Origin: an uncultured Lachnospiraceae bacterium
Lineage (GTDB): Bacteria; Bacillota; Clostridia; Lachnospirales; Lachnospiraceae
Assembly (NCBI GenBank): GCA_951800145.1
Contig: CATOJE010000003.1
Location: 1-64,000 of the forward strand
Direction: 5' to 3'
Length of the DNA stretch: 64,000 nt
Shown here one piece after another: positions 1 through 64,000 of the stretch. The notes under the pieces were generated by a model. That model saw only the letters and a program-made list of their open reading frames with translations. It was not told where the DNA came from and searched no databases. The position numbers and the translations under genes are program-made. The first letter of the stretch is position 1. The number at the start of each line of letters is the position of its first letter.

Positions 1-85
1 CGCTTTCGGCGGAGCGAGAGCGCGGTGACGTTGGGACACGGCTGCTGGGGCGCGTAGCTTCCTGGCGAATATGCGCCTGCACCCA

Positions 86-215
86 TACCCCGAAAACTTA
101 GGAGCCCTAACGGGTAACGACGTACACTCGGCTGACGAATCCTAATGGGGTGCGACACACACTCAGCCAACGAATCCTAACGGGCTGCGACATGCACTTG
201 GCTAGCGATTCCTCA
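86..215. repeat. 35-bp imperfect tandem repeat, about 3.5 copies
   Basis: cctaacggg/cctaatggg/cctaacggg recur at 106, 141 and 176, and acactcg/acactcag/gcacttg recur at 124, 159 and 194 (period 35). Confidence 0.75.
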
Positions 216-466
216 GACTTTCGCGATCACAGAGACTAAAATAAATAGCAAAATCATTTCCTTTGAATAATTACGCATACTTTTGTAACGTAATGACATT
301 GGTTCACAGCAGCAAACATTCCGCTTCTTTAAAAACGTTATAAAATCGTAAAGGGATCCAGAGGATTTTTGTGGTATACTCGAAAAGAACGGAGCAAATA
401 CAGCCGCAATCAGGGCGCTGGATGATTGCCCGCAGGAATAAACGGAAAATACGGAGGATGATATAA

Positions 467-2038
467 ATGAGAAAAGCAAAAAGACTGCTCTGTTTGGGAG
501 CCGCCATCAGCCTGTTATGTACGAATGCGGTTTATGGAGAAGTGACGATTCCGCCCAATCCCTTCGGGACCTCTTCCGCTCCAGGCGGAGGCCTGGAGCT
601 TGGACCAGGATGGGATGCCGCTCTTAATCCTGGAGGGCAGGGCCAGAATCAAAGTCCGGGACAGAACCAGAGCCAGACCCAAAATCCGGGACAGGCTCAG
701 AATCAAGCTCCTGTCCAGAATCAGGGCCAGACCCAAAATCCGGGACAGGCTCAGAATCAAGCTCCTGTCCAGAATCAGGGCCAAGCCCAAAATCCGGGAC
801 AGAATCAGGCCCAGAATCCAGCCTCCCAGGCAGCACAGACTCCGGTGGTGGCAGCGGAGGGGGCTGTTGTGATGGACTGTGCTACGGGACAGGTTTTATT
901 TGAAAAAAACAGCCGCACTCAGTATTATCCAGCCAGCATTACTAAGGTGATGACTGCGCTGCTGACCATAGAAAATTGCGGCATGAATGATATGGTTACC
1001 TTTTCTGAGGCAGCTACCACGAATCTGGAATCCGGGGCAGTAACCCTGAACCTGACTGCAGGAGACCGGCTTACTGTGGAGCAGTGCCTGTATGCCCTGA
1101 TGTTAAAGTCTGCCAATGAGGTGGCCAATGGGCTGGCAGAGCATATCTCCGGCAGTGTGGCAGCCTTTGCAGAGAAGATGAACCAGCGGGCAGCCCAGCT
1201 GGGCTGTACCGGAACCCATTTTGCAAATCCCAACGGGCTGAATAATGAAACCCACGTGACCACGCCCTACGATATGGCGTTGATTGCCAGAGCTGCCTTT
1301 GCCAATCCGGCCCTGTCCAAGATCTGTACCACCACCGCCTATACCATGCCTGCCACAAAAAAGGGAGAGGCCAAGACCATCACCATGGGGCATAAGATGC
1401 TTTATCCCACAGACAGCCGCTATTATCCGGGAATGGTGGGAGGAAAGACAGGCTATACCTCCAAGGCCAGAAATACTCTGGTAACCTGCGCAGAAAGGGA
1501 CGGCGTCCGCCTGGTGGCTGTGGTGATGAAGGCAGAGGGGACCCATTATACAGATACTAAGGCATTGCTGGATTACGGGTTCGGAGTGATTGGGTCGGCT
1601 GGCAGCACAGCCTCCGGACAGCCGGCAGGAGGCGCTGCCGGGCCGGGAAGCTCTGGACAAGCAAACGATGGCCCTGGAAGCGGCACATCCAGCCAGGAAC
1701 CCCAAGGCGCTAACCTATCTGCCGGGCAGGCTGAGTGGATCCAGGTCGGATCCCGTTGGCAGTACCGAAAAGCAGATGGAACGAAGGCGGCGAATGAATG
1801 GATGACCATCGGGAATCAGGAATATTGGTTTGATTCTGACGCCTACATGGCCACAGGATGGAGGCAGTTTGTAGGAGATATCTGGTACTATTTCCACTCC
1901 TCCGGCGCTCTGGCCACCAGCACCTGGTTGAAGTCTAAGGATGTCTGGTTTTATGTGGGCGCAGATGGAGCCATGCTGAGGAATACCACCACGCCAGACG
2001 GCTATCTGGTAGGCGCAGACGGGGCCTGGATACAGTAA
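467..2038 (+). CDS. Secreted D-alanyl-D-alanine carboxypeptidase (serine-type, DacF-like) with Gln/Pro-rich linker and C-terminal cell-wall-binding-like repeats
   Basis: Signal peptide; YYPASITKVMTALL (SxxK), SAN and KTGYT motifs; C-terminal WxxxGxxWYYF-type repeats. Confidence 0.93.
   Translation: MRKAKRLLCLGAAISLLCTNAVYGEVTIPPNPFGTSSAPGGGLELGPGWDAALNPGGQGQNQSPGQNQSQTQNPGQAQNQAPVQNQGQTQNPGQAQNQAPVQNQGQAQNPGQNQAQNPASQAAQTPVVAAEGAVVMDCATGQVLFEKNSRTQYYPASITKVMTALLTIENCGMNDMVTFSEAATTNLESGAVTLNLTAGDRLTVEQCLYALMLKSANEVANGLAEHISGSVAAFAEKMNQRAAQLGCTGTHFANPNGLNNETHVTTPYDMALIARAAFANPALSKICTTTAYTMPATKKGEAKTITMGHKMLYPTDSRYYPGMVGGKTGYTSKARNTLVTCAERDGVRLVAVVMKAEGTHYTDTKALLDYGFGVIGSAGSTASGQPAGGAAGPGSSGQANDGPGSGTSSQEPQGANLSAGQAEWIQVGSRWQYRKADGTKAANEWMTIGNQEYWFDSDAYMATGWRQFVGDIWYYFHSSGALATSTWLKSKDVWFYVGADGAMLRNTTTPDGYLVGADGAWIQ
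665..790 (+). repeat. 54-bp (18-aa) coding tandem repeat
   Basis: NQSQTQNPGQAQNQAPVQ / NQGQTQNPGQAQNQAPVQ / NQGQAQNPGQ... Confidence 0.9.
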
Positions 2039-2133
2039 CGAACGTCCGTCACCGGATGGGCGTGTTTACACGCACAGCTACATAGACTTGGATAGAATGC
2101 CGTGCCAGCGGCGCATGAAGGTTTCGTTACGAT

Positions 2134-3606
2134 TCAGGCAGGATATCTTCTTGCCGGATGCTGCACAGGAGCCGCTACATCCTGATACCGGTAGATGCTT
2201 AGGAGCACGCCCAGCAGGGCATACACCATGATGGTATGGCATTTTCCGTAGGTGAAGAAGGGGAGCCCTCCAGTGGACATGGTGTAGAAGCCAAAATTAT
2301 TAAACAGGTTCCGGAAAGTTTCCAGGGTAAGCACCAGCACACAGCCCAGGCCGATCATCTGCCCTGCCTGGTTTCTCTGGCGGAAAATCATCCTGGCCAG
2401 GAAAAGATAAAAGCAGGCAAGAAGGAGGATGAAAAGCAGCACCACGGCCAGGCCCCCGATGCTGGCTATCTGGAGCATCATATACTCATGGCGCACATCC
2501 GGCAGCCTCTGCATGGGAAGCTGGTTTTCCAGCATGCGCACCTGGTAGTCCGAGCCGTAAAAGCCCAGGGATGATGTGATGGTCCTGGCGACGCCCATCA
2601 GGTAATTCTGCTCCCCCAGAAACTGATCCGGATGCAGGATTGCCTGGATGCGGGCGGACTGGTAATCCGGCATGCGGTAAAAGCCGGCGAAGGCAGCCAT
2701 GGCCGGCAGAAGGACGCCGGCTGTAAAGAGGGTCAGCTTCTTAAAGGGCAGAGCAAACCAGCCCCTCCCAATGGCGATCAAAAACATCACATAACAGATG
2801 GTGAGCATGTCAAAGCTGACCCCGAAGCCTCCGCCGATCCGATAGACTCCCAGGAAAAAGGCGACCATCATCCACAGAAAGCAGGCGGCAGCTCCGCCAA
2901 TCCCCTTCCCACGACAGCGGGAAAGGATGCCGCCGTAAATGGGCACGAACAGATACAGCAGGCTTTTTAAGTAGGAGTACCCGCCATTTACCGAGGGAAG
3001 GATCCCCGGCCGGCACAGCCCCAGGATTCCCAGGAAAAAAACCGATCCAAGGATCCAGGAAAAGGAAGCCAGATTGCTGTAATCCAGAAAATACATCACC
3101 GCCATCACGCCGATTCCCAAAAGAGTCATCAGGCACTGGGACAGGAAAACCCCCTGAGGCGATCCGCTGAAATTATGGGATTCCAGCAGGGCATCCGAAA
3201 AGCGGTAGTAAAAGAAATATTGGGCCCACAGCCCCAGCAGGCTAAGGAGCAGAATCGGAATCAGGATCCTCCACCCGGATCTGGGGCGGTGAATCCGGTC
3301 CAAATCCATGCCTACTGCTACTGGATCCCCCATCTGTTCCGTAGCCTTTGCAAAGGCAGCATCACGCTCCATGCCCATGGCCTGGTACGCATCCGCCTGA
3401 TCCTCCAGATGGGCGGCCAGCTCCTCCCGAACCGCTGCTCTGGCCCTGGGGCTTCGGATCTGGCTGGCCAGCGTCTCTAAATAATCCGCTGCACAGCAGC
3501 TGTCCAAAAAACCGTTTCTATTCCTTTCCATGCTATTCCTTTCCATATTATCCTTTTGTAAACTATCCTTCTGTCTTCTATCCCTCAGCATAAGCAGTAC
3601 CTCCAA
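2134..3606 (-). CDS. SEDS-family (FtsW/RodA/SpoVE) protein with N-terminal HAAS/permease-prefix-like domain
   Basis: Multiple TM segments; C-terminal NNFGFYTMSTGGLPFFTYG resembles the FtsW/RodA signature; soluble N-terminus VREELAAHLEDQADAYQAMG. Confidence 0.8.
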   Translation of the reverse strand: MEVLLMLRDRRQKDSLQKDNMERNSMERNRNGFLDSCCAADYLETLASQIRSPRARAAVREELAAHLEDQADAYQAMGMERDAAFAKATEQMGDPVAVGMDLDRIHRPRSGWRILIPILLLSLLGLWAQYFFYYRFSDALLESHNFSGSPQGVFLSQCLMTLLGIGVMAVMYFLDYSNLASFSWILGSVFFLGILGLCRPGILPSVNGGYSYLKSLLYLFVPIYGGILSRCRGKGIGGAAACFLWMMVAFFLGVYRIGGGFGVSFDMLTICYVMFLIAIGRGWFALPFKKLTLFTAGVLLPAMAAFAGFYRMPDYQSARIQAILHPDQFLGEQNYLMGVARTITSSLGFYGSDYQVRMLENQLPMQRLPDVRHEYMMLQIASIGGLAVVLLFILLLACFYLFLARMIFRQRNQAGQMIGLGCVLVLTLETFRNLFNNFGFYTMSTGGLPFFTYGKCHTIMVYALLGVLLSIYRYQDVAAPVQHPARRYPA

Positions 3607-3919
3607 TCACCTGAGAAACCGCCTTTGAGTACTCCCTCCATTCCAGCTTCTCCTTTTCCAGGCATTTCCAGCCTTCCCTTGTGATTTTATAATATTTCCG
3701 CAGCTTTCCCTGAACCTCCTTTTCATAGGAAACCAGAAGCTGCCTGGATTCCAGGGCATGGAGCAGGGGGTAAAGCGTCCCTGCCTTCAGTTCAAACAGG
3801 GAATTCGAGCGCTGCTCCAGAGTCTCAATCATCTCGTATCCGTACATATCCTTCTCAGAGAGAAGCTGCAGAAGCAGCATAGAGGTATTACCGGACAGCA
3901 GTTTTTTGTCAACAGACAT
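3578..3919 (-). CDS. PadR family transcriptional regulator
   Basis: MSVDKKLLSGNTSMLLLQLLSEKDMYGYEMIETLEQRS..FELKAGTLYPLLHALE; start trimmed to the ATG at 3919. Confidence 0.9.
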   Translation of the reverse strand: MSVDKKLLSGNTSMLLLQLLSEKDMYGYEMIETLEQRSNSLFELKAGTLYPLLHALESRQLLVSYEKEVQGKLRKYYKITREGWKCLEKEKLEWREYSKAVSQVIGGTAYAEG

Positions 3920-3971
3920 GGGAATCTCCTTTCTTCTGCGGGCCAGATGGCTTCCTGGCCCGGTATTCTTA

Positions 3972-4015
3972 TATATCGATAATCTATATACTATGATATA
4001 TCGAAAATCTATATA
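3972..4015. promoter_or_regulatory. Two 19-bp direct repeats, candidate PadR operator
   Basis: tatatcgataatctatata (3972) and tatatcgaaaatctatata (3997), period 25, just upstream of the PadR start. Confidence 0.5.
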
Positions 4016-4239
4016 TGTCAATGAGAATTTTGTACGTAAGCGCATAATCTTCGCAAAATCTTCCCGAAATACCCTTTGACTAGGCGCCAAATTGTCTGTA
4101 TAATAGGATTCATAACTATATGTTCTGCGCCACGTTCCATATCGTTTCTCTTTGTCAACCGATGCGCTCCAGCAGGCATCGGACATCTGTTACTATATGG
4201 GATGGCACAGAACATTTTTTGACTATAAAGGAGGATTCC

Positions 4240-6363
4240 ATGAAAATATTATCGCCCAGTCTCACCTATCCCATCGCCGTAGAGCCTACGGCCACCATCG
4301 CCGGGTTTCCGGTGCGCCCTGGACTGTTTGACACCAATGGCGCCATGGCTGTGCTGGAGGATGCGGTAAATTTTACCATTCACACCTGCTATGGCACCAG
4401 CTGCGAGCTGCTGCTTTTCCATCCGGGAATGGACGAGCCATACGCCGTTCTCCCCTTCCCCGCCTCATACCGGGTGGGCGACGTGTACTCCATGATCGTG
4501 TTCGGACTGAAAATCGAGGAATTCGAATACGCCTACCGCATAGACGGCCCCTATGACCCGAAAAACGGCCTGGTTTTCAACAAAAATGCGATTCTTCTGG
4601 ATCCCTATGCCCGCACCGTCACCGGGCAGAAGCAGTGGGGGGTGAATAAGGAGCACTTTTATCATGCCCAGGTGGTAAAGGACACCTTCGACTGGGGAGA
4701 GATGCCCCAGTCAGACAATGAATTAAGTGATCTAATCATCTACGAGCTCCATGTAAGAGGCTTCACCCAGCATCACACCTCTGGCGTCAAGCACAGGGGA
4801 ACCTTTGCCGGATTAATGGAAAAAATCCCTTATTTAAAAAAGCTGGGAATCAACGCAGTGGAATTAATGCCGATCTTTGAATTTGACGAAAATATGAACG
4901 CCCGGGAGGTGAATGGGAATAAGCTTCTGGATTACTGGGGCTATAATACAGTAGGCTTCTTTGCCCCCAATACCAGCTATTCCTCCAATCAGGAGCGGAA
5001 CCGGGAGGGACATGAGCTGAAAAATCTCATCAAAGCCCTTCATGACAACCAAATCGAGGTCATCCTGGACGTGGTATTTAATCACACAGCTGAAGGAAAT
5101 GAGCTGGGCCCCACCTTCTGCTTCAAGGGGCTGGATAATAAGGTGTACTATATGCTGACGCCTGAAGGGGATTATTATAATTTCAGCGGCTGCGGCAATA
5201 CCTTAAACTGCAACCACCCCATCGTCCACCAGCTAATCCTGGAATGCCTGCGCTACTGGACGGTCAATTACCGGGTTGACGGATTCCGGTTCGACTTAGC
5301 CAGCATCCTGGGACGGAATGAGGACGGCTCTCCCATGAATAATCCGCCTCTCCTCCGAAGCCTGGCCTTCGACCCTCTGCTGGCGAATGTAAAGCTGATT
5401 GCAGAGGCCTGGGATGCAGGAGGCATGTACCAGGTAGGCAGCTTTCCTGCTGCCAAGCGCTGGGCTGAGTGGAATGGCCGCTACCGGGATGCCGTCCGCG
5501 GATTCTTAAAGGGGGACAACTGGGAATCCTGGAATGCTGCCCAGAGTATCCTGGGCTCCGGAGATCTTTACGGCGGCTTTTCTCCAGACTATGACGGCGA
5601 TTATGCAGGCTATAATTCCTGCATTAATTTCCTCACCTGTCACGATGGCTTCACCCTCCACGATCTCTACTCCTACAATGAAAAACACAATGAAGCCAAT
5701 GGCTGGAATAACACAGACGGGATCAATGACAACCGCAGCTGGAACTGCGGGGTGGAGGGAGAGACCGACAACTGGGAGATTCTCACCCTCCGGAACCGCA
5801 TGATGCGCAATGCCTGCGCCATCTTGATGTGCAGCCGGGGCACACCTATGTTTTTAGCTGGCGATGAGTTCGGGAATACCCAGTATGGGAATAATAACAG
5901 CTACTGCCAGGACAATGAGATATCCTGGCTGGACTGGAGTCTGCTGGATAAAAATCATGAACTATTCGAATTTTTTCAATATATGATACAGTTCCGCAAG
6001 GATCATGTGGTTATCCGCAAACGGCTTCCCGACGCGGTCTGCGGCATGGATCCCATCCACTTCCACAATATAAATGCCGCTGACACCACCCTTCCCCGGG
6101 GCGCCAGAACCTTTGCAGTCAGCTTTGCCGGCTATGACCGTAAGAAGGGACGGGATGATTTAGTCTATCTGGCAGTGAATACCTACTGGAATGATGTCCA
6201 CATTACACTGCCCTCTGCACCTCAGGTGGGAAGCTGGTATCTGTACGTAAATACCTTCGGGGACGGGTACGGACGGTATTGCTACACTGAAGCGCAGGCC
6301 GCGCGGATCGATGGAGAATTTATCATGCGTCCCAGATCCGTAGCTGTGTTTGCCGTGCGGTAG
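4240..6363 (+). CDS. glgX: Glycogen debranching enzyme (GlgX / pullulanase-type, GH13)
   Basis: DVVFNHTAEGNE, VDGFRFDLASILGR, FLTCHDGFTLHDL and GDEFGNTQYGNNN motifs; SD aaaggagg before ATG 4240. Confidence 0.88.
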   Translation: MKILSPSLTYPIAVEPTATIAGFPVRPGLFDTNGAMAVLEDAVNFTIHTCYGTSCELLLFHPGMDEPYAVLPFPASYRVGDVYSMIVFGLKIEEFEYAYRIDGPYDPKNGLVFNKNAILLDPYARTVTGQKQWGVNKEHFYHAQVVKDTFDWGEMPQSDNELSDLIIYELHVRGFTQHHTSGVKHRGTFAGLMEKIPYLKKLGINAVELMPIFEFDENMNAREVNGNKLLDYWGYNTVGFFAPNTSYSSNQERNREGHELKNLIKALHDNQIEVILDVVFNHTAEGNELGPTFCFKGLDNKVYYMLTPEGDYYNFSGCGNTLNCNHPIVHQLILECLRYWTVNYRVDGFRFDLASILGRNEDGSPMNNPPLLRSLAFDPLLANVKLIAEAWDAGGMYQVGSFPAAKRWAEWNGRYRDAVRGFLKGDNWESWNAAQSILGSGDLYGGFSPDYDGDYAGYNSCINFLTCHDGFTLHDLYSYNEKHNEANGWNNTDGINDNRSWNCGVEGETDNWEILTLRNRMMRNACAILMCSRGTPMFLAGDEFGNTQYGNNNSYCQDNEISWLDWSLLDKNHELFEFFQYMIQFRKDHVVIRKRLPDAVCGMDPIHFHNINAADTTLPRGARTFAVSFAGYDRKKGRDDLVYLAVNTYWNDVHITLPSAPQVGSWYLYVNTFGDGYGRYCYTEAQAARIDGEFIMRPRSVAVFAVR

Positions 6364-6422
6364 CGCCGGGTGCTTCTTATCCGGCTCAGGCGGGCTAATA
6401 CATCGTTTTACAAATAGCTATA

Positions 6423-7499
6423 TTGCCGAATGATGTACTAGAAAATGCCCTGTCTGAACGGTTACATCTTTACAAAGAAGGAAGGGCAGAACTTATGGCA
6501 TCCCACATTGATCAGGCAATCAAAACTTTGATAGAATATTATCCAAAGCTGGAATACTCCACCTTGGAGGTAAAGGGCATCCGGGACCCCATATTCCGGA
6601 TGCCCATCCCTGTGGCTCCCCACAGGCGGGGAGATATCGTCATCTCCGCCCATAAAACCATCAAGGCCCGGGAGCCTTATCACCGCCATGACTACTTCTT
6701 AATCAATTATGTGTACCGTGGGGAATATCACGCCTTTATCGAGGGAAAGGACGTGCTTCTCCAGAAAGGGGACATTTATCTGTCTCAGCCCTTTGTCCCT
6801 CACAGCCTCCTTGCCCATGAGAATCCAGATGATATTATCCTCTCGGTCCGCATCCGGAAGGAATTAATCTTTAAGTCCCTCCTTCCCCTGCTGCCCCATG
6901 ACAAATCCCTTCTGGATTTCTTCACGGAGCCCCTGTATTCCAATCCCATCGACTGTCACAAGTATCGGATCCTGTCCGGGGACAAGGCTTTAAATACTTC
7001 CATTCACGCGGTATTCCAGATCCTGATTCTGGATTATGTGGACATGAATTCCTGCTATGAGACGGTGATGGAAAGCGCGCTGGTGATGCTGTTTTCCTTC
7101 CTATCCCGGTGTACCCAGAAGCAGCGGCAAAGGACGGAAGGCAGCTCCACCTCTAATTTGATTGATAATATTTTGCAGAATCTTTCGAAAAACTACGCCA
7201 CAGCGACGCTGAAGGATCTGGCGGCAGAGTATGGCTATCACCCCAACTACCTCTCCACCATCCTCCAGAAGGAGACCGGCAAGACCTTTTCCCAGCTGAT
7301 CCGGGAATTCCGCCTGGAGCGGGCCTGTGCCCTCCTTCGGAATTCCGACCTGCCCATCGAGGAGATCGCTATCATCGCAGGCTATCCCCACAACAGTAAT
7401 TTCTACAAAACCTTTAAGAAAGAATATGGACAGTCGCCTCAGCAGTACCGGCAGGCCGCGCAAAAAGAAGCTGCCTCCCCCGCTATCCTTTTAGAATAG
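6423..7499 (+). CDS. AraC family transcriptional regulator with N-terminal cupin-like domain
   Basis: Cupin-like N-terminus; C-terminal HTH ..AAEYGYHPNYLSTILQKETGKTFSQLI..IAIIAGYPHNSNFYKTFKKEYGQSPQQYR. Confidence 0.93.
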   Translation: MPNDVLENALSERLHLYKEGRAELMASHIDQAIKTLIEYYPKLEYSTLEVKGIRDPIFRMPIPVAPHRRGDIVISAHKTIKAREPYHRHDYFLINYVYRGEYHAFIEGKDVLLQKGDIYLSQPFVPHSLLAHENPDDIILSVRIRKELIFKSLLPLLPHDKSLLDFFTEPLYSNPIDCHKYRILSGDKALNTSIHAVFQILILDYVDMNSCYETVMESALVMLFSFLSRCTQKQRQRTEGSSTSNLIDNILQNLSKNYATATLKDLAAEYGYHPNYLSTILQKETGKTFSQLIREFRLERACALLRNSDLPIEEIAIIAGYPHNSNFYKTFKKEYGQSPQQYRQAAQKEAASPAILLE

Positions 7500-7514
7500 C
7501 GAGGGGGCAGCTTC
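7467..7514 (+). terminator. Strong hairpin terminator overlapping the 3' end of the AraC gene
   Basis: GAAGCTGCCTCCCCCGCTAT-loop-ATAGCGAGGGGGCAGCTTC. Confidence 0.7.
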
Positions 7515-7773
7515 CCTTGTCCTTGTCCTTTACGATAACCGTTCTGTTTTGCGTAATTTTCAAGGATTCGCTTCTTGGCACACTGCTTGCAAAATAGCGC
7601 CCCCTGCATTTCCCGTTCCGCTCCATCTATCTGTGTTAAAATTGAATTTTTATGACCTTAGCAAGATTATTGATGTGTTCGCAAAAATTTTCTCGCTTTT
7701 CTCATCTGGTTGTGCTATACTGTACTTCGGTTAGTTTGGCTTGTGGTTTCGCAGCCGGAGAGGAGCAAATGCA

Positions 7774-8016
7774 ATGGCAGTATCTTACAAAAAACTATTC
7801 AAAATCCTTATCGACAGAGATATGAAAAAGAAAGATTTCCGAGAGTATGTTGGCATCAGCTATTCGACCTTGAGCAAACTGGAAAAGGGTGAGAACACAA
7901 ATGTGGATGTGCTGGAGCGGATATGCCTGAAAATGGATTGCCGCATAGAGGACATCATGGAGATATTGCCAGACCAGAGGCAGGATCCACAAAGACAAGA
8001 GCAAAGCGAAAATTGA
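7774..8016 (+). CDS. XRE family HTH regulator
   Basis: MAVSYKKLFKILIDRDMKKKDFREYVGISYSTLSKLEKGENTNVDVLERICLKMDC.. Confidence 0.9.
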   Translation: MAVSYKKLFKILIDRDMKKKDFREYVGISYSTLSKLEKGENTNVDVLERICLKMDCRIEDIMEILPDQRQDPQRQEQSEN

Positions 8017-8030
8017 AAGGAGGCACGCCT

Positions 8031-8513
8031 ATGGAGAGAAAAGAGTACAGTGCCGGAGCGGTCAAGGTGTGTTTTTGGTTCAGTGAGTTCCGCAAGATCG
8101 TGACGCTCTTGAATGAAGGTAACAGCATGGAAGATATAAAAAGCCTGAACCAGCGAGAAAACATTTTCTCGGCTCCCACTCCTCTCCGTGCCAATCAGAT
8201 ATTCAGCTCGGTGTCTGCCCGTGTGAGCAGTTTGGACAGCAGCTTCTATCCGTTGTTCCTTGAGAGTGACCTTGCAACGCAGAAACTCTTTACACTTGTT
8301 AGTGCAATGGCATATGACACGCTGCTTTTCGATTTTGTCTACGAGGTTATCCGAGAGAAAATGATTCTCGGCACAAATGAGCTGCCTGACAGCGATGTGC
8401 GTATTTTTTTTAAGAACAAGCAGATTCAGAATGAAAAGGTGGCCGGATGGACAGACGCAACTCTGAACCGGCTCGGTCGATGCTACCGCACAATGCTGTA
8501 TGAGCGAGGCTAA
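8031..8513 (+). pseudogene. brxA: BrxA (DUF1819) of a BREX locus, 3'-truncated
   Basis: MERKEYSAGAVKVCFWFSEFRKIVTLLNEG..NRLGRCYRTMLYERG* resembles BrxA but stops early and runs into pglX 3' sequence. Confidence 0.75.
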
Positions 8514-9061
8514 AAAAAGTCTACAGCCCGGACACGCTGGAGCAGAACCTGGAATTCATCGCCAAGGCCCTGGGCGGCAGAGGCAATACCAGCCGGGAGA
8601 TCATCCGCAATTATTTCCTGAAGGACTTCTTCGCCGACCACTGCAAAATCTACCAGAAGCGCCCCATCTACTGGCTGTTCGACAGCGGCAAGCAGAACGG
8701 CTTCAAGGCGCTGATCTATCTCCACCGCTACACGCCGGACACCATCGGCAACATGCGGATTGACTATCTCCACAAGATGCAGCGGGTCTATGAGAGCGAA
8801 ATCGAGCGGATGCAGGATATGATCAACCACAGCAAGAACCCCCGCGAGGTGGCCGTCTCCGCCAAGCGTAAGGAGAAGCTGCAAAAGCAGCTCAAGGAGT
8901 GCCGGGAGTATGACGAGAAAATCAGCCACCTGGCCCTCAGCCGGATCGAGTTGGACTTGGATGACGGCGTGAAAGTCAACTACCGCAAGGTGCAGACCGG
9001 CAGAGACGGCAAGCTCTATGAGGTGCTGGCGGACAGCAAGAATATTATGGGGAAGAAGTAG
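8513..9061 (+). pseudogene. pglX: C-terminal remnant of BREX adenine-specific methyltransferase PglX
   Basis: Open frame without start: KKVYSPDTLEQNLEFIAKALGGRGNTSREIIRNYFLKDFFADHCKIYQKRPIYWLFDSGKQNGFKALIYLHRYTPDTIGNMRIDYLHKMQRVYESEIERM.. Confidence 0.8.
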
Positions 9062-9087
9062 GTAGAGTTAAATTGAGGAGACGTGCT

Positions 9088-10698
9088 ATGTCATATATAG
9101 ATAATGTCCAAGAACTTCTGGAAGCAAAAGAAGGCGAGAATGTACAATTCAAGGAAGCTAAAAATCGTTTTAGCTTTGAAGTAGCGGCAAAATGTTGTTG
9201 TGCCCTGGCGAACGATGGCGGTGGTAAGCTGGTATTTGGCATCACAGACAAAAGGCCTCGCAAGGTAGTAGGAAGCTCGGCTTTTGACCAGCCAGAGCGT
9301 ACACGCATGGGCTTTATTGAGAAGCTGAAAATCAATATTGATTTCCAGCTGTTCAGCTATGACGGGAAACGAGTTCTGGTTTTCGATGTGAAGAGTCGTC
9401 CAATAGGATTGCCTGTCCAATGTGATGGTGTGGCGTGGATCTATGAAGGTGACACATTAAAACCTATGCCGGAAGATACGCGCCGCAGGATTTATGAAGA
9501 GACCGGCGGCGATTTCTCCGAGACGATCTGCGCCGGAGCGGCGGTTGATGACCTGGACGAAACCGCTATTGAAAACTTCCGTACCAAGTGGATCGAAAAG
9601 AGTGGCAAAAAACAGCTTGCCACTCTTTCAAAAGAACAGCTTCTCCATGATTGCGGCGCGGTCACGGATGACGGCGTGACATACGCAGCCTTAATTCTGT
9701 TTGGAAAGAACGCGGCAATCATTAAGTATTTGCCGCAGGCTGAAATCATTTTTGAATACCGCTCTTCCGAAGCATCAGGCCCTGCTAATCAGAGAGAAGA
9801 GTTTAAGGTCGGTTTCTTCGCGTGTTATGACCGCGTTTGGGAGCTTGTCAATCTGCGGAACGACAAGCAGCATTATCAGGAAGGTTTTTTCGTATTTGAC
9901 ATTGCTACATTCAATGAACGTGTTGTCCGAGAAGCGATCCTGAATGCGGTAAGCCATAGAAACTACCAGTTTGGCGGCAGCATATTTGTCCGTCAGTTCC
10001 GGGACCGGCTGGTTGTGGAAAGCCCCGGTGGACTGCCGTTTGGTATCACACTTGACAATATACTGGATCGCCAGCTTCCGCGCAATCGACGTATCGCGGA
10101 AATCCTTTCCCTGTGCGGCATGGTGGAACGCTCTGGACAGGGTATGAACCTGATGTTTGAATTAAGTGTGCAGGAGGCAAAACCGCTCCCCGACTTCACA
10201 GGAACGGATGATTTTTTCGTTATCGTCACTCTGAATGGTTTGATTATTGATAAAGCCATGCTTTCGGTTATCAATCGGATCGGTGAAGCCACTATGGAAT
10301 CTATGTCCACCGATGATTTTCTGGTTATTGATATGCTGTATCACGAGCGACCGCTCACTGAAAAAACGCAGTCTCGGTTGAATCGGCTGATAGAGATGGG
10401 TATTGTTGAGCATATCGGGCGAAAGAAGTATGTTCTCGCGAGAAGTCTCTATGCGGCAACGGGAAAAAGTGGTGTGCATACAAGGCATGTTGGTTTGGAT
10501 CGGAACACTAACAAGGAGCTACTGCTAAAACATATCCGCCAGAACAATGAAGTTGGTACTCCATTCAAAGAATTGCAGCAAGTTTTACCGGGGCTTGATC
10601 GCAACCAAATCCGGGTTTTAATGAGGGAATTACGTAAAAGTGGAAAGGTTTTCTGCGAAGGAACAACGAGTGCCGCAAGGTGGTACACTAACGAATGA
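9088..10698 (+). CDS. AlbA_2/Schlafen-type ATP-binding protein (divergent AAA-4 / RecG-like C-terminal ATPase)
   Basis: NVQFKEAKNRFSFEVAAKCCCALANDGGGKLVFGITD; REAILNAVSHRNYQFGGSIFVRQFRDRLVVESPGGLPFG; SD gagg before ATG 9088. Confidence 0.85.
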   Translation: MSYIDNVQELLEAKEGENVQFKEAKNRFSFEVAAKCCCALANDGGGKLVFGITDKRPRKVVGSSAFDQPERTRMGFIEKLKINIDFQLFSYDGKRVLVFDVKSRPIGLPVQCDGVAWIYEGDTLKPMPEDTRRRIYEETGGDFSETICAGAAVDDLDETAIENFRTKWIEKSGKKQLATLSKEQLLHDCGAVTDDGVTYAALILFGKNAAIIKYLPQAEIIFEYRSSEASGPANQREEFKVGFFACYDRVWELVNLRNDKQHYQEGFFVFDIATFNERVVREAILNAVSHRNYQFGGSIFVRQFRDRLVVESPGGLPFGITLDNILDRQLPRNRRIAEILSLCGMVERSGQGMNLMFELSVQEAKPLPDFTGTDDFFVIVTLNGLIIDKAMLSVINRIGEATMESMSTDDFLVIDMLYHERPLTEKTQSRLNRLIEMGIVEHIGRKKYVLARSLYAATGKSGVHTRHVGLDRNTNKELLLKHIRQNNEVGTPFKELQQVLPGLDRNQIRVLMRELRKSGKVFCEGTTSAARWYTNE

Positions 10699-10725
10699 TT
10701 CAAATAGCTAAGGCATTTTGGAACC

Positions 10726-10769
10726 AACTTGGGATTAACTTGGGACTAACTTGGAACTAACTTGCGACT
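10726..10769. repeat. 11-bp tandem repeat, 4 copies
   Basis: aacttgggatt aacttgggact aacttggaact aacttgcgact. Confidence 0.9.
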
Positions 10770-10953
10770 TGATTGCAATCTCAATCAGAGAGTGAATGTG
10801 CTTTTGAAAACCTCCAGCCTGTTTGACCCGTTCCCATCAGAGATGGGGACGGACACGGCGTTCCTTGACAGGATGCACTGCTATATCCCAGGCTGGGAGA
10901 TTCCCAGGTTCCGCCCAGAGCATTTTACAAAGCGGCCCGCCCCATATGTGTGA
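10762..10953 (+). pseudogene. brxL: Internal fragment of BREX Lon-like protease BrxL
   Basis: NLNQRVNVLLKTSSLFDPFPSEMGTDTAFLDRMHCYIPGWEIPRFRPEHFT resembles the conserved BrxL segment NQSVxxLxKTSHLFxPFPxxMxDxAFxDRxHxYIPGWEIPKxRPExFT. Confidence 0.75.
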
Positions 10954-11044
10954 AAATCTTACTTGTAAAGGGATTGAATTTTCATAACCAGTATATTTTA
11001 AAAATCACTTAGAAGGAAACACGCAGTGAAGCGGTGGCAGCCCA

Positions 11045-12266
11045 TCACAGGAAAAAACAAGGCCCGCTGATGCTCTGCCCCAGAAACTCCTGGCTTCTCT
11101 CTTCGTAGATCCTGACCATTTCCGGATTCGGCTCAAATATCCTCTCCACCCGGACCATAGCGGAAATGGCCTCATCATAATCCTTATATGCTCCGATTCC
11201 CACGGAAGCATTAATGGCCGCTCCCAGGGCAGAGGCCTGAAGATTCGCCACCCGCTCCATCTTGATGTTCATCACGTCGGCCTTTAACTGCACCCAGTTA
11301 TCCGCCTTTGCCCCGCCTGCGCTGATCCGCATGGCGGAGAACCGTTTATTCGCCAGATGTTCAAATTCCTTCAGCATATCTTTCATCGGGAAGGTAACGC
11401 TCTCCACGATCCCGGCAAAAATATCTTCGATGTTCTGATCCAGGGAGAGGCCGGAGAGCACACCGTTCCCTTCCATAGGATCCTTGAGCAGCCGGACCTG
11501 GCAGCTCCCGTCGTATACTGCCCTGCTGCTGACCGCGCTCAGGCCCTCTTCCCTGCAGAAGGTGCGCACAAACCAGTCAAACAGCGGGCCTACCGCTCCT
11601 GCGGCCTGAAAGTAGCAGCTTCCCTTCACCGGTCCGCTGCCCGGGGTCAGCCTGGGAGCGCTGGCGGTCACATCAGTAAATTCTTTGTAGTAAAGGTTCA
11701 TCAGATTCCAGGTACCGGAATTATTGCCGATCAGGCTTCCGTCATTAAAGGGATTAATTCCCAGTCCCAGGGCGGAGCTGCCGGCGTCATGGGCGCCGAT
11801 AACCACCGGCACCGGATAGGGGAGCCTCGCTGTTCCATAGCTGCTGATTTCTCCCACAACTGTCGAGGAAGGGCTGACCGGCCCCAGCTGTTCCTTTCTT
11901 ATGCCGAGAAATCCTAAGATTTCTGAGGACCATTCCCCTTTCTGGAAATCAAAAAGCATCTTTCTGGAGGCCAGGGTATAATCATTCACCGGCTCCATCC
12001 CCATCTTCCTTAAGATGTACTGCTGGAGGGAGTAAAACTCCTTTGCCTGCTCAAAGATCTCCGGCCTGTGCTCCCGGATCCACAGGATTTTCGAGGAAGC
12101 AGAGGCCGAGCTGCTCCGGATTCGTCTCCATCCAGTTATTGGCCTGGACATCCCAGGTGTACCGGGACTCGGAATCCAGCAGAAGGCTCCCTTCATTCAT
12201 ATCCGTTAATGTGGAATTAATTTTCGACAGCCCGAAATCAATTCCCATAATTACCGCTTTTTTCAT
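11045..12266 (-). pseudogene. FGGY-family carbohydrate kinase, frameshifted with internal deletion
   Basis: N-terminus (MGIDFGLSKINSTLTD, 12051-12266) and remainder (KILWIREHRPEIFEQAKEF.., to 11045) are in different frames; the usual 60-80 aa between them is missing. Confidence 0.8.
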
Positions 12267-12281
12267 TGCCTTTCGCCCTTC

Positions 12282-13982
12282 CTAGTGAAAATTATACTCC
12301 GTAACAATTTTATTTCGCCCGGTTGCCAGGTCGTTATAGTATTCATAGCAGCAGATCCCCAGGAAGGAGCCGGAGATATTATATACATTGGTATAGCCTC
12401 TGTTTTGCAGCGCCATCACCGCGTTATAGCTTCTCTGGCTGGAGCGGCAGTGGAGATACACCGGCACATCTCTGGGGATCTCCTCCATCCTCTCCCGAAG
12501 CTGGCTTAGAGGAATATTGATGGCGCCTACCAGATGGCCCCTGGCAAACTCTCCCGGCTCCCGCACGTCGATGATGCAGGCTCTCTTCTCCACCAGCTCC
12601 CGTACCTTGGTCACCGGAACCTGCTTAAATTTCCCGTACAGCAGGTTCAGTCCCACCAGGGCGGCCATATTTACCACATCCTTGGCGGTTCCGAAGAGAG
12701 GGGCGTAGCAAAGCTCCAGATCCTTTAGGTCCTCCAGGGTCCCTCCCATGCTGATTAAGGCGGCCACCACATTCACCCGCTTGTCCACCTCTCCGGCCCC
12801 GATGGCCTGGGCGCCCAGAAGCCGTCCGGTAGGCACCTCAAAAATCAACTTGAAATGCATGGGCCTGCTCCCCGGCATCAGCCCCACCTTATCCGCCGGC
12901 AGCACATAGGCGATCTCATAAGGGATCTCCTCCTTCTTTGCCATCTTCTCGTTTAGCCCGGTGGAGGCGGCATTCAGGTCGAAAATCCGGATCACCGAGG
13001 AGCCGATGACGCCCCTGCGGCGGTTGTGGATTCCGTACATGTCATCCGCCGCGGCCCTGGCCTGTTTCTGGGCCGGTCCGGCTAACGCCAGCCTGACAGG
13101 CTTTCCCGTAAGCTGATGATAAACCTGGATGGCATCCCCCACCGCATAGATATCCCGGTCGCTGGTCCGGTAATTATGGTCAACCTGAATCCCTCCCGTA
13201 GCCCCGATGTCCAGCCCTGCCTCCCTGGCAAGCTTTGTCTCCGGCGCCACGCCGATGGCCATCACCACAGCTCTGGCGGGCACCTGTCTGCCGGACAGCA
13301 GCTCCACAAGGTCCGGGCGGATAGCCTTTACCCCATCATTTAAGATTAAGTGCACCCCCTTGTCTGTCAGCTCCTTGTGAAGGATCTGCGCCATATCGTA
13401 ATCAAAGGGCGCCATCACCTGGTTCAGGGCCTCGATGAGGGAGACCTCCTTGCCGGCCATCCGCAGGTTTTCCGCCACCTCAAGGCCGATAAATCCGCCG
13501 CCCACTACCGCCACCTCTGTAATCTCCTTCCGATCCAGGTAATCCTTCAGCCGCTGGATGTCCACCACATTCCGCACTGTAAATACCTGATCCCCGGATA
13601 TCCCCTGGATGCTGCCCGGCAAAATCGGCGCCGCGCCAGGGGACAGCACCAGCGTATCATAGGCCTCCTCATACTCCTGGCCCGTCAGGCGCTCCCTCAC
13701 CAGGATCGTTTTTTCCTCCCGGTTAATCTGCAGCACCTCGTTCTGCACCCGGATCTGGATATTATATTGCTTCTTAAACCGCTCCGGAGTCATGAGCACC
13801 AGACTCTCGCTGTCCTTTACCACACCGCTTAAGTAAAAGGGCAGTGCACAGTTGGAAAAGGAGACATGGGGCCCCCGCTCAAATACGATAATCTCTGCGT
13901 CCTCGTCAATTCTTCTCGCCCTGGCGGCCACCGACGCACCCCCGGCCACGCCGCCTACAATCAATATCCGTTTGCCCATCAC
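12282..13982 (-). CDS. FAD-dependent CoA-disulfide reductase/NADH oxidase with C-terminal rhodanese domain
   Basis: GGVAGGASVAARARR, FSNCALPFYLSG active-site Cys, and rhodanese IIDVREPGEFARGHLVGAINIPLSQL..HCRSSQRS. Confidence 0.92.
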   Translation of the reverse strand: MMGKRILIVGGVAGGASVAARARRIDEDAEIIVFERGPHVSFSNCALPFYLSGVVKDSESLVLMTPERFKKQYNIQIRVQNEVLQINREEKTILVRERLTGQEYEEAYDTLVLSPGAAPILPGSIQGISGDQVFTVRNVVDIQRLKDYLDRKEITEVAVVGGGFIGLEVAENLRMAGKEVSLIEALNQVMAPFDYDMAQILHKELTDKGVHLILNDGVKAIRPDLVELLSGRQVPARAVVMAIGVAPETKLAREAGLDIGATGGIQVDHNYRTSDRDIYAVGDAIQVYHQLTGKPVRLALAGPAQKQARAAADDMYGIHNRRRGVIGSSVIRIFDLNAASTGLNEKMAKKEEIPYEIAYVLPADKVGLMPGSRPMHFKLIFEVPTGRLLGAQAIGAGEVDKRVNVVAALISMGGTLEDLKDLELCYAPLFGTAKDVVNMAALVGLNLLYGKFKQVPVTKVRELVEKRACIIDVREPGEFARGHLVGAINIPLSQLRERMEEIPRDVPVYLHCRSSQRSYNAVMALQNRGYTNVYNISGSFLGICCYEYYNDLATGRNKIVTEYNFH

Positions 13983-13996
13983 GTTCTTTGCCTCCC

Positions 13997-14464
13997 TTAC
14001 TTTTGTTTTTCCTTTTCTTCCAGCTCCTTCATGGTCTCATCCAGAATCTTTGCCACGCCCATGATAGCCCCGTCACAGTAGCAGGTGGGATCCTCCCCGA
14101 AATGCTTCGGCTTTAAATCCCGGCAGTAGATGCTCCCCATCTCCTTCTCCACCCGCTCCAGGAAGGGGATGGACACATCATGCTTCAAATTAGAATTTTT
14201 CTCGATGCTGTCGCAGCACTTTAAGCCGATGGCCATCAGGGAGCCGGTCACCGCGCCGCAGACCGTCTCGATCCCCATGCCTCCGCCGAAGGCAGCGGTT
14301 ACATGCTGGGCATTCTCATCCAACCCCAGATGGTACACGCAGTTTGCGCCCTTGCAGATCTTCTCACAGCAGTTAAAGCTTTTCTCTCCATAGAGGGCCT
14401 TCTCCTCCGTATTATAAAACTGTGCCTTCCCGTAGCCATCCTGTAATTTCTCTAATAATGTCAT
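13997..14464 (-). CDS. C_GCAxxG_C_C family (redox/metal) protein
   Basis: AAFGGGMGIETVCGAVTGSLMAIGLKCC with conserved Cys pattern. Confidence 0.8.
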   Translation of the reverse strand: MTLLEKLQDGYGKAQFYNTEEKALYGEKSFNCCEKICKGANCVYHLGLDENAQHVTAAFGGGMGIETVCGAVTGSLMAIGLKCCDSIEKNSNLKHDVSIPFLERVEKEMGSIYCRDLKPKHFGEDPTCYCDGAIMGVAKILDETMKELEEKEKQK

Positions 14465-14532
14465 CTCTATTCTTCCTTTCCTTATTTTCCCTGCTTTGTG
14501 TTCTTAAAATTCTTCGGTGTTGTCTAAATCCC

Positions 14533-14858
14533 TTAATCGTAGATAATCAGCCCCATAAAAACCAGATCCCCGTCGCCGGTATTCACGATGCCGTGGCCGC
14601 AGCCATTGGGGGTAAAGGTCACATCCCCAGGACCTACCTCCCGCTCCTGTCCGTTATCATTATACATTCCCCTGCCGGAGAGGATGTAGTAGGTCTCACT
14701 TTCATTGTTATGGACATGGTACCCGATAGAACCGCCCTTCTCCACCGTCAGCTCCGCAAACATGCCGCATTTACCGTTCAGTTCCTTCTCACCTAACAGC
14801 CGCTTAAAGGTGGTGACCCCTTTTCCTCCGCATAAATTCTCTTCCCTTTCTAATACCA
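14533..14858 (-). CDS. Cupin domain protein
   Basis: GGSIGYHVHNNESETYYILSGRGMYNDNGQEREVGPGDVTFTPNGCGHGIVN. Confidence 0.9.
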
Positions 14859-14979
14859 TAATTCTTCTCCCTTCTAAATCTGCACGCACCCAGCGGCAGA
14901 TATTCTGCAATCACACTGGTAGCCGACATTTATCGCTTCGACGCTCTCTCTATGTTCCAGCACGTCCTATTTATCGCTT

Positions 14980-16068
14980 TTACTTCTTCTTCCTCATAGA
15001 AATATCATAGCATACCACTACGGTCAAGACAATTCCCTTTACCACAAATTGCCAAAAGCTATCAAAGTTTAACAAGCTCATGCCATTATCCAGCATGGCG
15101 ATGAGCAGGGCTCCGCAGAGAGCTCCGGGAATGCTTCCCAGGCCGCCGGCCATGGACACGCCGCCGATGACACAGGCGGATATAGCATCCATTTCCGCCA
15201 TATTTCCGATGGTGGAGGTGGCCATATTCAGACGGGAGGTCATCACCACCGCGCCTACCGCGCTTAAAAGCCCCATCAAAAGGTATGCCTTAAAGGATTC
15301 CATCCGAACATGGATGCCCGAATACTCCGCTGCCTCCCGGTTGCTTCCGATGGCGTACAGGTTCCGCCCGAATTTCGTCTTAGTAGTCACCAGGGTGAAA
15401 ATCAAGGCGAAGACAAACAGCAGCAACGTGGGAGCCGCGATGCCGGAGCGGACGCCTGAGAGAATCACCAGCACCGCTGCCCCGGAGCAGGCCGCCCCTA
15501 AAACCAGCCCGATTGATTTCGGCACATAGGACTGGCCTAAAATCAGATATGTGTCTGAGAAGGGGCCCATGATGGCTCCATTGGATATGGCTAAGGATAA
15601 TCCTTTAAATACCAGCTGAGAGCCCATAGTAGCGATAAAAGAGGGCACCGCCATCTTCGCCACCCAAAAGCCATTCCACGCGCCGATGGCAAGCCCTGCC
15701 GCCAGGGTCAGAAGGATGGTCATTCCCACCCCCATATGCTGGTAGACATGGAGCCAGGCGGCCACGGTACTGCAAAACAGCATCACCGAGCCGATAGACA
15801 AATCGATCTCCCCGTGGACGATAATCAGCATCATGCCGATGGTTAAAAATCCAGTGATGGACATCTGCCTTAACAGGTTTGAAAGGTTCCTGGGCTGAAT
15901 AAAGGTTCCCTTGGTTGTCACAATCAGGAAGGCGGCAATCACAATCAGGAGAATAACCATGGTGTAGGACTGCATATTGACGCTCTTCCCATATTCCTTC
16001 AGGCTCATCCTCCTGCTGCTCTCCGGATGAACCCTTTGTTCTGCTGCATTCAATTCTTTTTCTTTCAT
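14980..16068 (-). CDS. Sugar ABC transporter permease (RbsC/XylH-like)
   Basis: GMMLIIVHGEIDLSIGSVM..GGVSMAGGLGSIPGALCGALLIAMLDNGMSLL. Confidence 0.93.
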   Translation of the reverse strand: MKEKELNAAEQRVHPESSRRMSLKEYGKSVNMQSYTMVILLIVIAAFLIVTTKGTFIQPRNLSNLLRQMSITGFLTIGMMLIIVHGEIDLSIGSVMLFCSTVAAWLHVYQHMGVGMTILLTLAAGLAIGAWNGFWVAKMAVPSFIATMGSQLVFKGLSLAISNGAIMGPFSDTYLILGQSYVPKSIGLVLGAACSGAAVLVILSGVRSGIAAPTLLLFVFALIFTLVTTKTKFGRNLYAIGSNREAAEYSGIHVRMESFKAYLLMGLLSAVGAVVMTSRLNMATSTIGNMAEMDAISACVIGGVSMAGGLGSIPGALCGALLIAMLDNGMSLLNFDSFWQFVVKGIVLTVVVCYDISMRKKK

Positions 16069-16077
16069 CTCGGCCTC

Positions 16078-17598
16078 CTATTTTACTGAGCATTCCATGA
16101 TCGCTGTCTGGGAAGCTTCCTCATGGGTAAATTCCCCGGTCAGGCGCCCCTCATGGAAGACCAGGATCCGGTCGCCCATCCCCATCACCTCCGGCATATC
16201 GGAGGAAACCATAATCACCGCCGTTCCAGCATCCAAAAGCTCATTGATAATCCGGTAAATCTCCGTCTTTGCCCCCACATCCACGCCACGGGTAGGCTCA
16301 TCCAAAAGCACCAGGGACGGGCCCATCAGCATCCACTTGGCGATCACCACCTTCTGCTGGTTTCCTCCGCTTAAGGCTGCCACCTTCTTCTCGATAGAGG
16401 GCGTCTTAATCTTCAGCTCCTCTGCATAATGCTTGGTGGTGATGACCTCCTTGTTAAAATCCAGAAGCCCGTGGGAACACACCTTGTCCAAGCAGGCGAT
16501 GGTGGTATTCTGAAGCACACTCTTCTCCAGCATCAGCCCGTACCGCTTCCGATCCTCGGTAATCATGGCGATCCCTCTGCGGATAGCATCCCTGGGACTC
16601 TTCGTCTGGATTTCTTCCCCCTTATAGAGAATAGTTCCCTCAATCCTCGCATTCAGACATCCGAAAATGCTTTCCAGAAACTCCGTCCTCCCGGAACCCA
16701 TCAGCCCCGAAATCCCCAGAAGCTCCCCGGCACGCACATGGAGGTTCAAATGTTCAAAAATTCTCTTTCCCGTATACCGATGATAGGCGGAATAATCCTT
16801 TACCTCCAGAACCCTGTCTCCCAGCTTGTGAGGCTTTCTTGGATACCGGTTGGTAATCTTCCGTCCAGCCATGTGGGTAATGATCTCGTCCTCGGTAATC
16901 TCTGCCCTGGGCTTTGTAGTAATCATTTCCCCGTCCCGCAGGATGGAGATGGTGTCGGAAATCTCCATCACCTCCTCCAGCTTGTGGGAAATGTAAACGC
17001 AGGTAACCCCTTCCTTTCTCAGCCGTTTTACCAGGTCAAGAAGCACCCGGGTCTCCCGCTCCGTAAGAGCGGAGGTGGGCTCGTCCAGCAGAAGAAGCCT
17101 GGCATTTTTCGAGAGAGCCTTTGCCACCTCCACCAGAGACTGCTGGCCGATGCTCAGGCGGTTAATCTTATCATGGCCCACGATCCCCTGCTCCTTTAAG
17201 GTCAGATTCGTCAGCAAATTATCCGTATCCCGGTACGCCTTCTGCCAGTCGATAACGCCAAATCCCTTCTCCGGCATCCTTCCCATGTAAATGTTCTCAC
17301 ATACATCCAAGTCGCCGGCCAAGGCCAGCTCCTGATGGACGATGGCGATGCCCCTTTCCTCCGACTGGGCCGTATTATGGAAACTGGCCTTCTCCCCGTC
17401 CACCAGGAGCTCCCCGGAATACTGGCCTGCGGCGATTACACCGCTGAGAATCTTGAGCATGGTAGATTTCCCCGCCCCGTTCTCTCCGCATATGGCATGG
17501 ATCTCCCCCTTTTTCACCTGGAAACTGATATCCTTGAGAACCTGCACACCAGAATATTCCTTTACGATATGGTTCATTTCCAGCATATATTCTGACAT
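16078..17598 (-). CDS. Sugar ABC transporter ATP-binding protein (RbsA/XylG-like, two ABC domains)
   Basis: Walker A GENGAGKST; LSIGQQSLVEVAKAL; LSGGNQQKVVIAKWM; LLLDEPT / LLDEPTRGVDVGAK; start trimmed to ATG 17598. Confidence 0.94.
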   Translation of the reverse strand: MSEYMLEMNHIVKEYSGVQVLKDISFQVKKGEIHAICGENGAGKSTMLKILSGVIAAGQYSGELLVDGEKASFHNTAQSEERGIAIVHQELALAGDLDVCENIYMGRMPEKGFGVIDWQKAYRDTDNLLTNLTLKEQGIVGHDKINRLSIGQQSLVEVAKALSKNARLLLLDEPTSALTERETRVLLDLVKRLRKEGVTCVYISHKLEEVMEISDTISILRDGEMITTKPRAEITEDEIITHMAGRKITNRYPRKPHKLGDRVLEVKDYSAYHRYTGKRIFEHLNLHVRAGELLGISGLMGSGRTEFLESIFGCLNARIEGTILYKGEEIQTKSPRDAIRRGIAMITEDRKRYGLMLEKSVLQNTTIACLDKVCSHGLLDFNKEVITTKHYAEELKIKTPSIEKKVAALSGGNQQKVVIAKWMLMGPSLVLLDEPTRGVDVGAKTEIYRIINELLDAGTAVIMVSSDMPEVMGMGDRILVFHEGRLTGEFTHEEASQTAIMECSVK

Positions 17599-17760
17599 TC
17601 CGCCTTTGAGCCTCCTTTCTTTTTTAAGAGTGCCATTCCAAGAGTATTTTTTCATACTCCTGGTAACTTCTCGTGTCTGCCTGTAGGGCCGGCTCAAAAC
17701 ATACGCGTCTGTTTTTTGACAGACACGCCCGGCCTGATACAGCCCTCCAAACCCCGATGC

Positions 17761-19002
17761 CTACTGGTCCTTCCAGCCCTCTTCCATAGCCTGCTTTGCT
17801 GTCTTTACCACTTCGCCGTTCTCCTTAAACTTTTTCGCGTCCTCCGGCCACTGGTCCTCTGGAACATTAGCATAGATGTCATCCACGGCCAGCCAGCCGC
17901 TCTCATATACGATGTGCAGATTGTCCGCGGTCACGCCGTAGAGGTAATCCTGTCCATTAATAAAGGGAACGTCCTTAAACCCATTATTCGCCGTGCCGTC
18001 CACAAAGCCCTCGATATCCCCGGTCTGTGCCAGCTGGATGGCTGCCCGAATGGTTAAATCCGCGATAAAGGGGTAGCACTGATATACGGTCATCCCCTGG
18101 GTCCCCTCCGCGATTCTCTGGCAGGCCGCCAGGTCACAGTCGATTCCCGTGGTCATCACCTGTCCGGAAAGCCCCTGCTCCTCTAATACGGTCAGAGCGG
18201 AGCCTGCGAAGGCGTCATTGGTAGTCATCAGGAACTGGATATCATTATTATTGGCTGTCATAGCATCCTCGATGTAGGATAAGGCCTCCTCCGCGTTCCA
18301 GTTATTACACCACTGTTCCGTGATAATGTTGACTTTTCCGCTGTCTACCGCGGGCTGGATGGCTTCCAGCTGTCCCTCATGAAGGTTCCGGGCATTAATA
18401 TCATCCGGCGCCCCTTCAATCAGCGCATAGTTTCCCTCCGGGGCGACACTTAAGGCGTATTCTCCCTGCATCCTTCCGCCCTCGTGAAGGTCATTTCCCG
18501 CAAAGTAGTCCACATCACAGTTCTGAGGATTCCGCTGGAAGGCAATCACAGGCACATCCGCCTCATGGGCTGACTGAATGATGGGTGTGGCCGCATCTGT
18601 ATCCAATGCAGTTAAAATCAGCACGTCCACCCCCTGGGTAATCAGGTTCTCGCACTGGCTGATCTGCTTGGCCATATCGTCATTGGCCGACTGTACCAAA
18701 AGCTCCACTCCCTCCTCGTCCGCTACCTTCTGCATAATATTCTGTGACTTCACCCAGTGCTCCTGCTGAAGCGTACCGAAGGAAAGGCCTATTTTAATAT
18801 CGCCGCCCTTCGCTCCTTCCCCGCCAGCCTCCTGAGAGGCCTCATCCTTATCTTCGGATTCTCCCGCTTTCTGAGCCTGGGCGGTAGCCGCCGTGGTGTC
18901 GGCCTGGCCGCCGCCATCGCCCTTTGAACCGGAACATCCTGTCAGTACTAGGGAAAGAGCCATCCCCATTGATAATGCCGCTGCTGTCAATCGTTTTTTC
19001 AT
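17761..19002 (-). CDS. Sugar ABC transporter substrate-binding lipoprotein
   Basis: Lipobox SLVLTGCSG; periplasmic-binding-protein fold sequence. Confidence 0.92.
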   Translation of the reverse strand: MKKRLTAAALSMGMALSLVLTGCSGSKGDGGGQADTTAATAQAQKAGESEDKDEASQEAGGEGAKGGDIKIGLSFGTLQQEHWVKSQNIMQKVADEEGVELLVQSANDDMAKQISQCENLITQGVDVLILTALDTDAATPIIQSAHEADVPVIAFQRNPQNCDVDYFAGNDLHEGGRMQGEYALSVAPEGNYALIEGAPDDINARNLHEGQLEAIQPAVDSGKVNIITEQWCNNWNAEEALSYIEDAMTANNNDIQFLMTTNDAFAGSALTVLEEQGLSGQVMTTGIDCDLAACQRIAEGTQGMTVYQCYPFIADLTIRAAIQLAQTGDIEGFVDGTANNGFKDVPFINGQDYLYGVTADNLHIVYESGWLAVDDIYANVPEDQWPEDAKKFKENGEVVKTAKQAMEEGWKDQ

Positions 19003-19171
19003 CCTATTCTTTTCCTTTCTCCCATTGATCCGGCCTGGAATCCAAGGCCATTTGCTTTTGTTTTTTGTTATCCCTATTATACTTGTGCAATTTCACCTGG
19101 TTAAGGCAGAAATCTAAGATGTGTGCTGTCAAAATGTTGGATTTTGTGTCGATGGACGTGGACAGTACAAA

Positions 19172-19207
19172 CAAATCCCCGCGGCTCTGCAGAGCCGCGG
19201 GGATTTG
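19172..19207. terminator. Perfect 36-bp palindrome, probable bidirectional terminator
   Basis: CAAATCCCCGCGGCTCTGCAGAGCCGCGGGGATTTG. Confidence 0.6.
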
Positions 19208-19267
19208 CTGATGCTTGTAACGAGAACGCCAAATCGCTATGTATGTTCATAATCTTCCTTAATCGCT

Positions 19268-19990
19268 CTATTCTCCAGCATAGGGAGGAATAATTCCCAC
19301 CTCACGCATGGTATCAAACATGTCTACGATGTAGGGAGCCTCCCGGCTTCCGATACGGTCACAGCCTGCCTTAATGAAGCATGCCGCGTTCTGAGGCTTG
19401 GGGAAAACCACCCCCGCCTTGATCTTAGTTGGTGTCCCCTTCACACACTCTTTAATCAGGAGGATCTGCTCTAAGGACGGTCCAAGGCAGGTTCCGCTGG
19501 AGGTCTTTACGAAGGTAGCTCCGGCCTCGATGATAATGTCACAGCCCGCCTTAATTTCATCATCCGTCAATAATCCCACCTCCAGAATCGGCTTCGTCAC
19601 AGCGCCCTGGGCAGCCTTTACATGCTCCTTCAACTCATGTAAGCAATAATCATATCGGTGATCCTTTAACGCTCCGATATTAAATACAAGATCCAGGGCA
19701 TTTGCCCCAAGCTTGATGGCATTCTTCGTGATGTCAATCTTCGTCTTTGTGTCAGAATAACCCATGGGGAAATCCAGCACAGCACCGATTTCACAGTCAA
19801 TGCCCTCTAACTCCTTCACCACAGTCGGCACCATGTTCAGTCCCGTCTGGTAGCAGCCGAACTGATACTTCTTCATCAGCTCCAGGTCCTCATACAGCTC
19901 CGCCGTGGTGGTTTCTCTCGTTCCGACGATGTTGAAATCGAATAATTTTGCAAACTCGTACTTGTCTTTGATTTTGGAAAGATCTATCAT
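19268..19990 (-). CDS. Deoxyribose-phosphate aldolase family protein (DeoC-like)
   Basis: GANALDLVFNIGAL..FVKTSSGTCLGPS (Schiff-base Lys context)..GVVFPKPQNAACFIKAGCDRIGS. Confidence 0.85.
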   Translation of the reverse strand: MIDLSKIKDKYEFAKLFDFNIVGTRETTTAELYEDLELMKKYQFGCYQTGLNMVPTVVKELEGIDCEIGAVLDFPMGYSDTKTKIDITKNAIKLGANALDLVFNIGALKDHRYDYCLHELKEHVKAAQGAVTKPILEVGLLTDDEIKAGCDIIIEAGATFVKTSSGTCLGPSLEQILLIKECVKGTPTKIKAGVVFPKPQNAACFIKAGCDRIGSREAPYIVDMFDTMREVGIIPPYAGE

Positions 19991-20180
19991 GTTTCTCCTC
20001 CTGCATTGAATTGGTTTTGGCTGGTCGACCTTGGTTACAGCTTGTATTTTAGTGGAAGATGAAGCAAATTTTAAGGCAGAAAACACAGAATCAAAATGGT
20101 AAAATCTAAGATTCTTTCGCGGCTGCCCGCAGTCTCATTTCCCACCACATTTTCACGCCGTATATGGGAATATGTGTAAA

Positions 20181-20226
20181 CGATCCAAAAGATGGCGTAG
20201 AGACAACCACGCCATCTTTTGGATCG
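20181..20226. repeat. Perfect 18-bp inverted repeat with 10-nt loop
   Basis: CGATCCAAAAGATGGCGT agagacaacc ACGCCATCTTTTGGATCG. Confidence 0.9.
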
Positions 20227-20552
20227 CTTACTTTTCATGCTTTTGCAGCTGAACCGGGATTTCATCAAAAATACTCTCTACCTTCCGCTCATAACCCTGC
20301 GCATACTTGATCATATCCCCATCCCTTTTACACCTCACAAGTCTGCCATAGATCCTTCACCTCATGCCGGAACCTCCTTGGTTACACCGTTTTACACAAA
20401 ATCAAGATTTTTCCAGCATAAGCAATTCCATTTCACTTTCTTCCCACAACGTCTTCCGTCTGATCCACTGTGGAAAGTTCAATGTATCCCCAAAATCCTT
20501 CATGCAGCTAACAGCCTCAGAACCCTCACGGCCCTGCCACACTTCGCCTCCA

Positions 20553-21299
20553 TCATTCATCAAACGATTGCTTCAACTTGCTGGCATATTTCGGTTGCTC
20601 CGCCTCTGGAACCTTTAATGCCTCCATAGCCTGCTTTGCAGTTAATTTCAATGTTTCCATCAGGTTTTCTATCGAGCTCAATATGCCCTGCTCAATGCCC
20701 CGTTCAATGCCAATCGCAATTCCTCTTTCTTCCACGCCTTTACTTAAATTGCACACATTCCGCACCTCGCTCTCTAATGTTCTTGTCATCTGAATTCCAA
20801 AATCATTCTGGAGTATTCTCTTCTTTTCTTCCGGCTCTCTTTTGGAAGAAAGCAGCACATCCAATAATTTCAAGATTCCCCCATAATTATCATCTCCGGA
20901 ATGGCCTAAACAAATCATCACTACTGTAAGCAAGTCATAATTCGCTTTCTTTTCCGCCGACTTACCAATCAGCTTTTCTTCCCTGATTGCATATTTAGAA
21001 ATCGTATTTTTACGCCGTTTTGGCGGGTTAGCACAGATCCATATAGAATAAACCTTGCGAATCCATTCATAATGAGAATCAATAAACTCTACCCCATACT
21101 GTGAGGATATCATTCGGCTACAATAATAAATCCCCCGTTTGATCAACGGATATCCAGGATAAAAATCATTTTGTGATTCCACATTGATAATTAATTTTGC
21201 GCTTTCTTTCCTTCCTGGAACCAAGGCATAAAAGCGAATGTCATAGTTGACCGTCCCCTCCTTTATGGTGCTGTCCTCAGTCCGTTCCCCTTTAATCAT
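20553..21299 (-). CDS. Rpn-family (PD-(D/E)XK) nuclease/transposase-like protein, probably N-terminally truncated
   Basis: TVNYDIRFYALVPGRKESAKLIINVESQNDFYPGYPLIKRGIYYCSRMIS; starts inside the usual conserved domain. Confidence 0.7.
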   Translation of the reverse strand: MIKGERTEDSTIKEGTVNYDIRFYALVPGRKESAKLIINVESQNDFYPGYPLIKRGIYYCSRMISSQYGVEFIDSHYEWIRKVYSIWICANPPKRRKNTISKYAIREEKLIGKSAEKKANYDLLTVVMICLGHSGDDNYGGILKLLDVLLSSKREPEEKKRILQNDFGIQMTRTLESEVRNVCNLSKGVEERGIAIGIERGIEQGILSSIENLMETLKLTAKQAMEALKVPEAEQPKYASKLKQSFDE

Positions 21300-21503
21300 C
21301 TCTCCACTTCCATCTGCTGTATATGCTCCTCCTGCCTTTTGATTATCTTCATTTTATCACAAAATGCGGGAATAAGCTATATTTTTCAGCGATTTATTTG
21401 GGATATTTTAGGAATTTATTGCTACCACTAAAAAACAAGAACGCCTGAAGAAGCAATGATGAACAATAGCGAGATGATCGGCATAAAAATTCATCTTAAA
21501 CAA

Positions 21504-21965
21504 CTATTGCTCAACCAACCACTCAATGAAATCGCGTACTGCACCATCTCCACCATTATGGTCTGCTATAAAATCAGCTAACTCTATAACCCTTTTTGCG
21601 GCATCCTTAGGACATCCAATAATACCGCCAGCCGTTTTTATTGCCTGCATGCAAAGAAGATCATTAATATCATCCCCGATATAGGCCACTGTAGAAAGTT
21701 CATTTACAACAGAAGATAATGTTTCTAGTTTATCTCTTACCCCTTGGTATATTTCGTTAATGCCAAGTTCTCTACAACGATTTAATACAATTTTAGATTC
21801 TCTTCCAGTAATTATAATTGGCACAATTCCTGCAGATAAGGCAATCTCATGGATTCCGCATCCATCCTTTATATTAAAGGCTTTATATAGTTCGTAATCG
21901 TTTCCCATATATATTTTTCCATCAGTTAATGTTCCATCAACATCCATTACCAGATATTTTATCAT
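21504..21965 (-). CDS. KdsC/NeuA-type HAD phosphatase
   Basis: MDVDGTLTDGKIYMGNDYELYKAFNIKDGCGI..ITGRES..YIGDDINDL. Confidence 0.9.
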   Translation of the reverse strand: MIKYLVMDVDGTLTDGKIYMGNDYELYKAFNIKDGCGIHEIALSAGIVPIIITGRESKIVLNRCRELGINEIYQGVRDKLETLSSVVNELSTVAYIGDDINDLLCMQAIKTAGGIIGCPKDAAKRVIELADFIADHNGGDGAVRDFIEWLVEQ

Positions 21966-21971
21966 TATCTC

Positions 21972-23061
21972 TTATCTCTCTTCCATATTGTATTCTCTTG
22001 ATAATAATTTCTTTACTCTTATTGTTCGTCGTATTTTTCCTTTTATAGTATCTTTTATCTTCTCCACTCCAAGAATTGTTAATATAATACTCATAGTGAA
22101 CATCAGTGTGCTGGCAGTTCTATTATCAAACACATAATATACATTTGTTTTATATAGATTTAAATCAAAATTATTAAATAGTTTATAGCGGATATGTAAT
22201 ATTCCCAAAATCGTCTGAAATATAAATCCAACGAATAAATGGTTAAGCATAACCGAATACGTATGCTTCCCAAGATAAATCATCAAGCTATTCCGACTTA
22301 ATCCATTCGATATTATCCTGGCAATTCGCAGCCAAAAAAGGATTCCTAAAAGAGCCGATATTATCATGATAAAATAAGGTTCATTAATATCCCCCAGTTC
22401 ATACCAAGCAATCGATCCCCAACCGTAAAAACAGTCAACAATGCACCGAAGTAATAGGATAAAAATAAAATATACGGAATTAGCAATTTTCAGTTCATAT
22501 CTTTCAAAATATCTTCCATATAGAAATCCCATTTCGTAAAAGAATAATCCCATAAGCGCCTTGCAGATATTAACAATCAGTCCAATGTATACTTCTGATC
22601 GATTATGGAATACAAATGCTCCAATAAGTATATAAGCTATAGCCGTAATAATATCTCGTTCCTTATTATCGATAAAAACTATGGTTTTTTGAACACACGC
22701 ATGCATAATCTGAATAATAAAAATTGTAATAACAAACCATGAGGGCATACAAAAACCAGTTGGCTGAATGTCTGTCCATGGACTTACTATCCAATTAAAC
22801 AAGTTGAAATTTTTTCCGAATGAAAAACCATAGTACTTATGCAATATCGTACTAAAAATTAAATAAAACCCAAAGTAAATATAAAACGGAAATAAAAGCT
22901 TCTTCGCCTTCTTTAATAAATATTTCTTTAAAGAGTTTATTTCCGAACATTGATAAAAATCCACATCCATTGTGTCCCATAACTACACAAATAATTCCTA
23001 TTGCAGATAATACTCCAAAGGTTACATTATATCGCTTGTCGTTTCCTGCTTCTATTGCCAT
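21972..23061 (-). pseudogene. Acyltransferase-3 family membrane protein, frameshifted
   Basis: N-terminus RYNVTFGVLSAIGIICVVMGHNG (22852-23061) and rest (SLKKYLLKKAKKLLFPFYIYFGF..) lie in two frames; the conserved FHMPLFFxxSG-type segment between them is not found. Confidence 0.75.
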
Positions 23062-23082
23062 TACCCATTAACCTCATTTAAA

Positions 23083-24021
23083 TTAATCATGATTGATACA
23101 TGACAATATTTTTGCTTTATTTAATCCATATTTTTCTTTAATTTCGGAAGCCGGACCGGATTCCATAAACAAATCATGAAAACCTACTGGTTTAATAATC
23201 GCTTTATGCTTTTCTCCTGCTAAAGCTTCACATATGGCAGAATATAGTCCTCCTACAATACTGTGATTCTCTACTGTAACAATTACTTCCACACTATCCG
23301 CAAGATCTTTAATATACTCTTCATCGATCGGTTTGATACTGCGAATATTAATGAATTTTCCCCTCTTACCAATCGCTTTTGCGGCCTCCCACCCTTCAAA
23401 AGCTTGGGCTAATGAACTGCCTTCAAATACAATAGCAAAATCATTCCCCTCGTCATAAATTACTTCGGCTTTACCAATTTCGAATGGGCAATTTCCCTTA
23501 TGGATAATAGGCTGCTCCTCACGTGCCACTCTCATAAAGCATGGGCCATCTATCGCAATCATTGCCTTGATTGCCGCAGCAACCTCATTTTCATCGGACG
23601 GACAAAGAACTGTCATCCTGGGAATAACACGACTTAGTGCTATATCCTCTGTTGAATGATGACCTGTACCATCAGCACCATCATCAACACCAGCATGCGT
23701 TCCTATTATTTTTACATTTAAGTTATTATTGCATACCTGACGTGTCTGAGAAAACGTCATTCCATTTGAAAAAATAGCAAGCGCCACATAGACCGGTATA
23801 AAACCTTCAATCGCCATACCCCCGGCAGCAGACATTGTACTTTGCTCTGCAATACCCATCTCAAAGAATCGCTCTGGATAAGCCTGGCTAAATTCATATA
23901 CATTTACTGATTTACTAACGTCACTGGAAAATACACAAATTTTATTGTTTTCTTTAGCAAGCTCAATCAGCGTATTTCCAATAGCCTCTTTTGGAATACT
24001 GTATTTATATTGATTCAACAT
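23083..24021 (-). CDS. Transketolase C-terminal subunit
   Basis: FFEMGIAEQSTMSAAGGMAIEGFIPVYVALAIF..; VTVENHSIVGGLYSA. Confidence 0.92.
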   Translation of the reverse strand: MLNQYKYSIPKEAIGNTLIELAKENNKICVFSSDVSKSVNVYEFSQAYPERFFEMGIAEQSTMSAAGGMAIEGFIPVYVALAIFSNGMTFSQTRQVCNNNLNVKIIGTHAGVDDGADGTGHHSTEDIALSRVIPRMTVLCPSDENEVAAAIKAMIAIDGPCFMRVAREEQPIIHKGNCPFEIGKAEVIYDEGNDFAIVFEGSSLAQAFEGWEAAKAIGKRGKFINIRSIKPIDEEYIKDLADSVEVIVTVENHSIVGGLYSAICEALAGEKHKAIIKPVGFHDLFMESGPASEIKEKYGLNKAKILSCINHD

Positions 24022-24853
24022 CGTTGCCTCCAATCTGTGCTTCAAGTTCTTCCTTTGCCACATTATACTGCTTTTCAGTAGGAATGTTTCTATGCCACTG
24101 ACCATCATTTTCCATAAAACTAATTCCTTTTCCCTTTACTGTATGTGCAATAATGCATTTTGGCTTCCCATATTGTGATTTAAGCGATGTAATTGCCGAA
24201 TCAATTTCTTCCATACTGTGGCCATTAATATCTTTTACAAACCACCCAAAGCTCTCCAGCCGCTCTTTAAGTGGTTCTATCGATATAACATTTTCCACTG
24301 GTTGATGTGAACATAATCCATTCCTGTCAATAATGAGAACTAAATTATCCAACTTAAAATGACCAGCTTCCATCAAAGCTTCCCATATTTGACCTTCATG
24401 AGTTTCCCCATCTCCAATCATTACGTATACTGTCTTTTTACTCTTCTTTAACTTTTTTGCAAATGCCATTCCTACTCCATAAGAAACTCCTTGACCCAAA
24501 AGCCCAGTTGTTACTTCTGTCTCGGGAATTTTTTCTCGGTTAGTATGCCCTGAAAGTCTCGAATTAAGCTTTCGAAAGGTAGAAAGTTCCTCATTCTTGA
24601 CAATCCCTATCTCGTTAAATTCTGCATAAAGTGCCGTGACAGCATGTCCCTTTGAAAGAATAAATCGATCCCTTTCATCAGAAGAATAATCAATCACGCA
24701 CTCCCCTAAATATGTAATAATATCACATGCTGAGAGAGCACCGCCGAGATGTCCTGAAGCTCCATCATGTACCATATTTAAAATTCTAAGTCGATTTTTC
24801 CAAGCTATATGCCTTAATTCATTATAGTTCACACTTACAGATTTTTTCATCAT
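24005..24853 (-). CDS. Transketolase N-terminal (TPP-binding) subunit
   Basis: GHLGGALSACDIITYLG; VMIGDGETHEGQIWEALMEAGHFKLDNLVLIIDRNG. Confidence 0.93.
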   Translation of the reverse strand: MMKKSVSVNYNELRHIAWKNRLRILNMVHDGASGHLGGALSACDIITYLGECVIDYSSDERDRFILSKGHAVTALYAEFNEIGIVKNEELSTFRKLNSRLSGHTNREKIPETEVTTGLLGQGVSYGVGMAFAKKLKKSKKTVYVMIGDGETHEGQIWEALMEAGHFKLDNLVLIIDRNGLCSHQPVENVISIEPLKERLESFGWFVKDINGHSMEEIDSAITSLKSQYGKPKCIIAHTVKGKGISFMENDGQWHRNIPTEKQYNVAKEELEAQIGGNDVESI

Positions 24854-24863
24854 TATTTCCTTC

Positions 24864-25892
24864 CTACAAACTCAGATATCCTTTTTCCAACTTAAACTTG
24901 TTATACAGTTCCGTTATTAAGGCTTTATTATAGCTTGGTTTATCTGGACCATGAACATTTGCTAAAATACGATTGATATCATATATACCCACATCACCCT
25001 TTTCAATAAGGAACTGGGCGTACTTTCGATTAATTCCATATTTAGAAGAAATAGCATAGGGTAGCTCATAATCCCAGTTCTTAATCTTCTTCAATTTGAT
25101 AAAGTATTGATCGATTAACTTATATATCTCATCCATGTTATAATTAGTTCCATGATATTTGTTCATGAACTCACAGATCTGTTCGATTCTTAAATTTCCC
25201 GGAACCTCACCAATTCCATATAGTGTCCCATCGATAAGAGCTATACGGTTTTTATCCTTTATTTGCAAAAACCTCTGTGCCAATGCATAGGAAATCCCCT
25301 TATTCTCATGAAGATGAATTCCAAGAATAATGTCCTTATCTAAATATTTATCAGCCAGTTCATATACGTATTCAATCTCAGGAACATCCAGCAATCCATA
25401 TGTATCTGCCATAGAAATTGCAAATGGATGAATATCATTAATACGTTTAAAATTATTGATCTTTTGCTCTTCAGTATAAGCGCCATAAAAATTGATCAAA
25501 TTAACGGAACATTTATATCCTTTCTTTATTGTCTTTTTGCAATTACTAATTCCTTCCTCAAAATCGTACACATGAAAGGTAGTACGGATAAGATCAATCA
25601 TCCCTCCATCGTAATCTTCGATATTATCTACATCAAACCGATAAGCCATAAGTGCAAAGCGGGTATTCTTTGTATCTTGAGGCAACACTTTTCTGGCATC
25701 TTCTATACTTCCAAAAAGAGAGATTTCTTTATCATAATGATTGGTAGTCAAAAATCCAAGCTCCACATAATCGATACCAGCTCTGCAAAGCCCATCAACC
25801 GTATCAATAATCATATTTTTTCCGAATCGCCCGCCATTTAAGTGGGAGCCATCTCGTAAGGATGTATCCAAAAGTATTATATTATCCTTCAT
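24864..25892 (-). CDS. DRE-TIM/HMGL-like aldolase (4-hydroxy-2-oxovalerate aldolase-like)
   Basis: LLDTSLRDGSHLNG, AISMADTYGLLDV, GIHLHENKGISYALAQ (HxH), DGTLYGIGEVPGN. Confidence 0.85.
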   Translation of the reverse strand: MKDNIILLDTSLRDGSHLNGGRFGKNMIIDTVDGLCRAGIDYVELGFLTTNHYDKEISLFGSIEDARKVLPQDTKNTRFALMAYRFDVDNIEDYDGGMIDLIRTTFHVYDFEEGISNCKKTIKKGYKCSVNLINFYGAYTEEQKINNFKRINDIHPFAISMADTYGLLDVPEIEYVYELADKYLDKDIILGIHLHENKGISYALAQRFLQIKDKNRIALIDGTLYGIGEVPGNLRIEQICEFMNKYHGTNYNMDEIYKLIDQYFIKLKKIKNWDYELPYAISSKYGINRKYAQFLIEKGDVGIYDINRILANVHGPDKPSYNKALITELYNKFKLEKGYLSL

Positions 25893-25894
25893 AC

Positions 25895-26563
25895 CTATTT
25901 TGCCTCTTTCATTTTAATAAAATGATACACTGCATTTGCCAATTCAAAGTCATCTGCATTATCTACATCCACACATTCCACTGCATCACACTCCACAATA
26001 TAGGGATTCACCCCGCTTCTGGCATGATATTTAGTAAATGTATCCTTCGTAAATACATATGGCGATGGATTTTCAACATAAAACGGTTCCATATCCTGAG
26101 TACGTGGCGGATCACTTAAGTCAAAATTAAATGGTTTGCCATCCTTCCAGAAAAAGGTTTGTAATTTTTGACCTGCAAATGCAGATGAATAATTTTCAAA
26201 TTGAACTGCTCTTATACATTCTTTTATATGCTCAATTGTGGTAAATGGAGCAGTTGCATGACAAAGAACATATATATCAGCATCAACAGAATTTACAAAC
26301 TCTTCGTATATCGCTCTTCCTTTGCAATACTTATCATCCAAATATTCCGGTCTCTGTAGCCACTCAACACCTTCCGGTAAATACTCGACAATTTCCCCAC
26401 TGCTGCAATAGCAATATACTTCATCAATGTATTCACCCTTTAGTTCTGCAAGCTTTTCTAGAATTACACTCACAAGCGGAGTTCCATCAGTAAACCGTTT
26501 AAGATTCTTCCCAGGAAACCGCTCATTATTTAATTTAATTGGCACAAAAGCTACTGTTTTCAT
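25895..26563 (-). CDS. Acylneuraminate/keto-acid cytidylyltransferase family protein
   Basis: VAFVPIKLNNERFPGKNLKRF; VLCHATAPFTTIEHIKECI; VDNADDFELANAV. Confidence 0.88.
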   Translation of the reverse strand: MKTVAFVPIKLNNERFPGKNLKRFTDGTPLVSVILEKLAELKGEYIDEVYCYCSSGEIVEYLPEGVEWLQRPEYLDDKYCKGRAIYEEFVNSVDADIYVLCHATAPFTTIEHIKECIRAVQFENYSSAFAGQKLQTFFWKDGKPFNFDLSDPPRTQDMEPFYVENPSPYVFTKDTFTKYHARSGVNPYIVECDAVECVDVDNADDFELANAVYHFIKMKEAK

Positions 26564-26578
26564 TAGCTATTATTCTCC

Positions 26579-27928
26579 TTATTTGCTTTTTAACTTTTTA
26601 TTGAACGCATCATATTTTGCATTTCTGTAGCCATGAATTTTTATATCTAAATTTAATCTGTAATATACATCTCTAACCAATCGATTATTCTTTAACAAAT
26701 GCATTAATCCGAAAAAAGGCTTATAAAAACCCCAATACCATAAATACGCTGTAACCGGAATTTTTACCTTTTTTTCCTTTGCAATAGTTATAGCCTGTCT
26801 TCTGTATGATGTATTAGTGATAGCCATCATTTTTCCTATATTTTTTCCTTTTTTTCTCTTAAATTCTTCAATATCAAAAACGTTTTTAAATTTATCCAAA
26901 TTATTCCCGGCATATAAATGGACTAATGCAGGCAAGCATTTATGACAGTGCCCACAATTTATATAATTTTGCCTTTTCTCAGATCCTTCAAGTTCAATAC
27001 TACAAGTAGTTAAATACTTCTGTGCTGTCTTGTCTTTTGCAATATAGTTGATCCTATCAATTCGAGTTGCTTCGATTCCAGTCACATAAAAGGACAATGA
27101 TTCTGTATCCATACATCCTACTGTGAAAACATCAAAAACAGAAGCATCATATTCTTTTACTTTATTCACATTTAAAGTGAATTCAGATATTGGATAACCC
27201 GCGCTTATATAATATACTCTTAATATCTTTTGTAAAGCATACGCACACGCCCCGTATGTAGTTGCATAAAACATAGAAAATCCCTTATACGGAAATTTAT
27301 AAAATTCGTGAAGATTTGAATAAACTCCTACTGCCTTTGTATCAGTTTCTTCTGCTATATGTTCCATCCTTTTTAAAGTATTTTTAAAATATGAAGTAAT
27401 TCTGCCATTGTCATCATCAAGTGTTCCTACCGACGCAAATAACAGGTGCGTGAGTTTATAATTCTTTATCTTTTCTCTAATTCCGTGTTTTACGATGGTG
27501 TAAAAACTATCAACACCACCCGAACAACCAGTTGCAACACCACCTGTATTCTCTATTCGTTCGGATATTAACGGTCCATTTAATTTTATCGGTGAAATCC
27601 ACGACGGATTATTTTCTGTTACAATTGGAATAAATTGATTTACCATTTGGAAATATAATTTTTCTGACATAGGAGTTTCAAACTGAATATCCATATCATT
27701 TTCCATTGCAGTTGTCAATAAGCCCATAACAAATGCATCTGAACGGTTAACTGTCAGTCCATCCGCGAAGGCACTATCAATCTCAAAATACAATACTTTC
27801 CTTTCCGTTTTCTTGTTATTAGGATTGAGCATTGTAATATTTGCACATAGTCTTGCTGCATCTGCATAAATTTTTGATTTATGAACATATTCAACATACG
27901 GTTTTTCAATAACAATTTTACTTCTCAT
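26579..27928 (-). CDS. PP-loop ATP-pyrophosphatase-like protein of unknown function
   Basis: TGCSGGVDSFYTIVKHG (SGGxDS) and C-terminal INCGHCHKCLPAL. Confidence 0.6.
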   Translation of the reverse strand: MRSKIVIEKPYVEYVHKSKIYADAARLCANITMLNPNNKKTERKVLYFEIDSAFADGLTVNRSDAFVMGLLTTAMENDMDIQFETPMSEKLYFQMVNQFIPIVTENNPSWISPIKLNGPLISERIENTGGVATGCSGGVDSFYTIVKHGIREKIKNYKLTHLLFASVGTLDDDNGRITSYFKNTLKRMEHIAEETDTKAVGVYSNLHEFYKFPYKGFSMFYATTYGACAYALQKILRVYYISAGYPISEFTLNVNKVKEYDASVFDVFTVGCMDTESLSFYVTGIEATRIDRINYIAKDKTAQKYLTTCSIELEGSEKRQNYINCGHCHKCLPALVHLYAGNNLDKFKNVFDIEEFKRKKGKNIGKMMAITNTSYRRQAITIAKEKKVKIPVTAYLWYWGFYKPFFGLMHLLKNNRLVRDVYYRLNLDIKIHGYRNAKYDAFNKKLKSK

Positions 27929-29391
27929 TATAATCCCTTCTTACACTTCTGTATCCTATTAGTCATAATTTTGTAAAAAATAACCCTTGATTTTTTATTA
28001 AAAACCAAGTTTAAAAAAATATAACAAATCATTCCAGAAATGATTCCAATTATTAACTTGTATGTATTATTATTTACGCTTCGACCAATAAAATGAATCT
28101 CTGTGCCCATAACTAGGCTAAATGAAACAGATAAAAATATATCTTTTAAAGAACAAACAATATAGATACACTTTCTAGCACTTAAATACATTAATATCAT
28201 AACTACTAGCTCACAAATAATTGATGCTATCACGGCTCCATTTTGAAAAAATAAGGGAATTAAAATCAAATTTAAAACTATATTTATGATAGCCCCTGCA
28301 AGGGAACAAAAAAACAGGGTTTTTTCTCTGCCATATGTAATTAAAATCTGTGTTCCAAATAGATAACTATAACTTAGTGCAAAAATTAAAATGGAAGCCA
28401 TTTGCAGCGTATGTATGGCTGGCACAAATGCATCCCCATATAAAACTAAAATAATCGGTTCTGCCAATATCACTAAACCAACGATGCTCGGAAGAATACA
28501 ATAAATAAGAATACTCATTACACTATTTACAATTTTTGAACTCTCCCTTTCCAAGCCCCTGTTATGATAATAGGTTAACCTTGGCAGTAGGACTCCACTA
28601 ATTGCTGTAATTACCGAAACCCAAATCCTAACTACTTTTATAGCATTTGAGTAATATCCAACTACAACCTCATCGCATATATATCCCAACATTGAAGTAT
28701 CAAACAAAGTATATAGCTCTATCGCAATCGAATTTAACAACAATATTATTACTGGTTTCAAATGCTTCTCAGGATTTATTCCTATAATAGAAAATTTAAC
28801 TCCAAATTTTGATAATCTAAGTATATTAAGAAAATAATTTCCACCAATGGCTAAAGTATAAATAAATGCATAAGCTAAATAATCTGATTCTTGTTTAACA
28901 AAAAGAAATACTGCTATTATTGAAATTGTTTTAATAACAAGACTTCTAATCGCAATATATTTAAATTCTTCGCAACCTTGATAAAACCATTCTATATTTA
29001 TGTAATTAAATACTATTGCCAATCCAGTTACTAAAAAAAGTGTCTTGTCTTCCTTAAAATATGGATGAAAAAAAATCAATACATAATAACCAATTACGCA
29101 GACAGTCGTTGAAATAAAATTTATAATAAATAGCTCTGAAAAAATAATATTCGCTTTATTTGTGCTATTTTTCAACCTTGCAATCTGCTTTGTTCCATAA
29201 TTAATCAGGCCAAGAGGTGCTAATAGAACAAAATACTGTGAAATATTCTGCGCATAAGACACCTTTCCCACACCTCTAGCAAACAAAATATGCGACACAT
29301 AAGAGCTAGAAATTAATGGAAACAATACATTTAATAATTTGTATAAAATATTAAAAATTGCATTTTTCAATAATGAGTTGTTCAAATACAC
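27928..29391 (-). CDS. Polysaccharide flippase (Wzx/MATE-like)
   Basis: About 12 TM segments; GVGKVSYAQNISQYFVLLAPLGLINYGTKQIAR. Confidence 0.85.
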   Translation of the reverse strand: MYLNNSLLKNAIFNILYKLLNVLFPLISSSYVSHILFARGVGKVSYAQNISQYFVLLAPLGLINYGTKQIARLKNSTNKANIIFSELFIINFISTTVCVIGYYVLIFFHPYFKEDKTLFLVTGLAIVFNYINIEWFYQGCEEFKYIAIRSLVIKTISIIAVFLFVKQESDYLAYAFIYTLAIGGNYFLNILRLSKFGVKFSIIGINPEKHLKPVIILLLNSIAIELYTLFDTSMLGYICDEVVVGYYSNAIKVVRIWVSVITAISGVLLPRLTYYHNRGLERESSKIVNSVMSILIYCILPSIVGLVILAEPIILVLYGDAFVPAIHTLQMASILIFALSYSYLFGTQILITYGREKTLFFCSLAGAIINIVLNLILIPLFFQNGAVIASIICELVVMILMYLSARKCIYIVCSLKDIFLSVSFSLVMGTEIHFIGRSVNNNTYKLIIGIISGMICYIFLNLVFNKKSRVIFYKIMTNRIQKCKKGL

Positions 29392-30632
29392 TAGCTCTCC
29401 TTAATTACACATTTATTGGATGGCTTAAGGTACAGCCTTGGAAAGAGAATAAATATAAGTGTTGCTATTACAGAAAAATAGTTAGAAGAAAACAAAGACA
29501 TCCCTGCTTCAAAAGAGTTATACACCATAAATGATATAAATGCTGCTAAAAAAATTATTTTGTACTGTTGGTCTTGGTTTTTTATTATTCGTTTAAAACT
29601 ATATATGATAGCATAGATTACTATTGTAAAATATAGTATTCCTCCAGAAAAAATAGCATCAATATATGAATTATGTGAGCTTCCCACTTCATAAATAGGA
29701 TATAAAAATTTTTCGATCGAACCTAATCCATATCCGCAAAAAATTCCCCGGTTCAATTCAATTTCTTTAATAATATCCTTCCACATGTTGATTCTAATCA
29801 TCCCCGAATCAATACCATCTGATGTTATATGAGACATTCTGCTCATAATAATCCCATATATGTCAAAACTACTTGCAAAGAATAATAACGAAGCAAATGC
29901 CATCACAATAATGACTATTTTATTTTTTGCTATATTATAAATGCTCAAGCCAATCACCAAACAGTATGCAATTAAAGCTGCTCTAGAATTTGTTATGTAT
30001 ATTTGTAATCCCATCAGAGCTATAAAAAACAGGTATTTTTTCACTTTTTTAATCAAAAAGATATACAATGCTGCCACTGTCGCCAAAAAGCAATATTCTC
30101 CAAAAATATTTCTTTGTGCAAAGAATGAAGTATAAAACCAGGAATTCCATCCGACATCAATTCTTTTTAACACTAAAACAGCATAACTTCCTTGAAAAAT
30201 CATTGCATATAAACATGCCAATATGCCTATAAAAATTAATGTTTCGAGCAATCCATATATCTCTTCCTGATTCAATCCTCCCGTTGTCTTAACTCCCATC
30301 GCAACTATATATGCCATACAAGTAAAAACTCCCAGATGTAAATCTAAAAAGGTGTTGCCATATAATTTCAAACCAGAGAATGCGCCCATGATAAATATCA
30401 TGAGTATCACGCTTGCGATAGCTATTTCCCTTTTTCTTATTTTACTTCGTATGAATAAAGTATAAAGAAATAGTATCATCCAGCAAATATAACTCATATA
30501 ATATACATTCCCAATATGTAATACATTTTCCAGAAAATGAGAAATTGAATTTAATAAAAGTGTAAATTTCAATATATAATAAAAATCGTTTCTTTTCTTA
30601 ATTTTTAACTTTAGCATGATCATTCTGGTCAA
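29391..30632 (-). CDS. O-antigen polymerase/ligase-like membrane protein (Wzy/WaaL)
   Basis: Multi-TM; ITNSRAALIAYCLVIGLSIY; GYGLGSIEKFLYPIYEVGSSHNSYIDAIFSGGIL. Confidence 0.8.
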   Translation of the reverse strand: MTRMIMLKLKIKKRNDFYYILKFTLLLNSISHFLENVLHIGNVYYMSYICWMILFLYTLFIRSKIRKREIAIASVILMIFIMGAFSGLKLYGNTFLDLHLGVFTCMAYIVAMGVKTTGGLNQEEIYGLLETLIFIGILACLYAMIFQGSYAVLVLKRIDVGWNSWFYTSFFAQRNIFGEYCFLATVAALYIFLIKKVKKYLFFIALMGLQIYITNSRAALIAYCLVIGLSIYNIAKNKIVIIVMAFASLLFFASSFDIYGIIMSRMSHITSDGIDSGMIRINMWKDIIKEIELNRGIFCGYGLGSIEKFLYPIYEVGSSHNSYIDAIFSGGILYFTIVIYAIIYSFKRIIKNQDQQYKIIFLAAFISFMVYNSFEAGMSLFSSNYFSVIATLIFILFPRLYLKPSNKCVIKES

Positions 30633-31704
30633 AAATATCTATTTCTTTTAATGAATTTATATCGTCGGATACTTTAATATTTCTACATCTTCCCAACTTT
30701 TGCAGTTCATGTAATATAATTGATAGATTTTTATCCCTTTCGTTGAATTGTCTTCTCTTTCCTTCAAAATACGGGAATAAAAATAAACCTCTAATTTGAC
30801 TATTTAGCATTGCAGTTATTCCCAAGAAAGCTCCGGAATCAACTGTCAATAGGATCTTATTTTGAAAGTAAGAACTCATTTGAAAAATCTCCCACGGTAT
30901 GCCAATAGAGTCTAACACAGCTATTCCATGTTTATCAAACACATCGCGATCGTCTCTCGGATGTTTTTTCACAATTAAATTATCTTTTCCAACAATATTG
31001 CTGATTTTTAAAATTAACTCAGTTTCTCCATATGGATATCCATCGATATCTGATGATGATGCAAAATATATAAATTTTTGTTTTATAGGTTTTTCTTCAA
31101 AGCCAAAAGCATCGATTAGTATGCTTTTTATATATGCTTCATTTGCGCTTAGATCAGGTATTTTAATTAAACGCCATTGCCTATTTGTCTTTTTCAATTC
31201 CGGGAAAAAACAGTAATATTTTTTTATTTCGTCCGTAACAATATTTCTATTAAACAGCGTTAAAATTTTCTCTAAAATTTTAACGCTGTTACCATATACA
31301 AAATCCGTTTCATATGATAAAATCCCCTCTTCAAATCTCGACCAGGTAGTATTAAATTTTCTTTTACGATAAATATTACTAATGCAATAAATAATTTCAG
31401 ATGTACTATAAAAAATTATTTCATTGTAATTATTTGTTTGAGTGATCTGTTTTTTTCCAAGTCCAAATTGCAATGTATTTACTAATTTTTTAAATCTATT
31501 TTTTAAATAAATAAGATCCTTTGTTTTAATATATGTTATTGATTCAAACAATTTTTGTTTTCTTAACCGCTCAGTAACGCTATCTACTCCTATTGAGTGA
31601 TCGGAAATCCATAAATCAACAGTATCATTCTGAAATAAAGTTATTTTCATCTGTATTGCAACAATAATTTGAAATAATGTATCACAAATAATAAGCTTAT
31701 ACAC
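30598..31704 (-). CDS. Glycosyltransferase family 52-like protein
   Basis: LIICDTLFQIIVAIQMK..; FIYFASSSDIDGYPYGE..LIVKKHPRDDRDVFDKHGI..IPWEIF. Confidence 0.7.
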   Translation of the reverse strand: MYKLIICDTLFQIIVAIQMKITLFQNDTVDLWISDHSIGVDSVTERLRKQKLFESITYIKTKDLIYLKNRFKKLVNTLQFGLGKKQITQTNNYNEIIFYSTSEIIYCISNIYRKRKFNTTWSRFEEGILSYETDFVYGNSVKILEKILTLFNRNIVTDEIKKYYCFFPELKKTNRQWRLIKIPDLSANEAYIKSILIDAFGFEEKPIKQKFIYFASSSDIDGYPYGETELILKISNIVGKDNLIVKKHPRDDRDVFDKHGIAVLDSIGIPWEIFQMSSYFQNKILLTVDSGAFLGITAMLNSQIRGLFLFPYFEGKRRQFNERDKNLSIILHELQKLGRCRNIKVSDDINSLKEIDIFDQNDHAKVKN

Positions 31705-32695
31705 CCCTTATATTAATTTCCTTTCTTCTGACTGCCAATCTACTATTCCACACTATTTTTAGTATCCTATTACCAAACAAAGATAAAAAGGCGGCTCCTC
31801 GTTCCCTTGCTCTTGCATTTTTATCACACAGAACTGTTCTCCTCGTTTTACGGATTTCATTCCAAATCCTATTAAAATATAACCTTTGGACATCGTCTTC
31901 CGAAGGTAGATCCAATAACAGATGAATAGCGACATTAAACGTACGACACATCGCCGCCGCTTTAATTTTCGGATATCTTTCTGTACAAAAACATTCTATC
32001 TCTAACGCCCATTTCAATGCGTCAATCCTATTCGGCGTAAAGGTATGCATGATACTATTTCTGTGCTGTCTATAATAATACTCATATTCATTTGAACAAA
32101 CTACTTTACGCGCATTGTTCAAAAGTAAGTGACAAGTGGCTAAATCTTCTGACAGCATTCCCTCAGGGAACCGGATATTGCTAATCACTTCCCTTTTATA
32201 TAACTTTGCTGGTGCATTACAACTATATTTAACTTGATACAAGGATTCCGCTATCGCCTCTTCTGCATTTAATTCATCTATTTGCAGTGGAATAGAATAT
32301 TCAATTTCCTTATTCATTGTTTCAGAAATATACATCATTTGTATAATTGAAATATCAGCATCATAATCTCTTAGCATATCCACACATTTTTCAATGCATC
32401 TTCTTGATAAGTAATCATCACTGTCTACAAAAAATATTCCATCACCCTGTGATATTTCAATTCCCGCATTTCTGGCAGAAGAAAGACCTCCATTCTCTTT
32501 GTGTAAAACCTTTACTCTGTAATCCTTAAGCTTATATTGATCACAAATTTCTCCGCATTGATCCGGTGAACCATCGTCTACCAATATAATTTCCAGGTTT
32601 CTATAAGTTTGTTCAACAATACTGTCTATACACTTATGGATATATTTTTCAACTTTATATACTGGTACTATCACGCTAATCAGCAGTTCGTCCAT
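31697..32695 (-). CDS. Glycosyltransferase family 2
   Basis: ISVIVPVYKVEKYIHKCIDSIVEQTYRNLEIILVDDGSPDQCGEICDQY..FFVDSDDYLS. Confidence 0.95.
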   Translation of the reverse strand: MDELLISVIVPVYKVEKYIHKCIDSIVEQTYRNLEIILVDDGSPDQCGEICDQYKLKDYRVKVLHKENGGLSSARNAGIEISQGDGIFFVDSDDYLSRRCIEKCVDMLRDYDADISIIQMMYISETMNKEIEYSIPLQIDELNAEEAIAESLYQVKYSCNAPAKLYKREVISNIRFPEGMLSEDLATCHLLLNNARKVVCSNEYEYYYRQHRNSIMHTFTPNRIDALKWALEIECFCTERYPKIKAAAMCRTFNVAIHLLLDLPSEDDVQRLYFNRIWNEIRKTRRTVLCDKNARARERGAAFLSLFGNRILKIVWNSRLAVRRKEINIRGV

Positions 32696-32698
32696 AGG

Positions 32699-33679
32699 CT
32701 ACCTCGCCTTCATTCTTACATATCTCGGTTTTAACTCTGCATGTATAAATCCCAATATTCTATATGCAATTTTATCCGGAAATACATGGATAATTTTTAT
32801 TATCTTAGCTGTATTTCCAAGCTTCATCTTTTTTAGAGCCAGGTTTCCTTGGGTACTCATCTTCATATATTTTTCAAATTCTTTTTTAAACGGATGATCG
32901 GAGTCTCTAAACCAAGGTCTTATGACCAGCATATTCGTTGTATAATGTATTATTTTGGGATCATTGACCGCATTTGTCATTTCTTCCTTGCTATAAAAGC
33001 AGGTTGGTTTACGCAGCATTTGTATCTGCTCATATGTATGAACAGCATCTATCGTCATTACATTATATTGAGGCTGTAAGTATCCTATTTTACCAGAAAA
33101 AATTCCGTTTAAAATGTCTTGATCAGCGTAACTTATAACTCTTGTATATTTATTCATATATTCATTAATTGCTTTATTCACATCGAATGCTCTAAGCTTT
33201 TTTAAATCAATAAGGAGTACACCTGCATTAATATATACATCATTGTCATTTAACCCGATATTTTTTTTATATACAGCACTAATACAATCTTTAATCCCAC
33301 AAAAGATGTTATTCTTCATCTCCAAATCTTCTAATTTCATTATATTTCCATTAACTATGGTATCACAATCCAAATACAAAATTTTTTCTATATTCTCCGG
33401 TAGCAATATACCAGAAAACAGCCTTGTAAAAGCAGATAATGGCCACCTTTCTGAGACCAAATATTCTGGAATATCAAACTGAGGTATATCAATAACTATG
33501 ATTTTTCGCTTATATCTTTCAGCTATATTTCCCAGTAATTCTTTATTTTCATCAGAAATTTTTTCTCCCAATAGGTAAACACTTAACTCACTAGCAGAAC
33601 GATTATTTTCAAATAGTGAAATGACTGAGATTTCCATAATCCAGATGTAATTATTATCACAAGTATATAAAATATTCAT
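32699..33679 (-). CDS. Glycosyltransferase family 8
   Basis: KILYLDCDTIVNGNIMKL; YINAGVLLIDLKKLR; YADQDILNGIF. Confidence 0.94.
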   Translation of the reverse strand: MNILYTCDNNYIWIMEISVISLFENNRSASELSVYLLGEKISDENKELLGNIAERYKRKIIVIDIPQFDIPEYLVSERWPLSAFTRLFSGILLPENIEKILYLDCDTIVNGNIMKLEDLEMKNNIFCGIKDCISAVYKKNIGLNDNDVYINAGVLLIDLKKLRAFDVNKAINEYMNKYTRVISYADQDILNGIFSGKIGYLQPQYNVMTIDAVHTYEQIQMLRKPTCFYSKEEMTNAVNDPKIIHYTTNMLVIRPWFRDSDHPFKKEFEKYMKMSTQGNLALKKMKLGNTAKIIKIIHVFPDKIAYRILGFIHAELKPRYVRMKAR

Positions 33680-33688
33680 TGTTTAATC

Positions 33689-34240
33689 CTAAAACCCCAT
33701 CTTTGACAGATCCCTGCTGCTTTTATCTGCTTCATTTTGGATGACTTCTATTTCATTTATTGGCCAAGCAATAGATAATTCCTTGCTACGCCAGGAGAAC
33801 CCTATTTCATCATTGGGTATATAATGAGTTGTTACCTTAAATAAAACTTCAGCGTCTGTCAATGCTAAATATCCATGACCCATTCTTTCTGGAATGTATA
33901 GCTGTTTTTTGTTTTCATCTGATAGTTCGACTCCATACCATTTTTTATATGTTTTACTTTCCTTGCGTAAATCAACTACAACATCAAATATTCTGCCTTT
34001 ACACACACGAATAAGCTTTCCTTGAGGGTGCATAACATTAACATGCATCCCTCTTAAAACTCCTTTCCTGCTATATACTTGATTATCCTGCACAAAATGC
34101 ATATCCAATCCTTCATTAATAAATTTGTTTTCGTTATATGTTTCGAATAAATATTCTCTATTATCCATAAACACAGCAGGGTCAATTACACATAATCCAC
34201 GGATACCAGCAACACTTCTCTGAATATGCAATTCACTCAT
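33689..34240 (-). CDS. rfbC: dTDP-4-dehydrorhamnose 3,5-epimerase
   Basis: FVQDNQVYSRKGVLRGMHVNVMHPQGKLIRVCKGRIFDVVVDLRKESKTYKKWYG; IPERMGHGYLAL. Confidence 0.92.
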   Translation of the reverse strand: MSELHIQRSVAGIRGLCVIDPAVFMDNREYLFETYNENKFINEGLDMHFVQDNQVYSRKGVLRGMHVNVMHPQGKLIRVCKGRIFDVVVDLRKESKTYKKWYGVELSDENKKQLYIPERMGHGYLALTDAEVLFKVTTHYIPNDEIGFSWRSKELSIAWPINEIEVIQNEADKSSRDLSKMGF

Positions 34241-34255
34241 TTATATATATCCTCC

Positions 34256-35182
34256 CTACCACCCCGCCACACTCCCGCACCGTTCCACGAATAATTCCTG
34301 TGCATACCGCTTCATGCTCTTCTTCAAATCCTTCGGTGTAAATTCCTTCTGAATTCCCGCCATAACCCGGTATTTGTCAAATATCATAATCACCATCTTC
34401 ATCGATAAAGGCCGTCCCAGCTTTGACAGGAACATGCGGCTATGGTACTCATTGTCCTTTTCCAGATACTCTCTCTCCTCCAGCCACAGCCCCATTTGTT
34501 CCCGCAAGGCCTGGGAGAAGAGATACACACGGTATCCCCTGTCCCTTTTCCTGTGTACCGTGAGGATCCCGGTTTTCCGGTCATAATCCTTTGTCTCCAT
34601 CCTGAGCAGCTCGCTGATTTCCAGCCCATGATAAAAAAGGAGCTTCATCATAACCAAATCCCGCAGGCAGATCCGTTTGCGGAATAAGCTGTCCAGGCTC
34701 TGATACTCCTGATTTAATGCCTGAAAGAATAAATCCACTTCCCGCTTTGACAGCAAGCTATGGAAGGACGGAAGCCCTTCTGCCGGAGTCAGACGAATCG
34801 AAATACTTTTCAGCGGCCGGCGTTTCACCAGAGCGCCCTGCTTTACCAGGTAATCTAAGTAATAGCTCAGCACCCGCTGCTTCCGGATCACGGTAGAGCG
34901 GCACAGTCCCTTTTGATCAATGAGATAATCCAAGTAAGCCTCTATCTCCTCTTCCCAGTCCTTTTCCCCGGATCCGACATCGAAAGTCTGCTCTTGCTCC
35001 AGCCACCGGTAAAAGTGGTCCAAATCCAGCCGGTAAGCCTTTTCTGTCCGTTCATCTAACCCCCGCCTGGTAACCTGCGTGTTGATAAAGCCTTCCAACA
35101 TGCATTTTTGTTCTGTAAACAATCCTGTTGACAATTCTTTTAGTAATTTTGCAGACAATTCTCTAAACCACTCCTTTGACAA
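34256..35182 (-). CDS. Degenerate tyrosine recombinase/integrase-fold protein (catalytic residues not recognisable)
   Basis: SAM-like N-domain and LLFYHGLEISELLRMETKDYDRKTGILTVHRKRDRGYRVYLF..FTPKDLKKSMKRYAQELF; Arg-I position is Glu, HxLRH is KDLKKS, ORF ends before the GH/Tyr region. Confidence 0.75.
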   Translation of the reverse strand: MSKEWFRELSAKLLKELSTGLFTEQKCMLEGFINTQVTRRGLDERTEKAYRLDLDHFYRWLEQEQTFDVGSGEKDWEEEIEAYLDYLIDQKGLCRSTVIRKQRVLSYYLDYLVKQGALVKRRPLKSISIRLTPAEGLPSFHSLLSKREVDLFFQALNQEYQSLDSLFRKRICLRDLVMMKLLFYHGLEISELLRMETKDYDRKTGILTVHRKRDRGYRVYLFSQALREQMGLWLEEREYLEKDNEYHSRMFLSKLGRPLSMKMVIMIFDKYRVMAGIQKEFTPKDLKKSMKRYAQELFVERCGSVAGW

Positions 35183-35187
35183 AGGCT

Positions 35188-35409
35188 TTAAGACAGATGC
35201 TTGGCGCCTGGTTCCATCCCATTATATGGATAGCGGGCTGCCTCCTGATGCCGCACCGCATTCTCCGCCACCTCAGCCAGCCGCACCAAGGTCATAAAAT
35301 AGGATTGATTTTTCGGAGTTAACTTTTTGAAGATATCCATGGTTTCCTGAACAACTGTATTTTCCATTTTCAACGCCCTTTCATTAAATTTATGTTCATA
35401 AAATATCAT
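35188..35409 (-). CDS. Small protein resembling the C-terminal module of XRE regulators
   Basis: METTVVQ-like region MENTVVQETMDIFKKLTPKNQSYFMTLVRLAEVAENAV. Confidence 0.55.
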   Translation of the reverse strand: MIFYEHKFNERALKMENTVVQETMDIFKKLTPKNQSYFMTLVRLAEVAENAVRHQEAARYPYNGMEPGAKHLS

Positions 35410-35535
35410 ATAATTAATAATATGTCAACTTGTTTTATTAACTTAATGATATTTTTCTTGATTTTTCCTATATTGCATGATAATGTAAGAGAGGGCTTGG
35501 AGGCCTGATAGAAATGATAAGTGAGGTGAAGAATC

Positions 35536-35880
35536 TTGATTGGCCGTTTGAAACAATTACGAAAGAAATTAAAAATCAACCAGACAAATTTTGCGAAACA
35601 GTTAGGGATTACCCAGACCGCCTATTCTATGATCGAGAATGGAAATAATCCTCTTTCTGACCGGCATATCAAAGTGATCTGCTCTGTCTACCATGTTAAT
35701 GAGGACTGGCTGCGCACTGGAAATGGAGAGATGTTTTTTGCGTCACCTTACGAAAAAGAATTTACAGATATCTTCAGCCGTTTAGCGCCGGAGACACAGC
35801 AGTATCTTCTGCTGATGGCCAGAGAGCTTCTGAATACCCAGGATAAGCTTCTTGGAGCTGACGAGAAAAAAATGAATTAG
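35536..35880 (+). CDS. XRE family HTH regulator
   Basis: LKQLRKKLKINQTNFAKQLGITQTAYSMIENGNNPLSDRHIKVIC. Confidence 0.93.
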   Translation: MIGRLKQLRKKLKINQTNFAKQLGITQTAYSMIENGNNPLSDRHIKVICSVYHVNEDWLRTGNGEMFFASPYEKEFTDIFSRLAPETQQYLLLMARELLNTQDKLLGADEKKMN

Positions 35881-35968
35881 ACATAGTATCATTTCTTAGT
35901 TAATTTGCCAACATCCTTTTCTTGACTGAGAAAATCATCTTTGCTATACTTTTTTGTGAGGTGATGAA

Positions 35969-36328
35969 ATGGAGTTAAAAGACAGGCTTCAGATAATCTT
36001 AGATGAGCAGCACATCAAACAAAAGGACCTGGCCAATGCCATAAAGGTCACAGAAAGTTATATATCTAATATGTTAAATGGGAAGCGGAATAATCTGTCC
36101 GAATCCCTTGCCGTCCTGATCGAGCAGGCTTATGGATATTCTGCATACTGGGTGTTAACCGGCGAGGGAGACCGCTACGCCACCCAATCCACGAACTTGG
36201 AATTATCCCCCGCAAAAAAAAGGCTGATCTCAGAAATTGAAAAAATGTCTGAGTCAGACCTGAATGCGGTAAAGATATTCATTGATTCCCTGGATAAATA
36301 TAAGCGAGCGTTTCATGTAACAGACTAA
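35969..36328 (+). CDS. XRE family HTH regulator
   Basis: LQIILDEQHIKQKDLANAIKVTESYISNMLNGKRNNLSESLAVLIEQAYGY. Confidence 0.93.
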   Translation: MELKDRLQIILDEQHIKQKDLANAIKVTESYISNMLNGKRNNLSESLAVLIEQAYGYSAYWVLTGEGDRYATQSTNLELSPAKKRLISEIEKMSESDLNAVKIFIDSLDKYKRAFHVTD

Positions 36329-36428
36329 AATTTTGTTAAATCTCCGTTAATTTCCCCTCTCCCCTATTGCCCCTTTCCTATTTCTATATTATACTGAAGG
36401 ATATTTCTTTTGAAAGGACTCGTATCAT

Positions 36429-37964
36429 TTGACTATTAAGAAAAAATTAAAGGAAAAGTGGCAGGAAGCCCTCCAGGCGGTTCTGCCGATTATCGCGATC
36501 GTTCTCTTTTTATGCTTCACTGTGGCCCCCATCTCACCAAGCATCCTGCTGTGCTTCCTTATGGGGGCTGTTTTGATTTTAGCCGGCATGATGTTTTTTA
36601 CCTTGGGGGCGGAGATGGCCATGTCTCCTATGGGGGAGCGGGTGGGCTCCTGCCTGACGAAGAGCCGGAATCTGGCTTTGATTGTCATTATCTCCTTCCT
36701 CCTGGGCTTTATCGTCACCATCTCTGAGCCGGATCTTCAGGTTTTGGCCGGTCAGGTGCCGGCAGTGCCAAATATGGTTCTGATCCTGTCTGTGGCTGTG
36801 GGCGTGGGGGCGTTTTTAGTCCTTGCTCTGCTTCGAATGCTTTTTACCATCTCACTGCCTCCCTTGCTTTTAGGATGCTACGGGGTGATCTTTGCCCTGA
36901 CTCTTTTTGTCCCGAAGGATTTCTTAAGCATTGCCTTTGACTCCGGCGGCGTCACCACCGGGCCCATGACAGTTCCATTTATCATGGCTCTGGGCGTGGG
37001 CGTTTCTGCTATCCGGAATGACCGCCATTCCACGGATGACAGCTTCGGTCTGGTGGCTCTTTGTTCGGTGGGGCCTATCCTGGCAGTAATGCTTCTCAGC
37101 ATGATCTTCCGCCCGGAGGCTAGCGCTTCTGCCGCTCCCATTCTTTTAGATGTGAATGATTCCCGGCAGCTGGGACAGCTTTTTGCCTTTGGCCTTCCTA
37201 CCTACATGAAGGAGATTTTTCTCTCGCTCCTCCCCATCTTTTTATTTTTTATGATCTGCCAGGTGCTGATGTTAAGGCTTTCCCGCAGGAAGATGACGAA
37301 GATTTTAATCGGCCTTGCCTATACTTATACGGGGCTTGTATTGTTTTTAACTGGCGCCAATGTTGGCTTTATGCCAGCGGGAAATTATCTGGGGCAGGTG
37401 CTGGCGTCCCGGCGGCACCCGGAAATCCTCATCCCCATCGCCATGGTGATCGGCTACTTTATCGTGAAGGCAGAGCCTGCGGTGTATGTGTTAAATAAAC
37501 AGGTGGAGGAGATCACCGACGGCGCTATCTCTGCCCGGGCTATGGGCTATGGCCTTTCCATCGGGGTTTCCATTTCCTTAGGGCTCTCTATGGTGCGGGT
37601 TCTCTCCGGGATCTCTATCCTTTGGTTTCTGGTCCCGGGCTATGCCGCCGCCCTGCTGATTTCTTTCTTTGTGCCCAAGATCTATACTGCCATTGCCTTT
37701 GACTCTGGCGGGGTTGCCTCCGGCCCTATGACTGCTGCCTTTCTCCTTCCTCTGGCTCAGGGAGCTTGTATTGCGGTGGGAGGTAATATTATCACCGATG
37801 CCTTCGGCGTGGTGGCCATGGTGGCTATGACGCCGTTAATTACCATCCAGGTAATGGGACTGTCTGCCAAGCTTCTGGAAAAGCGCCGGCAGCGATTGGC
37901 TGCCTCGGAGCCCTTTGCCCTGGCCTTTGACCAGCTGGAGGAGGATGCGATTATTGAATTGTAA
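36429..37964 (+). CDS. DUF1538 integral membrane protein (internally duplicated)
   Basis: Two copies of the (I)AFDSGGV(T/A)(T/S)GPMT motif with flanking TM segments. Confidence 0.85.
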   Translation: MTIKKKLKEKWQEALQAVLPIIAIVLFLCFTVAPISPSILLCFLMGAVLILAGMMFFTLGAEMAMSPMGERVGSCLTKSRNLALIVIISFLLGFIVTISEPDLQVLAGQVPAVPNMVLILSVAVGVGAFLVLALLRMLFTISLPPLLLGCYGVIFALTLFVPKDFLSIAFDSGGVTTGPMTVPFIMALGVGVSAIRNDRHSTDDSFGLVALCSVGPILAVMLLSMIFRPEASASAAPILLDVNDSRQLGQLFAFGLPTYMKEIFLSLLPIFLFFMICQVLMLRLSRRKMTKILIGLAYTYTGLVLFLTGANVGFMPAGNYLGQVLASRRHPEILIPIAMVIGYFIVKAEPAVYVLNKQVEEITDGAISARAMGYGLSIGVSISLGLSMVRVLSGISILWFLVPGYAAALLISFFVPKIYTAIAFDSGGVASGPMTAAFLLPLAQGACIAVGGNIITDAFGVVAMVAMTPLITIQVMGLSAKLLEKRRQRLAASEPFALAFDQLEEDAIIEL

Positions 37965-37973
37965 GGAGAATCT

Positions 37974-38663
37974 ATGAGTGAATTATACATGATGGCCACC
38001 ATCAGCGACCGGAACCAGACCCGGCGCTTTCTGGCCTTTTATAAGGATTACGGCATTACCGTAACCCTGCTCACCCTGGGACGGGGGACCGCTGCCTCCG
38101 AGGTGCTGGATTCCTTTGGCCTGGAGGCCACGGAGAAGGCGATCCTTTTCGCTTTTCTCACCGGCACCCAGTGGAGGGCGGTGAAAACCGGCCTCCAGCG
38201 GCAGATCAAGATCGATATCCCCGGCAGCGGGATTGCCTTTATCCTGCCTATGAGCAGCATCGGAGGGAAAAAGCAGCTTCAATATCTCACGGAGGGCCGT
38301 GAATTTCAAAAGGGAGAGGAGAGCACCTTGAAGGATACAGTCTATGAGCTTCTGGTAGTGATTGCCAATGAAGGATATTCGGAAATGATTATGGACGCGG
38401 CCAGGAAGGAGAATGCCCCCGGCGGGACTATCATCCACGCCAAGGGAACGGGCACAGAAAAAGCCCGGAAATTCCTGGGCTTTTCTATCGCAGTGGAGAA
38501 GGAAATGATTTTTATGGTGACCCGGCGGGAGAGCAAGAACGCCATCATGAAGTCTATCATGGACGCCGCCGGACTGGAGAGCGAGGCCAGAGCCATCGTG
38601 TTCTCCCTGCCGGTGACGGACACGGCGGGGATGCGGCTCATCGAGGAGGCGGAGCAGGGATAA
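37974..38663 (+). CDS. PII-family-like regulatory protein, tandem PII-like domains
   Basis: ..YELLVVIANEGYSEMIMDAARKENAPGGTIIHAKGTGTEKARKFLGFSIAVEKEMIFMVTRRE; N-half similar but divergent. Confidence 0.8.
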   Translation: MSELYMMATISDRNQTRRFLAFYKDYGITVTLLTLGRGTAASEVLDSFGLEATEKAILFAFLTGTQWRAVKTGLQRQIKIDIPGSGIAFILPMSSIGGKKQLQYLTEGREFQKGEESTLKDTVYELLVVIANEGYSEMIMDAARKENAPGGTIIHAKGTGTEKARKFLGFSIAVEKEMIFMVTRRESKNAIMKSIMDAAGLESEARAIVFSLPVTDTAGMRLIEEAEQG

Positions 38664-38677
38664 TCAGCCTGCTCTCC

Positions 38678-40057
38678 TCACCGCTTTCCCTTCTCATATT
38701 CTTTTAAATCTTCTAGCGCCTTTCCTGACAGCGGGAACAGGATGCTCATGTTAAAGATGGTCATTAATCCCACCCCGATATCCCCCAGATCCCACACAAA
38801 GGTATAGGCCGCCAGGCCGCCGATGTACAGCATGACCAGCGCCAGCACCTTGTACAGCGTCTGGGAGGTCCAGTTATCCCCGAAAAGGTAGGCCACATTG
38901 GGCCTGGCATAAAATAAAATCCCGATAAAGGTGGAGAAGCTGAAGAGCCATAAAATCACAGCGATAAAGATCACCCCAAATCCGCCCATGTGATACTCCA
39001 TGGCCTTTTGGAGCAGATCCATCCCTTCCAGTCCTTCGGTCAGGCCGGCAGGAGCCAGAAGCATAATCATGGCAGAGCAGCTGCAGATCACGATGGTATC
39101 GATAAATACGCCAAAGGCCTGTAGCAGCCCCTCCTTCGCCGGACTGCTGATATCCGCCGCGGCCGCGGCGCAGGGAGCGGAGCCAGAGCCGGCTTCATTG
39201 GAAAAAAGCCCACGCTTGGCGCCGTTCATCAGCACTGCCCCGAAGCCGCCGGCCACTGCCTGGCGCAGGCCGAAGGCCTCCTGAAGGATTCTGGAAAACA
39301 CAGCCGGCAGCTGTCCCACATTTTTAATGATAATAAACAGGGTGATCAGGAAATAGCAGCCTGCCATAATGGGCACGATCACATCCAGCACCTTCACCGT
39401 GGCATTTTTCCGAAGCACGATCACACCGGCCACTGCTACCAGGACGATGGTGGTATACAGCGGCGGGATCCGAAAGGCATTTTCAAAGGCAGTGGAAACC
39501 GAGTTGCTGATCACCTGGCTGATCCCGCACCAGCAGAGCAGCCCGGACAGGGCAAAGAGCACTGCCAGCAGGGAACGCCGGTTGGTTCCCCGTTTCCTTT
39601 TCACATACTGGTGGATATAATAGGCTGGCCCGCCCCGGTAACCGCCGTAGAGCGGATCCTCCTCCTTATAAAGCTGTGCCAGGGTGGCTTCGATAAAGGC
39701 GGTGGAGGAGCCTAAAAGGGCGGTAATCCACATCCAGAACAGGGCGCCGGCCCCTCCGGCTGAGATGGCGGCCACCACCCCTACCAGATTCCCCATGCCC
39801 ACCCGGGTAGCTGTGGAGATCATCAGCGCCTGCATACCGGAGATGGATTTTTTTGACCCGGTCTTTTTCTCCACCGCGATCTTAAGCATGTCCGGAAACA
39901 GCCGGAAGGGAAGGAATCTGGTCCGGATGGTAAAGTATATTCCAGAAGGAATTAAAATTAAAACCAGCAGGGAAAGCCCCAGGCTGCTCCCTCCCGGCAA
40001 GGGGATACGAATCAAATCTCCCCACAAAGCATAATACACAAAACGAATGATATCCAT
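38678..40057 (-). CDS. Sodium:alanine symporter family (AGCS) transporter
   Basis: ISGMQALMISTATRVGMGNLVGVVAAISAGGAGALFWMW..; KRGLFSNEAGSGSAPCAAAAA. Confidence 0.93.
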   Translation of the reverse strand: MDIIRFVYYALWGDLIRIPLPGGSSLGLSLLVLILIPSGIYFTIRTRFLPFRLFPDMLKIAVEKKTGSKKSISGMQALMISTATRVGMGNLVGVVAAISAGGAGALFWMWITALLGSSTAFIEATLAQLYKEEDPLYGGYRGGPAYYIHQYVKRKRGTNRRSLLAVLFALSGLLCWCGISQVISNSVSTAFENAFRIPPLYTTIVLVAVAGVIVLRKNATVKVLDVIVPIMAGCYFLITLFIIIKNVGQLPAVFSRILQEAFGLRQAVAGGFGAVLMNGAKRGLFSNEAGSGSAPCAAAAADISSPAKEGLLQAFGVFIDTIVICSCSAMIMLLAPAGLTEGLEGMDLLQKAMEYHMGGFGVIFIAVILWLFSFSTFIGILFYARPNVAYLFGDNWTSQTLYKVLALVMLYIGGLAAYTFVWDLGDIGVGLMTIFNMSILFPLSGKALEDLKEYEKGKR

Positions 40058-40084
40058 AGTTTGTTCCCCCGTAGCTATGCAATT

Positions 40085-40123
40085 CTTTGATACAGAACTT
40101 TGATACAGAACTTTGATACAGAA
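40085..40123. repeat. 13-bp tandem repeat, 3 exact copies
   Basis: ctttgatacagaa x3 in the AGCS/LysR intergenic region. Confidence 0.95.
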
Positions 40124-40292
40124 AGTATTTGCATCTTTCTCTCATTTAGTATATAGTAGATTCAAGCATCTGTAAAATCAATAAACATAATATATTCCAT
40201 CGAATTATTCGATGTATGCTGCTCGCACTCCCTCGGGCCATGCTCAGCAGCCCTCTTTGCAGTCCACGCCAAATAACAGAATGGAGGAGCCT

Positions 40293-41174
40293 ATGGATAT
40301 CCGGAATCTGAATACCTTCATTTACACCGCAGAGCTGTCCAGCTTTACAAAAGCTGCGGAAAGGCTGGGCTATTCCCAGTCCACCGTGTCCTTTCAGATC
40401 AAGCAGCTGGAGCAGGAGCTGGATACCCAGCTCTTTGAACGGATCAATCATACCATCGCCTTAACGGAGCGGGGCAGGGAGGTGCTTCGCTATGCCCAGC
40501 AGATCCTCCGCATTTCTCAGGAGTTAAATGAAGCTCTCCACGAAGAAAAAGCCATCCGTGGCCGGGTGCGCCTGGCCATGGCTGACTCGCTCTGTGATTC
40601 TCTTCTGGATGAAAAATTCGTGGATTTCCGCCGCCAGCATCCTGGCATTGCATTAAAGATCATCACAGCCGGAACCCAAGAGATGTTCCGGCTCATTGAC
40701 CATAATGAAGCCGATGCGATCTTAACCTTAGATAGCCATATTTATGATATGGAGTATGTCATCGTAAAGGAGGAGAGGGTGGGGGTCCATTTCGTGGCCC
40801 CGACAGAGCACCCTCTTGCAAGGGCCCCGGAGATTTCCATTCAGGAGCTGACGGATCAGCCCTTTATCCTCACGGAAAGGGGGATGAGCTACCGCCGGCT
40901 GATGGATGAGCGGCTGGCGGAGCTTTCCCTGGAAATCCACCCCATCCTGGAGCTGGGAAGTGCAAAGCTGATCTGCTCTCTGGTGGAGCAGGGCGCTGGT
41001 ATCTCCTTCCTGCCAGACTACGTAACCAGGCCGGAGGTAGAGGCCGGAAGGATGGTGTATCTTCCTGTAAAGAATTTCCAAATCCATCTGTGGAAGCAGC
41101 TCCTCTATCACCGGGATAAATGGATTTCCCCTCAGCTGGAGTCGGTGATGTGGTATTGTGCGGTGAATTTATGA
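40293..41174 (+). CDS. LysR family transcriptional regulator
   Basis: MDIRNLNTFIYTAELSSFTKAAERLGYSQSTVSFQIKQLEQELDTQLFER. Confidence 0.95.
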   Translation: MDIRNLNTFIYTAELSSFTKAAERLGYSQSTVSFQIKQLEQELDTQLFERINHTIALTERGREVLRYAQQILRISQELNEALHEEKAIRGRVRLAMADSLCDSLLDEKFVDFRRQHPGIALKIITAGTQEMFRLIDHNEADAILTLDSHIYDMEYVIVKEERVGVHFVAPTEHPLARAPEISIQELTDQPFILTERGMSYRRLMDERLAELSLEIHPILELGSAKLICSLVEQGAGISFLPDYVTRPEVEAGRMVYLPVKNFQIHLWKQLLYHRDKWISPQLESVMWYCAVNL

Positions 41175-41203
41175 TGTTTCCTACTTATATTATAACGCGG
41201 GCT

Positions 41204-42562
41204 TTAGAAATATTCCCTCAGCGCCCTGGCGGCCTGCCTCACCTCCTCCTCTGTGTTAAAGCAGGAGAAGCTGAACCGCACCGCCCCCTGCTCCCTGGTT
41301 CCCAGGGCTTCATGCATCAGCGGTGCGCAGTGCCCCCCGGAACGGGTGTAGATCCCATGCTCACTGGCCAGCCAGTCGCTTACCTCGCCGGAGTCCTCAT
41401 CCCCTAAGTTTAAGGTCACCATAGCTGCCCGGGGCCTCACTTCTCCTTCCATCCCAGGATTTCTGCAGCTCTGGCTTTTCTGCATATCCTTCCCATCTCC
41501 CTTCCCGGCTCGCTCATAGCTCTCATAATCTCCATAAAACCGGATGCCGGGAATCTCCTTCACCAAATGATAAAACAGCCTGGCGAGTTCCTCCTCTTTC
41601 CTTCGGATTGGCTCTGTCCCTCCATGCTCCTTAATCCACTGCAGGGCAGCCCTTAACCCGGCGATGCCATGGCCGTTTAAGGTTCCGGCCTCTAAAGCCA
41701 CGGGCATTTCCAGAGGATGCCTTTTGGAATAGGTCTGTATCCCGCTTCCGCCGGAAAGCAGAGGGGCGATCTTTAGTCCCCTTCTCACACATAAGCCCCC
41801 GGTTCCCTGGGGCCCCATCAGCCCCTTATGTCCGGTAAAACAGAGAATGTCGATCCCGTCCTTTTTCATGGATATGGGAAACACGCCTCCGGTCTGGGAA
41901 GCATCCACGATAAACACGGCCCCTGCCTTCTGGCACCACTGTCCCACCGTCCGGATGTCCTGGATATTCCCGGTGAGATTGGATCCATGGGTGAGGATCA
42001 CTGCCTTAACCCCCGGCACTATGGCCTGGCGCAGCTGCTCCATATCCAGCAGGCCTCTCCGGATTTTCCACGGCTCCTCTGTATCCGGCTGGTTCTTCCG
42101 GGATCCCCTGATGTCCGGCTGGTTCTCCCGGGAGCCCCTGATGTCCGGCTGCTTCTCTTGCATCTTTTGGGAGCCTTGGATGTTCTCCCAGCTCTCCTTC
42201 AGGCATCCCACCCGGGTAACCAGAACCCCCTGCTCCTCAAGCTGATACAAAGGCCGGAGGACGCTGTTATGCTCCAGCACGGTGGTCACTGCCCGGTCCC
42301 CCGGCTTTAGTACCCCTTTTATGGCCATATTCAGGCTTTCTGTGGAATTTGCCGTAAATGCCACCTGATCCGGCCCGTAGCCGTCAAATAGCTCATCCAC
42401 CAGCTGCCGGGTCTGGAGGATAACCCGGGCGCTCTCCAGAGCCGTCTCATAAGTCCCCCGGGAGCAGTTCCCCATGGTTCGTATGGCCTGGGCCACAGCC
42501 TCTGCCACCTCATCCGGCCGGTAGTAGCTGGTGGCTGCACTGTCCAAATAAATCATACTCAT
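41204..42562 (-). CDS. Aminotransferase class V / cysteine desulfurase family protein with repeat-containing insertion
   Basis: MIYLDSAATSYYRPDEV; ILTHGSNLTGNIQDI; DASQTGG; CFTGHKGLMGPQGTGG; RSGGHCAPLMHEALG. Confidence 0.92.
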   Translation of the reverse strand: MSMIYLDSAATSYYRPDEVAEAVAQAIRTMGNCSRGTYETALESARVILQTRQLVDELFDGYGPDQVAFTANSTESLNMAIKGVLKPGDRAVTTVLEHNSVLRPLYQLEEQGVLVTRVGCLKESWENIQGSQKMQEKQPDIRGSRENQPDIRGSRKNQPDTEEPWKIRRGLLDMEQLRQAIVPGVKAVILTHGSNLTGNIQDIRTVGQWCQKAGAVFIVDASQTGGVFPISMKKDGIDILCFTGHKGLMGPQGTGGLCVRRGLKIAPLLSGGSGIQTYSKRHPLEMPVALEAGTLNGHGIAGLRAALQWIKEHGGTEPIRRKEEELARLFYHLVKEIPGIRFYGDYESYERAGKGDGKDMQKSQSCRNPGMEGEVRPRAAMVTLNLGDEDSGEVSDWLASEHGIYTRSGGHCAPLMHEALGTREQGAVRFSFSCFNTEEEVRQAARALREYF

Positions 42563-42566
42563 TTCC

Positions 42567-43394
42567 TTATTTCCCCTGCTTTTCTTCCAGATAGAGGAGG
42601 CCCTCTAAAACGGATCCGGCGATGCATCTGGCCTTATCCGAAATGGTAAAGCAGTTTTCAAATTCTGATTCCCGTGGGTCGATATCTGCGATCTTCAATC
42701 CCTCAGTCACTGGATAACCGGAGCGGATCAGTCCCCGGAGAATTCCATCTAAGGAAGCATTCACCGTCACCTCCCCCTGTCCCGTCACCACCACCCCGAT
42801 GGGCTGGCCCTTCTTTACCTTATCCCCTATCTGGCAGAGTCCCCGAAGGATTCCCCTTGCAGGGGAGTGAATCACCCGCTCCTTCCCGAATCCGGCGATG
42901 ATTCCAGGAGTTCCGGTATTGGGAAGGGCGCTGCCATGTCCGATGATCCGGCCCAGATTATGGCCCCGCATGGTCTCGATCACCAGATCCACGTCCTTTC
43001 CTGCAAAGAATCCCGGCCCTAGGGCAATGGTCTTATCCGCCATATCCCGACTGGTTCCCAGATTTTTTTTCGCCAGAATACCGTCGATTAAGGCCCAGGG
43101 GCGCACGTTTTCCAGGATCCGGCACTCCGGATCCACCAAAAGCGCCACATCCCCTTTTGACAAAACCGCCCTTGCCTCCTCATAATCCTTTACATGGACG
43201 CACCGGACATTTTCCACCTCGCTGACTCCGTCATACACTGCCTCGGAAAAGGCCACATGCCTGCGGATAGCCGAGGGATACCCCGTCTCCAGCACCAGCA
43301 CCGGGTATCCGCAACGGTGAAGCTTATGAATCGTCCCGGTGGCGATGTCCCCGCCTCCCCGGACCATAATTAATTGACTGCTGCGTTCTGACAT
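42567..43394 (-). CDS. yqeB: Selenium-dependent molybdenum hydroxylase system protein, YqeB/EF2563 family
   Basis: MVRGGGDIATGTIHKLHRCGYPVLVLETGYPSAIRRHVAFSEAVYDG; start trimmed to MSERSSQLIMV. Confidence 0.87.
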   Translation of the reverse strand: MSERSSQLIMVRGGGDIATGTIHKLHRCGYPVLVLETGYPSAIRRHVAFSEAVYDGVSEVENVRCVHVKDYEEARAVLSKGDVALLVDPECRILENVRPWALIDGILAKKNLGTSRDMADKTIALGPGFFAGKDVDLVIETMRGHNLGRIIGHGSALPNTGTPGIIAGFGKERVIHSPARGILRGLCQIGDKVKKGQPIGVVVTGQGEVTVNASLDGILRGLIRSGYPVTEGLKIADIDPRESEFENCFTISDKARCIAGSVLEGLLYLEEKQGK

Positions 43395-43581
43395 TTTCCT
43401 TGTATCCTTTCCTAAGTTCATCATTCTATCCAGTGTCTTGGCCGGATTATATTCAGCCAAGACATTAGCCCCATAGCTTCTCTCAGGCAATCCTTTTATT
43501 ACATCCTTCAGCAAATAGCTGTACCCGAAAGCAGGGCTTTTACAGGAAGCCCTGCTCCCTTCTGACGAAAAATCTGCCTGT

Positions 43582-44307
43582 CTAAGGCCGCACAAGCTTC
43601 CCCGCTCCGCTCATCCGTTCTGCTATCTCATACATATTAGTAACCGCTCCCACTGCCAGCTTTTCTCCCAGGCCATAATGGTTTAAGCAGGTGCCGCAGG
43701 TTAAGATCTCCACCCCCTGGGCCTGGAGTTCCTTCAAATCTTCCAGAGAATCGGAACCCTGACAGGAAAGCCTGGCTCCCCCATTATAGAGCAGAACCGT
43801 TCCCGGAAGCTTATCCTGTTTCGTCAGCGCATAGACAAAGCCCTTCATCAGCAGCCTTCCCAGAGTCTCATCCCCCTGTCCCATCTGATCCGAGGATAAT
43901 ACCACTACCATGCCCTTGTCCCGGATATCCGGCTGGCAGGAAATCTCGCCTTCCTCCTGCTCCCCCCTGACATCGCCGCTGTCCACAGCAGCTCCCTGCC
44001 CGGACATTACACTTTGCCCGGCATCTCCATTCTTCCCGGGCCCTGCGCTCTGCCCGGAGCTCCCGCTTTGAACAGGCCCATCCCCTGTCCCAGCTTGAAT
44101 CGACACCACAAACTCCTGACTGCTGATCCGTTCCGATGTGGATTCCAGCCCCTTATGGCTGGCAAGCTTCTTTAGATTCTGAACCGCAATCTCATTATCC
44201 ACTACCACCTCCACGATGGTTCCCGGCTCCGCCTTTTCCAGCGCCTTCTTCGCCTCAATCACAGGCAATGGGCACTGCTTTCCTCTCTCATCCAGTCTCA
44301 TATCCAT
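43582..44307 (-). CDS. yedF: Sulfurtransferase-like selenium metabolism protein YedF
   Basis: N-terminal TusA-like CPLPVIEAKKAL; C-terminal VVVLSSDQMGQGDETLGRLLMKGFVYALTK..LPGTVLLYNGGARLSCQGSDSLEDLKELQAQGVEILTCGTCLNHYGL. Confidence 0.92.
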   Translation of the reverse strand: MDMRLDERGKQCPLPVIEAKKALEKAEPGTIVEVVVDNEIAVQNLKKLASHKGLESTSERISSQEFVVSIQAGTGDGPVQSGSSGQSAGPGKNGDAGQSVMSGQGAAVDSGDVRGEQEEGEISCQPDIRDKGMVVVLSSDQMGQGDETLGRLLMKGFVYALTKQDKLPGTVLLYNGGARLSCQGSDSLEDLKELQAQGVEILTCGTCLNHYGLGEKLAVGAVTNMYEIAERMSGAGKLVRP

Positions 44308-44370
44308 CTCTCCATTTCTAAATCATTTTTTCATCAGCTGCCGGCTTGCCCTATCTGGCCGCCATTTTTT

Positions 44371-45396
44371 CTACTGGACCACCACTGCCTCAGCTCCCCT
44401 TTTCACTACCCGGCCTACGATGCCGCAGGGCAGGCCCAGGGTCTTTAATTCCTCCAAAGCCCTCTCTCCGTCCTCCGCCTCCATACTCACCAGGAGGCCT
44501 CCTGAGGTTTGGGCGTCATAAAGAATCTCCTCCACGGCAAAGCTGCAGTCCACAAACCGGACCTTGTCCTGAACATGATTCCGGTTCCGCTGGCCGGCGG
44601 CAGTCAGGTAAAACTCCTCCACATACTCCGGACATTCCGGAATAAAGGGAATCGCCCTCTGGTCTATCTCTGCACTGAACTGGTCCCCCAGCATCTCACA
44701 CAGATGGGCCAGAAAGCCAAAGCCAGTCACATCTGTACATCCATGAGTGCGGTATTTCTTCACTATCTCTGCTGCGTATTTATTTAAGGTAGACATAGAC
44801 TTTACCGCCAGATCCATGGCCGCCTGGGAGGCCTCCCCCACCCGGGAGGCGGTGCACACGATCCCCACCCCGAGAGGCTTGGTCAAAAGAAGCACATCCC
44901 CCTCCCTGCAGCCATTATTGGCGAAAACCCGATCCGGGTGAATCACCCCGGTCACCGACAGTCCGTATTTCACATCCTGATCCGCGATGGAATGCCCCCC
45001 TGCCAGCACGCCTCCCGCTTCCCGCACCTTCTCGCTGCCCCCTAAAAGGATCTGTCCTAAAATATTCAAATCCATGGACTCCGGGAAGCACACGATATTT
45101 AGCGCGGTCTTTACCTCCCCGCCCATAGCATAGACATCACTCAGGGCATTGGCCGCGGCGATCTGTCCGAAGGTATAGGGATCCTCCACCATGGGAGGAA
45201 AAAAATCCAGGGTCTGCACGATGGCCAGGTCATCGCTGAGACGGTACACTGCCGCGTCGTCCGAGCTGTCATAGCCGATTAGCAGGTTGGGGTCACGAAC
45301 CTTTGGAATCTGCTCCAGGACACGTCTCAGCGCCCCCGGCCCCAGCTTCGCCGTACAGCCGCCGCCTTTACAAAATACCGGTTTCTCTCGTTCCAA
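44371..45396 (-). CDS. selD: Selenide, water dikinase (Cys form)
   Basis: [68 protein letters not shown]. Confidence 0.95.
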
Positions 45397-45434
45397 TTTT
45401 ATCCCCCTTTTCTACCCTTCTTTTCTTGTCTCTT

Positions 45435-45638
45435 TCATTCTATCACAATTTCGTAAATTCTTCCATGCTCAGAAACAGTCGCCTTCCGTCCCTCTGTCAC
45501 GGCCAGCTTCATAAGATTATCCCGCGTATGGGCCGCATCCGAGCGCACAATTAATGTTTCCCCTGGATGCTCGTCCATGGCATCCATCACGATTAATACA
45601 GGTTCCGGACAGGATAGTCCTCTTACATCGATTTCCAT
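45435..45638 (-). CDS. TusA-like sulfurtransferase
   Basis: MEIDVRGLSCPEPVLIVMDAM. Confidence 0.9.
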   Translation of the reverse strand: MEIDVRGLSCPEPVLIVMDAMDEHPGETLIVRSDAAHTRDNLMKLAVTEGRKATVSEHGRIYEIVIE

Positions 45639-45683
45639 TTGATTCCTCCTTAGTTATTTTGTGTATTTAACGATGCTAAGTAA

Positions 45684-45760
45684 ACTTTCATGCGCCCAGC
45701 GATGAACGCACCACTCATGAAAGCCTGGCGGGCGCACTTAGCATCCCTTAATTTTGATAG
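45684..45760 (+). repeat. Dispersed hairpin repeat (copy A)
   Basis: aaactttcatgcgcccagcgatgaacgcaccactcatgaaagcctggcgggcgcacttagcatccctt; arms TGCGCCC/GGGCGCA; matches rc 58098-58178. Confidence 0.7.
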
Positions 45761-46004
45761 TACTGTTAACTACATTAAGCAAATTTTGGAACAGCCCGAT
45801 TATATCATTAAAGACAAAAGGCCAAATACTGGATTAGTCATTAAACAAATTATTTCCTGTGAGAAGAACCTATTACTTGTCCTTCGCATCTGCACATCCT
45901 GCAATACCGAATATAAAAACTCTATTATCACCAGCTGGGAAATAAGTGAGACACGGTTACAGAATTATCTTAAGAACAAGCAAATTCTTTACAAAAAAGG
46001 CTAG
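45690..46004 (+). CDS. PBECR-type (phage BECR-fold) nuclease-domain fragment fused to repeat-derived N-terminus
   Basis: VNYIKQILEQPDYIIKDKRPNTGLVIKQIISCEKNLLLVLRICTS..YKNSIITSWEISETRLQNYLKNKQILYKK; first ~24 aa are encoded by the repeat. Confidence 0.5.
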   Translation: MRPAMNAPLMKAWRAHLASLNFDSTVNYIKQILEQPDYIIKDKRPNTGLVIKQIISCEKNLLLVLRICTSCNTEYKNSIITSWEISETRLQNYLKNKQILYKKG

Positions 46005-46015
46005 CTCTGTTATAA
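45987..46015 (+). promoter_or_regulatory. Candidate sigma-A promoter TTTACA-17-TATAAT
   Basis: ctTTTACAaaaaaggctagctctgtTATAATttg-like arrangement with 17-nt spacer just upstream of the structured region. Confidence 0.55.
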
Positions 46016-46027
46016 TTTGAATATATT

Positions 46028-46129
46028 AAAAAAGAGGTTATTTGAGGTGGTAAATTTCGTTGCAACCACGCACCCTATGGGTCAAAAGAGATGCAGGAGC
46101 CGCGACGCCTGCCAAATAACCTCTTTTTT
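46028..46129 (+). ncRNA. Candidate structured RNA (17-bp closing stem enclosing three hairpins)
   Basis: AAAAAAGAGGTTATTTG (46028-46044) pairs perfectly with CAAATAACCTCTTTTTT (46113-46129); inside GTGGT/ACCAC, ACCC-TAT-GGGT, GCAGG/CCTGC; ends in U6. Confidence 0.45.
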
Positions 46130-47175
46130 CACTTCTTCTCCCGTCTGCACCCCATTCCCAGCGCCAGCAAAATTACAATACAGGCAATACAGGCCATCCG
46201 CCCTGCCGCTGTGGTTCCATTCCCGCTGGAGGCCAGTCCGAAATTATGGCAGACCGCAGCCCCCACAAACATTCCTGCCACATATACAGCCGAGTCCCCG
46301 GATCCCTGCCCTGCCAGAATCAGCTGCCGTAAGGGGCATCCCCCTGCCAGGACCGCTGCCAGTCCCACAGTAAACATTCCAAGGAAGTTCCAGATATGCT
46401 CTGTATGCGCCACCGGCTGTCCCGCAAAGCCAAGGACAAATTTCCCTGCTGCCAGATTATAAACCAGCATGGTCACAAAGAGCGCCCCGATTACCGTTAA
46501 AATGTCAAAATTCTTCATCAGGATGGCATCTCGGATTCCTCCCGCGAAGCAGGTCCTGGCCTTCTGGGCGATGGCGCCAAAGAGAAGGCCCCCGACCAGG
46601 GAGAGCATCAGGGGAGCATGCATACTGCCCGGCCCTTCTGTGCTGACAGTGAAAATCGAGGTGGCCAGGCTGAGCACCAGCAGCAGCACCATAATTCCCG
46701 GAAGCACATATCCGCTTATCTTCTGGGTATCATAGGCCCGTCCCAGACTAAATCCCTTTTTCAGGAAAAAGCTTCCAGCTGCCGCTCCAAAGCCAAATCC
46801 TGCAAACGCCACATAGGCATTTAAATCTCCCCCTGCCATCCGCAGCACCATCCGCAAAGGACAGCCTAAAAAGATTAAAGCGCCAATCATAGTAATCACC
46901 CCCAGCAAAAAGCGGATCATGGGAGATGAACCTCCGGTAGAGCGGTATTCTCCTCCGGCAAGAGCGATGGCAAAGGAGCCCAGGATCAATCCTATAATCT
47001 CCGGCCGCATATACTGAACCACAGCCGCCTGGTGGAACCTGGCCGCCCCCGCCATATCCCGGACAAAGCAGGCAATGCAGAAGGCCATATTTCCCGGATT
47101 CCCGAAGAATGCCAGCGCCCCGGCGATTCCCCCCAGCAGCACTCCCCAGACTGCTAACATTTTTTTCGTATTCAT
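46129..47175 (-). CDS. yedE: YedE family putative selenium transporter
   Basis: FFGNPGNMAFCIACFVRDMAGAARFHQA..; FLGCPLRMVLRMAGGDLNA; GGCPLRQLILAGQG; located in a selD/yedF context. Confidence 0.88.
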   Translation of the reverse strand: MNTKKMLAVWGVLLGGIAGALAFFGNPGNMAFCIACFVRDMAGAARFHQAAVVQYMRPEIIGLILGSFAIALAGGEYRSTGGSSPMIRFLLGVITMIGALIFLGCPLRMVLRMAGGDLNAYVAFAGFGFGAAAGSFFLKKGFSLGRAYDTQKISGYVLPGIMVLLLVLSLATSIFTVSTEGPGSMHAPLMLSLVGGLLFGAIAQKARTCFAGGIRDAILMKNFDILTVIGALFVTMLVYNLAAGKFVLGFAGQPVAHTEHIWNFLGMFTVGLAAVLAGGCPLRQLILAGQGSGDSAVYVAGMFVGAAVCHNFGLASSGNGTTAAGRMACIACIVILLALGMGCRREKK

Positions 47176-47203
47176 GTTCCATTCCTCCTAAGTTTATAAA
47201 TTA

Positions 47204-47227
47204 CGTTATATTTTTAAAAATATAACG
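47204..47227. promoter_or_regulatory. Perfect 24-bp palindrome upstream of yedE
   Basis: CGTTATATTTTTAAAAATATAACG. Confidence 0.6.
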
Positions 47228-47232
47228 ATGGT

Positions 47233-47262
47233 ACAGAAAAAACCAGTCTGCCTTTTAAACAG
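47233..47262 (-). terminator. Minus-strand intrinsic terminator between the Nim-like gene and yedE
   Basis: minus strand CCGGTCTGTTTAAAAGGCAGACTGGTTTTTT. Confidence 0.6.
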
Positions 47263-47382
47263 ACCGGCTTCCCGTCCGCGTTTTACCTTTTAGCAAAACT
47301 TTTTTTGTTTTTTTAATCATACCACAATTTTTTTGTATACCAGGACATTATATCATCTATTTGTAATAAACCTGCCCACAAC

Positions 47383-47853
47383 TTACCGGTGCGCCTTCCC
47401 ACTGACTTGTTCCACCAAAAGCTTCATCACCACAGTCTTTGCCATCACAGACGAATCAAAGGAAACCTCTTCTTCGCGATAGTGCTTCATCAATACCTCC
47501 AGCCCATGGTATTTTTCCTCCTCCGGCAGGATTTCCAGCCTGCCTCTGCCCATAACGCATTCATACTCCATAGTACAGCTGCAGCCATTGCCCCCATCTC
47601 CTTTCACCAGCTTATGAGAGCAGTCCATCTCAAAGCTCACCCTGGAATCCCGCTTCAGCAGCTCATACTTTTTCCCCTGAGCTGCGCCGTGAAAGAAAAG
47701 GGTAATTTGCCTTCCCTCTGTCTCCATGCCAAAATTCAAGGGAAGGATGTATGGGGACTCCTCATCATGAAATGCCAGCCGGCATATGTCACATCGTTTC
47801 ATAATCGCTACAATCTCTTCAAAATCTTTAATTTCTCTGTCTTTTCTTCTCAT
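47383..47853 (-). CDS. Pyridoxamine 5'-phosphate oxidase family (NimA-like flavin-binding) protein
   Basis: MRRKDREIKDFEEIVAIMKRCDICRLAFHDEESPYILPLNFGME..LFFHGAAQGKKYELLKRDSRVSFEMD. Confidence 0.9.
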   Translation of the reverse strand: MRRKDREIKDFEEIVAIMKRCDICRLAFHDEESPYILPLNFGMETEGRQITLFFHGAAQGKKYELLKRDSRVSFEMDCSHKLVKGDGGNGCSCTMEYECVMGRGRLEILPEEEKYHGLEVLMKHYREEEVSFDSSVMAKTVVMKLLVEQVSGKAHR

Positions 47854-47953
47854 TCCTTTTCTCCATTATGATAAAATATCCTATTCCATTCCAACAATCC
47901 TTAGGGTATAATGTTACTACTTAAAATTATATTTAGTAAGGAGCATTACCCCT

Positions 47954-48520
47954 ATGTCCAGCATTTTTGATGAAAAAACCATGATACAATATTTAGAGCG
48001 TTCCATTCCCGACGGCGAAGCCCTGGCTGCAGGCATACACGGGATCGGGATTACATCCCAGATTAAGCAGGCTTTCAAAAACTGTGTTCTCATAGGAGAG
48101 CAGCTGATCCCAAAGGAAAACGGTGCTGTCCTGGAGGTCAGCAAAGAGAAGTATGCAAAATGTGATGTATATATCGGTATTACCCAAAATTATTTAATCG
48201 TCTCCGAATGTGAGCTGTACAAGCACTGCTATGAATTTAATGAGCATCCGGAGCTTAGGGAGGGCGAGGCAAAGGAGCTTTGCACTGCCATCTCCATCCA
48301 GGATATCGGCACCTGCTTTCCCCTGGCTGACATCCAAACATGCATCATCAAAAAAGGATGGATGGGATCGGTCAACTGTTCCATCACCATGAAAAACGGC
48401 AATTTCCTCAAGCTTTTGCTTCCAAAGCTGGGGGGCGTGGGAGGCGGTATGCCTCATCACGCCGAATATCGTGAAGCGATCCTGGCGCGCTTAAGCGGCT
48501 GCGGTATAAGCGGCAAGTGA
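47954..48520 (+). CDS. Hypothetical protein
   Basis: 188-aa ORF with clear start and coding-like composition; no family recognised. Confidence 0.6.
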   Translation: MSSIFDEKTMIQYLERSIPDGEALAAGIHGIGITSQIKQAFKNCVLIGEQLIPKENGAVLEVSKEKYAKCDVYIGITQNYLIVSECELYKHCYEFNEHPELREGEAKELCTAISIQDIGTCFPLADIQTCIIKKGWMGSVNCSITMKNGNFLKLLLPKLGGVGGGMPHHAEYREAILARLSGCGISGK

Positions 48521-48548
48521 TGGGGATCGCTATTTACAAAAGGATGGA

Positions 48549-50751
48549 TTAGCTCGCCGCCCCCTCCCAGCATCCATCCGCACCTACAGAATAGCCGTCC
48601 GGAGTCATTTCATTCCGGTACATAGCCCCCAGAGGTCTTCCTGCCTTTCCTGTGGCGTCTGGATTCAGATAATACCAGAAGCCATTTACCATCACCCAGC
48701 CAGTCTTCATCCTGGTAAGAATGTCGATATAGTACATCCAGGCAGTTCTGGCATCGTATACCCAGCCCTCCTTCGCGCCGGCATCTGCGCCAAAGGCATA
48801 CCAGGCGCCATTAATCAGCTCCCAGGCCACCTGCTCGTAAACATTACCGGCTTCATCCACAAGCAGCTCTCCTGCCGCATAGGTTCCATCTGCATACTGC
48901 AGCCTCCAGGGAGCATCCGGCACAGCGGCCTCCTGCTGCCAGTGGCTCCTGCCGTCCCCGGCGCTGCCGTTTACCGCTCCGGTGATAATGCCAGTGACCG
49001 AATTCACCTGGCCCCTCCTGCCATCCCGGTACACATAGCCCTGAGTCTGGGCAGATGCCGCGTCGCCGGAGGATTTACTTCTGCCAGCGCTGCCGCCGGA
49101 GGATCCGCTTCCGCCGGAGGAACCACTGCCACTACCAGAACCATTGCCGCCTGGCAAACCGCTTCCGCTGCCGGAGCCGCTGTCTCCCGTAGAACCGCTC
49201 TCGCTACCGGAGCCGCTGTCTCCCGGCGAACCGCTTCCACCTGAGCCACTGCCGTCTCCCGGCAAGCCGCTGCTACCAGAACCACTGCCGTCCCCCGGCA
49301 ATCCGCTTCCACCTGAGCCACTGCCATCTCCGGATCCGCCGTCATCATCCCCGCCGCCAGACGGCTGAGACGGCTCCGCCTCCACGATGGTAAAATAAAT
49401 GGTCTTTCTTCCTAATTCATAATTTCCCTCCGGACAGTCCTCCACCGTGATGGAGGCAGTGCCCACATCGGTATTTTGGGAATAGGTTATCAGATATTCC
49501 TCCTCCGGAATCATCACCCGCCCGTCCGTAACCGTAACCTTCGGGGTAATGGGGGCGCCGGTATACTCATAAGTATCTGATGCAATGCTGACTACCGGAT
49601 CCATTACCTTCTTCGTCCGGTAATTATAATCCGCCAGCGTCAGGATATCCGTGCCATACATCATACGGCACATATCGTTATATTGATAAACCAAATACTC
49701 GATTGCTATAGAATATTCTATGGGGAATTCATACATATCATCCGGAGTGCCAGTCTTAGTTCCCCGCAGAAAAAATCCGTCCACACGTCCATTGCCTTCC
49801 CAGTCCTGGCAGTTTGTGATATCCACCAGGTAGTTTTTCCCATCATCCATGGTTACGATATTCCACATATGACCGATCCCCTCCGAGCTTCCTTCCCCTC
49901 CCAGAGATCCGGTAACTATATAGCAGGCAAGCTTCGGGCTCAGGAACTGAGACAGATCGCAAAGATACTGGAAGGCCTTCGAATAGCCCGTACAGACCAC
50001 ATTGGTGTCCGGATTATCATCAAAGACAGCGATCAGCTGCCATGGATTGCTATAAGGAGAGTAGGGGTCTCCCGCCGCGTCAAAATCATAGCTGACCCGG
50101 CTGGTGATTTCCTCCAAATATGCATATAATTTATCATAATCGGCCCCCTGCCGCCACCTTTTTCACACAATCCTTAAATCGGTCATACATCAGCCGGTAA
50201 GTCCCTTCCAGCCTGTCCTCACCGTGATTGCCATAAAGTGTTCCCTGGTCACTTCCATAAAATACCTGGTCTACATAGCCGGCAAACAGCTCCTCTGGAT
50301 CCGGAAAATCGGAAACCAGCTGGCTCATGTCCACCTGATAGTGAAAGACGAAACCAGTTCTCTGCCCTGCCTCCAGATCCTCCTCCAGATCCTTCTTTTC
50401 CAGCTCCTCCTAGGATTCTTCTGCAGGGCTTTCTCCTGCCGGATCCTCTGTCCTGATTTCCTCCTCCGGACCCGCTCCCTCACCTTCCTCTCCCGGCGCC
50501 TTCGTCCCACTCTCTCCCGCCGGATCCATCGTCTCAGTCTCCTTGGCTGGATCCTTCTCCTGGTCCCCTGCTTCCGGATCCTTCTCCTGGTCTTCCCGGT
50601 CTGCATCCGGGGCACTGGCTATGTCCCAATCCAGCATTTTCTCCGAATCCATAGGGGCCTCCTCCGCGGAAAAGGCGGAAAATGTACCTGTGTTCCATAT
50701 CATACTGACCGCTAAAATGGCGCTCAGCAATCTCTTATTTTGCAGCTTCAT
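48549..50751 (-). pseudogene. Secreted transglutaminase-like protein with Gly/Ser-rich linker and cell-wall-binding-like repeats, interrupted
   Basis: Signal peptide ORF 50410-50751 ends in an in-frame amber; same frame continues to 50134, then a 1-nt shift at a C5/G5 tract (50144-50148) leads into GADYDKLYAYLEEITSRVSYDF..VVCTGYSKAFQYLCDLS..GHMWNIVTMDDGKNYLVDITN. Confidence 0.8.
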
Positions 50752-51017
50752 AGGTATCCCTCCGTTATCTCATACCCTGTTTTCTCATATCGCTCCCTAA
50801 GTCTCTTAATTCTACTATTTATAGCTTACCATGAGCTCAGAAAAATAACAAGAAGAGAAATGCCCGTAGAGCCTGCTGCTGTGCTCATACTACTGTGCAC
50901 AGGCAGTAACAAATCGTAATACTCAGTACCGTTTTAGGATTTTGGGCTGTCCGACGCCAAAACGGGTATTTAATAATGGCGGGGTGTTATGTTTATTGCG
51001 CGCCATCCTGCGGCCAC

Positions 51018-52292
51018 TCAGTCTTTCAGACAGCCAATTGGAACGACATATACTCCATCCTGTCTTCGATAAGCATAATCACCAACCCCAATAAGCACCA
51101 TCAAAAAGGCCGGAGCCCTCATCTTTGTTGTGTCGATTTTATTTCCTAATTTCTTAAGATTCTCAGCGCCTTCTTCAATCAATCTGTCACCGCCAAGTTT
51201 TATTTCTATCAGGCCATAAACTCCGTTTCGCAAATGAATCACTGCATCACATTCTAACCCCGTTTTATCCCGAAAATGATACACGCTCCCATTCAATACT
51301 TCAGCAAATACCCTTAAGTCACGAATACACATTGTCTCAAACAATAACCCAAAGGTATTCAAGTCCTCAATCAAATCCTGCGGTCCCAGCCCTAATGCCG
51401 CCGCCGCAATAGACGGATCGACAAAATAACGGGTATTGGAAGTCCGAATCGCTGCTTTGGAACGGAGATTTGGATTCCATGCCTCCATTTCTTCAATCAC
51501 AAATATTTTTTTTAACGCATTAATATACGAATAAACAGTATCTGAGTCGAAGGTTTCCGCTTCATTTACAACAATATCTTCACAGAGCAAAGTATTGGAT
51601 ACTTGCGCTCCCTGATTGCGCGCATAAGAGCGCATCAGGCGCTTCACACGTTCCGGATTTCTGGAAATACCATCTGCACGGGAAATATCCGACTTTACAA
51701 CCGCATCGTAATAATCAAATGCCTGTTCCAACGCAATTTCACCATCTAAATCTGTGGCTCTTGGCCATCCTCCACGGCATACAAGAAAAGCCAGCTGTTT
51801 CAAATCAAGCATATTTTCTCCTTCAATTTGCTCCGGCGCTTCAAAAAGCATTTTCAAGCTCACTTCCCCTGTTGAATCTAACGATTCGTATAAACTCATC
51901 GGACGCATCAGCAGCCATGAAAAACGACCTGTTCCAGTATGATGAATATGTTCATAAGAAGCCGGAACCGAGGATCCTGTTAAGATAAATTGTCCAAACT
52001 CGTCCCGATGATCCACTTCAAAGCGTACTGCGTCCCATAGCTTCGGCGCAATCTGCCATTCATCAATCAACCGTGGAATTTCACCTTTCAAAAGTCTTTT
52101 CGGATTAATTTCCGCCATGGTCAGATTTTGTTTCTCCTTTTCCGGATCAGCCATATAAAGAACACTTCCTGCTATCTGCTCGGCTGTTGTTGTTTTTCCG
52201 CACCATTTAGGACCTTCAATCAAAACAGCTCCCTTTCCCAATAAACGACTTTTTAATATTTCGTCTGCAATTCTTGCTTTATATTTTTTCAA
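51018..52292 (-). CDS. AAA ATPase with DUF4143-like domain
   Basis: GAVLIEGPKWCGKTTTAEQIA; LIDEWQIAPKLWDAVRFEVD..FILTGSS; C-terminal FRDKTGLECDAVIHLRNGVYGLIEIKLG. Confidence 0.93.
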   Translation of the reverse strand: MKKYKARIADEILKSRLLGKGAVLIEGPKWCGKTTTAEQIAGSVLYMADPEKEKQNLTMAEINPKRLLKGEIPRLIDEWQIAPKLWDAVRFEVDHRDEFGQFILTGSSVPASYEHIHHTGTGRFSWLLMRPMSLYESLDSTGEVSLKMLFEAPEQIEGENMLDLKQLAFLVCRGGWPRATDLDGEIALEQAFDYYDAVVKSDISRADGISRNPERVKRLMRSYARNQGAQVSNTLLCEDIVVNEAETFDSDTVYSYINALKKIFVIEEMEAWNPNLRSKAAIRTSNTRYFVDPSIAAAALGLGPQDLIEDLNTFGLLFETMCIRDLRVFAEVLNGSVYHFRDKTGLECDAVIHLRNGVYGLIEIKLGGDRLIEEGAENLKKLGNKIDTTKMRAPAFLMVLIGVGDYAYRRQDGVYVVPIGCLKD

Positions 52293-52348
52293 TGTAATTG
52301 TGCCTCCTTTAAGAGATATTAATTATAGTATACCCTCTTTTTGAAAAA

Positions 52349-52420
52349 GGCACAATTATTTTCGGCATTTTGGCACAATTATTTTCGGCATATTGGCATA
52401 ATTATTTTCGGCATATTGGC
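52349..52420. repeat. 23-bp tandem repeat (3 copies) upstream of the DUF4143 ATPase gene
   Basis: ggcacaattattttcggcatttt / ggcacaattattttcggcatatt / ggcataattattttcggcatatt / ggc. Confidence 0.95.
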
Positions 52421-52491
52421 CTACCCGAAAATTTGACAGTTGACTATAAGAAAAACTACTTGTAGGCCGCATAAAGCCTACATTTCTATCC

Positions 52492-53252
52492 ATGAAACTC
52501 ACTGTCAGCAAATCAAAAAATTCCGCATCCTTTTATGTCCAAAAAACAATCCGCAAGCCCAACGGCAATGTGACCACGATCACGGTGGAAAAGCTTGGCA
52601 ATCTGACTGAGGTCACCGCAAAGGCCGGCGGTACGGACCACTATGTGTGGGCGCAGGAGTATGTCAACGAGCTCAACCGCAGGGAGTACGAGCAGAACAA
52701 AGAGGTCATCGTCAGCGATTCCCCTTCCAAGCTCCTAAAAAAGGGGGAGCAGAAACTCTTCAACTGCGCCTACCTCTTCCTCTAGGGTATCTACTACAGC
52801 CTGAGGCTGGACGAGGTCTGTAAAGATATCGCTTCCCGTCATGCCTTCTCCTATGACCTGAACGATGTCCTCTCGAAACTGATCTATATCAGGATACTCT
52901 GCCCCTCCCCGAAGCTATCTTCCCATCGGGAAGCGGCCAGGCTCATCGGCAGCGGGAAGTATAAGCAGAGGCCCAAAAACCAGAACAATCCCCATAGGTT
53001 CATATATCGGGAGAAGATAACAAAAGAGGGGGAACTCTGCTCGGAAGAGCTCGTCTGTCTGGACACGAAGGCCATCCAGGGAGAAGAACGCTATGATGGC
53101 TTTTATGCTGTATGCACAAACCTGGATGATATGGGGGGATGGGATACTCCAGCTGAACAAAAAACGCTGAAGCCTTCAATAATTCGTATGCTGAAATTTT
53201 TCAGACTCTCTGTGCTGAGCTCTTTTACCATTGGTTTTGCTATCAAGCAGTA
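52492..53252 (+). mobile_element. Remnant of an IS1634-type transposase gene (stop codon and internal deletion)
   Basis: MKLTVSKSKNSASFYVQKTIRKPNGNVTTITVEKLGN..; TAG at 52783; continues GIYYSLRLDEVCKDIASRHAFSYDLNDVLSKLIYIRIL..SEELVCLDTKAIQGEERYDGFYAVCTNLDD. Confidence 0.7.
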
Positions 53253-53295
53253 GTTTATGAAAATTCTTAAAGAAAACTGAGAATTGGAAATATGG

Positions 53296-53324
53296 TTGTA
53301 TTTTTTCTCCCATTGTGGTATATT
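53296..53324 (+). promoter_or_regulatory. Candidate promoter TTGTAT-17-TATATT
   Basis: TTGTATtttttctcccattgtggTATATT. Confidence 0.5.
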
Positions 53325-53329
53325 ATTAT

Positions 53330-53447
53330 CAAAGAAAGCATCTGCTGGAACAGGTGCTTTCTCGGGAAACTGCCGATAGACGGTTAGCCCAATTTCTATC
53401 TAAGCAAAAATAACTGCTCAGCTTGCGGGCCGGGGCGGTTATTTTTG
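53330..53447 (+). ncRNA. Candidate antisense (type I antitoxin-like) RNA with two hairpins
   Basis: AGAAAGCATCTG-ctggaa-CAGGTGCTTTCT (53333-53362) and AAAAATAACTGC..GCGGTTATTTTT (53406-53446) downstream of the promoter. Confidence 0.45.
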
Positions 53448-53522
53448 CGTTTTGTTACTATCCTTACCGAATGTATATCCAAGGCCGAAGCTTAACACAT
53501 CACCAGACAAATAGCAACATTT
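53396..53522 (-). pseudogene. C-terminal remnant of a small holin-like type I toxin
   Basis: Open minus frame without start: KCCYLSGDVLSFGLGYTFGKDSNKRKNNRPGPQAEQLFLLR*, antisense to the RNA candidate. Confidence 0.4.
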
Positions 53523-53547
53523 TTAAGCAAATAGATGGCTTAACCAG

Positions 53548-53589
53548 AAAAATCCCATACCAGGGCACGCCGCCCTGTATGGGATTTTT
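53548..53589 (-). terminator. Intrinsic terminator downstream of the hydantoinase gene
   Basis: AAAAATCCCATACCAGGGC-acgcc-GCCCTGTATGGGATTTTT. Confidence 0.8.
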
Positions 53590-53602
53590 CCTTTTCCAAT
53601 TC

Positions 53603-54991
53603 TCAATCACTCGCCTGTACCTTCTGCCACTGATACGTCCCCCTGGCCACATACTGCCCCATACCTTCCCGGATCACCTGGTGATTCTCCACCACCTTCT
53701 GTCCCCGCAGGTACACAGACCGGATTCTCCCCGTTACCTTCATTCCCTCAAAGGGAGCATAGTCCACATTCTGGAGCTGGTCTCCCGCGGTAATCACATC
53801 CTCCGCCTCCGGATCCAGCACCACGATATCCCCGTCGCTTCCCGGGGCGATTACGCCTTTCCTGGGATACATCCCGTAGAGCTTTGCCGGGTTTTCCGCC
53901 AGCAGGGCGCACATCTCTTCCAGGGAAAGCCTTCCCTTCCTCACCCCTTCGCTGTACAGCAGGATCCCCCTGGTTTCCACCCCGGGCATCCCCCCCGGAA
54001 TCTTTCGGAAATCCTTCTCCCCCAAAGCCTTCTGTGCTGTGGTAAAGCTGCAGTGGTCGGTAGAGATGGTCTGGATCTCCCCCTCCTTCAGCCCCTTCCA
54101 CAGGGCCGCCTGGTCCGATTCCTTCCTGAGAGGCGGGGCAATCACATACTTCGCCCCCTCAAAGCCGGGAAGCTGATACAGCCCATCATCCATCAGCAGA
54201 TACTGGGGACAGGTTTCCGCGTAAACCTCCTGTCCTCTCTCCCTGGCCGCCCGAATCTCCTTTAATCCTTCCTCACAGGTAAGATGCACCACCATCACCG
54301 GGGCCTGGGCTATCTGGGCCAGGCGGAGCAGACGCCCGATAGCCTCCGCCTCCGCGGCTGCCGGCCTGGTGGCCGGATGGCTTGCCACCCCCATCCGGCC
54401 GCCGGCCACAGCCTCCTCCTGAAGCGCCGCGATCACGCCGCTGTTCTCACAGTGCACCCCGGCGATTCCCTTCACTTCCTTCAGCCGCTTCAACACCTGA
54501 TAAATGGTCTTGTCATCTACCTGGGTATCATAGGTCATGTAGAGCTTAAAGGAGGTAACGCCGGCTTCCATCATCCGGTCGATCTCCTGGCTGAGTTCAG
54601 GGCTCCACTCAGTAATGGACATATGGAAGCCATAGTCGCAGGAGCACTTCCCGTCCGCCTTCTCATGCCAGTTTTTTAAGCCCTCCTCCATGGTCTCCCC
54701 CGGATACTGGGTTCCGAAATCCACGATGGTGGTGGTGCCGCCCCGGATCGCCGCCTTTGTCCCGGTGGCAAAATCATCCGCCGTCACCGTCCCTGCCACA
54801 TGAAGGTCGAAATGGGTGTGGGCGTCGATAAACCCCGGGAACAGCAGCTTTCCGGACACATCCTCCACCACAGCTCCCTCTGCCGCCAGTCCATTTCCCA
54901 CTGCAGCCACCTTCCCGTCCTCTAAAAGCACATCCATCACGGACACCCCAGAAGTGGAAACCACCTGTCCGCCCTTTAATAATCTCTTCAT
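53603..54991 (-). CDS. hydA: Dihydropyrimidinase/hydantoinase-type amidohydrolase
   Basis: GKLLFPGFIDAHTHFDLHVAGTVTADDFATGTKAAIRGGTTTIVDFGTQYPGE; SFKLYMTYD; ISTDHCSF. Confidence 0.92.
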   Translation of the reverse strand: MKRLLKGGQVVSTSGVSVMDVLLEDGKVAAVGNGLAAEGAVVEDVSGKLLFPGFIDAHTHFDLHVAGTVTADDFATGTKAAIRGGTTTIVDFGTQYPGETMEEGLKNWHEKADGKCSCDYGFHMSITEWSPELSQEIDRMMEAGVTSFKLYMTYDTQVDDKTIYQVLKRLKEVKGIAGVHCENSGVIAALQEEAVAGGRMGVASHPATRPAAAEAEAIGRLLRLAQIAQAPVMVVHLTCEEGLKEIRAARERGQEVYAETCPQYLLMDDGLYQLPGFEGAKYVIAPPLRKESDQAALWKGLKEGEIQTISTDHCSFTTAQKALGEKDFRKIPGGMPGVETRGILLYSEGVRKGRLSLEEMCALLAENPAKLYGMYPRKGVIAPGSDGDIVVLDPEAEDVITAGDQLQNVDYAPFEGMKVTGRIRSVYLRGQKVVENHQVIREGMGQYVARGTYQWQKVQASD

Positions 54992-55174
54992 TCCACGCTT
55001 CCTTCCCTCATTTTGCATAATCGCCGCGGTCTGCACCGGCCTGGATAAGGGAGAGGCTCTCGAGAACACATGGGAAAAGCGCTCTCGGAAACTCCCCTGC
55101 ACCGGCCTGCCTGAAACAGCAGCCTTCTTTCCCTTAATCTGCTCCTGATTACAGTGTAAGCTCTTTATTCGCCG

Positions 55175-57826
55175 CTATTTCTTCCGATAAGGCGTCCCGG
55201 TTAATGGCAGGGAGGTCTGGAACTCCCCGTTCCACCGGTAATACGCCCCCTGCACTGCCGGGGCTGTGGGGATGGAGGTGATCTCTCCCACGCCGATAGC
55301 CCCATAAGCCACGTCAATCCCCTCCTTTTCCACCACGATGCTCTCCACCTCCGGCGTCTTATCCGCCCGGAAGAGGCCTAAGGTGCCGAACTTCGCGCTG
55401 GGCACACAGTCCTTTAGGGGGTATTGCTCCGTCAGGGCATAGCCTAAGCTCATCACCACGCCCCCCTCGATCTGTCCCTCCACGCTCTTTGGATTCACCG
55501 CCTTGCCCACATCGTGGGCTGCCACAATCTTTTGCACCGTGCCGTCTTCATTTAAAATGCACACCTGGGTGGCATAGCCGTAGGCCACATGGGACACTGG
55601 ATTGGGCACCGGGCTTCCCATCTTATCCGTCTTTGCCAGATATTCTCCATAGAACTCCCGTCCCTCCAGCTTAGACCAGTCATTCCCAACCTCCTTTAAG
55701 CAGGCCTTTAATTCGATTCCGGCCCGTCTGGCAGCCTCGCCGGTAATCAGCGTCTGGCGGGAGCCGGAGGTGGTGCCGGAGTCCGGAGCCTTTCCGGTAT
55801 TGGGCTGATGATAGACCATCCGCTCCACCCCCTCCTCCAGGGTCTCACAAAGCACCTGCACCAGCACCGTTCCCAGGCCCTGGCCGATGCAGGAGGCGCC
55901 GGCATGGATATGCACCCTTCCATCCTCCACTATCAGACGCACTCTGCCGGTATCCGGGATGCCCACGCCCACCCCTGCATTCTTCATGGCACAGCCGATT
56001 CCCGCATAAGGACTGCTGTCATACGCCTCCTTCACCGCCTCCAGGGTTTCCGCTAATCCAGTGGAAGCATCGGCAATCTGCCCATTGGGCAGCACCTGTC
56101 CTGGCCGGATGGCATTGCGGTAGCGGATCTCCCAGGGACTGATGCCCACCATCTCCGCCAGGAGGTTTAAGTTGCACTCCGTGGCAAAGCAGGTCTGGGT
56201 CACCCCGAAGCCACGGAATGCCCCGGCTGGAGGATTATTGGTATAAACTGCCGTCCCGTCGATGTCGATTACCTGATAATTATAAGGCCCTGCCGCATGG
56301 GTGCAGGCTCTCTGGAGCACCGGGCCTCCCAGGGAGGCATAGGCCCCTGTATCTGAGACCACTACCGCCTTCATGGCAGTGAGCATCCCGTTCTCGTCGC
56401 AGGCTGTAGTCATATCGATGCTCATAGGATGGCGTTTTGGATGAACCAGAATACTTTCCTTTCTGGTAAGCCTGCACTTTACCGTCCGCTTGGTAAGATA
56501 GGCGATGAGCGCCGCATGATGCTGCACCGTCACATCCTCCTTGCCGCCGAAGCCGCCGCCCACCAGCTTATTCTCCACAATCACCTTCTCCGGGGGAAGC
56601 CCTAACAGGATAGAGGTCTCGTGGCGGGTGTCATAAGTTCCCTGGTCCGTGGAATAGATAAACACGCCGTCGTCGAAGGGGAATGCCACTGCCGCCTCCG
56701 GCTCAAGGAAGGCATGCTCGGTCCAGGGCGTCTCATAGTGACGGGTAACCTTGTACCGGGAATTTGCAATCACCTCATCTGCATTCCCCCGCACCAGGTG
56801 CTCGTGGCTCAGGATATTTCCCCCTTCATGAAGCTCTGGCGCACCCTCTGCCAGACTGTCCGCCGGGCAGGTCATGGGGGGTAATTCCTCATACTCCACC
56901 TCCACCAGCTCCTTGGCCTGGGCCAGAAGCTCCGGCGTCTCCGCCGCCACCAGGGCGATGGCGTCTCCTAAATAATGGGTAATCTCCCCGACGCCGATCA
57001 TGGTATCCCAGTCCTGCTTCAGATGTCCCACCTTATTCTTCCCCGGCACATCCTCCTTGGTCAGCACGCACACCACCCCGGGAAGGGCCTTCGCCTTCTC
57101 AGTGTGGATGGCAAGGATCCTGGCCCTGGGGTATTTGCTGCGGACCGCACTGCCGTAAATCATCCCAGGAAGCTCTATGTCATCCACATACTCTCCCGTT
57201 CCCAGCACCTTTCCTTCCACATCGATCCGGTGAATCTGGGTGCCCACCTTCACACCCTGCTTACTGGCCTGGGAGCTGGCTTCAGAAACCGTTTCCGCCC
57301 CATGCCTGCCAGACTCCCCGTCTGGGGATAGTTCCTTCTCCCGCTCCATATCCTCCGGAGTCAGATGTTCCCGAAGCATTCTCCCTGCCAGCTCGATCCC
57401 GTCGATAATCTTCTTATATCCGGTACAGCGGCAGAAATTATTCCGGATAGCGTAGGCGATCTCCACCCGGCTCGGGCTAGGATTCACATCCAGCAGCCCC
57501 TTGCCGCAGATTACCATGCCGGGGATGCAGAAGCCGCACTGCACCGCCCCCGCCTCTCCGAAGGCATAGACAAACACATCCTTCTCCCTCTGGCTTAAGC
57601 CCTCCACTGTCAGGATATGCTTTCCCTCCATCCGGCTCATCTTCTGCACGCAGGCTTTTGTGGCCTTCCCATCCACCAGGACAGTACAGGTGCCGCAGGC
57701 GCCCTCACTGCAGCCGTCCTTTACGGATTTGCAATGGCAGTCCTTCCGCAGCACATCCATCAGCTTCCGCTCCGGGTCTACCTCCATCTCGGTCCCGTTA
57801 ATCCAAACTTTACAAAAAGAGCTCAT
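55175..57826 (-). CDS. Selenium-dependent xanthine dehydrogenase-type molybdenum hydroxylase ([2Fe-2S] domain fused to Mo-binding subunit)
   Basis: DGCSEGACGTCTVLVDG; QCGFCIPGMV..NNFCRCTGYKKI; GGGFGGKEDVTVQHHAAL; AFRGFGVTQ; GEITSIPTAPAV. Confidence 0.92.
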   Translation of the reverse strand: MSSFCKVWINGTEMEVDPERKLMDVLRKDCHCKSVKDGCSEGACGTCTVLVDGKATKACVQKMSRMEGKHILTVEGLSQREKDVFVYAFGEAGAVQCGFCIPGMVICGKGLLDVNPSPSRVEIAYAIRNNFCRCTGYKKIIDGIELAGRMLREHLTPEDMEREKELSPDGESGRHGAETVSEASSQASKQGVKVGTQIHRIDVEGKVLGTGEYVDDIELPGMIYGSAVRSKYPRARILAIHTEKAKALPGVVCVLTKEDVPGKNKVGHLKQDWDTMIGVGEITHYLGDAIALVAAETPELLAQAKELVEVEYEELPPMTCPADSLAEGAPELHEGGNILSHEHLVRGNADEVIANSRYKVTRHYETPWTEHAFLEPEAAVAFPFDDGVFIYSTDQGTYDTRHETSILLGLPPEKVIVENKLVGGGFGGKEDVTVQHHAALIAYLTKRTVKCRLTRKESILVHPKRHPMSIDMTTACDENGMLTAMKAVVVSDTGAYASLGGPVLQRACTHAAGPYNYQVIDIDGTAVYTNNPPAGAFRGFGVTQTCFATECNLNLLAEMVGISPWEIRYRNAIRPGQVLPNGQIADASTGLAETLEAVKEAYDSSPYAGIGCAMKNAGVGVGIPDTGRVRLIVEDGRVHIHAGASCIGQGLGTVLVQVLCETLEEGVERMVYHQPNTGKAPDSGTTSGSRQTLITGEAARRAGIELKACLKEVGNDWSKLEGREFYGEYLAKTDKMGSPVPNPVSHVAYGYATQVCILNEDGTVQKIVAAHDVGKAVNPKSVEGQIEGGVVMSLGYALTEQYPLKDCVPSAKFGTLGLFRADKTPEVESIVVEKEGIDVAYGAIGVGEITSIPTAPAVQGAYYRWNGEFQTSLPLTGTPYRKK

Positions 57827-58049
57827 ACACACCCTCCACTTCTATCTCACGTTCTCTGATCAGCTGCTCTAACCCGGGACGGGCAGGGCCAGGGGCGCAC
57901 CAGGCCATGCCGCACCCTGCCGAGATCTGTCTGGGCACCGGGATCAGCCGCCCCCCTGCCCCTTCCTCCCTGCAACACTGCTCCATCTCCATGGCCTGTG
58001 TGGTGGTATGAAAGGTAAAAACCACCTTCTCTGTCTTCACTCTCCCCAT
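57810..58049 (-). CDS. DUF3343 family protein
   Basis: VVFTFHTTTQAMEMEQCCREEGAGGRLIPVPRQISAGCGMAWCAP. Confidence 0.85.
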   Translation of the reverse strand: MGRVKTEKVVFTFHTTTQAMEMEQCCREEGAGGRLIPVPRQISAGCGMAWCAPGPARPGLEQLIREREIEVEGVYELFL

Positions 58050-58097
58050 GGCCCTCTTCCTTCCCTTTCTTTAAAAGTCCGCCGCCGAATAGGCGGC

Positions 58098-58178
58098 CTA
58101 AGTTCAGGTATGCCCTATGCGCCCGCCAGACTTTTCTGTGTGGTGGTGCGTCCGCTGCCGGGCGCATGAAGGTTTCCT
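58098..58178 (-). repeat. Dispersed hairpin repeat (copy B)
   Basis: minus strand aaaccttcatgcgcccggcagcggacgcaccaccacacagaaaagtctggcgggcgcatagggcatacct; arms ATGCGCCCG/CGGGCGCAT. Confidence 0.75.
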
Positions 58179-58190
58179 TTCCAGGCAGCG

Positions 58191-61100
58191 TTACACGTCA
58201 CACCGCCTGTCTCTTGAAAGCAGATATGCATAATCCTTTACAACGGTATCCACGATCTGCCGGATTCCCTCCGGAATCTCCTCCGGAGCCGTTCCCACCC
58301 TATAATCCAGGATGGTTTCAAAGAGCCGCACCTTGCAGCTTCCCTTCTCCCCATCGGTCAGCACAAAGCCGTTGTTCCTGCTGTTTTCCATATCTGCATC
58401 ATTTGCAAATAAGGTAAACTTATCCAGATAGGGCGCGCTGTCATAGGGACAGAAGCTCTTACAGTTCCCGCACTCATTGCACATGTAGTCTACATGGATA
58501 ATCTGGTGCATGCTGCGGCCAGGCACGGTGATGGATACATTGGCCCGGTTGGGGCAGACCTCCACGCAGTTCTCGCACACGGCCGAGCAGGTGAGGCAGC
58601 GGCTGCTCTCCGGCTGCTGGCTTTCCTTTAACAGACGGCCTTTCGTCTCATAGATTACCGCCTCATCGCCTGAGGGGGCAAAATCCGATACCAGGGCACG
58701 GCCTGCGATGGCTTCCGCCGCCATGCGGCCGTCCCGGATTCCCTCTACCACCGTAGCCGGGCCCAGTAAGCCGTCACCGGCCACATAGATCCCCTTCACG
58801 CTGGTCTCCAGTGTTTCCGGATTCACCACCGCACGCCCCCGGCTATCCACAGCGATGCCGTTTGCCTGATAAAAATCGGTGGGAACCTTCTCTCCCACAG
58901 CCGCGATGACCGTATCGGCAGGGACCTCTTCTATTTCCTGGGTTTCCACCACGCCTCTTCTCCCGCTGGCGTCATAGTCCCCCAGCACCATCCTCTTACA
59001 GGTGAGCACACCATCCTTTAATTTCACCGGGGAAAAAAGCTCTGCGAACTCCACTCCGTCCTGGATGGCCATCTCCAGCTCCTCCGCGTCCGCCGGCATA
59101 TAGCGCTTGGTCCGGCGGTATACCAGGGAAACCTTCTCCACTCCTGCATTCCTCTTTGCCGCCCGGGCGGTATCCATGGCTGTATTCCCGCCGCCGATTA
59201 CCACTACATTTTTTCCTAAGTCCGCCTTGCCCCCGGTTTCCTTAAACTCCCGCAGGAATGCCAGGGCATTTACCGGGGTTCCCTCCTCTAAGCGGAGGAC
59301 TCCAGGCTCAGAAGCGCCCACCGCTAATACCACTGCGTCATACTGCTCCTTTAGGGCCTTCACATCTTCAATGGGAGTTCCGGTAAGCATCTCCACGCCC
59401 ATAGCCTTTACCAGAGCCACATCCTTCTCGATGGCCTCCTCTGAGATGCGGAAGCCGGGGATAATATTCCGAACCACGCCTCCCAGCTTTTCATCCTTTT
59501 CAAATAAGGTTACCTGATAACCGCCCTTTGCCAGGAAGTAGGCTGCAGAAAGCCCCGCAGGGCCTCCCCCTACCACCGCTGCCTTTTTCCCATTGGCTTT
59601 TATCTCCGGCTTCCAGCCTGCGAGGAAGTCTTCATAGCCACCCTCAGCCGCTGCAAGCTTCGCCCCCCGGATATTCACCGAATCCTCATAAAAGTTTCTG
59701 GTACATTTGCTCATGCAGTTGTGGGCGCAGATGGTTCCGGTGATAAAGGGAAGAGGATTCTTCTCCGTAATCACCTTCATGGCCTCAGCGTACTTTCCCT
59801 CTCCCACCAGCTTTACGTAGCAGGTGATATCCTGATGGATGGGGCAGCCCTCCTTACAGGGAGCCACAAAGCAGTCCACCAGGGGAACCTGGCTTTTCAT
59901 CTTTCTGGAGGGAAGGGGCTTTACCGGTTTTACATGATATTTATTCTTCTTAACGGCTTCCACCAGCTCTGCCACCCGGTCTGCGTCCACTCTGGTAAAG
60001 GCGGCCGCCTCCTTCCCGGCAAAGATCTCCCCAATCTGGGACAGCCTCTGGTAACCGCCCGGCTTTAACAGCGTGGTCGCCATAGTCACCGGCCAGATCC
60101 CCGCGTCCACAATTTCTTCTATATTAAATGCGTCCGCGCCGCCGGAGTAAGAGATCCGAAGCTTGCCGCCGAAATCCTCAGAAAGCTTTTTAGCCACGGA
60201 CATGGACAGAGCGTATAAGGATTTTCCGGACATATACATTTCATTTCCCGGAAGCTCCCCTGCCTTGATATCCACTGGGAAGGTATTGGTAATCTTTACT
60301 CCAAAGGCCAGCCCCTTCTCATCTGCCAGAGCCTGGAGACGCTTTAGCATGGGGACTGCATCCTCATACTGTAAATCATCCTTAAAGTGGAAATCCCCAA
60401 AGGCCACATAGTCATAGCCCATCTCATCCATCAGGCTTCTGGCATACTCATAGCCCAGCAGGGTGGGATTACACTTAATGAAGGTATTGGTCTTCTTCTC
60501 CGTCAGCAGATACACGGCAATCCGCTCGATTTCATCCGGCGGGCAGCCGTGAAGGGTGGACAGGGTAATGCTGTTGCAGACAGCCGGGGAAATGGACTCC
60601 ACGTCCTCTCTGGTCACCTTAGAGAATTTATCCAGGTTCTCCAGAAGCCACTGGCGGCACTCCTTATAAATCGAAGTTTCCGATGCATCCTTCATCCCCT
60701 CGATGAACCGGTCGATCTTCTCGGTCTTGATTCCCGCCAGGTCGTAGCCCACGCTCATATTAAACTGGAAGCCGTCCATGGCGCCTAAGCCAAACTCCTT
60801 TGCCATGACCTGGCAGGCAAACCAGGCCTTCACATACTCGTCAAATGCCTGGGGAACATAGAGCTCTGTGGACCACTCTACATTATAGCACTCATCATCC
60901 ACTTTAATGCAGGGCTTGGATACCGGCAAGTCCTCCCCGTCTAAAATCTGTACCGTCTTCAGCTCAAAGAACCGGCTGCCTGCGTAGTAGGCTGCCATAA
61001 TATTCTGCGCCAGCTGGGTATGGGGCCCTGCCGCCGGGCCGAAGGGAGTCTCCAGCTTCCGGCCGAAGATCTCATATGCCTTTTTCTCCCCTGCAAGGAA

Positions 61101-61199
61101 GGGCCGGTGAAGTCCGAACACCGTCCCCTTTTTCTGTTCCTCTAAAACCCACTCCATTAAATTAGGAAATGGAATTGGCGTCATCTTATCACTCATCAT
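58191..61199 (-). CDS. ygfK: Putative selenate reductase subunit YgfK (FAD/Fe-S oxidoreductase)
   Basis: MSDKMTPIPFPNLMEWVLEEQKKGTVFGLHRPF; KKAAVVGGGPAGLSAAYFLAKGGYQVTLFEKDEKLGG; VDYMCNECGNCKSFCPYDSAPYLDKFTLF. Confidence 0.93.
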   Translation of the reverse strand: MMSDKMTPIPFPNLMEWVLEEQKKGTVFGLHRPFLAGEKKAYEIFGRKLETPFGPAAGPHTQLAQNIMAAYYAGSRFFELKTVQILDGEDLPVSKPCIKVDDECYNVEWSTELYVPQAFDEYVKAWFACQVMAKEFGLGAMDGFQFNMSVGYDLAGIKTEKIDRFIEGMKDASETSIYKECRQWLLENLDKFSKVTREDVESISPAVCNSITLSTLHGCPPDEIERIAVYLLTEKKTNTFIKCNPTLLGYEYARSLMDEMGYDYVAFGDFHFKDDLQYEDAVPMLKRLQALADEKGLAFGVKITNTFPVDIKAGELPGNEMYMSGKSLYALSMSVAKKLSEDFGGKLRISYSGGADAFNIEEIVDAGIWPVTMATTLLKPGGYQRLSQIGEIFAGKEAAAFTRVDADRVAELVEAVKKNKYHVKPVKPLPSRKMKSQVPLVDCFVAPCKEGCPIHQDITCYVKLVGEGKYAEAMKVITEKNPLPFITGTICAHNCMSKCTRNFYEDSVNIRGAKLAAAEGGYEDFLAGWKPEIKANGKKAAVVGGGPAGLSAAYFLAKGGYQVTLFEKDEKLGGVVRNIIPGFRISEEAIEKDVALVKAMGVEMLTGTPIEDVKALKEQYDAVVLAVGASEPGVLRLEEGTPVNALAFLREFKETGGKADLGKNVVVIGGGNTAMDTARAAKRNAGVEKVSLVYRRTKRYMPADAEELEMAIQDGVEFAELFSPVKLKDGVLTCKRMVLGDYDASGRRGVVETQEIEEVPADTVIAAVGEKVPTDFYQANGIAVDSRGRAVVNPETLETSVKGIYVAGDGLLGPATVVEGIRDGRMAAEAIAGRALVSDFAPSGDEAVIYETKGRLLKESQQPESSRCLTCSAVCENCVEVCPNRANVSITVPGRSMHQIIHVDYMCNECGNCKSFCPYDSAPYLDKFTLFANDADMENSRNNGFVLTDGEKGSCKVRLFETILDYRVGTAPEEIPEGIRQIVDTVVKDYAYLLSRDRRCDV

Positions 61200-61228
61200 A
61201 ATCTCCTTTCCAGAAATCATTTTAATCC

Positions 61229-62563
61229 TTATCCGTTAATGCTCTTCCAAAGCTTCTCTGCTTCCGCTCTCACGTCCGCCAGCACCTTCTCCTCGTCGAT
61301 TCCCACTAATTCCCGATCCTTCATGAGAATCCGGCCATTGCACATGGTGGTTACCACGCTGCGTCCCATCATGCCGAAGAGGATGTGGCCGTTTACATTG
61401 GATGCGTTCATCGGCGTCCTGGGGATATAATCGGTCACAATCACATCCGCCGCCGCCCCCGGCTTTAACACACCCAGCTCCTGTTTAAAATACCGCCCGG
61501 CGATGGCCGCGTTCCCCTGGAACAGCATCTTAGGGATCTCTCCCCACGCCGCCGTGGCGTCACAGAGGTGGTGCTTGTGAAGGATATTGGCCACCTTGTA
61601 GGATTCCAGGATATCATGGGTATAGCCGTCGGTCCCCAGTCCCGTTAACACGCCGTGATGGACGATGGCCATGGTGGGCGGGCAGCCGCAGGCATTGCCC
61701 ATGTTGGATTCCGGATTATGTACCACCATGGTATCCGTGTCCTTTAACAGCTCCATCTCATGCTCGTTCACATAGATGCAGTGTGCGGTGATGGTTTTTG
61801 GCCCTAAGATATCCCAGTCGTAGAGCCGGTCCAGAATCCGCTTTCCATAATGCTTTAAGCAGTGGTGAAGATCCTCGATCCCCTCCGCCACATGGATGTG
61901 GTAGCCCACGCCCTCCGGCTTGTGCTCCTGGCACAGGGCCATGGTGGCGTCGGATATGGTAAAGGAAGCATGCATGCCCATCATCCCGGCGATCATGCCG
62001 CTGTCATCGGCTAAGGCGTGGTTGATAAACCGCTCATTCTCCAGCACCGACTGCCTGGCCTTTTCCTCCCCGTCCCGGTCAGAGATCTCATAGCAGAGAC
62101 AGGTGCGGATCCCCAGCTTCTTCGCCGCGTCCTCGATGGCGGATAAGCTGTCCGGAATCTCCCCGAAGCTGGCATGGTGGTCAAATACCGTGGTCACTCC
62201 ATTCTTAATGCTGTCAATATAGGTAGTCATGGCGCTCTGCCTGGTCTGCTCCAGAGTCAGATGGCGGTCGATGGTCCACCACTGCCCGTCCAGGATATCC
62301 AGGAAGCCATGGGGGTCATAGCCTTTGATGCTTAAGCCCCTGGCCATAGCGCTGTAAATATGTTCATGGGTATTAATGAAAGCCGGCATAATCACGCCGC
62401 CCTTTGCATCCACAAATTCCCCTTCCGGGTATTTCTCTTTCATCTGAGACAGCTCCCCCACCTCCAGTATGGTGGTTTTATCCACTACCACTGCCCCGTT
62501 TTCGAAAAAGGGATGCTCCTCATCTCTGGTTACCAGACGGCCATTTCCGATTACTATCATCAT
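61229..62563 (-). CDS. ssnA: Putative aminohydrolase SsnA
   Basis: MPAFINTHEHIYSAMARGLSIKGYDPHGFLDILDGQWWTIDRHLTLEQTRQSAMTTYIDSIKNGVTTVFDHHAS. Confidence 0.94.
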   Translation of the reverse strand: MMIVIGNGRLVTRDEEHPFFENGAVVVDKTTILEVGELSQMKEKYPEGEFVDAKGGVIMPAFINTHEHIYSAMARGLSIKGYDPHGFLDILDGQWWTIDRHLTLEQTRQSAMTTYIDSIKNGVTTVFDHHASFGEIPDSLSAIEDAAKKLGIRTCLCYEISDRDGEEKARQSVLENERFINHALADDSGMIAGMMGMHASFTISDATMALCQEHKPEGVGYHIHVAEGIEDLHHCLKHYGKRILDRLYDWDILGPKTITAHCIYVNEHEMELLKDTDTMVVHNPESNMGNACGCPPTMAIVHHGVLTGLGTDGYTHDILESYKVANILHKHHLCDATAAWGEIPKMLFQGNAAIAGRYFKQELGVLKPGAAADVIVTDYIPRTPMNASNVNGHILFGMMGRSVVTTMCNGRILMKDRELVGIDEEKVLADVRAEAEKLWKSING

Positions 62564-62867
62564 AGTCTCCTTTCCTTAATCACATCAAATGATTTACATT
62601 TTTCTCTATCTGTCTTTCTGCACAAAAGCCAGATCGATTTCTGTGCAATATGCACAGTTTTTCCGCAGCATCATCTTGATACCCTAATACTATCACTATA
62701 ATCAGTACTTTGCAAGTGGTTTTGCAAAAAAATTTTGTATATCTAAAAATTTTTGTATTTTCCTCTTGCAATTCCAGATTTTTGTGCTATGATGGAGTCA
62801 TGAGGAACTGAAACCTTCAGGCGCTTGGCAATGAACGCACCTGTTAATCATCACAGAAAGGAAGTAT

Positions 62868-63539
62868 ATGAACTACACCTTAGAATTATTAATCCAGATC
62901 TCCAAGGGCTTCGCAAGCCAGTTCGGATCCGACTGTGAGATCGTAATCCACGATCTGATGTCTCAGGATCTGGAGCGCTCCATTGTCTACATTGAAAATG
63001 GACACATTACCCACCGGCAGGTGGGCGGCGGTCCTTCCAAGGCCGCCTTAGAAGCCATGGATGCAGTGAAGCGGCATCCCGATTCCCTTCAGGATCACAC
63101 CGGATACCTGACTAAGACCTCCGACGGGCGGATCTTAAAGTCCAGCACCCTGTACATCCGGAATGAAAAGGGAGAGGTCCGGTACATGCTTTCCATTAAT
63201 TATGACATCACCGGGCTGGTAAGCTTCGACCAGGCCATCAAGTCCTTAATTCAGACGGATAAGCCGGTGAATGAAACCCCGCCGGAGCAGATCGTGACCA
63301 ATGTAAATGACCTGCTGGATCATCTGCTGGAGCAGTCGGTCAGTCTTGTGGGAAAGCCGGCGGCCCTGATGAATAAGGAAGAGAAGATCAAGGCCATCCA
63401 GTTTCTCAACGATGCAGGCGCTTTCCTGATAACCAAGTCAGGCGACAAGGTTTCCAAGTATTTCGGAATTTCCAAGTTCACCCTCTACAGCTATATCGAT
63501 GTGAACAACCGAAAGCATGAGGAGGAATCTGCTTCTTAA
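62868..63539 (+). CDS. YheO-like PAS/HTH transcriptional regulator
   Basis: LEIQISKGFASQFGSDCEIVIHDL-type N-terminus; C-terminal GAFLITKSGDKVSKYFGISKFTLYSYID. Confidence 0.85.
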   Translation: MNYTLELLIQISKGFASQFGSDCEIVIHDLMSQDLERSIVYIENGHITHRQVGGGPSKAALEAMDAVKRHPDSLQDHTGYLTKTSDGRILKSSTLYIRNEKGEVRYMLSINYDITGLVSFDQAIKSLIQTDKPVNETPPEQIVTNVNDLLDHLLEQSVSLVGKPAALMNKEEKIKAIQFLNDAGAFLITKSGDKVSKYFGISKFTLYSYIDVNNRKHEEESAS

Positions 63540-63626
63540 CACGTTGTATAAATATAACCCGGAACGTTAAAAACCTCGCGGCAGTCACTTGGCTCATTGC
63601 CCGCGGGAATAAAGGAGGAAAATCAC

Positions 63627-64000
63627 ATGAACCAGCCAATGAAATGGGTAACCAACCAGATGCCGAAAACCTCAGACTCCCAGCTGAAGGTGATGGCGCT
63701 GGACGAAATCAAGAAGGCCAGAGCCTTCCACGAAAGCTTCCCCCAGTACAGCAAGACGCCTCTTAGCAAGCTGGAGAACATGGCGGACTACTTAGGGCTG
63801 AAGGAGGTCTACATCAAGGATGAATCCTACCGGTTCGGCTTAAATGCCTTTAAGGTGCTGGGCGGCTCCTTCGCCATGGCGCGCTACATCGCAAAGCAGA
63901 CCGGAAAGGATGTATCCCAGCTTCCCTATGAGGTATTAACCTCTGACAAGCTTCGGGAAGAGTTCGGCCAGGCCACCTTCTTCACCGCCACCGACGGAAA
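63627..64000 (+). CDS. ygeX: Diaminopropionate ammonia-lyase (DpaL/YgeX), truncated by window end
   Basis: MNQPMKWVTNQMPKTSDSQLKVMALDEIKKARAFHESFPQYSKTPLSKLENMADYLGLKEVYIKDESYRFGLNAFKVLGGSFAMA; SD aaaggagg. Confidence 0.88.
   Translation, partial: MNQPMKWVTNQMPKTSDSQLKVMALDEIKKARAFHESFPQYSKTPLSKLENMADYLGLKEVYIKDESYRFGLNAFKVLGGSFAMARYIAKQTGKDVSQLPYEVLTSDKLREEFGQATFFTATDG

What the first reader, a model, noticed from the sequence alone, without database searches (positions are those of the whole stretch)
7774..10953. Collapsed BREX phage-defence locus with colinear remnants at both ends
Seen in sequence: an XRE regulator, a BrxA/DUF1819 ORF ending prematurely, an open frame matching only the C-terminus of PglX, an intact AlbA_2 ATPase, then a 63-aa piece carrying the BrxL segment KTSSLFDPFPSEM..DRMHCYIPGWEIPRFRPEHFT. 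Established knowledge: BREX operons run brxA-brxB-brxC-pglX-(accessory)-pglZ-brxL. The remnants keep that order, while brxB, brxC, most of pglX, pglZ and most of brxL are absent. Inference: sequential internal deletions left a defence-island scar in which only the regulator and the ATPase look functional.
Basis: partly seen in the sequence, partly recalled or inferred. Interest (0 to 1): 0.75.

Follow-up and report, generated by a model that had tools for sequence, protein, structure and literature searches.

The report
Collapsed BREX phage-defence operon scar
A once ~15-kb bacterial anti-phage operon (type 1 BREX) has been cut down by at least three deletions to about 3 kb of leftovers, in which only its small regulator and an accessory Schlafen-type gene still look usable; this is a clear but ordinary case of a defence system decaying, and similar scars occur in other gut bacteria.

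Summary
In detail: profile searches identify XRE (7774-8016), truncated BrxA (8031-8513), the last ~181 codons of PglX (8516-9061), an intact AlbA_2/GHKL-ATPase gene (9088-10698) and an internal ~51-codon BrxL piece (10777-10929), in canonical BREX order. The reading as a decayed type 1 BREX operon is also supported. Full-length relatives with the same order are common in the family (PglX piece 83% identical to intact 1205-1237-aa frames). The pieces carry no decay mutations, so the collapse is recent. The same genome has a second BREX (full-length, without brxL) on another contig. Three other collapsed BREX loci (G008, L071, G385) have different junctions: a recurrent fate, not a conserved mini-system. 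The surviving gene is better called a Schlafen-family accessory effector; homologues occur in BREX, type I RM and solitary contexts, often followed by 11-bp repeats. Verdict: real, well explained, modest interest.

The parts
7774..8016 (+). XRE/HTH_26 regulator of the former BREX operon, intact (80 aa)
   Evidence: PF13443 4.2e-16; homologues directly upstream of brxA in BREX loci C6, L050, L051, L076, L107, L109; 92.5% identical in the G008 scar, dN/dS 0.026
8031..8513 (+). brxA, truncated after codon 160; stop lies at the junction
   Evidence: PF08849 1.2e-49, 1-157/184; intact brxA frames of about 200 codons in relatives
8505..8516 (+). Deletion junction 1 (brxA / pglX); about 7.4 kb missing by comparison with G082
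   Evidence: alignments to brxA and pglX donors
8516..9061 (+). pglX 3' end (last ~181 codons), no start codon of its own before 8753, out of frame with brxA
   Evidence: NF033452 4.6e-70, 1048-1209/1210; 83% identical to full-length PglX of G082 and G178
9088..10698 (+). Intact Schlafen-AlbA_2 / HATPase_c_4 gene (536 aa), accessory gene of the former BREX operon
   Evidence: PF04326, PF13749; 82-91% identical homologues inside intact BREX loci; Foldseek to 3lmm and SLFN11/13/5; dN/dS 0.03-0.05
10718..10769 (+). Array of 4.7 direct repeats of 11 bp (TTGGGACTAAC) just after the Schlafen gene
   Evidence: TRF score 69; same kind of array after 15 of 31 homologues
10770..10780 (+). Deletion junction 2 (Schlafen tail / brxL); pglZ and the first ~351 codons of brxL missing, about 3.7 kb
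   Evidence: donor alignments and L057/L076 spacing
10777..10929 (+). Internal fragment of brxL (BrxL residues 352-402 of 710)
   Evidence: PF13337 3.8e-15, TIGR02653 1e-19; 84% identical to intact BrxL of G009
10920..10931 (+). Deletion junction 3 (brxL / C_GCAxxG_C_C gene), shared ACAAA
10923..11018 (+). 3' end of a C_GCAxxG_C_C (putative redox protein) gene, 5' part deleted
   Evidence: homologous genes in L006, L008, L010, L017; PF09719 3e-12 for the L008 gene

Best explanation
The locus is the scar of a type 1 BREX operon of the kind XRE-brxA-brxB-brxC-pglX-(Schlafen)-pglZ-brxL. At least three recent deletions, probably by illegitimate recombination at very short matches, removed at least 12 kb: brxA 3' end to pglX 3' end, the region from the Schlafen gene's tail to the middle of brxL, and brxL middle to the 3' end of a neighbouring C_GCAxxG_C_C gene. 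BREX modification and restriction cannot work from what is left. The old promoter would now drive a short transcript XRE - truncated brxA - pglX scrap - Schlafen gene, so the locus probably survives as a regulator plus one accessory effector gene. Shown: the pieces, their order, the junctions, the intact relatives. Inferred: the recombination mechanism, the order of events, transcription, and activity of the Schlafen protein.
For: Family hits for every piece. Intact relatives with the same order: L101, L102, L103, L105, L107, L057, L066, L076, L050, L075. PglX piece 83% identical to intact PglX frames of 1205 and 1237 codons in G082/G178. DNA alignment to L103 (G082) puts 8531 opposite 9261 and the brxA end opposite about 1818, i.e. 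about 7.4 kb missing. L057 and L076 put about 3.7 kb between the Schlafen tail and the brxL piece. Junctions lie at short imperfect matches. Three further scars with other junctions: G008 (14 codons of brxA joined out of frame to the last 54 codons of pglX, then an AlbA_2 gene and a cut pglZ), L071 (pglX internal deletion, Schlafen gene 99% identical), G385, a one-contig genome (transposase/pglX 3' end, Fic gene, pglZ with internal deletion). The pieces have no stops or frameshifts and pglX and XRE show dN/dS 0.03-0.08 against relatives, so the loss is recent.
Against: No copy of exactly these junctions was found in another assembly, and no intact allele at this site: flanking genes are not syntenic in the 10 other species of the genus. 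The genome is a 148-contig assembly, 86% complete, so an assembly error is not formally excluded, though three clean junctions at non-repeats make it unlikely.
Confidence: 0.93

Rival explanations
1. The fragments form a conserved mini-system: truncated BrxA, the PglX DNA-recognition end and the Schlafen protein act together as a compact defence unit.
For: brxA and pglX pieces have open frames, and the pglX piece low dN/dS; pglX 3' ends next to intact-looking accessory genes recur in four scars.
Against: The four scars keep different lengths of pglX 3' end (181, 54, 37, 64 codons) and different accessory genes; the pglX piece is out of frame with brxA and has no start in its first ~79 codons; G008 keeps only 14 codons of brxA; the brxL piece lacks both ends.
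Confidence: 0.03
2. Accessory survivor (an addition to the best explanation rather than an alternative to it): the BREX core is dead, but the Schlafen-AlbA_2 gene under the old XRE promoter is kept by selection as an independent abortive-infection gene.
For: Intact 536-aa frame with a GAGG motif before its ATG; window against L071, both in collapsed loci, 38 synonymous to 7 non-synonymous changes over 536 codons; homologues 69-76% identical live outside BREX, in a type I RM locus (L056) or alone (L058, L059, L060, L065); Schlafen genes are listed as BREX backup effectors (PMC12839542).
Against: The collapse may be too recent for decay to show; no expression data; the position matching the second catalytic glutamate of SLFN13 is Gln in this subfamily.
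Confidence: 0.5
3. Assembly artefact: reads of an intact operon were wrongly joined.
For: Draft genome, 86% complete, 148 contigs, with a second BREX on contig C6.
Against: The pieces are not from the C6 system (PglX 56% aa; BrxL absent from C6); the joins are not at long repeats; similar scars exist in other genomes, one of them a one-contig assembly.
Confidence: 0.03

Closest known systems
Type 1 BREX operon (brxA-brxB-brxC-pglX-pglZ-brxL) with an accessory Schlafen/AlbA_2 gene, e.g. L076, L057, L102
   Same: Same order, same regulator type where it is visible, pieces 63-91% identical to their closest intact relatives
   Different: brxB, brxC, pglZ gone; brxA, pglX, brxL are fragments; fused to a non-BREX gene at the right end
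Schlafen-family RNase fused to a minimal histidine kinase-like ATPase and wHTH, described as a BREX/BR backup effector (PMC12839542)
   Same: AlbA_2 + HATPase_c_4, inside or beside BREX
   Different: Here the BREX core is lost; the second catalytic acidic position is Gln in this subfamily
StySA, a BREX system crippled by mutation in Salmonella lab strains (PMC9009780)
   Same: A BREX locus that lost function
   Different: There by altered alleles (brxC, pglZ) in an otherwise present operon, here by multi-kilobase deletions

Membership tests
Type 1 BREX system (functional) | Six core genes brxA, brxB, brxC, pglX, pglZ, brxL | tested here: not met
   only fragments of brxA, pglX and brxL; no brxB, brxC or pglZ in the region
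Type 1 BREX, degraded remnant | Homology of each piece to BREX core families | tested here: met
Type 1 BREX, degraded remnant | Pieces colinear with the intact operon | tested here: met
   compare L101-L103, L057, L076
Type 1 BREX, degraded remnant | Pieces cannot encode the full proteins | tested here: met
   profile ends and frames
Type 1 BREX, degraded remnant | Intact allele at the same site in a sister strain | tested here: inconclusive
   no held genome has this site; only 11 species of the genus held
Schlafen-AlbA_2 / GHKL ATPase / wHTH accessory effector | AlbA_2 domain followed by HATPase_c_4 | tested here: met
   structural match to 3lmm and Schlafen N-domains
Schlafen-AlbA_2 / GHKL ATPase / wHTH accessory effector | C-terminal winged helix | tested here: inconclusive
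   no curated Pfam winged-helix hit in this protein; the model has helix-helix-helix-strand-strand at residues 472-534, as a winged helix would
Schlafen RNase | Three acidic residues of the SLFN13-type active site | tested here: inconclusive
   E15 and D54 present, Q20 at the second site, Glu in the more distant homologues L066, L072, L074, L077; residue correspondence inferred from the EFK motif and own knowledge of SLFN13

The most novel reading that the evidence does not exclude
Accessory effectors outlive BREX: in this family of gut bacteria BREX cores are repeatedly deleted while the effector gene between pglX and pglZ (Schlafen or Fic) is kept, leaving regulator-effector mini-operons; the Schlafen gene with its 11-bp repeat array would be a portable cassette with its own DNA site.
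Probability: 0.2. Interest if true: 0.55.

Novelty: new member of a known kind. Interest (0 to 1): 0.33.

Why it matters
It shows by clean junctions how a large multi-gene defence operon disappears: by several big recent deletions, not slow mutation, in a genome that keeps a second BREX. With three other independent scars it makes testable whether accessory effector genes are selectively retained when the core is lost. Annotation pipelines that call BREX from one gene would be misled by such loci.

Tried and rejected
Conserved mini-system: rejected because scars differ in what they keep and the pglX piece lacks a start. Empty-site comparison in the genus: close matches in the sister species cover glgX but not the neighbours seen here, so the original insertion site could not be shown. 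Phage or plasmid origin: the Schlafen gene has no close plasmid relative (below 60%). The two close 'phage' records are unannotated faecal contigs, and the one inspected (MT835838) carries pglX and pglZ, so it is BREX DNA. Viral-contig scan for the Schlafen gene: nothing confirmed. The literature search for BREX with AlbA returned unrelated papers. AlphaFold model of the Schlafen protein has good domains but uncertain domain packing (pLDDT 77, pTM 0.48). Using the 99% Schlafen homologue L071 as an intact sister copy: rejected, it is itself a collapsed locus at a different site.

Full report
Observation. The ORF table and sequence place an 80-aa XRE protein at 7774-8016, a 160-aa frame at 8031-8513, an open frame without start at 8516-9061, a 536-aa gene at 9088-10698 and a 63-aa ORF at 10762-10953. 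Profile searches identify them as XRE/HTH_26, BrxA cut at position 157 of 184, PglX positions 1048-1209 of 1210, SLFN_AlbA_2 plus HATPase_c_4, and BrxL. Chance is excluded by E-values from about 1e-11 to 1e-74. The BrxL piece is internal: residues 352-402 of a 710-aa BrxL.

The junctions. brxA homology ends and pglX homology begins around 8505-8516, in different frames; the brxA stop lies at the join, and the pglX frame has a stop just upstream and no start before 8753. Compared with the intact locus of G082 (L103) about 7.4 kb is missing there. The second junction joins the tail of the Schlafen gene to brxL at about 10775; in L057 and L076 the same two points are about 3.7 kb apart, with pglZ between. 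All joins are at short, partly imperfect matches, as expected for illegitimate recombination (inference).

Intact relatives. A genome-collection scan with the Schlafen protein gave 37 loci. In L057, L066 and L076 it lies between pglX and pglZ of a BREX operon, in L051 and L080 right after brxC, and in L050, L053 and L075 between the two halves of a split pglX. Searches with the truncated BrxA and with the PglX piece found full operons in many genera of the family: BrxA up to 69%, PglX 83% identical to frames of 1205 and 1237 codons; L101, L102, L103, L105 and L107 show the order brxA-B-C-pglX-(accessory)-pglZ-brxL.

Second BREX in the same genome. Contig C6 carries XRE, brxA, brxB, brxC, pglX, an AlbA_2 gene and pglZ, all full-length, without brxL; the only brxL match in the genome is the scar fragment. 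brxL is missing from about a quarter of type 1 systems (PMC12839542), so this may still work. Its PglX is only 56% identical to the scar piece, so the scar is not a copy of it.

Other scars. G008, same genus: XRE 92.5% identical, 14 codons of brxA joined out of frame to the last 54 codons of pglX, then an AlbA_2 gene and a pglZ cut after about 294 codons. L071: Schlafen gene 99% identical at protein level, preceded by a pglX piece with a different internal deletion and by what reads like a transposase remnant (the latter by eye only). G385, a one-contig genome: a transposase start joined to the last 64 codons of pglX, a Fic gene, and a pglZ with an internal deletion, while a full BREX lies elsewhere in that genome. 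The four scars share no deletion junction. They are independent losses, which speaks against a conserved mini-system and makes an assembly error unlikely.

Timing and function. The pieces carry no stops or frameshifts. Pairwise dN/dS is 0.07 for the pglX piece against G008, 0.08 against L075, 0.03 for XRE, and 0.05 for the Schlafen gene against L071; some of these pairs are near saturation at synonymous sites, so the values are rough. This fits recent deletions; it does not prove selection after the collapse. The Schlafen protein model matches 3lmm over its length and the N-terminal domains of SLFN11, SLFN13 and SLFN5. Schlafen proteins fused to a minimal histidine kinase and wHTH are described as backup effectors of BREX and related systems in over a thousand taxa (PMC12839542). 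In this subfamily the residue that would match the second catalytic glutamate is Gln, so RNase activity needs testing.

Conclusion. The locus is a recently collapsed type 1 BREX operon. The most likely residual function is an XRE-controlled Schlafen gene (about even odds that selection keeps it). As a class it is known: defence loci decay. The possibly new elements are the recurrence with intact-looking accessory genes and the repeat array behind this Schlafen subfamily. The sample of scars is small (four) and two of them were found by queries that favour the Schlafen gene, so the retention pattern is a hypothesis only.

Noticed in passing
window 10718-10769; also L054, L056, L057, L060, L061, L066, L067, L069, L075, L076, L083, L071, L050, L110: Directly after the stop codon of this Schlafen-AlbA_2 subfamily there is an array of 11-bp direct repeats (consensus ACTTGCGACTA); two or more copies exactly 11 bp apart follow 15 of 31 homologues, in BREX and non-BREX contexts (background 0.0-0.2 hits per 250 bp), but not the AlbA_2 genes of other subfamilies checked. 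Possibly a binding site for its own C-terminal domain.
   Followed up: partly
L050, L053, L075, L110: BREX loci with pglX split into a ~860-aa part and a ~300-330-aa C-terminal part, each its own frame, with cargo genes (RES-like, TIR, FRG, AAA, Schlafen) inserted between them.
   Followed up: partly
G000 contig C6 about 61.7-74.5 kb (L013, L014): A second BREX operon in the same genome, with full-length brxA, brxB, brxC, pglX, pglZ and its own AlbA_2 gene, but no intact brxL anywhere in the genome.
   Followed up: partly
window 7582-7653 and G008:C19:86930-87002 (L047): A 73-bp non-coding stretch left of the regulator is 95% identical to a place in G008 unrelated to its BREX scar, although glgX of the two species is only 79% identical; perhaps the end of a mobile element or former island border.
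   Followed up: no
window 10779 and L071 2544: The window and the independent scar L071 diverge from each other just after the 11-bp array, where intact homologues also diverge, as if the array's edge were prone to recombination or a cassette border.
   Followed up: no
L141 7245-8285: Collapsed BREX in a one-contig genome (G385) keeps an intact Fic/DOC gene between pglX and pglZ remnants, next to a ResIII helicase gene.
   Followed up: partly
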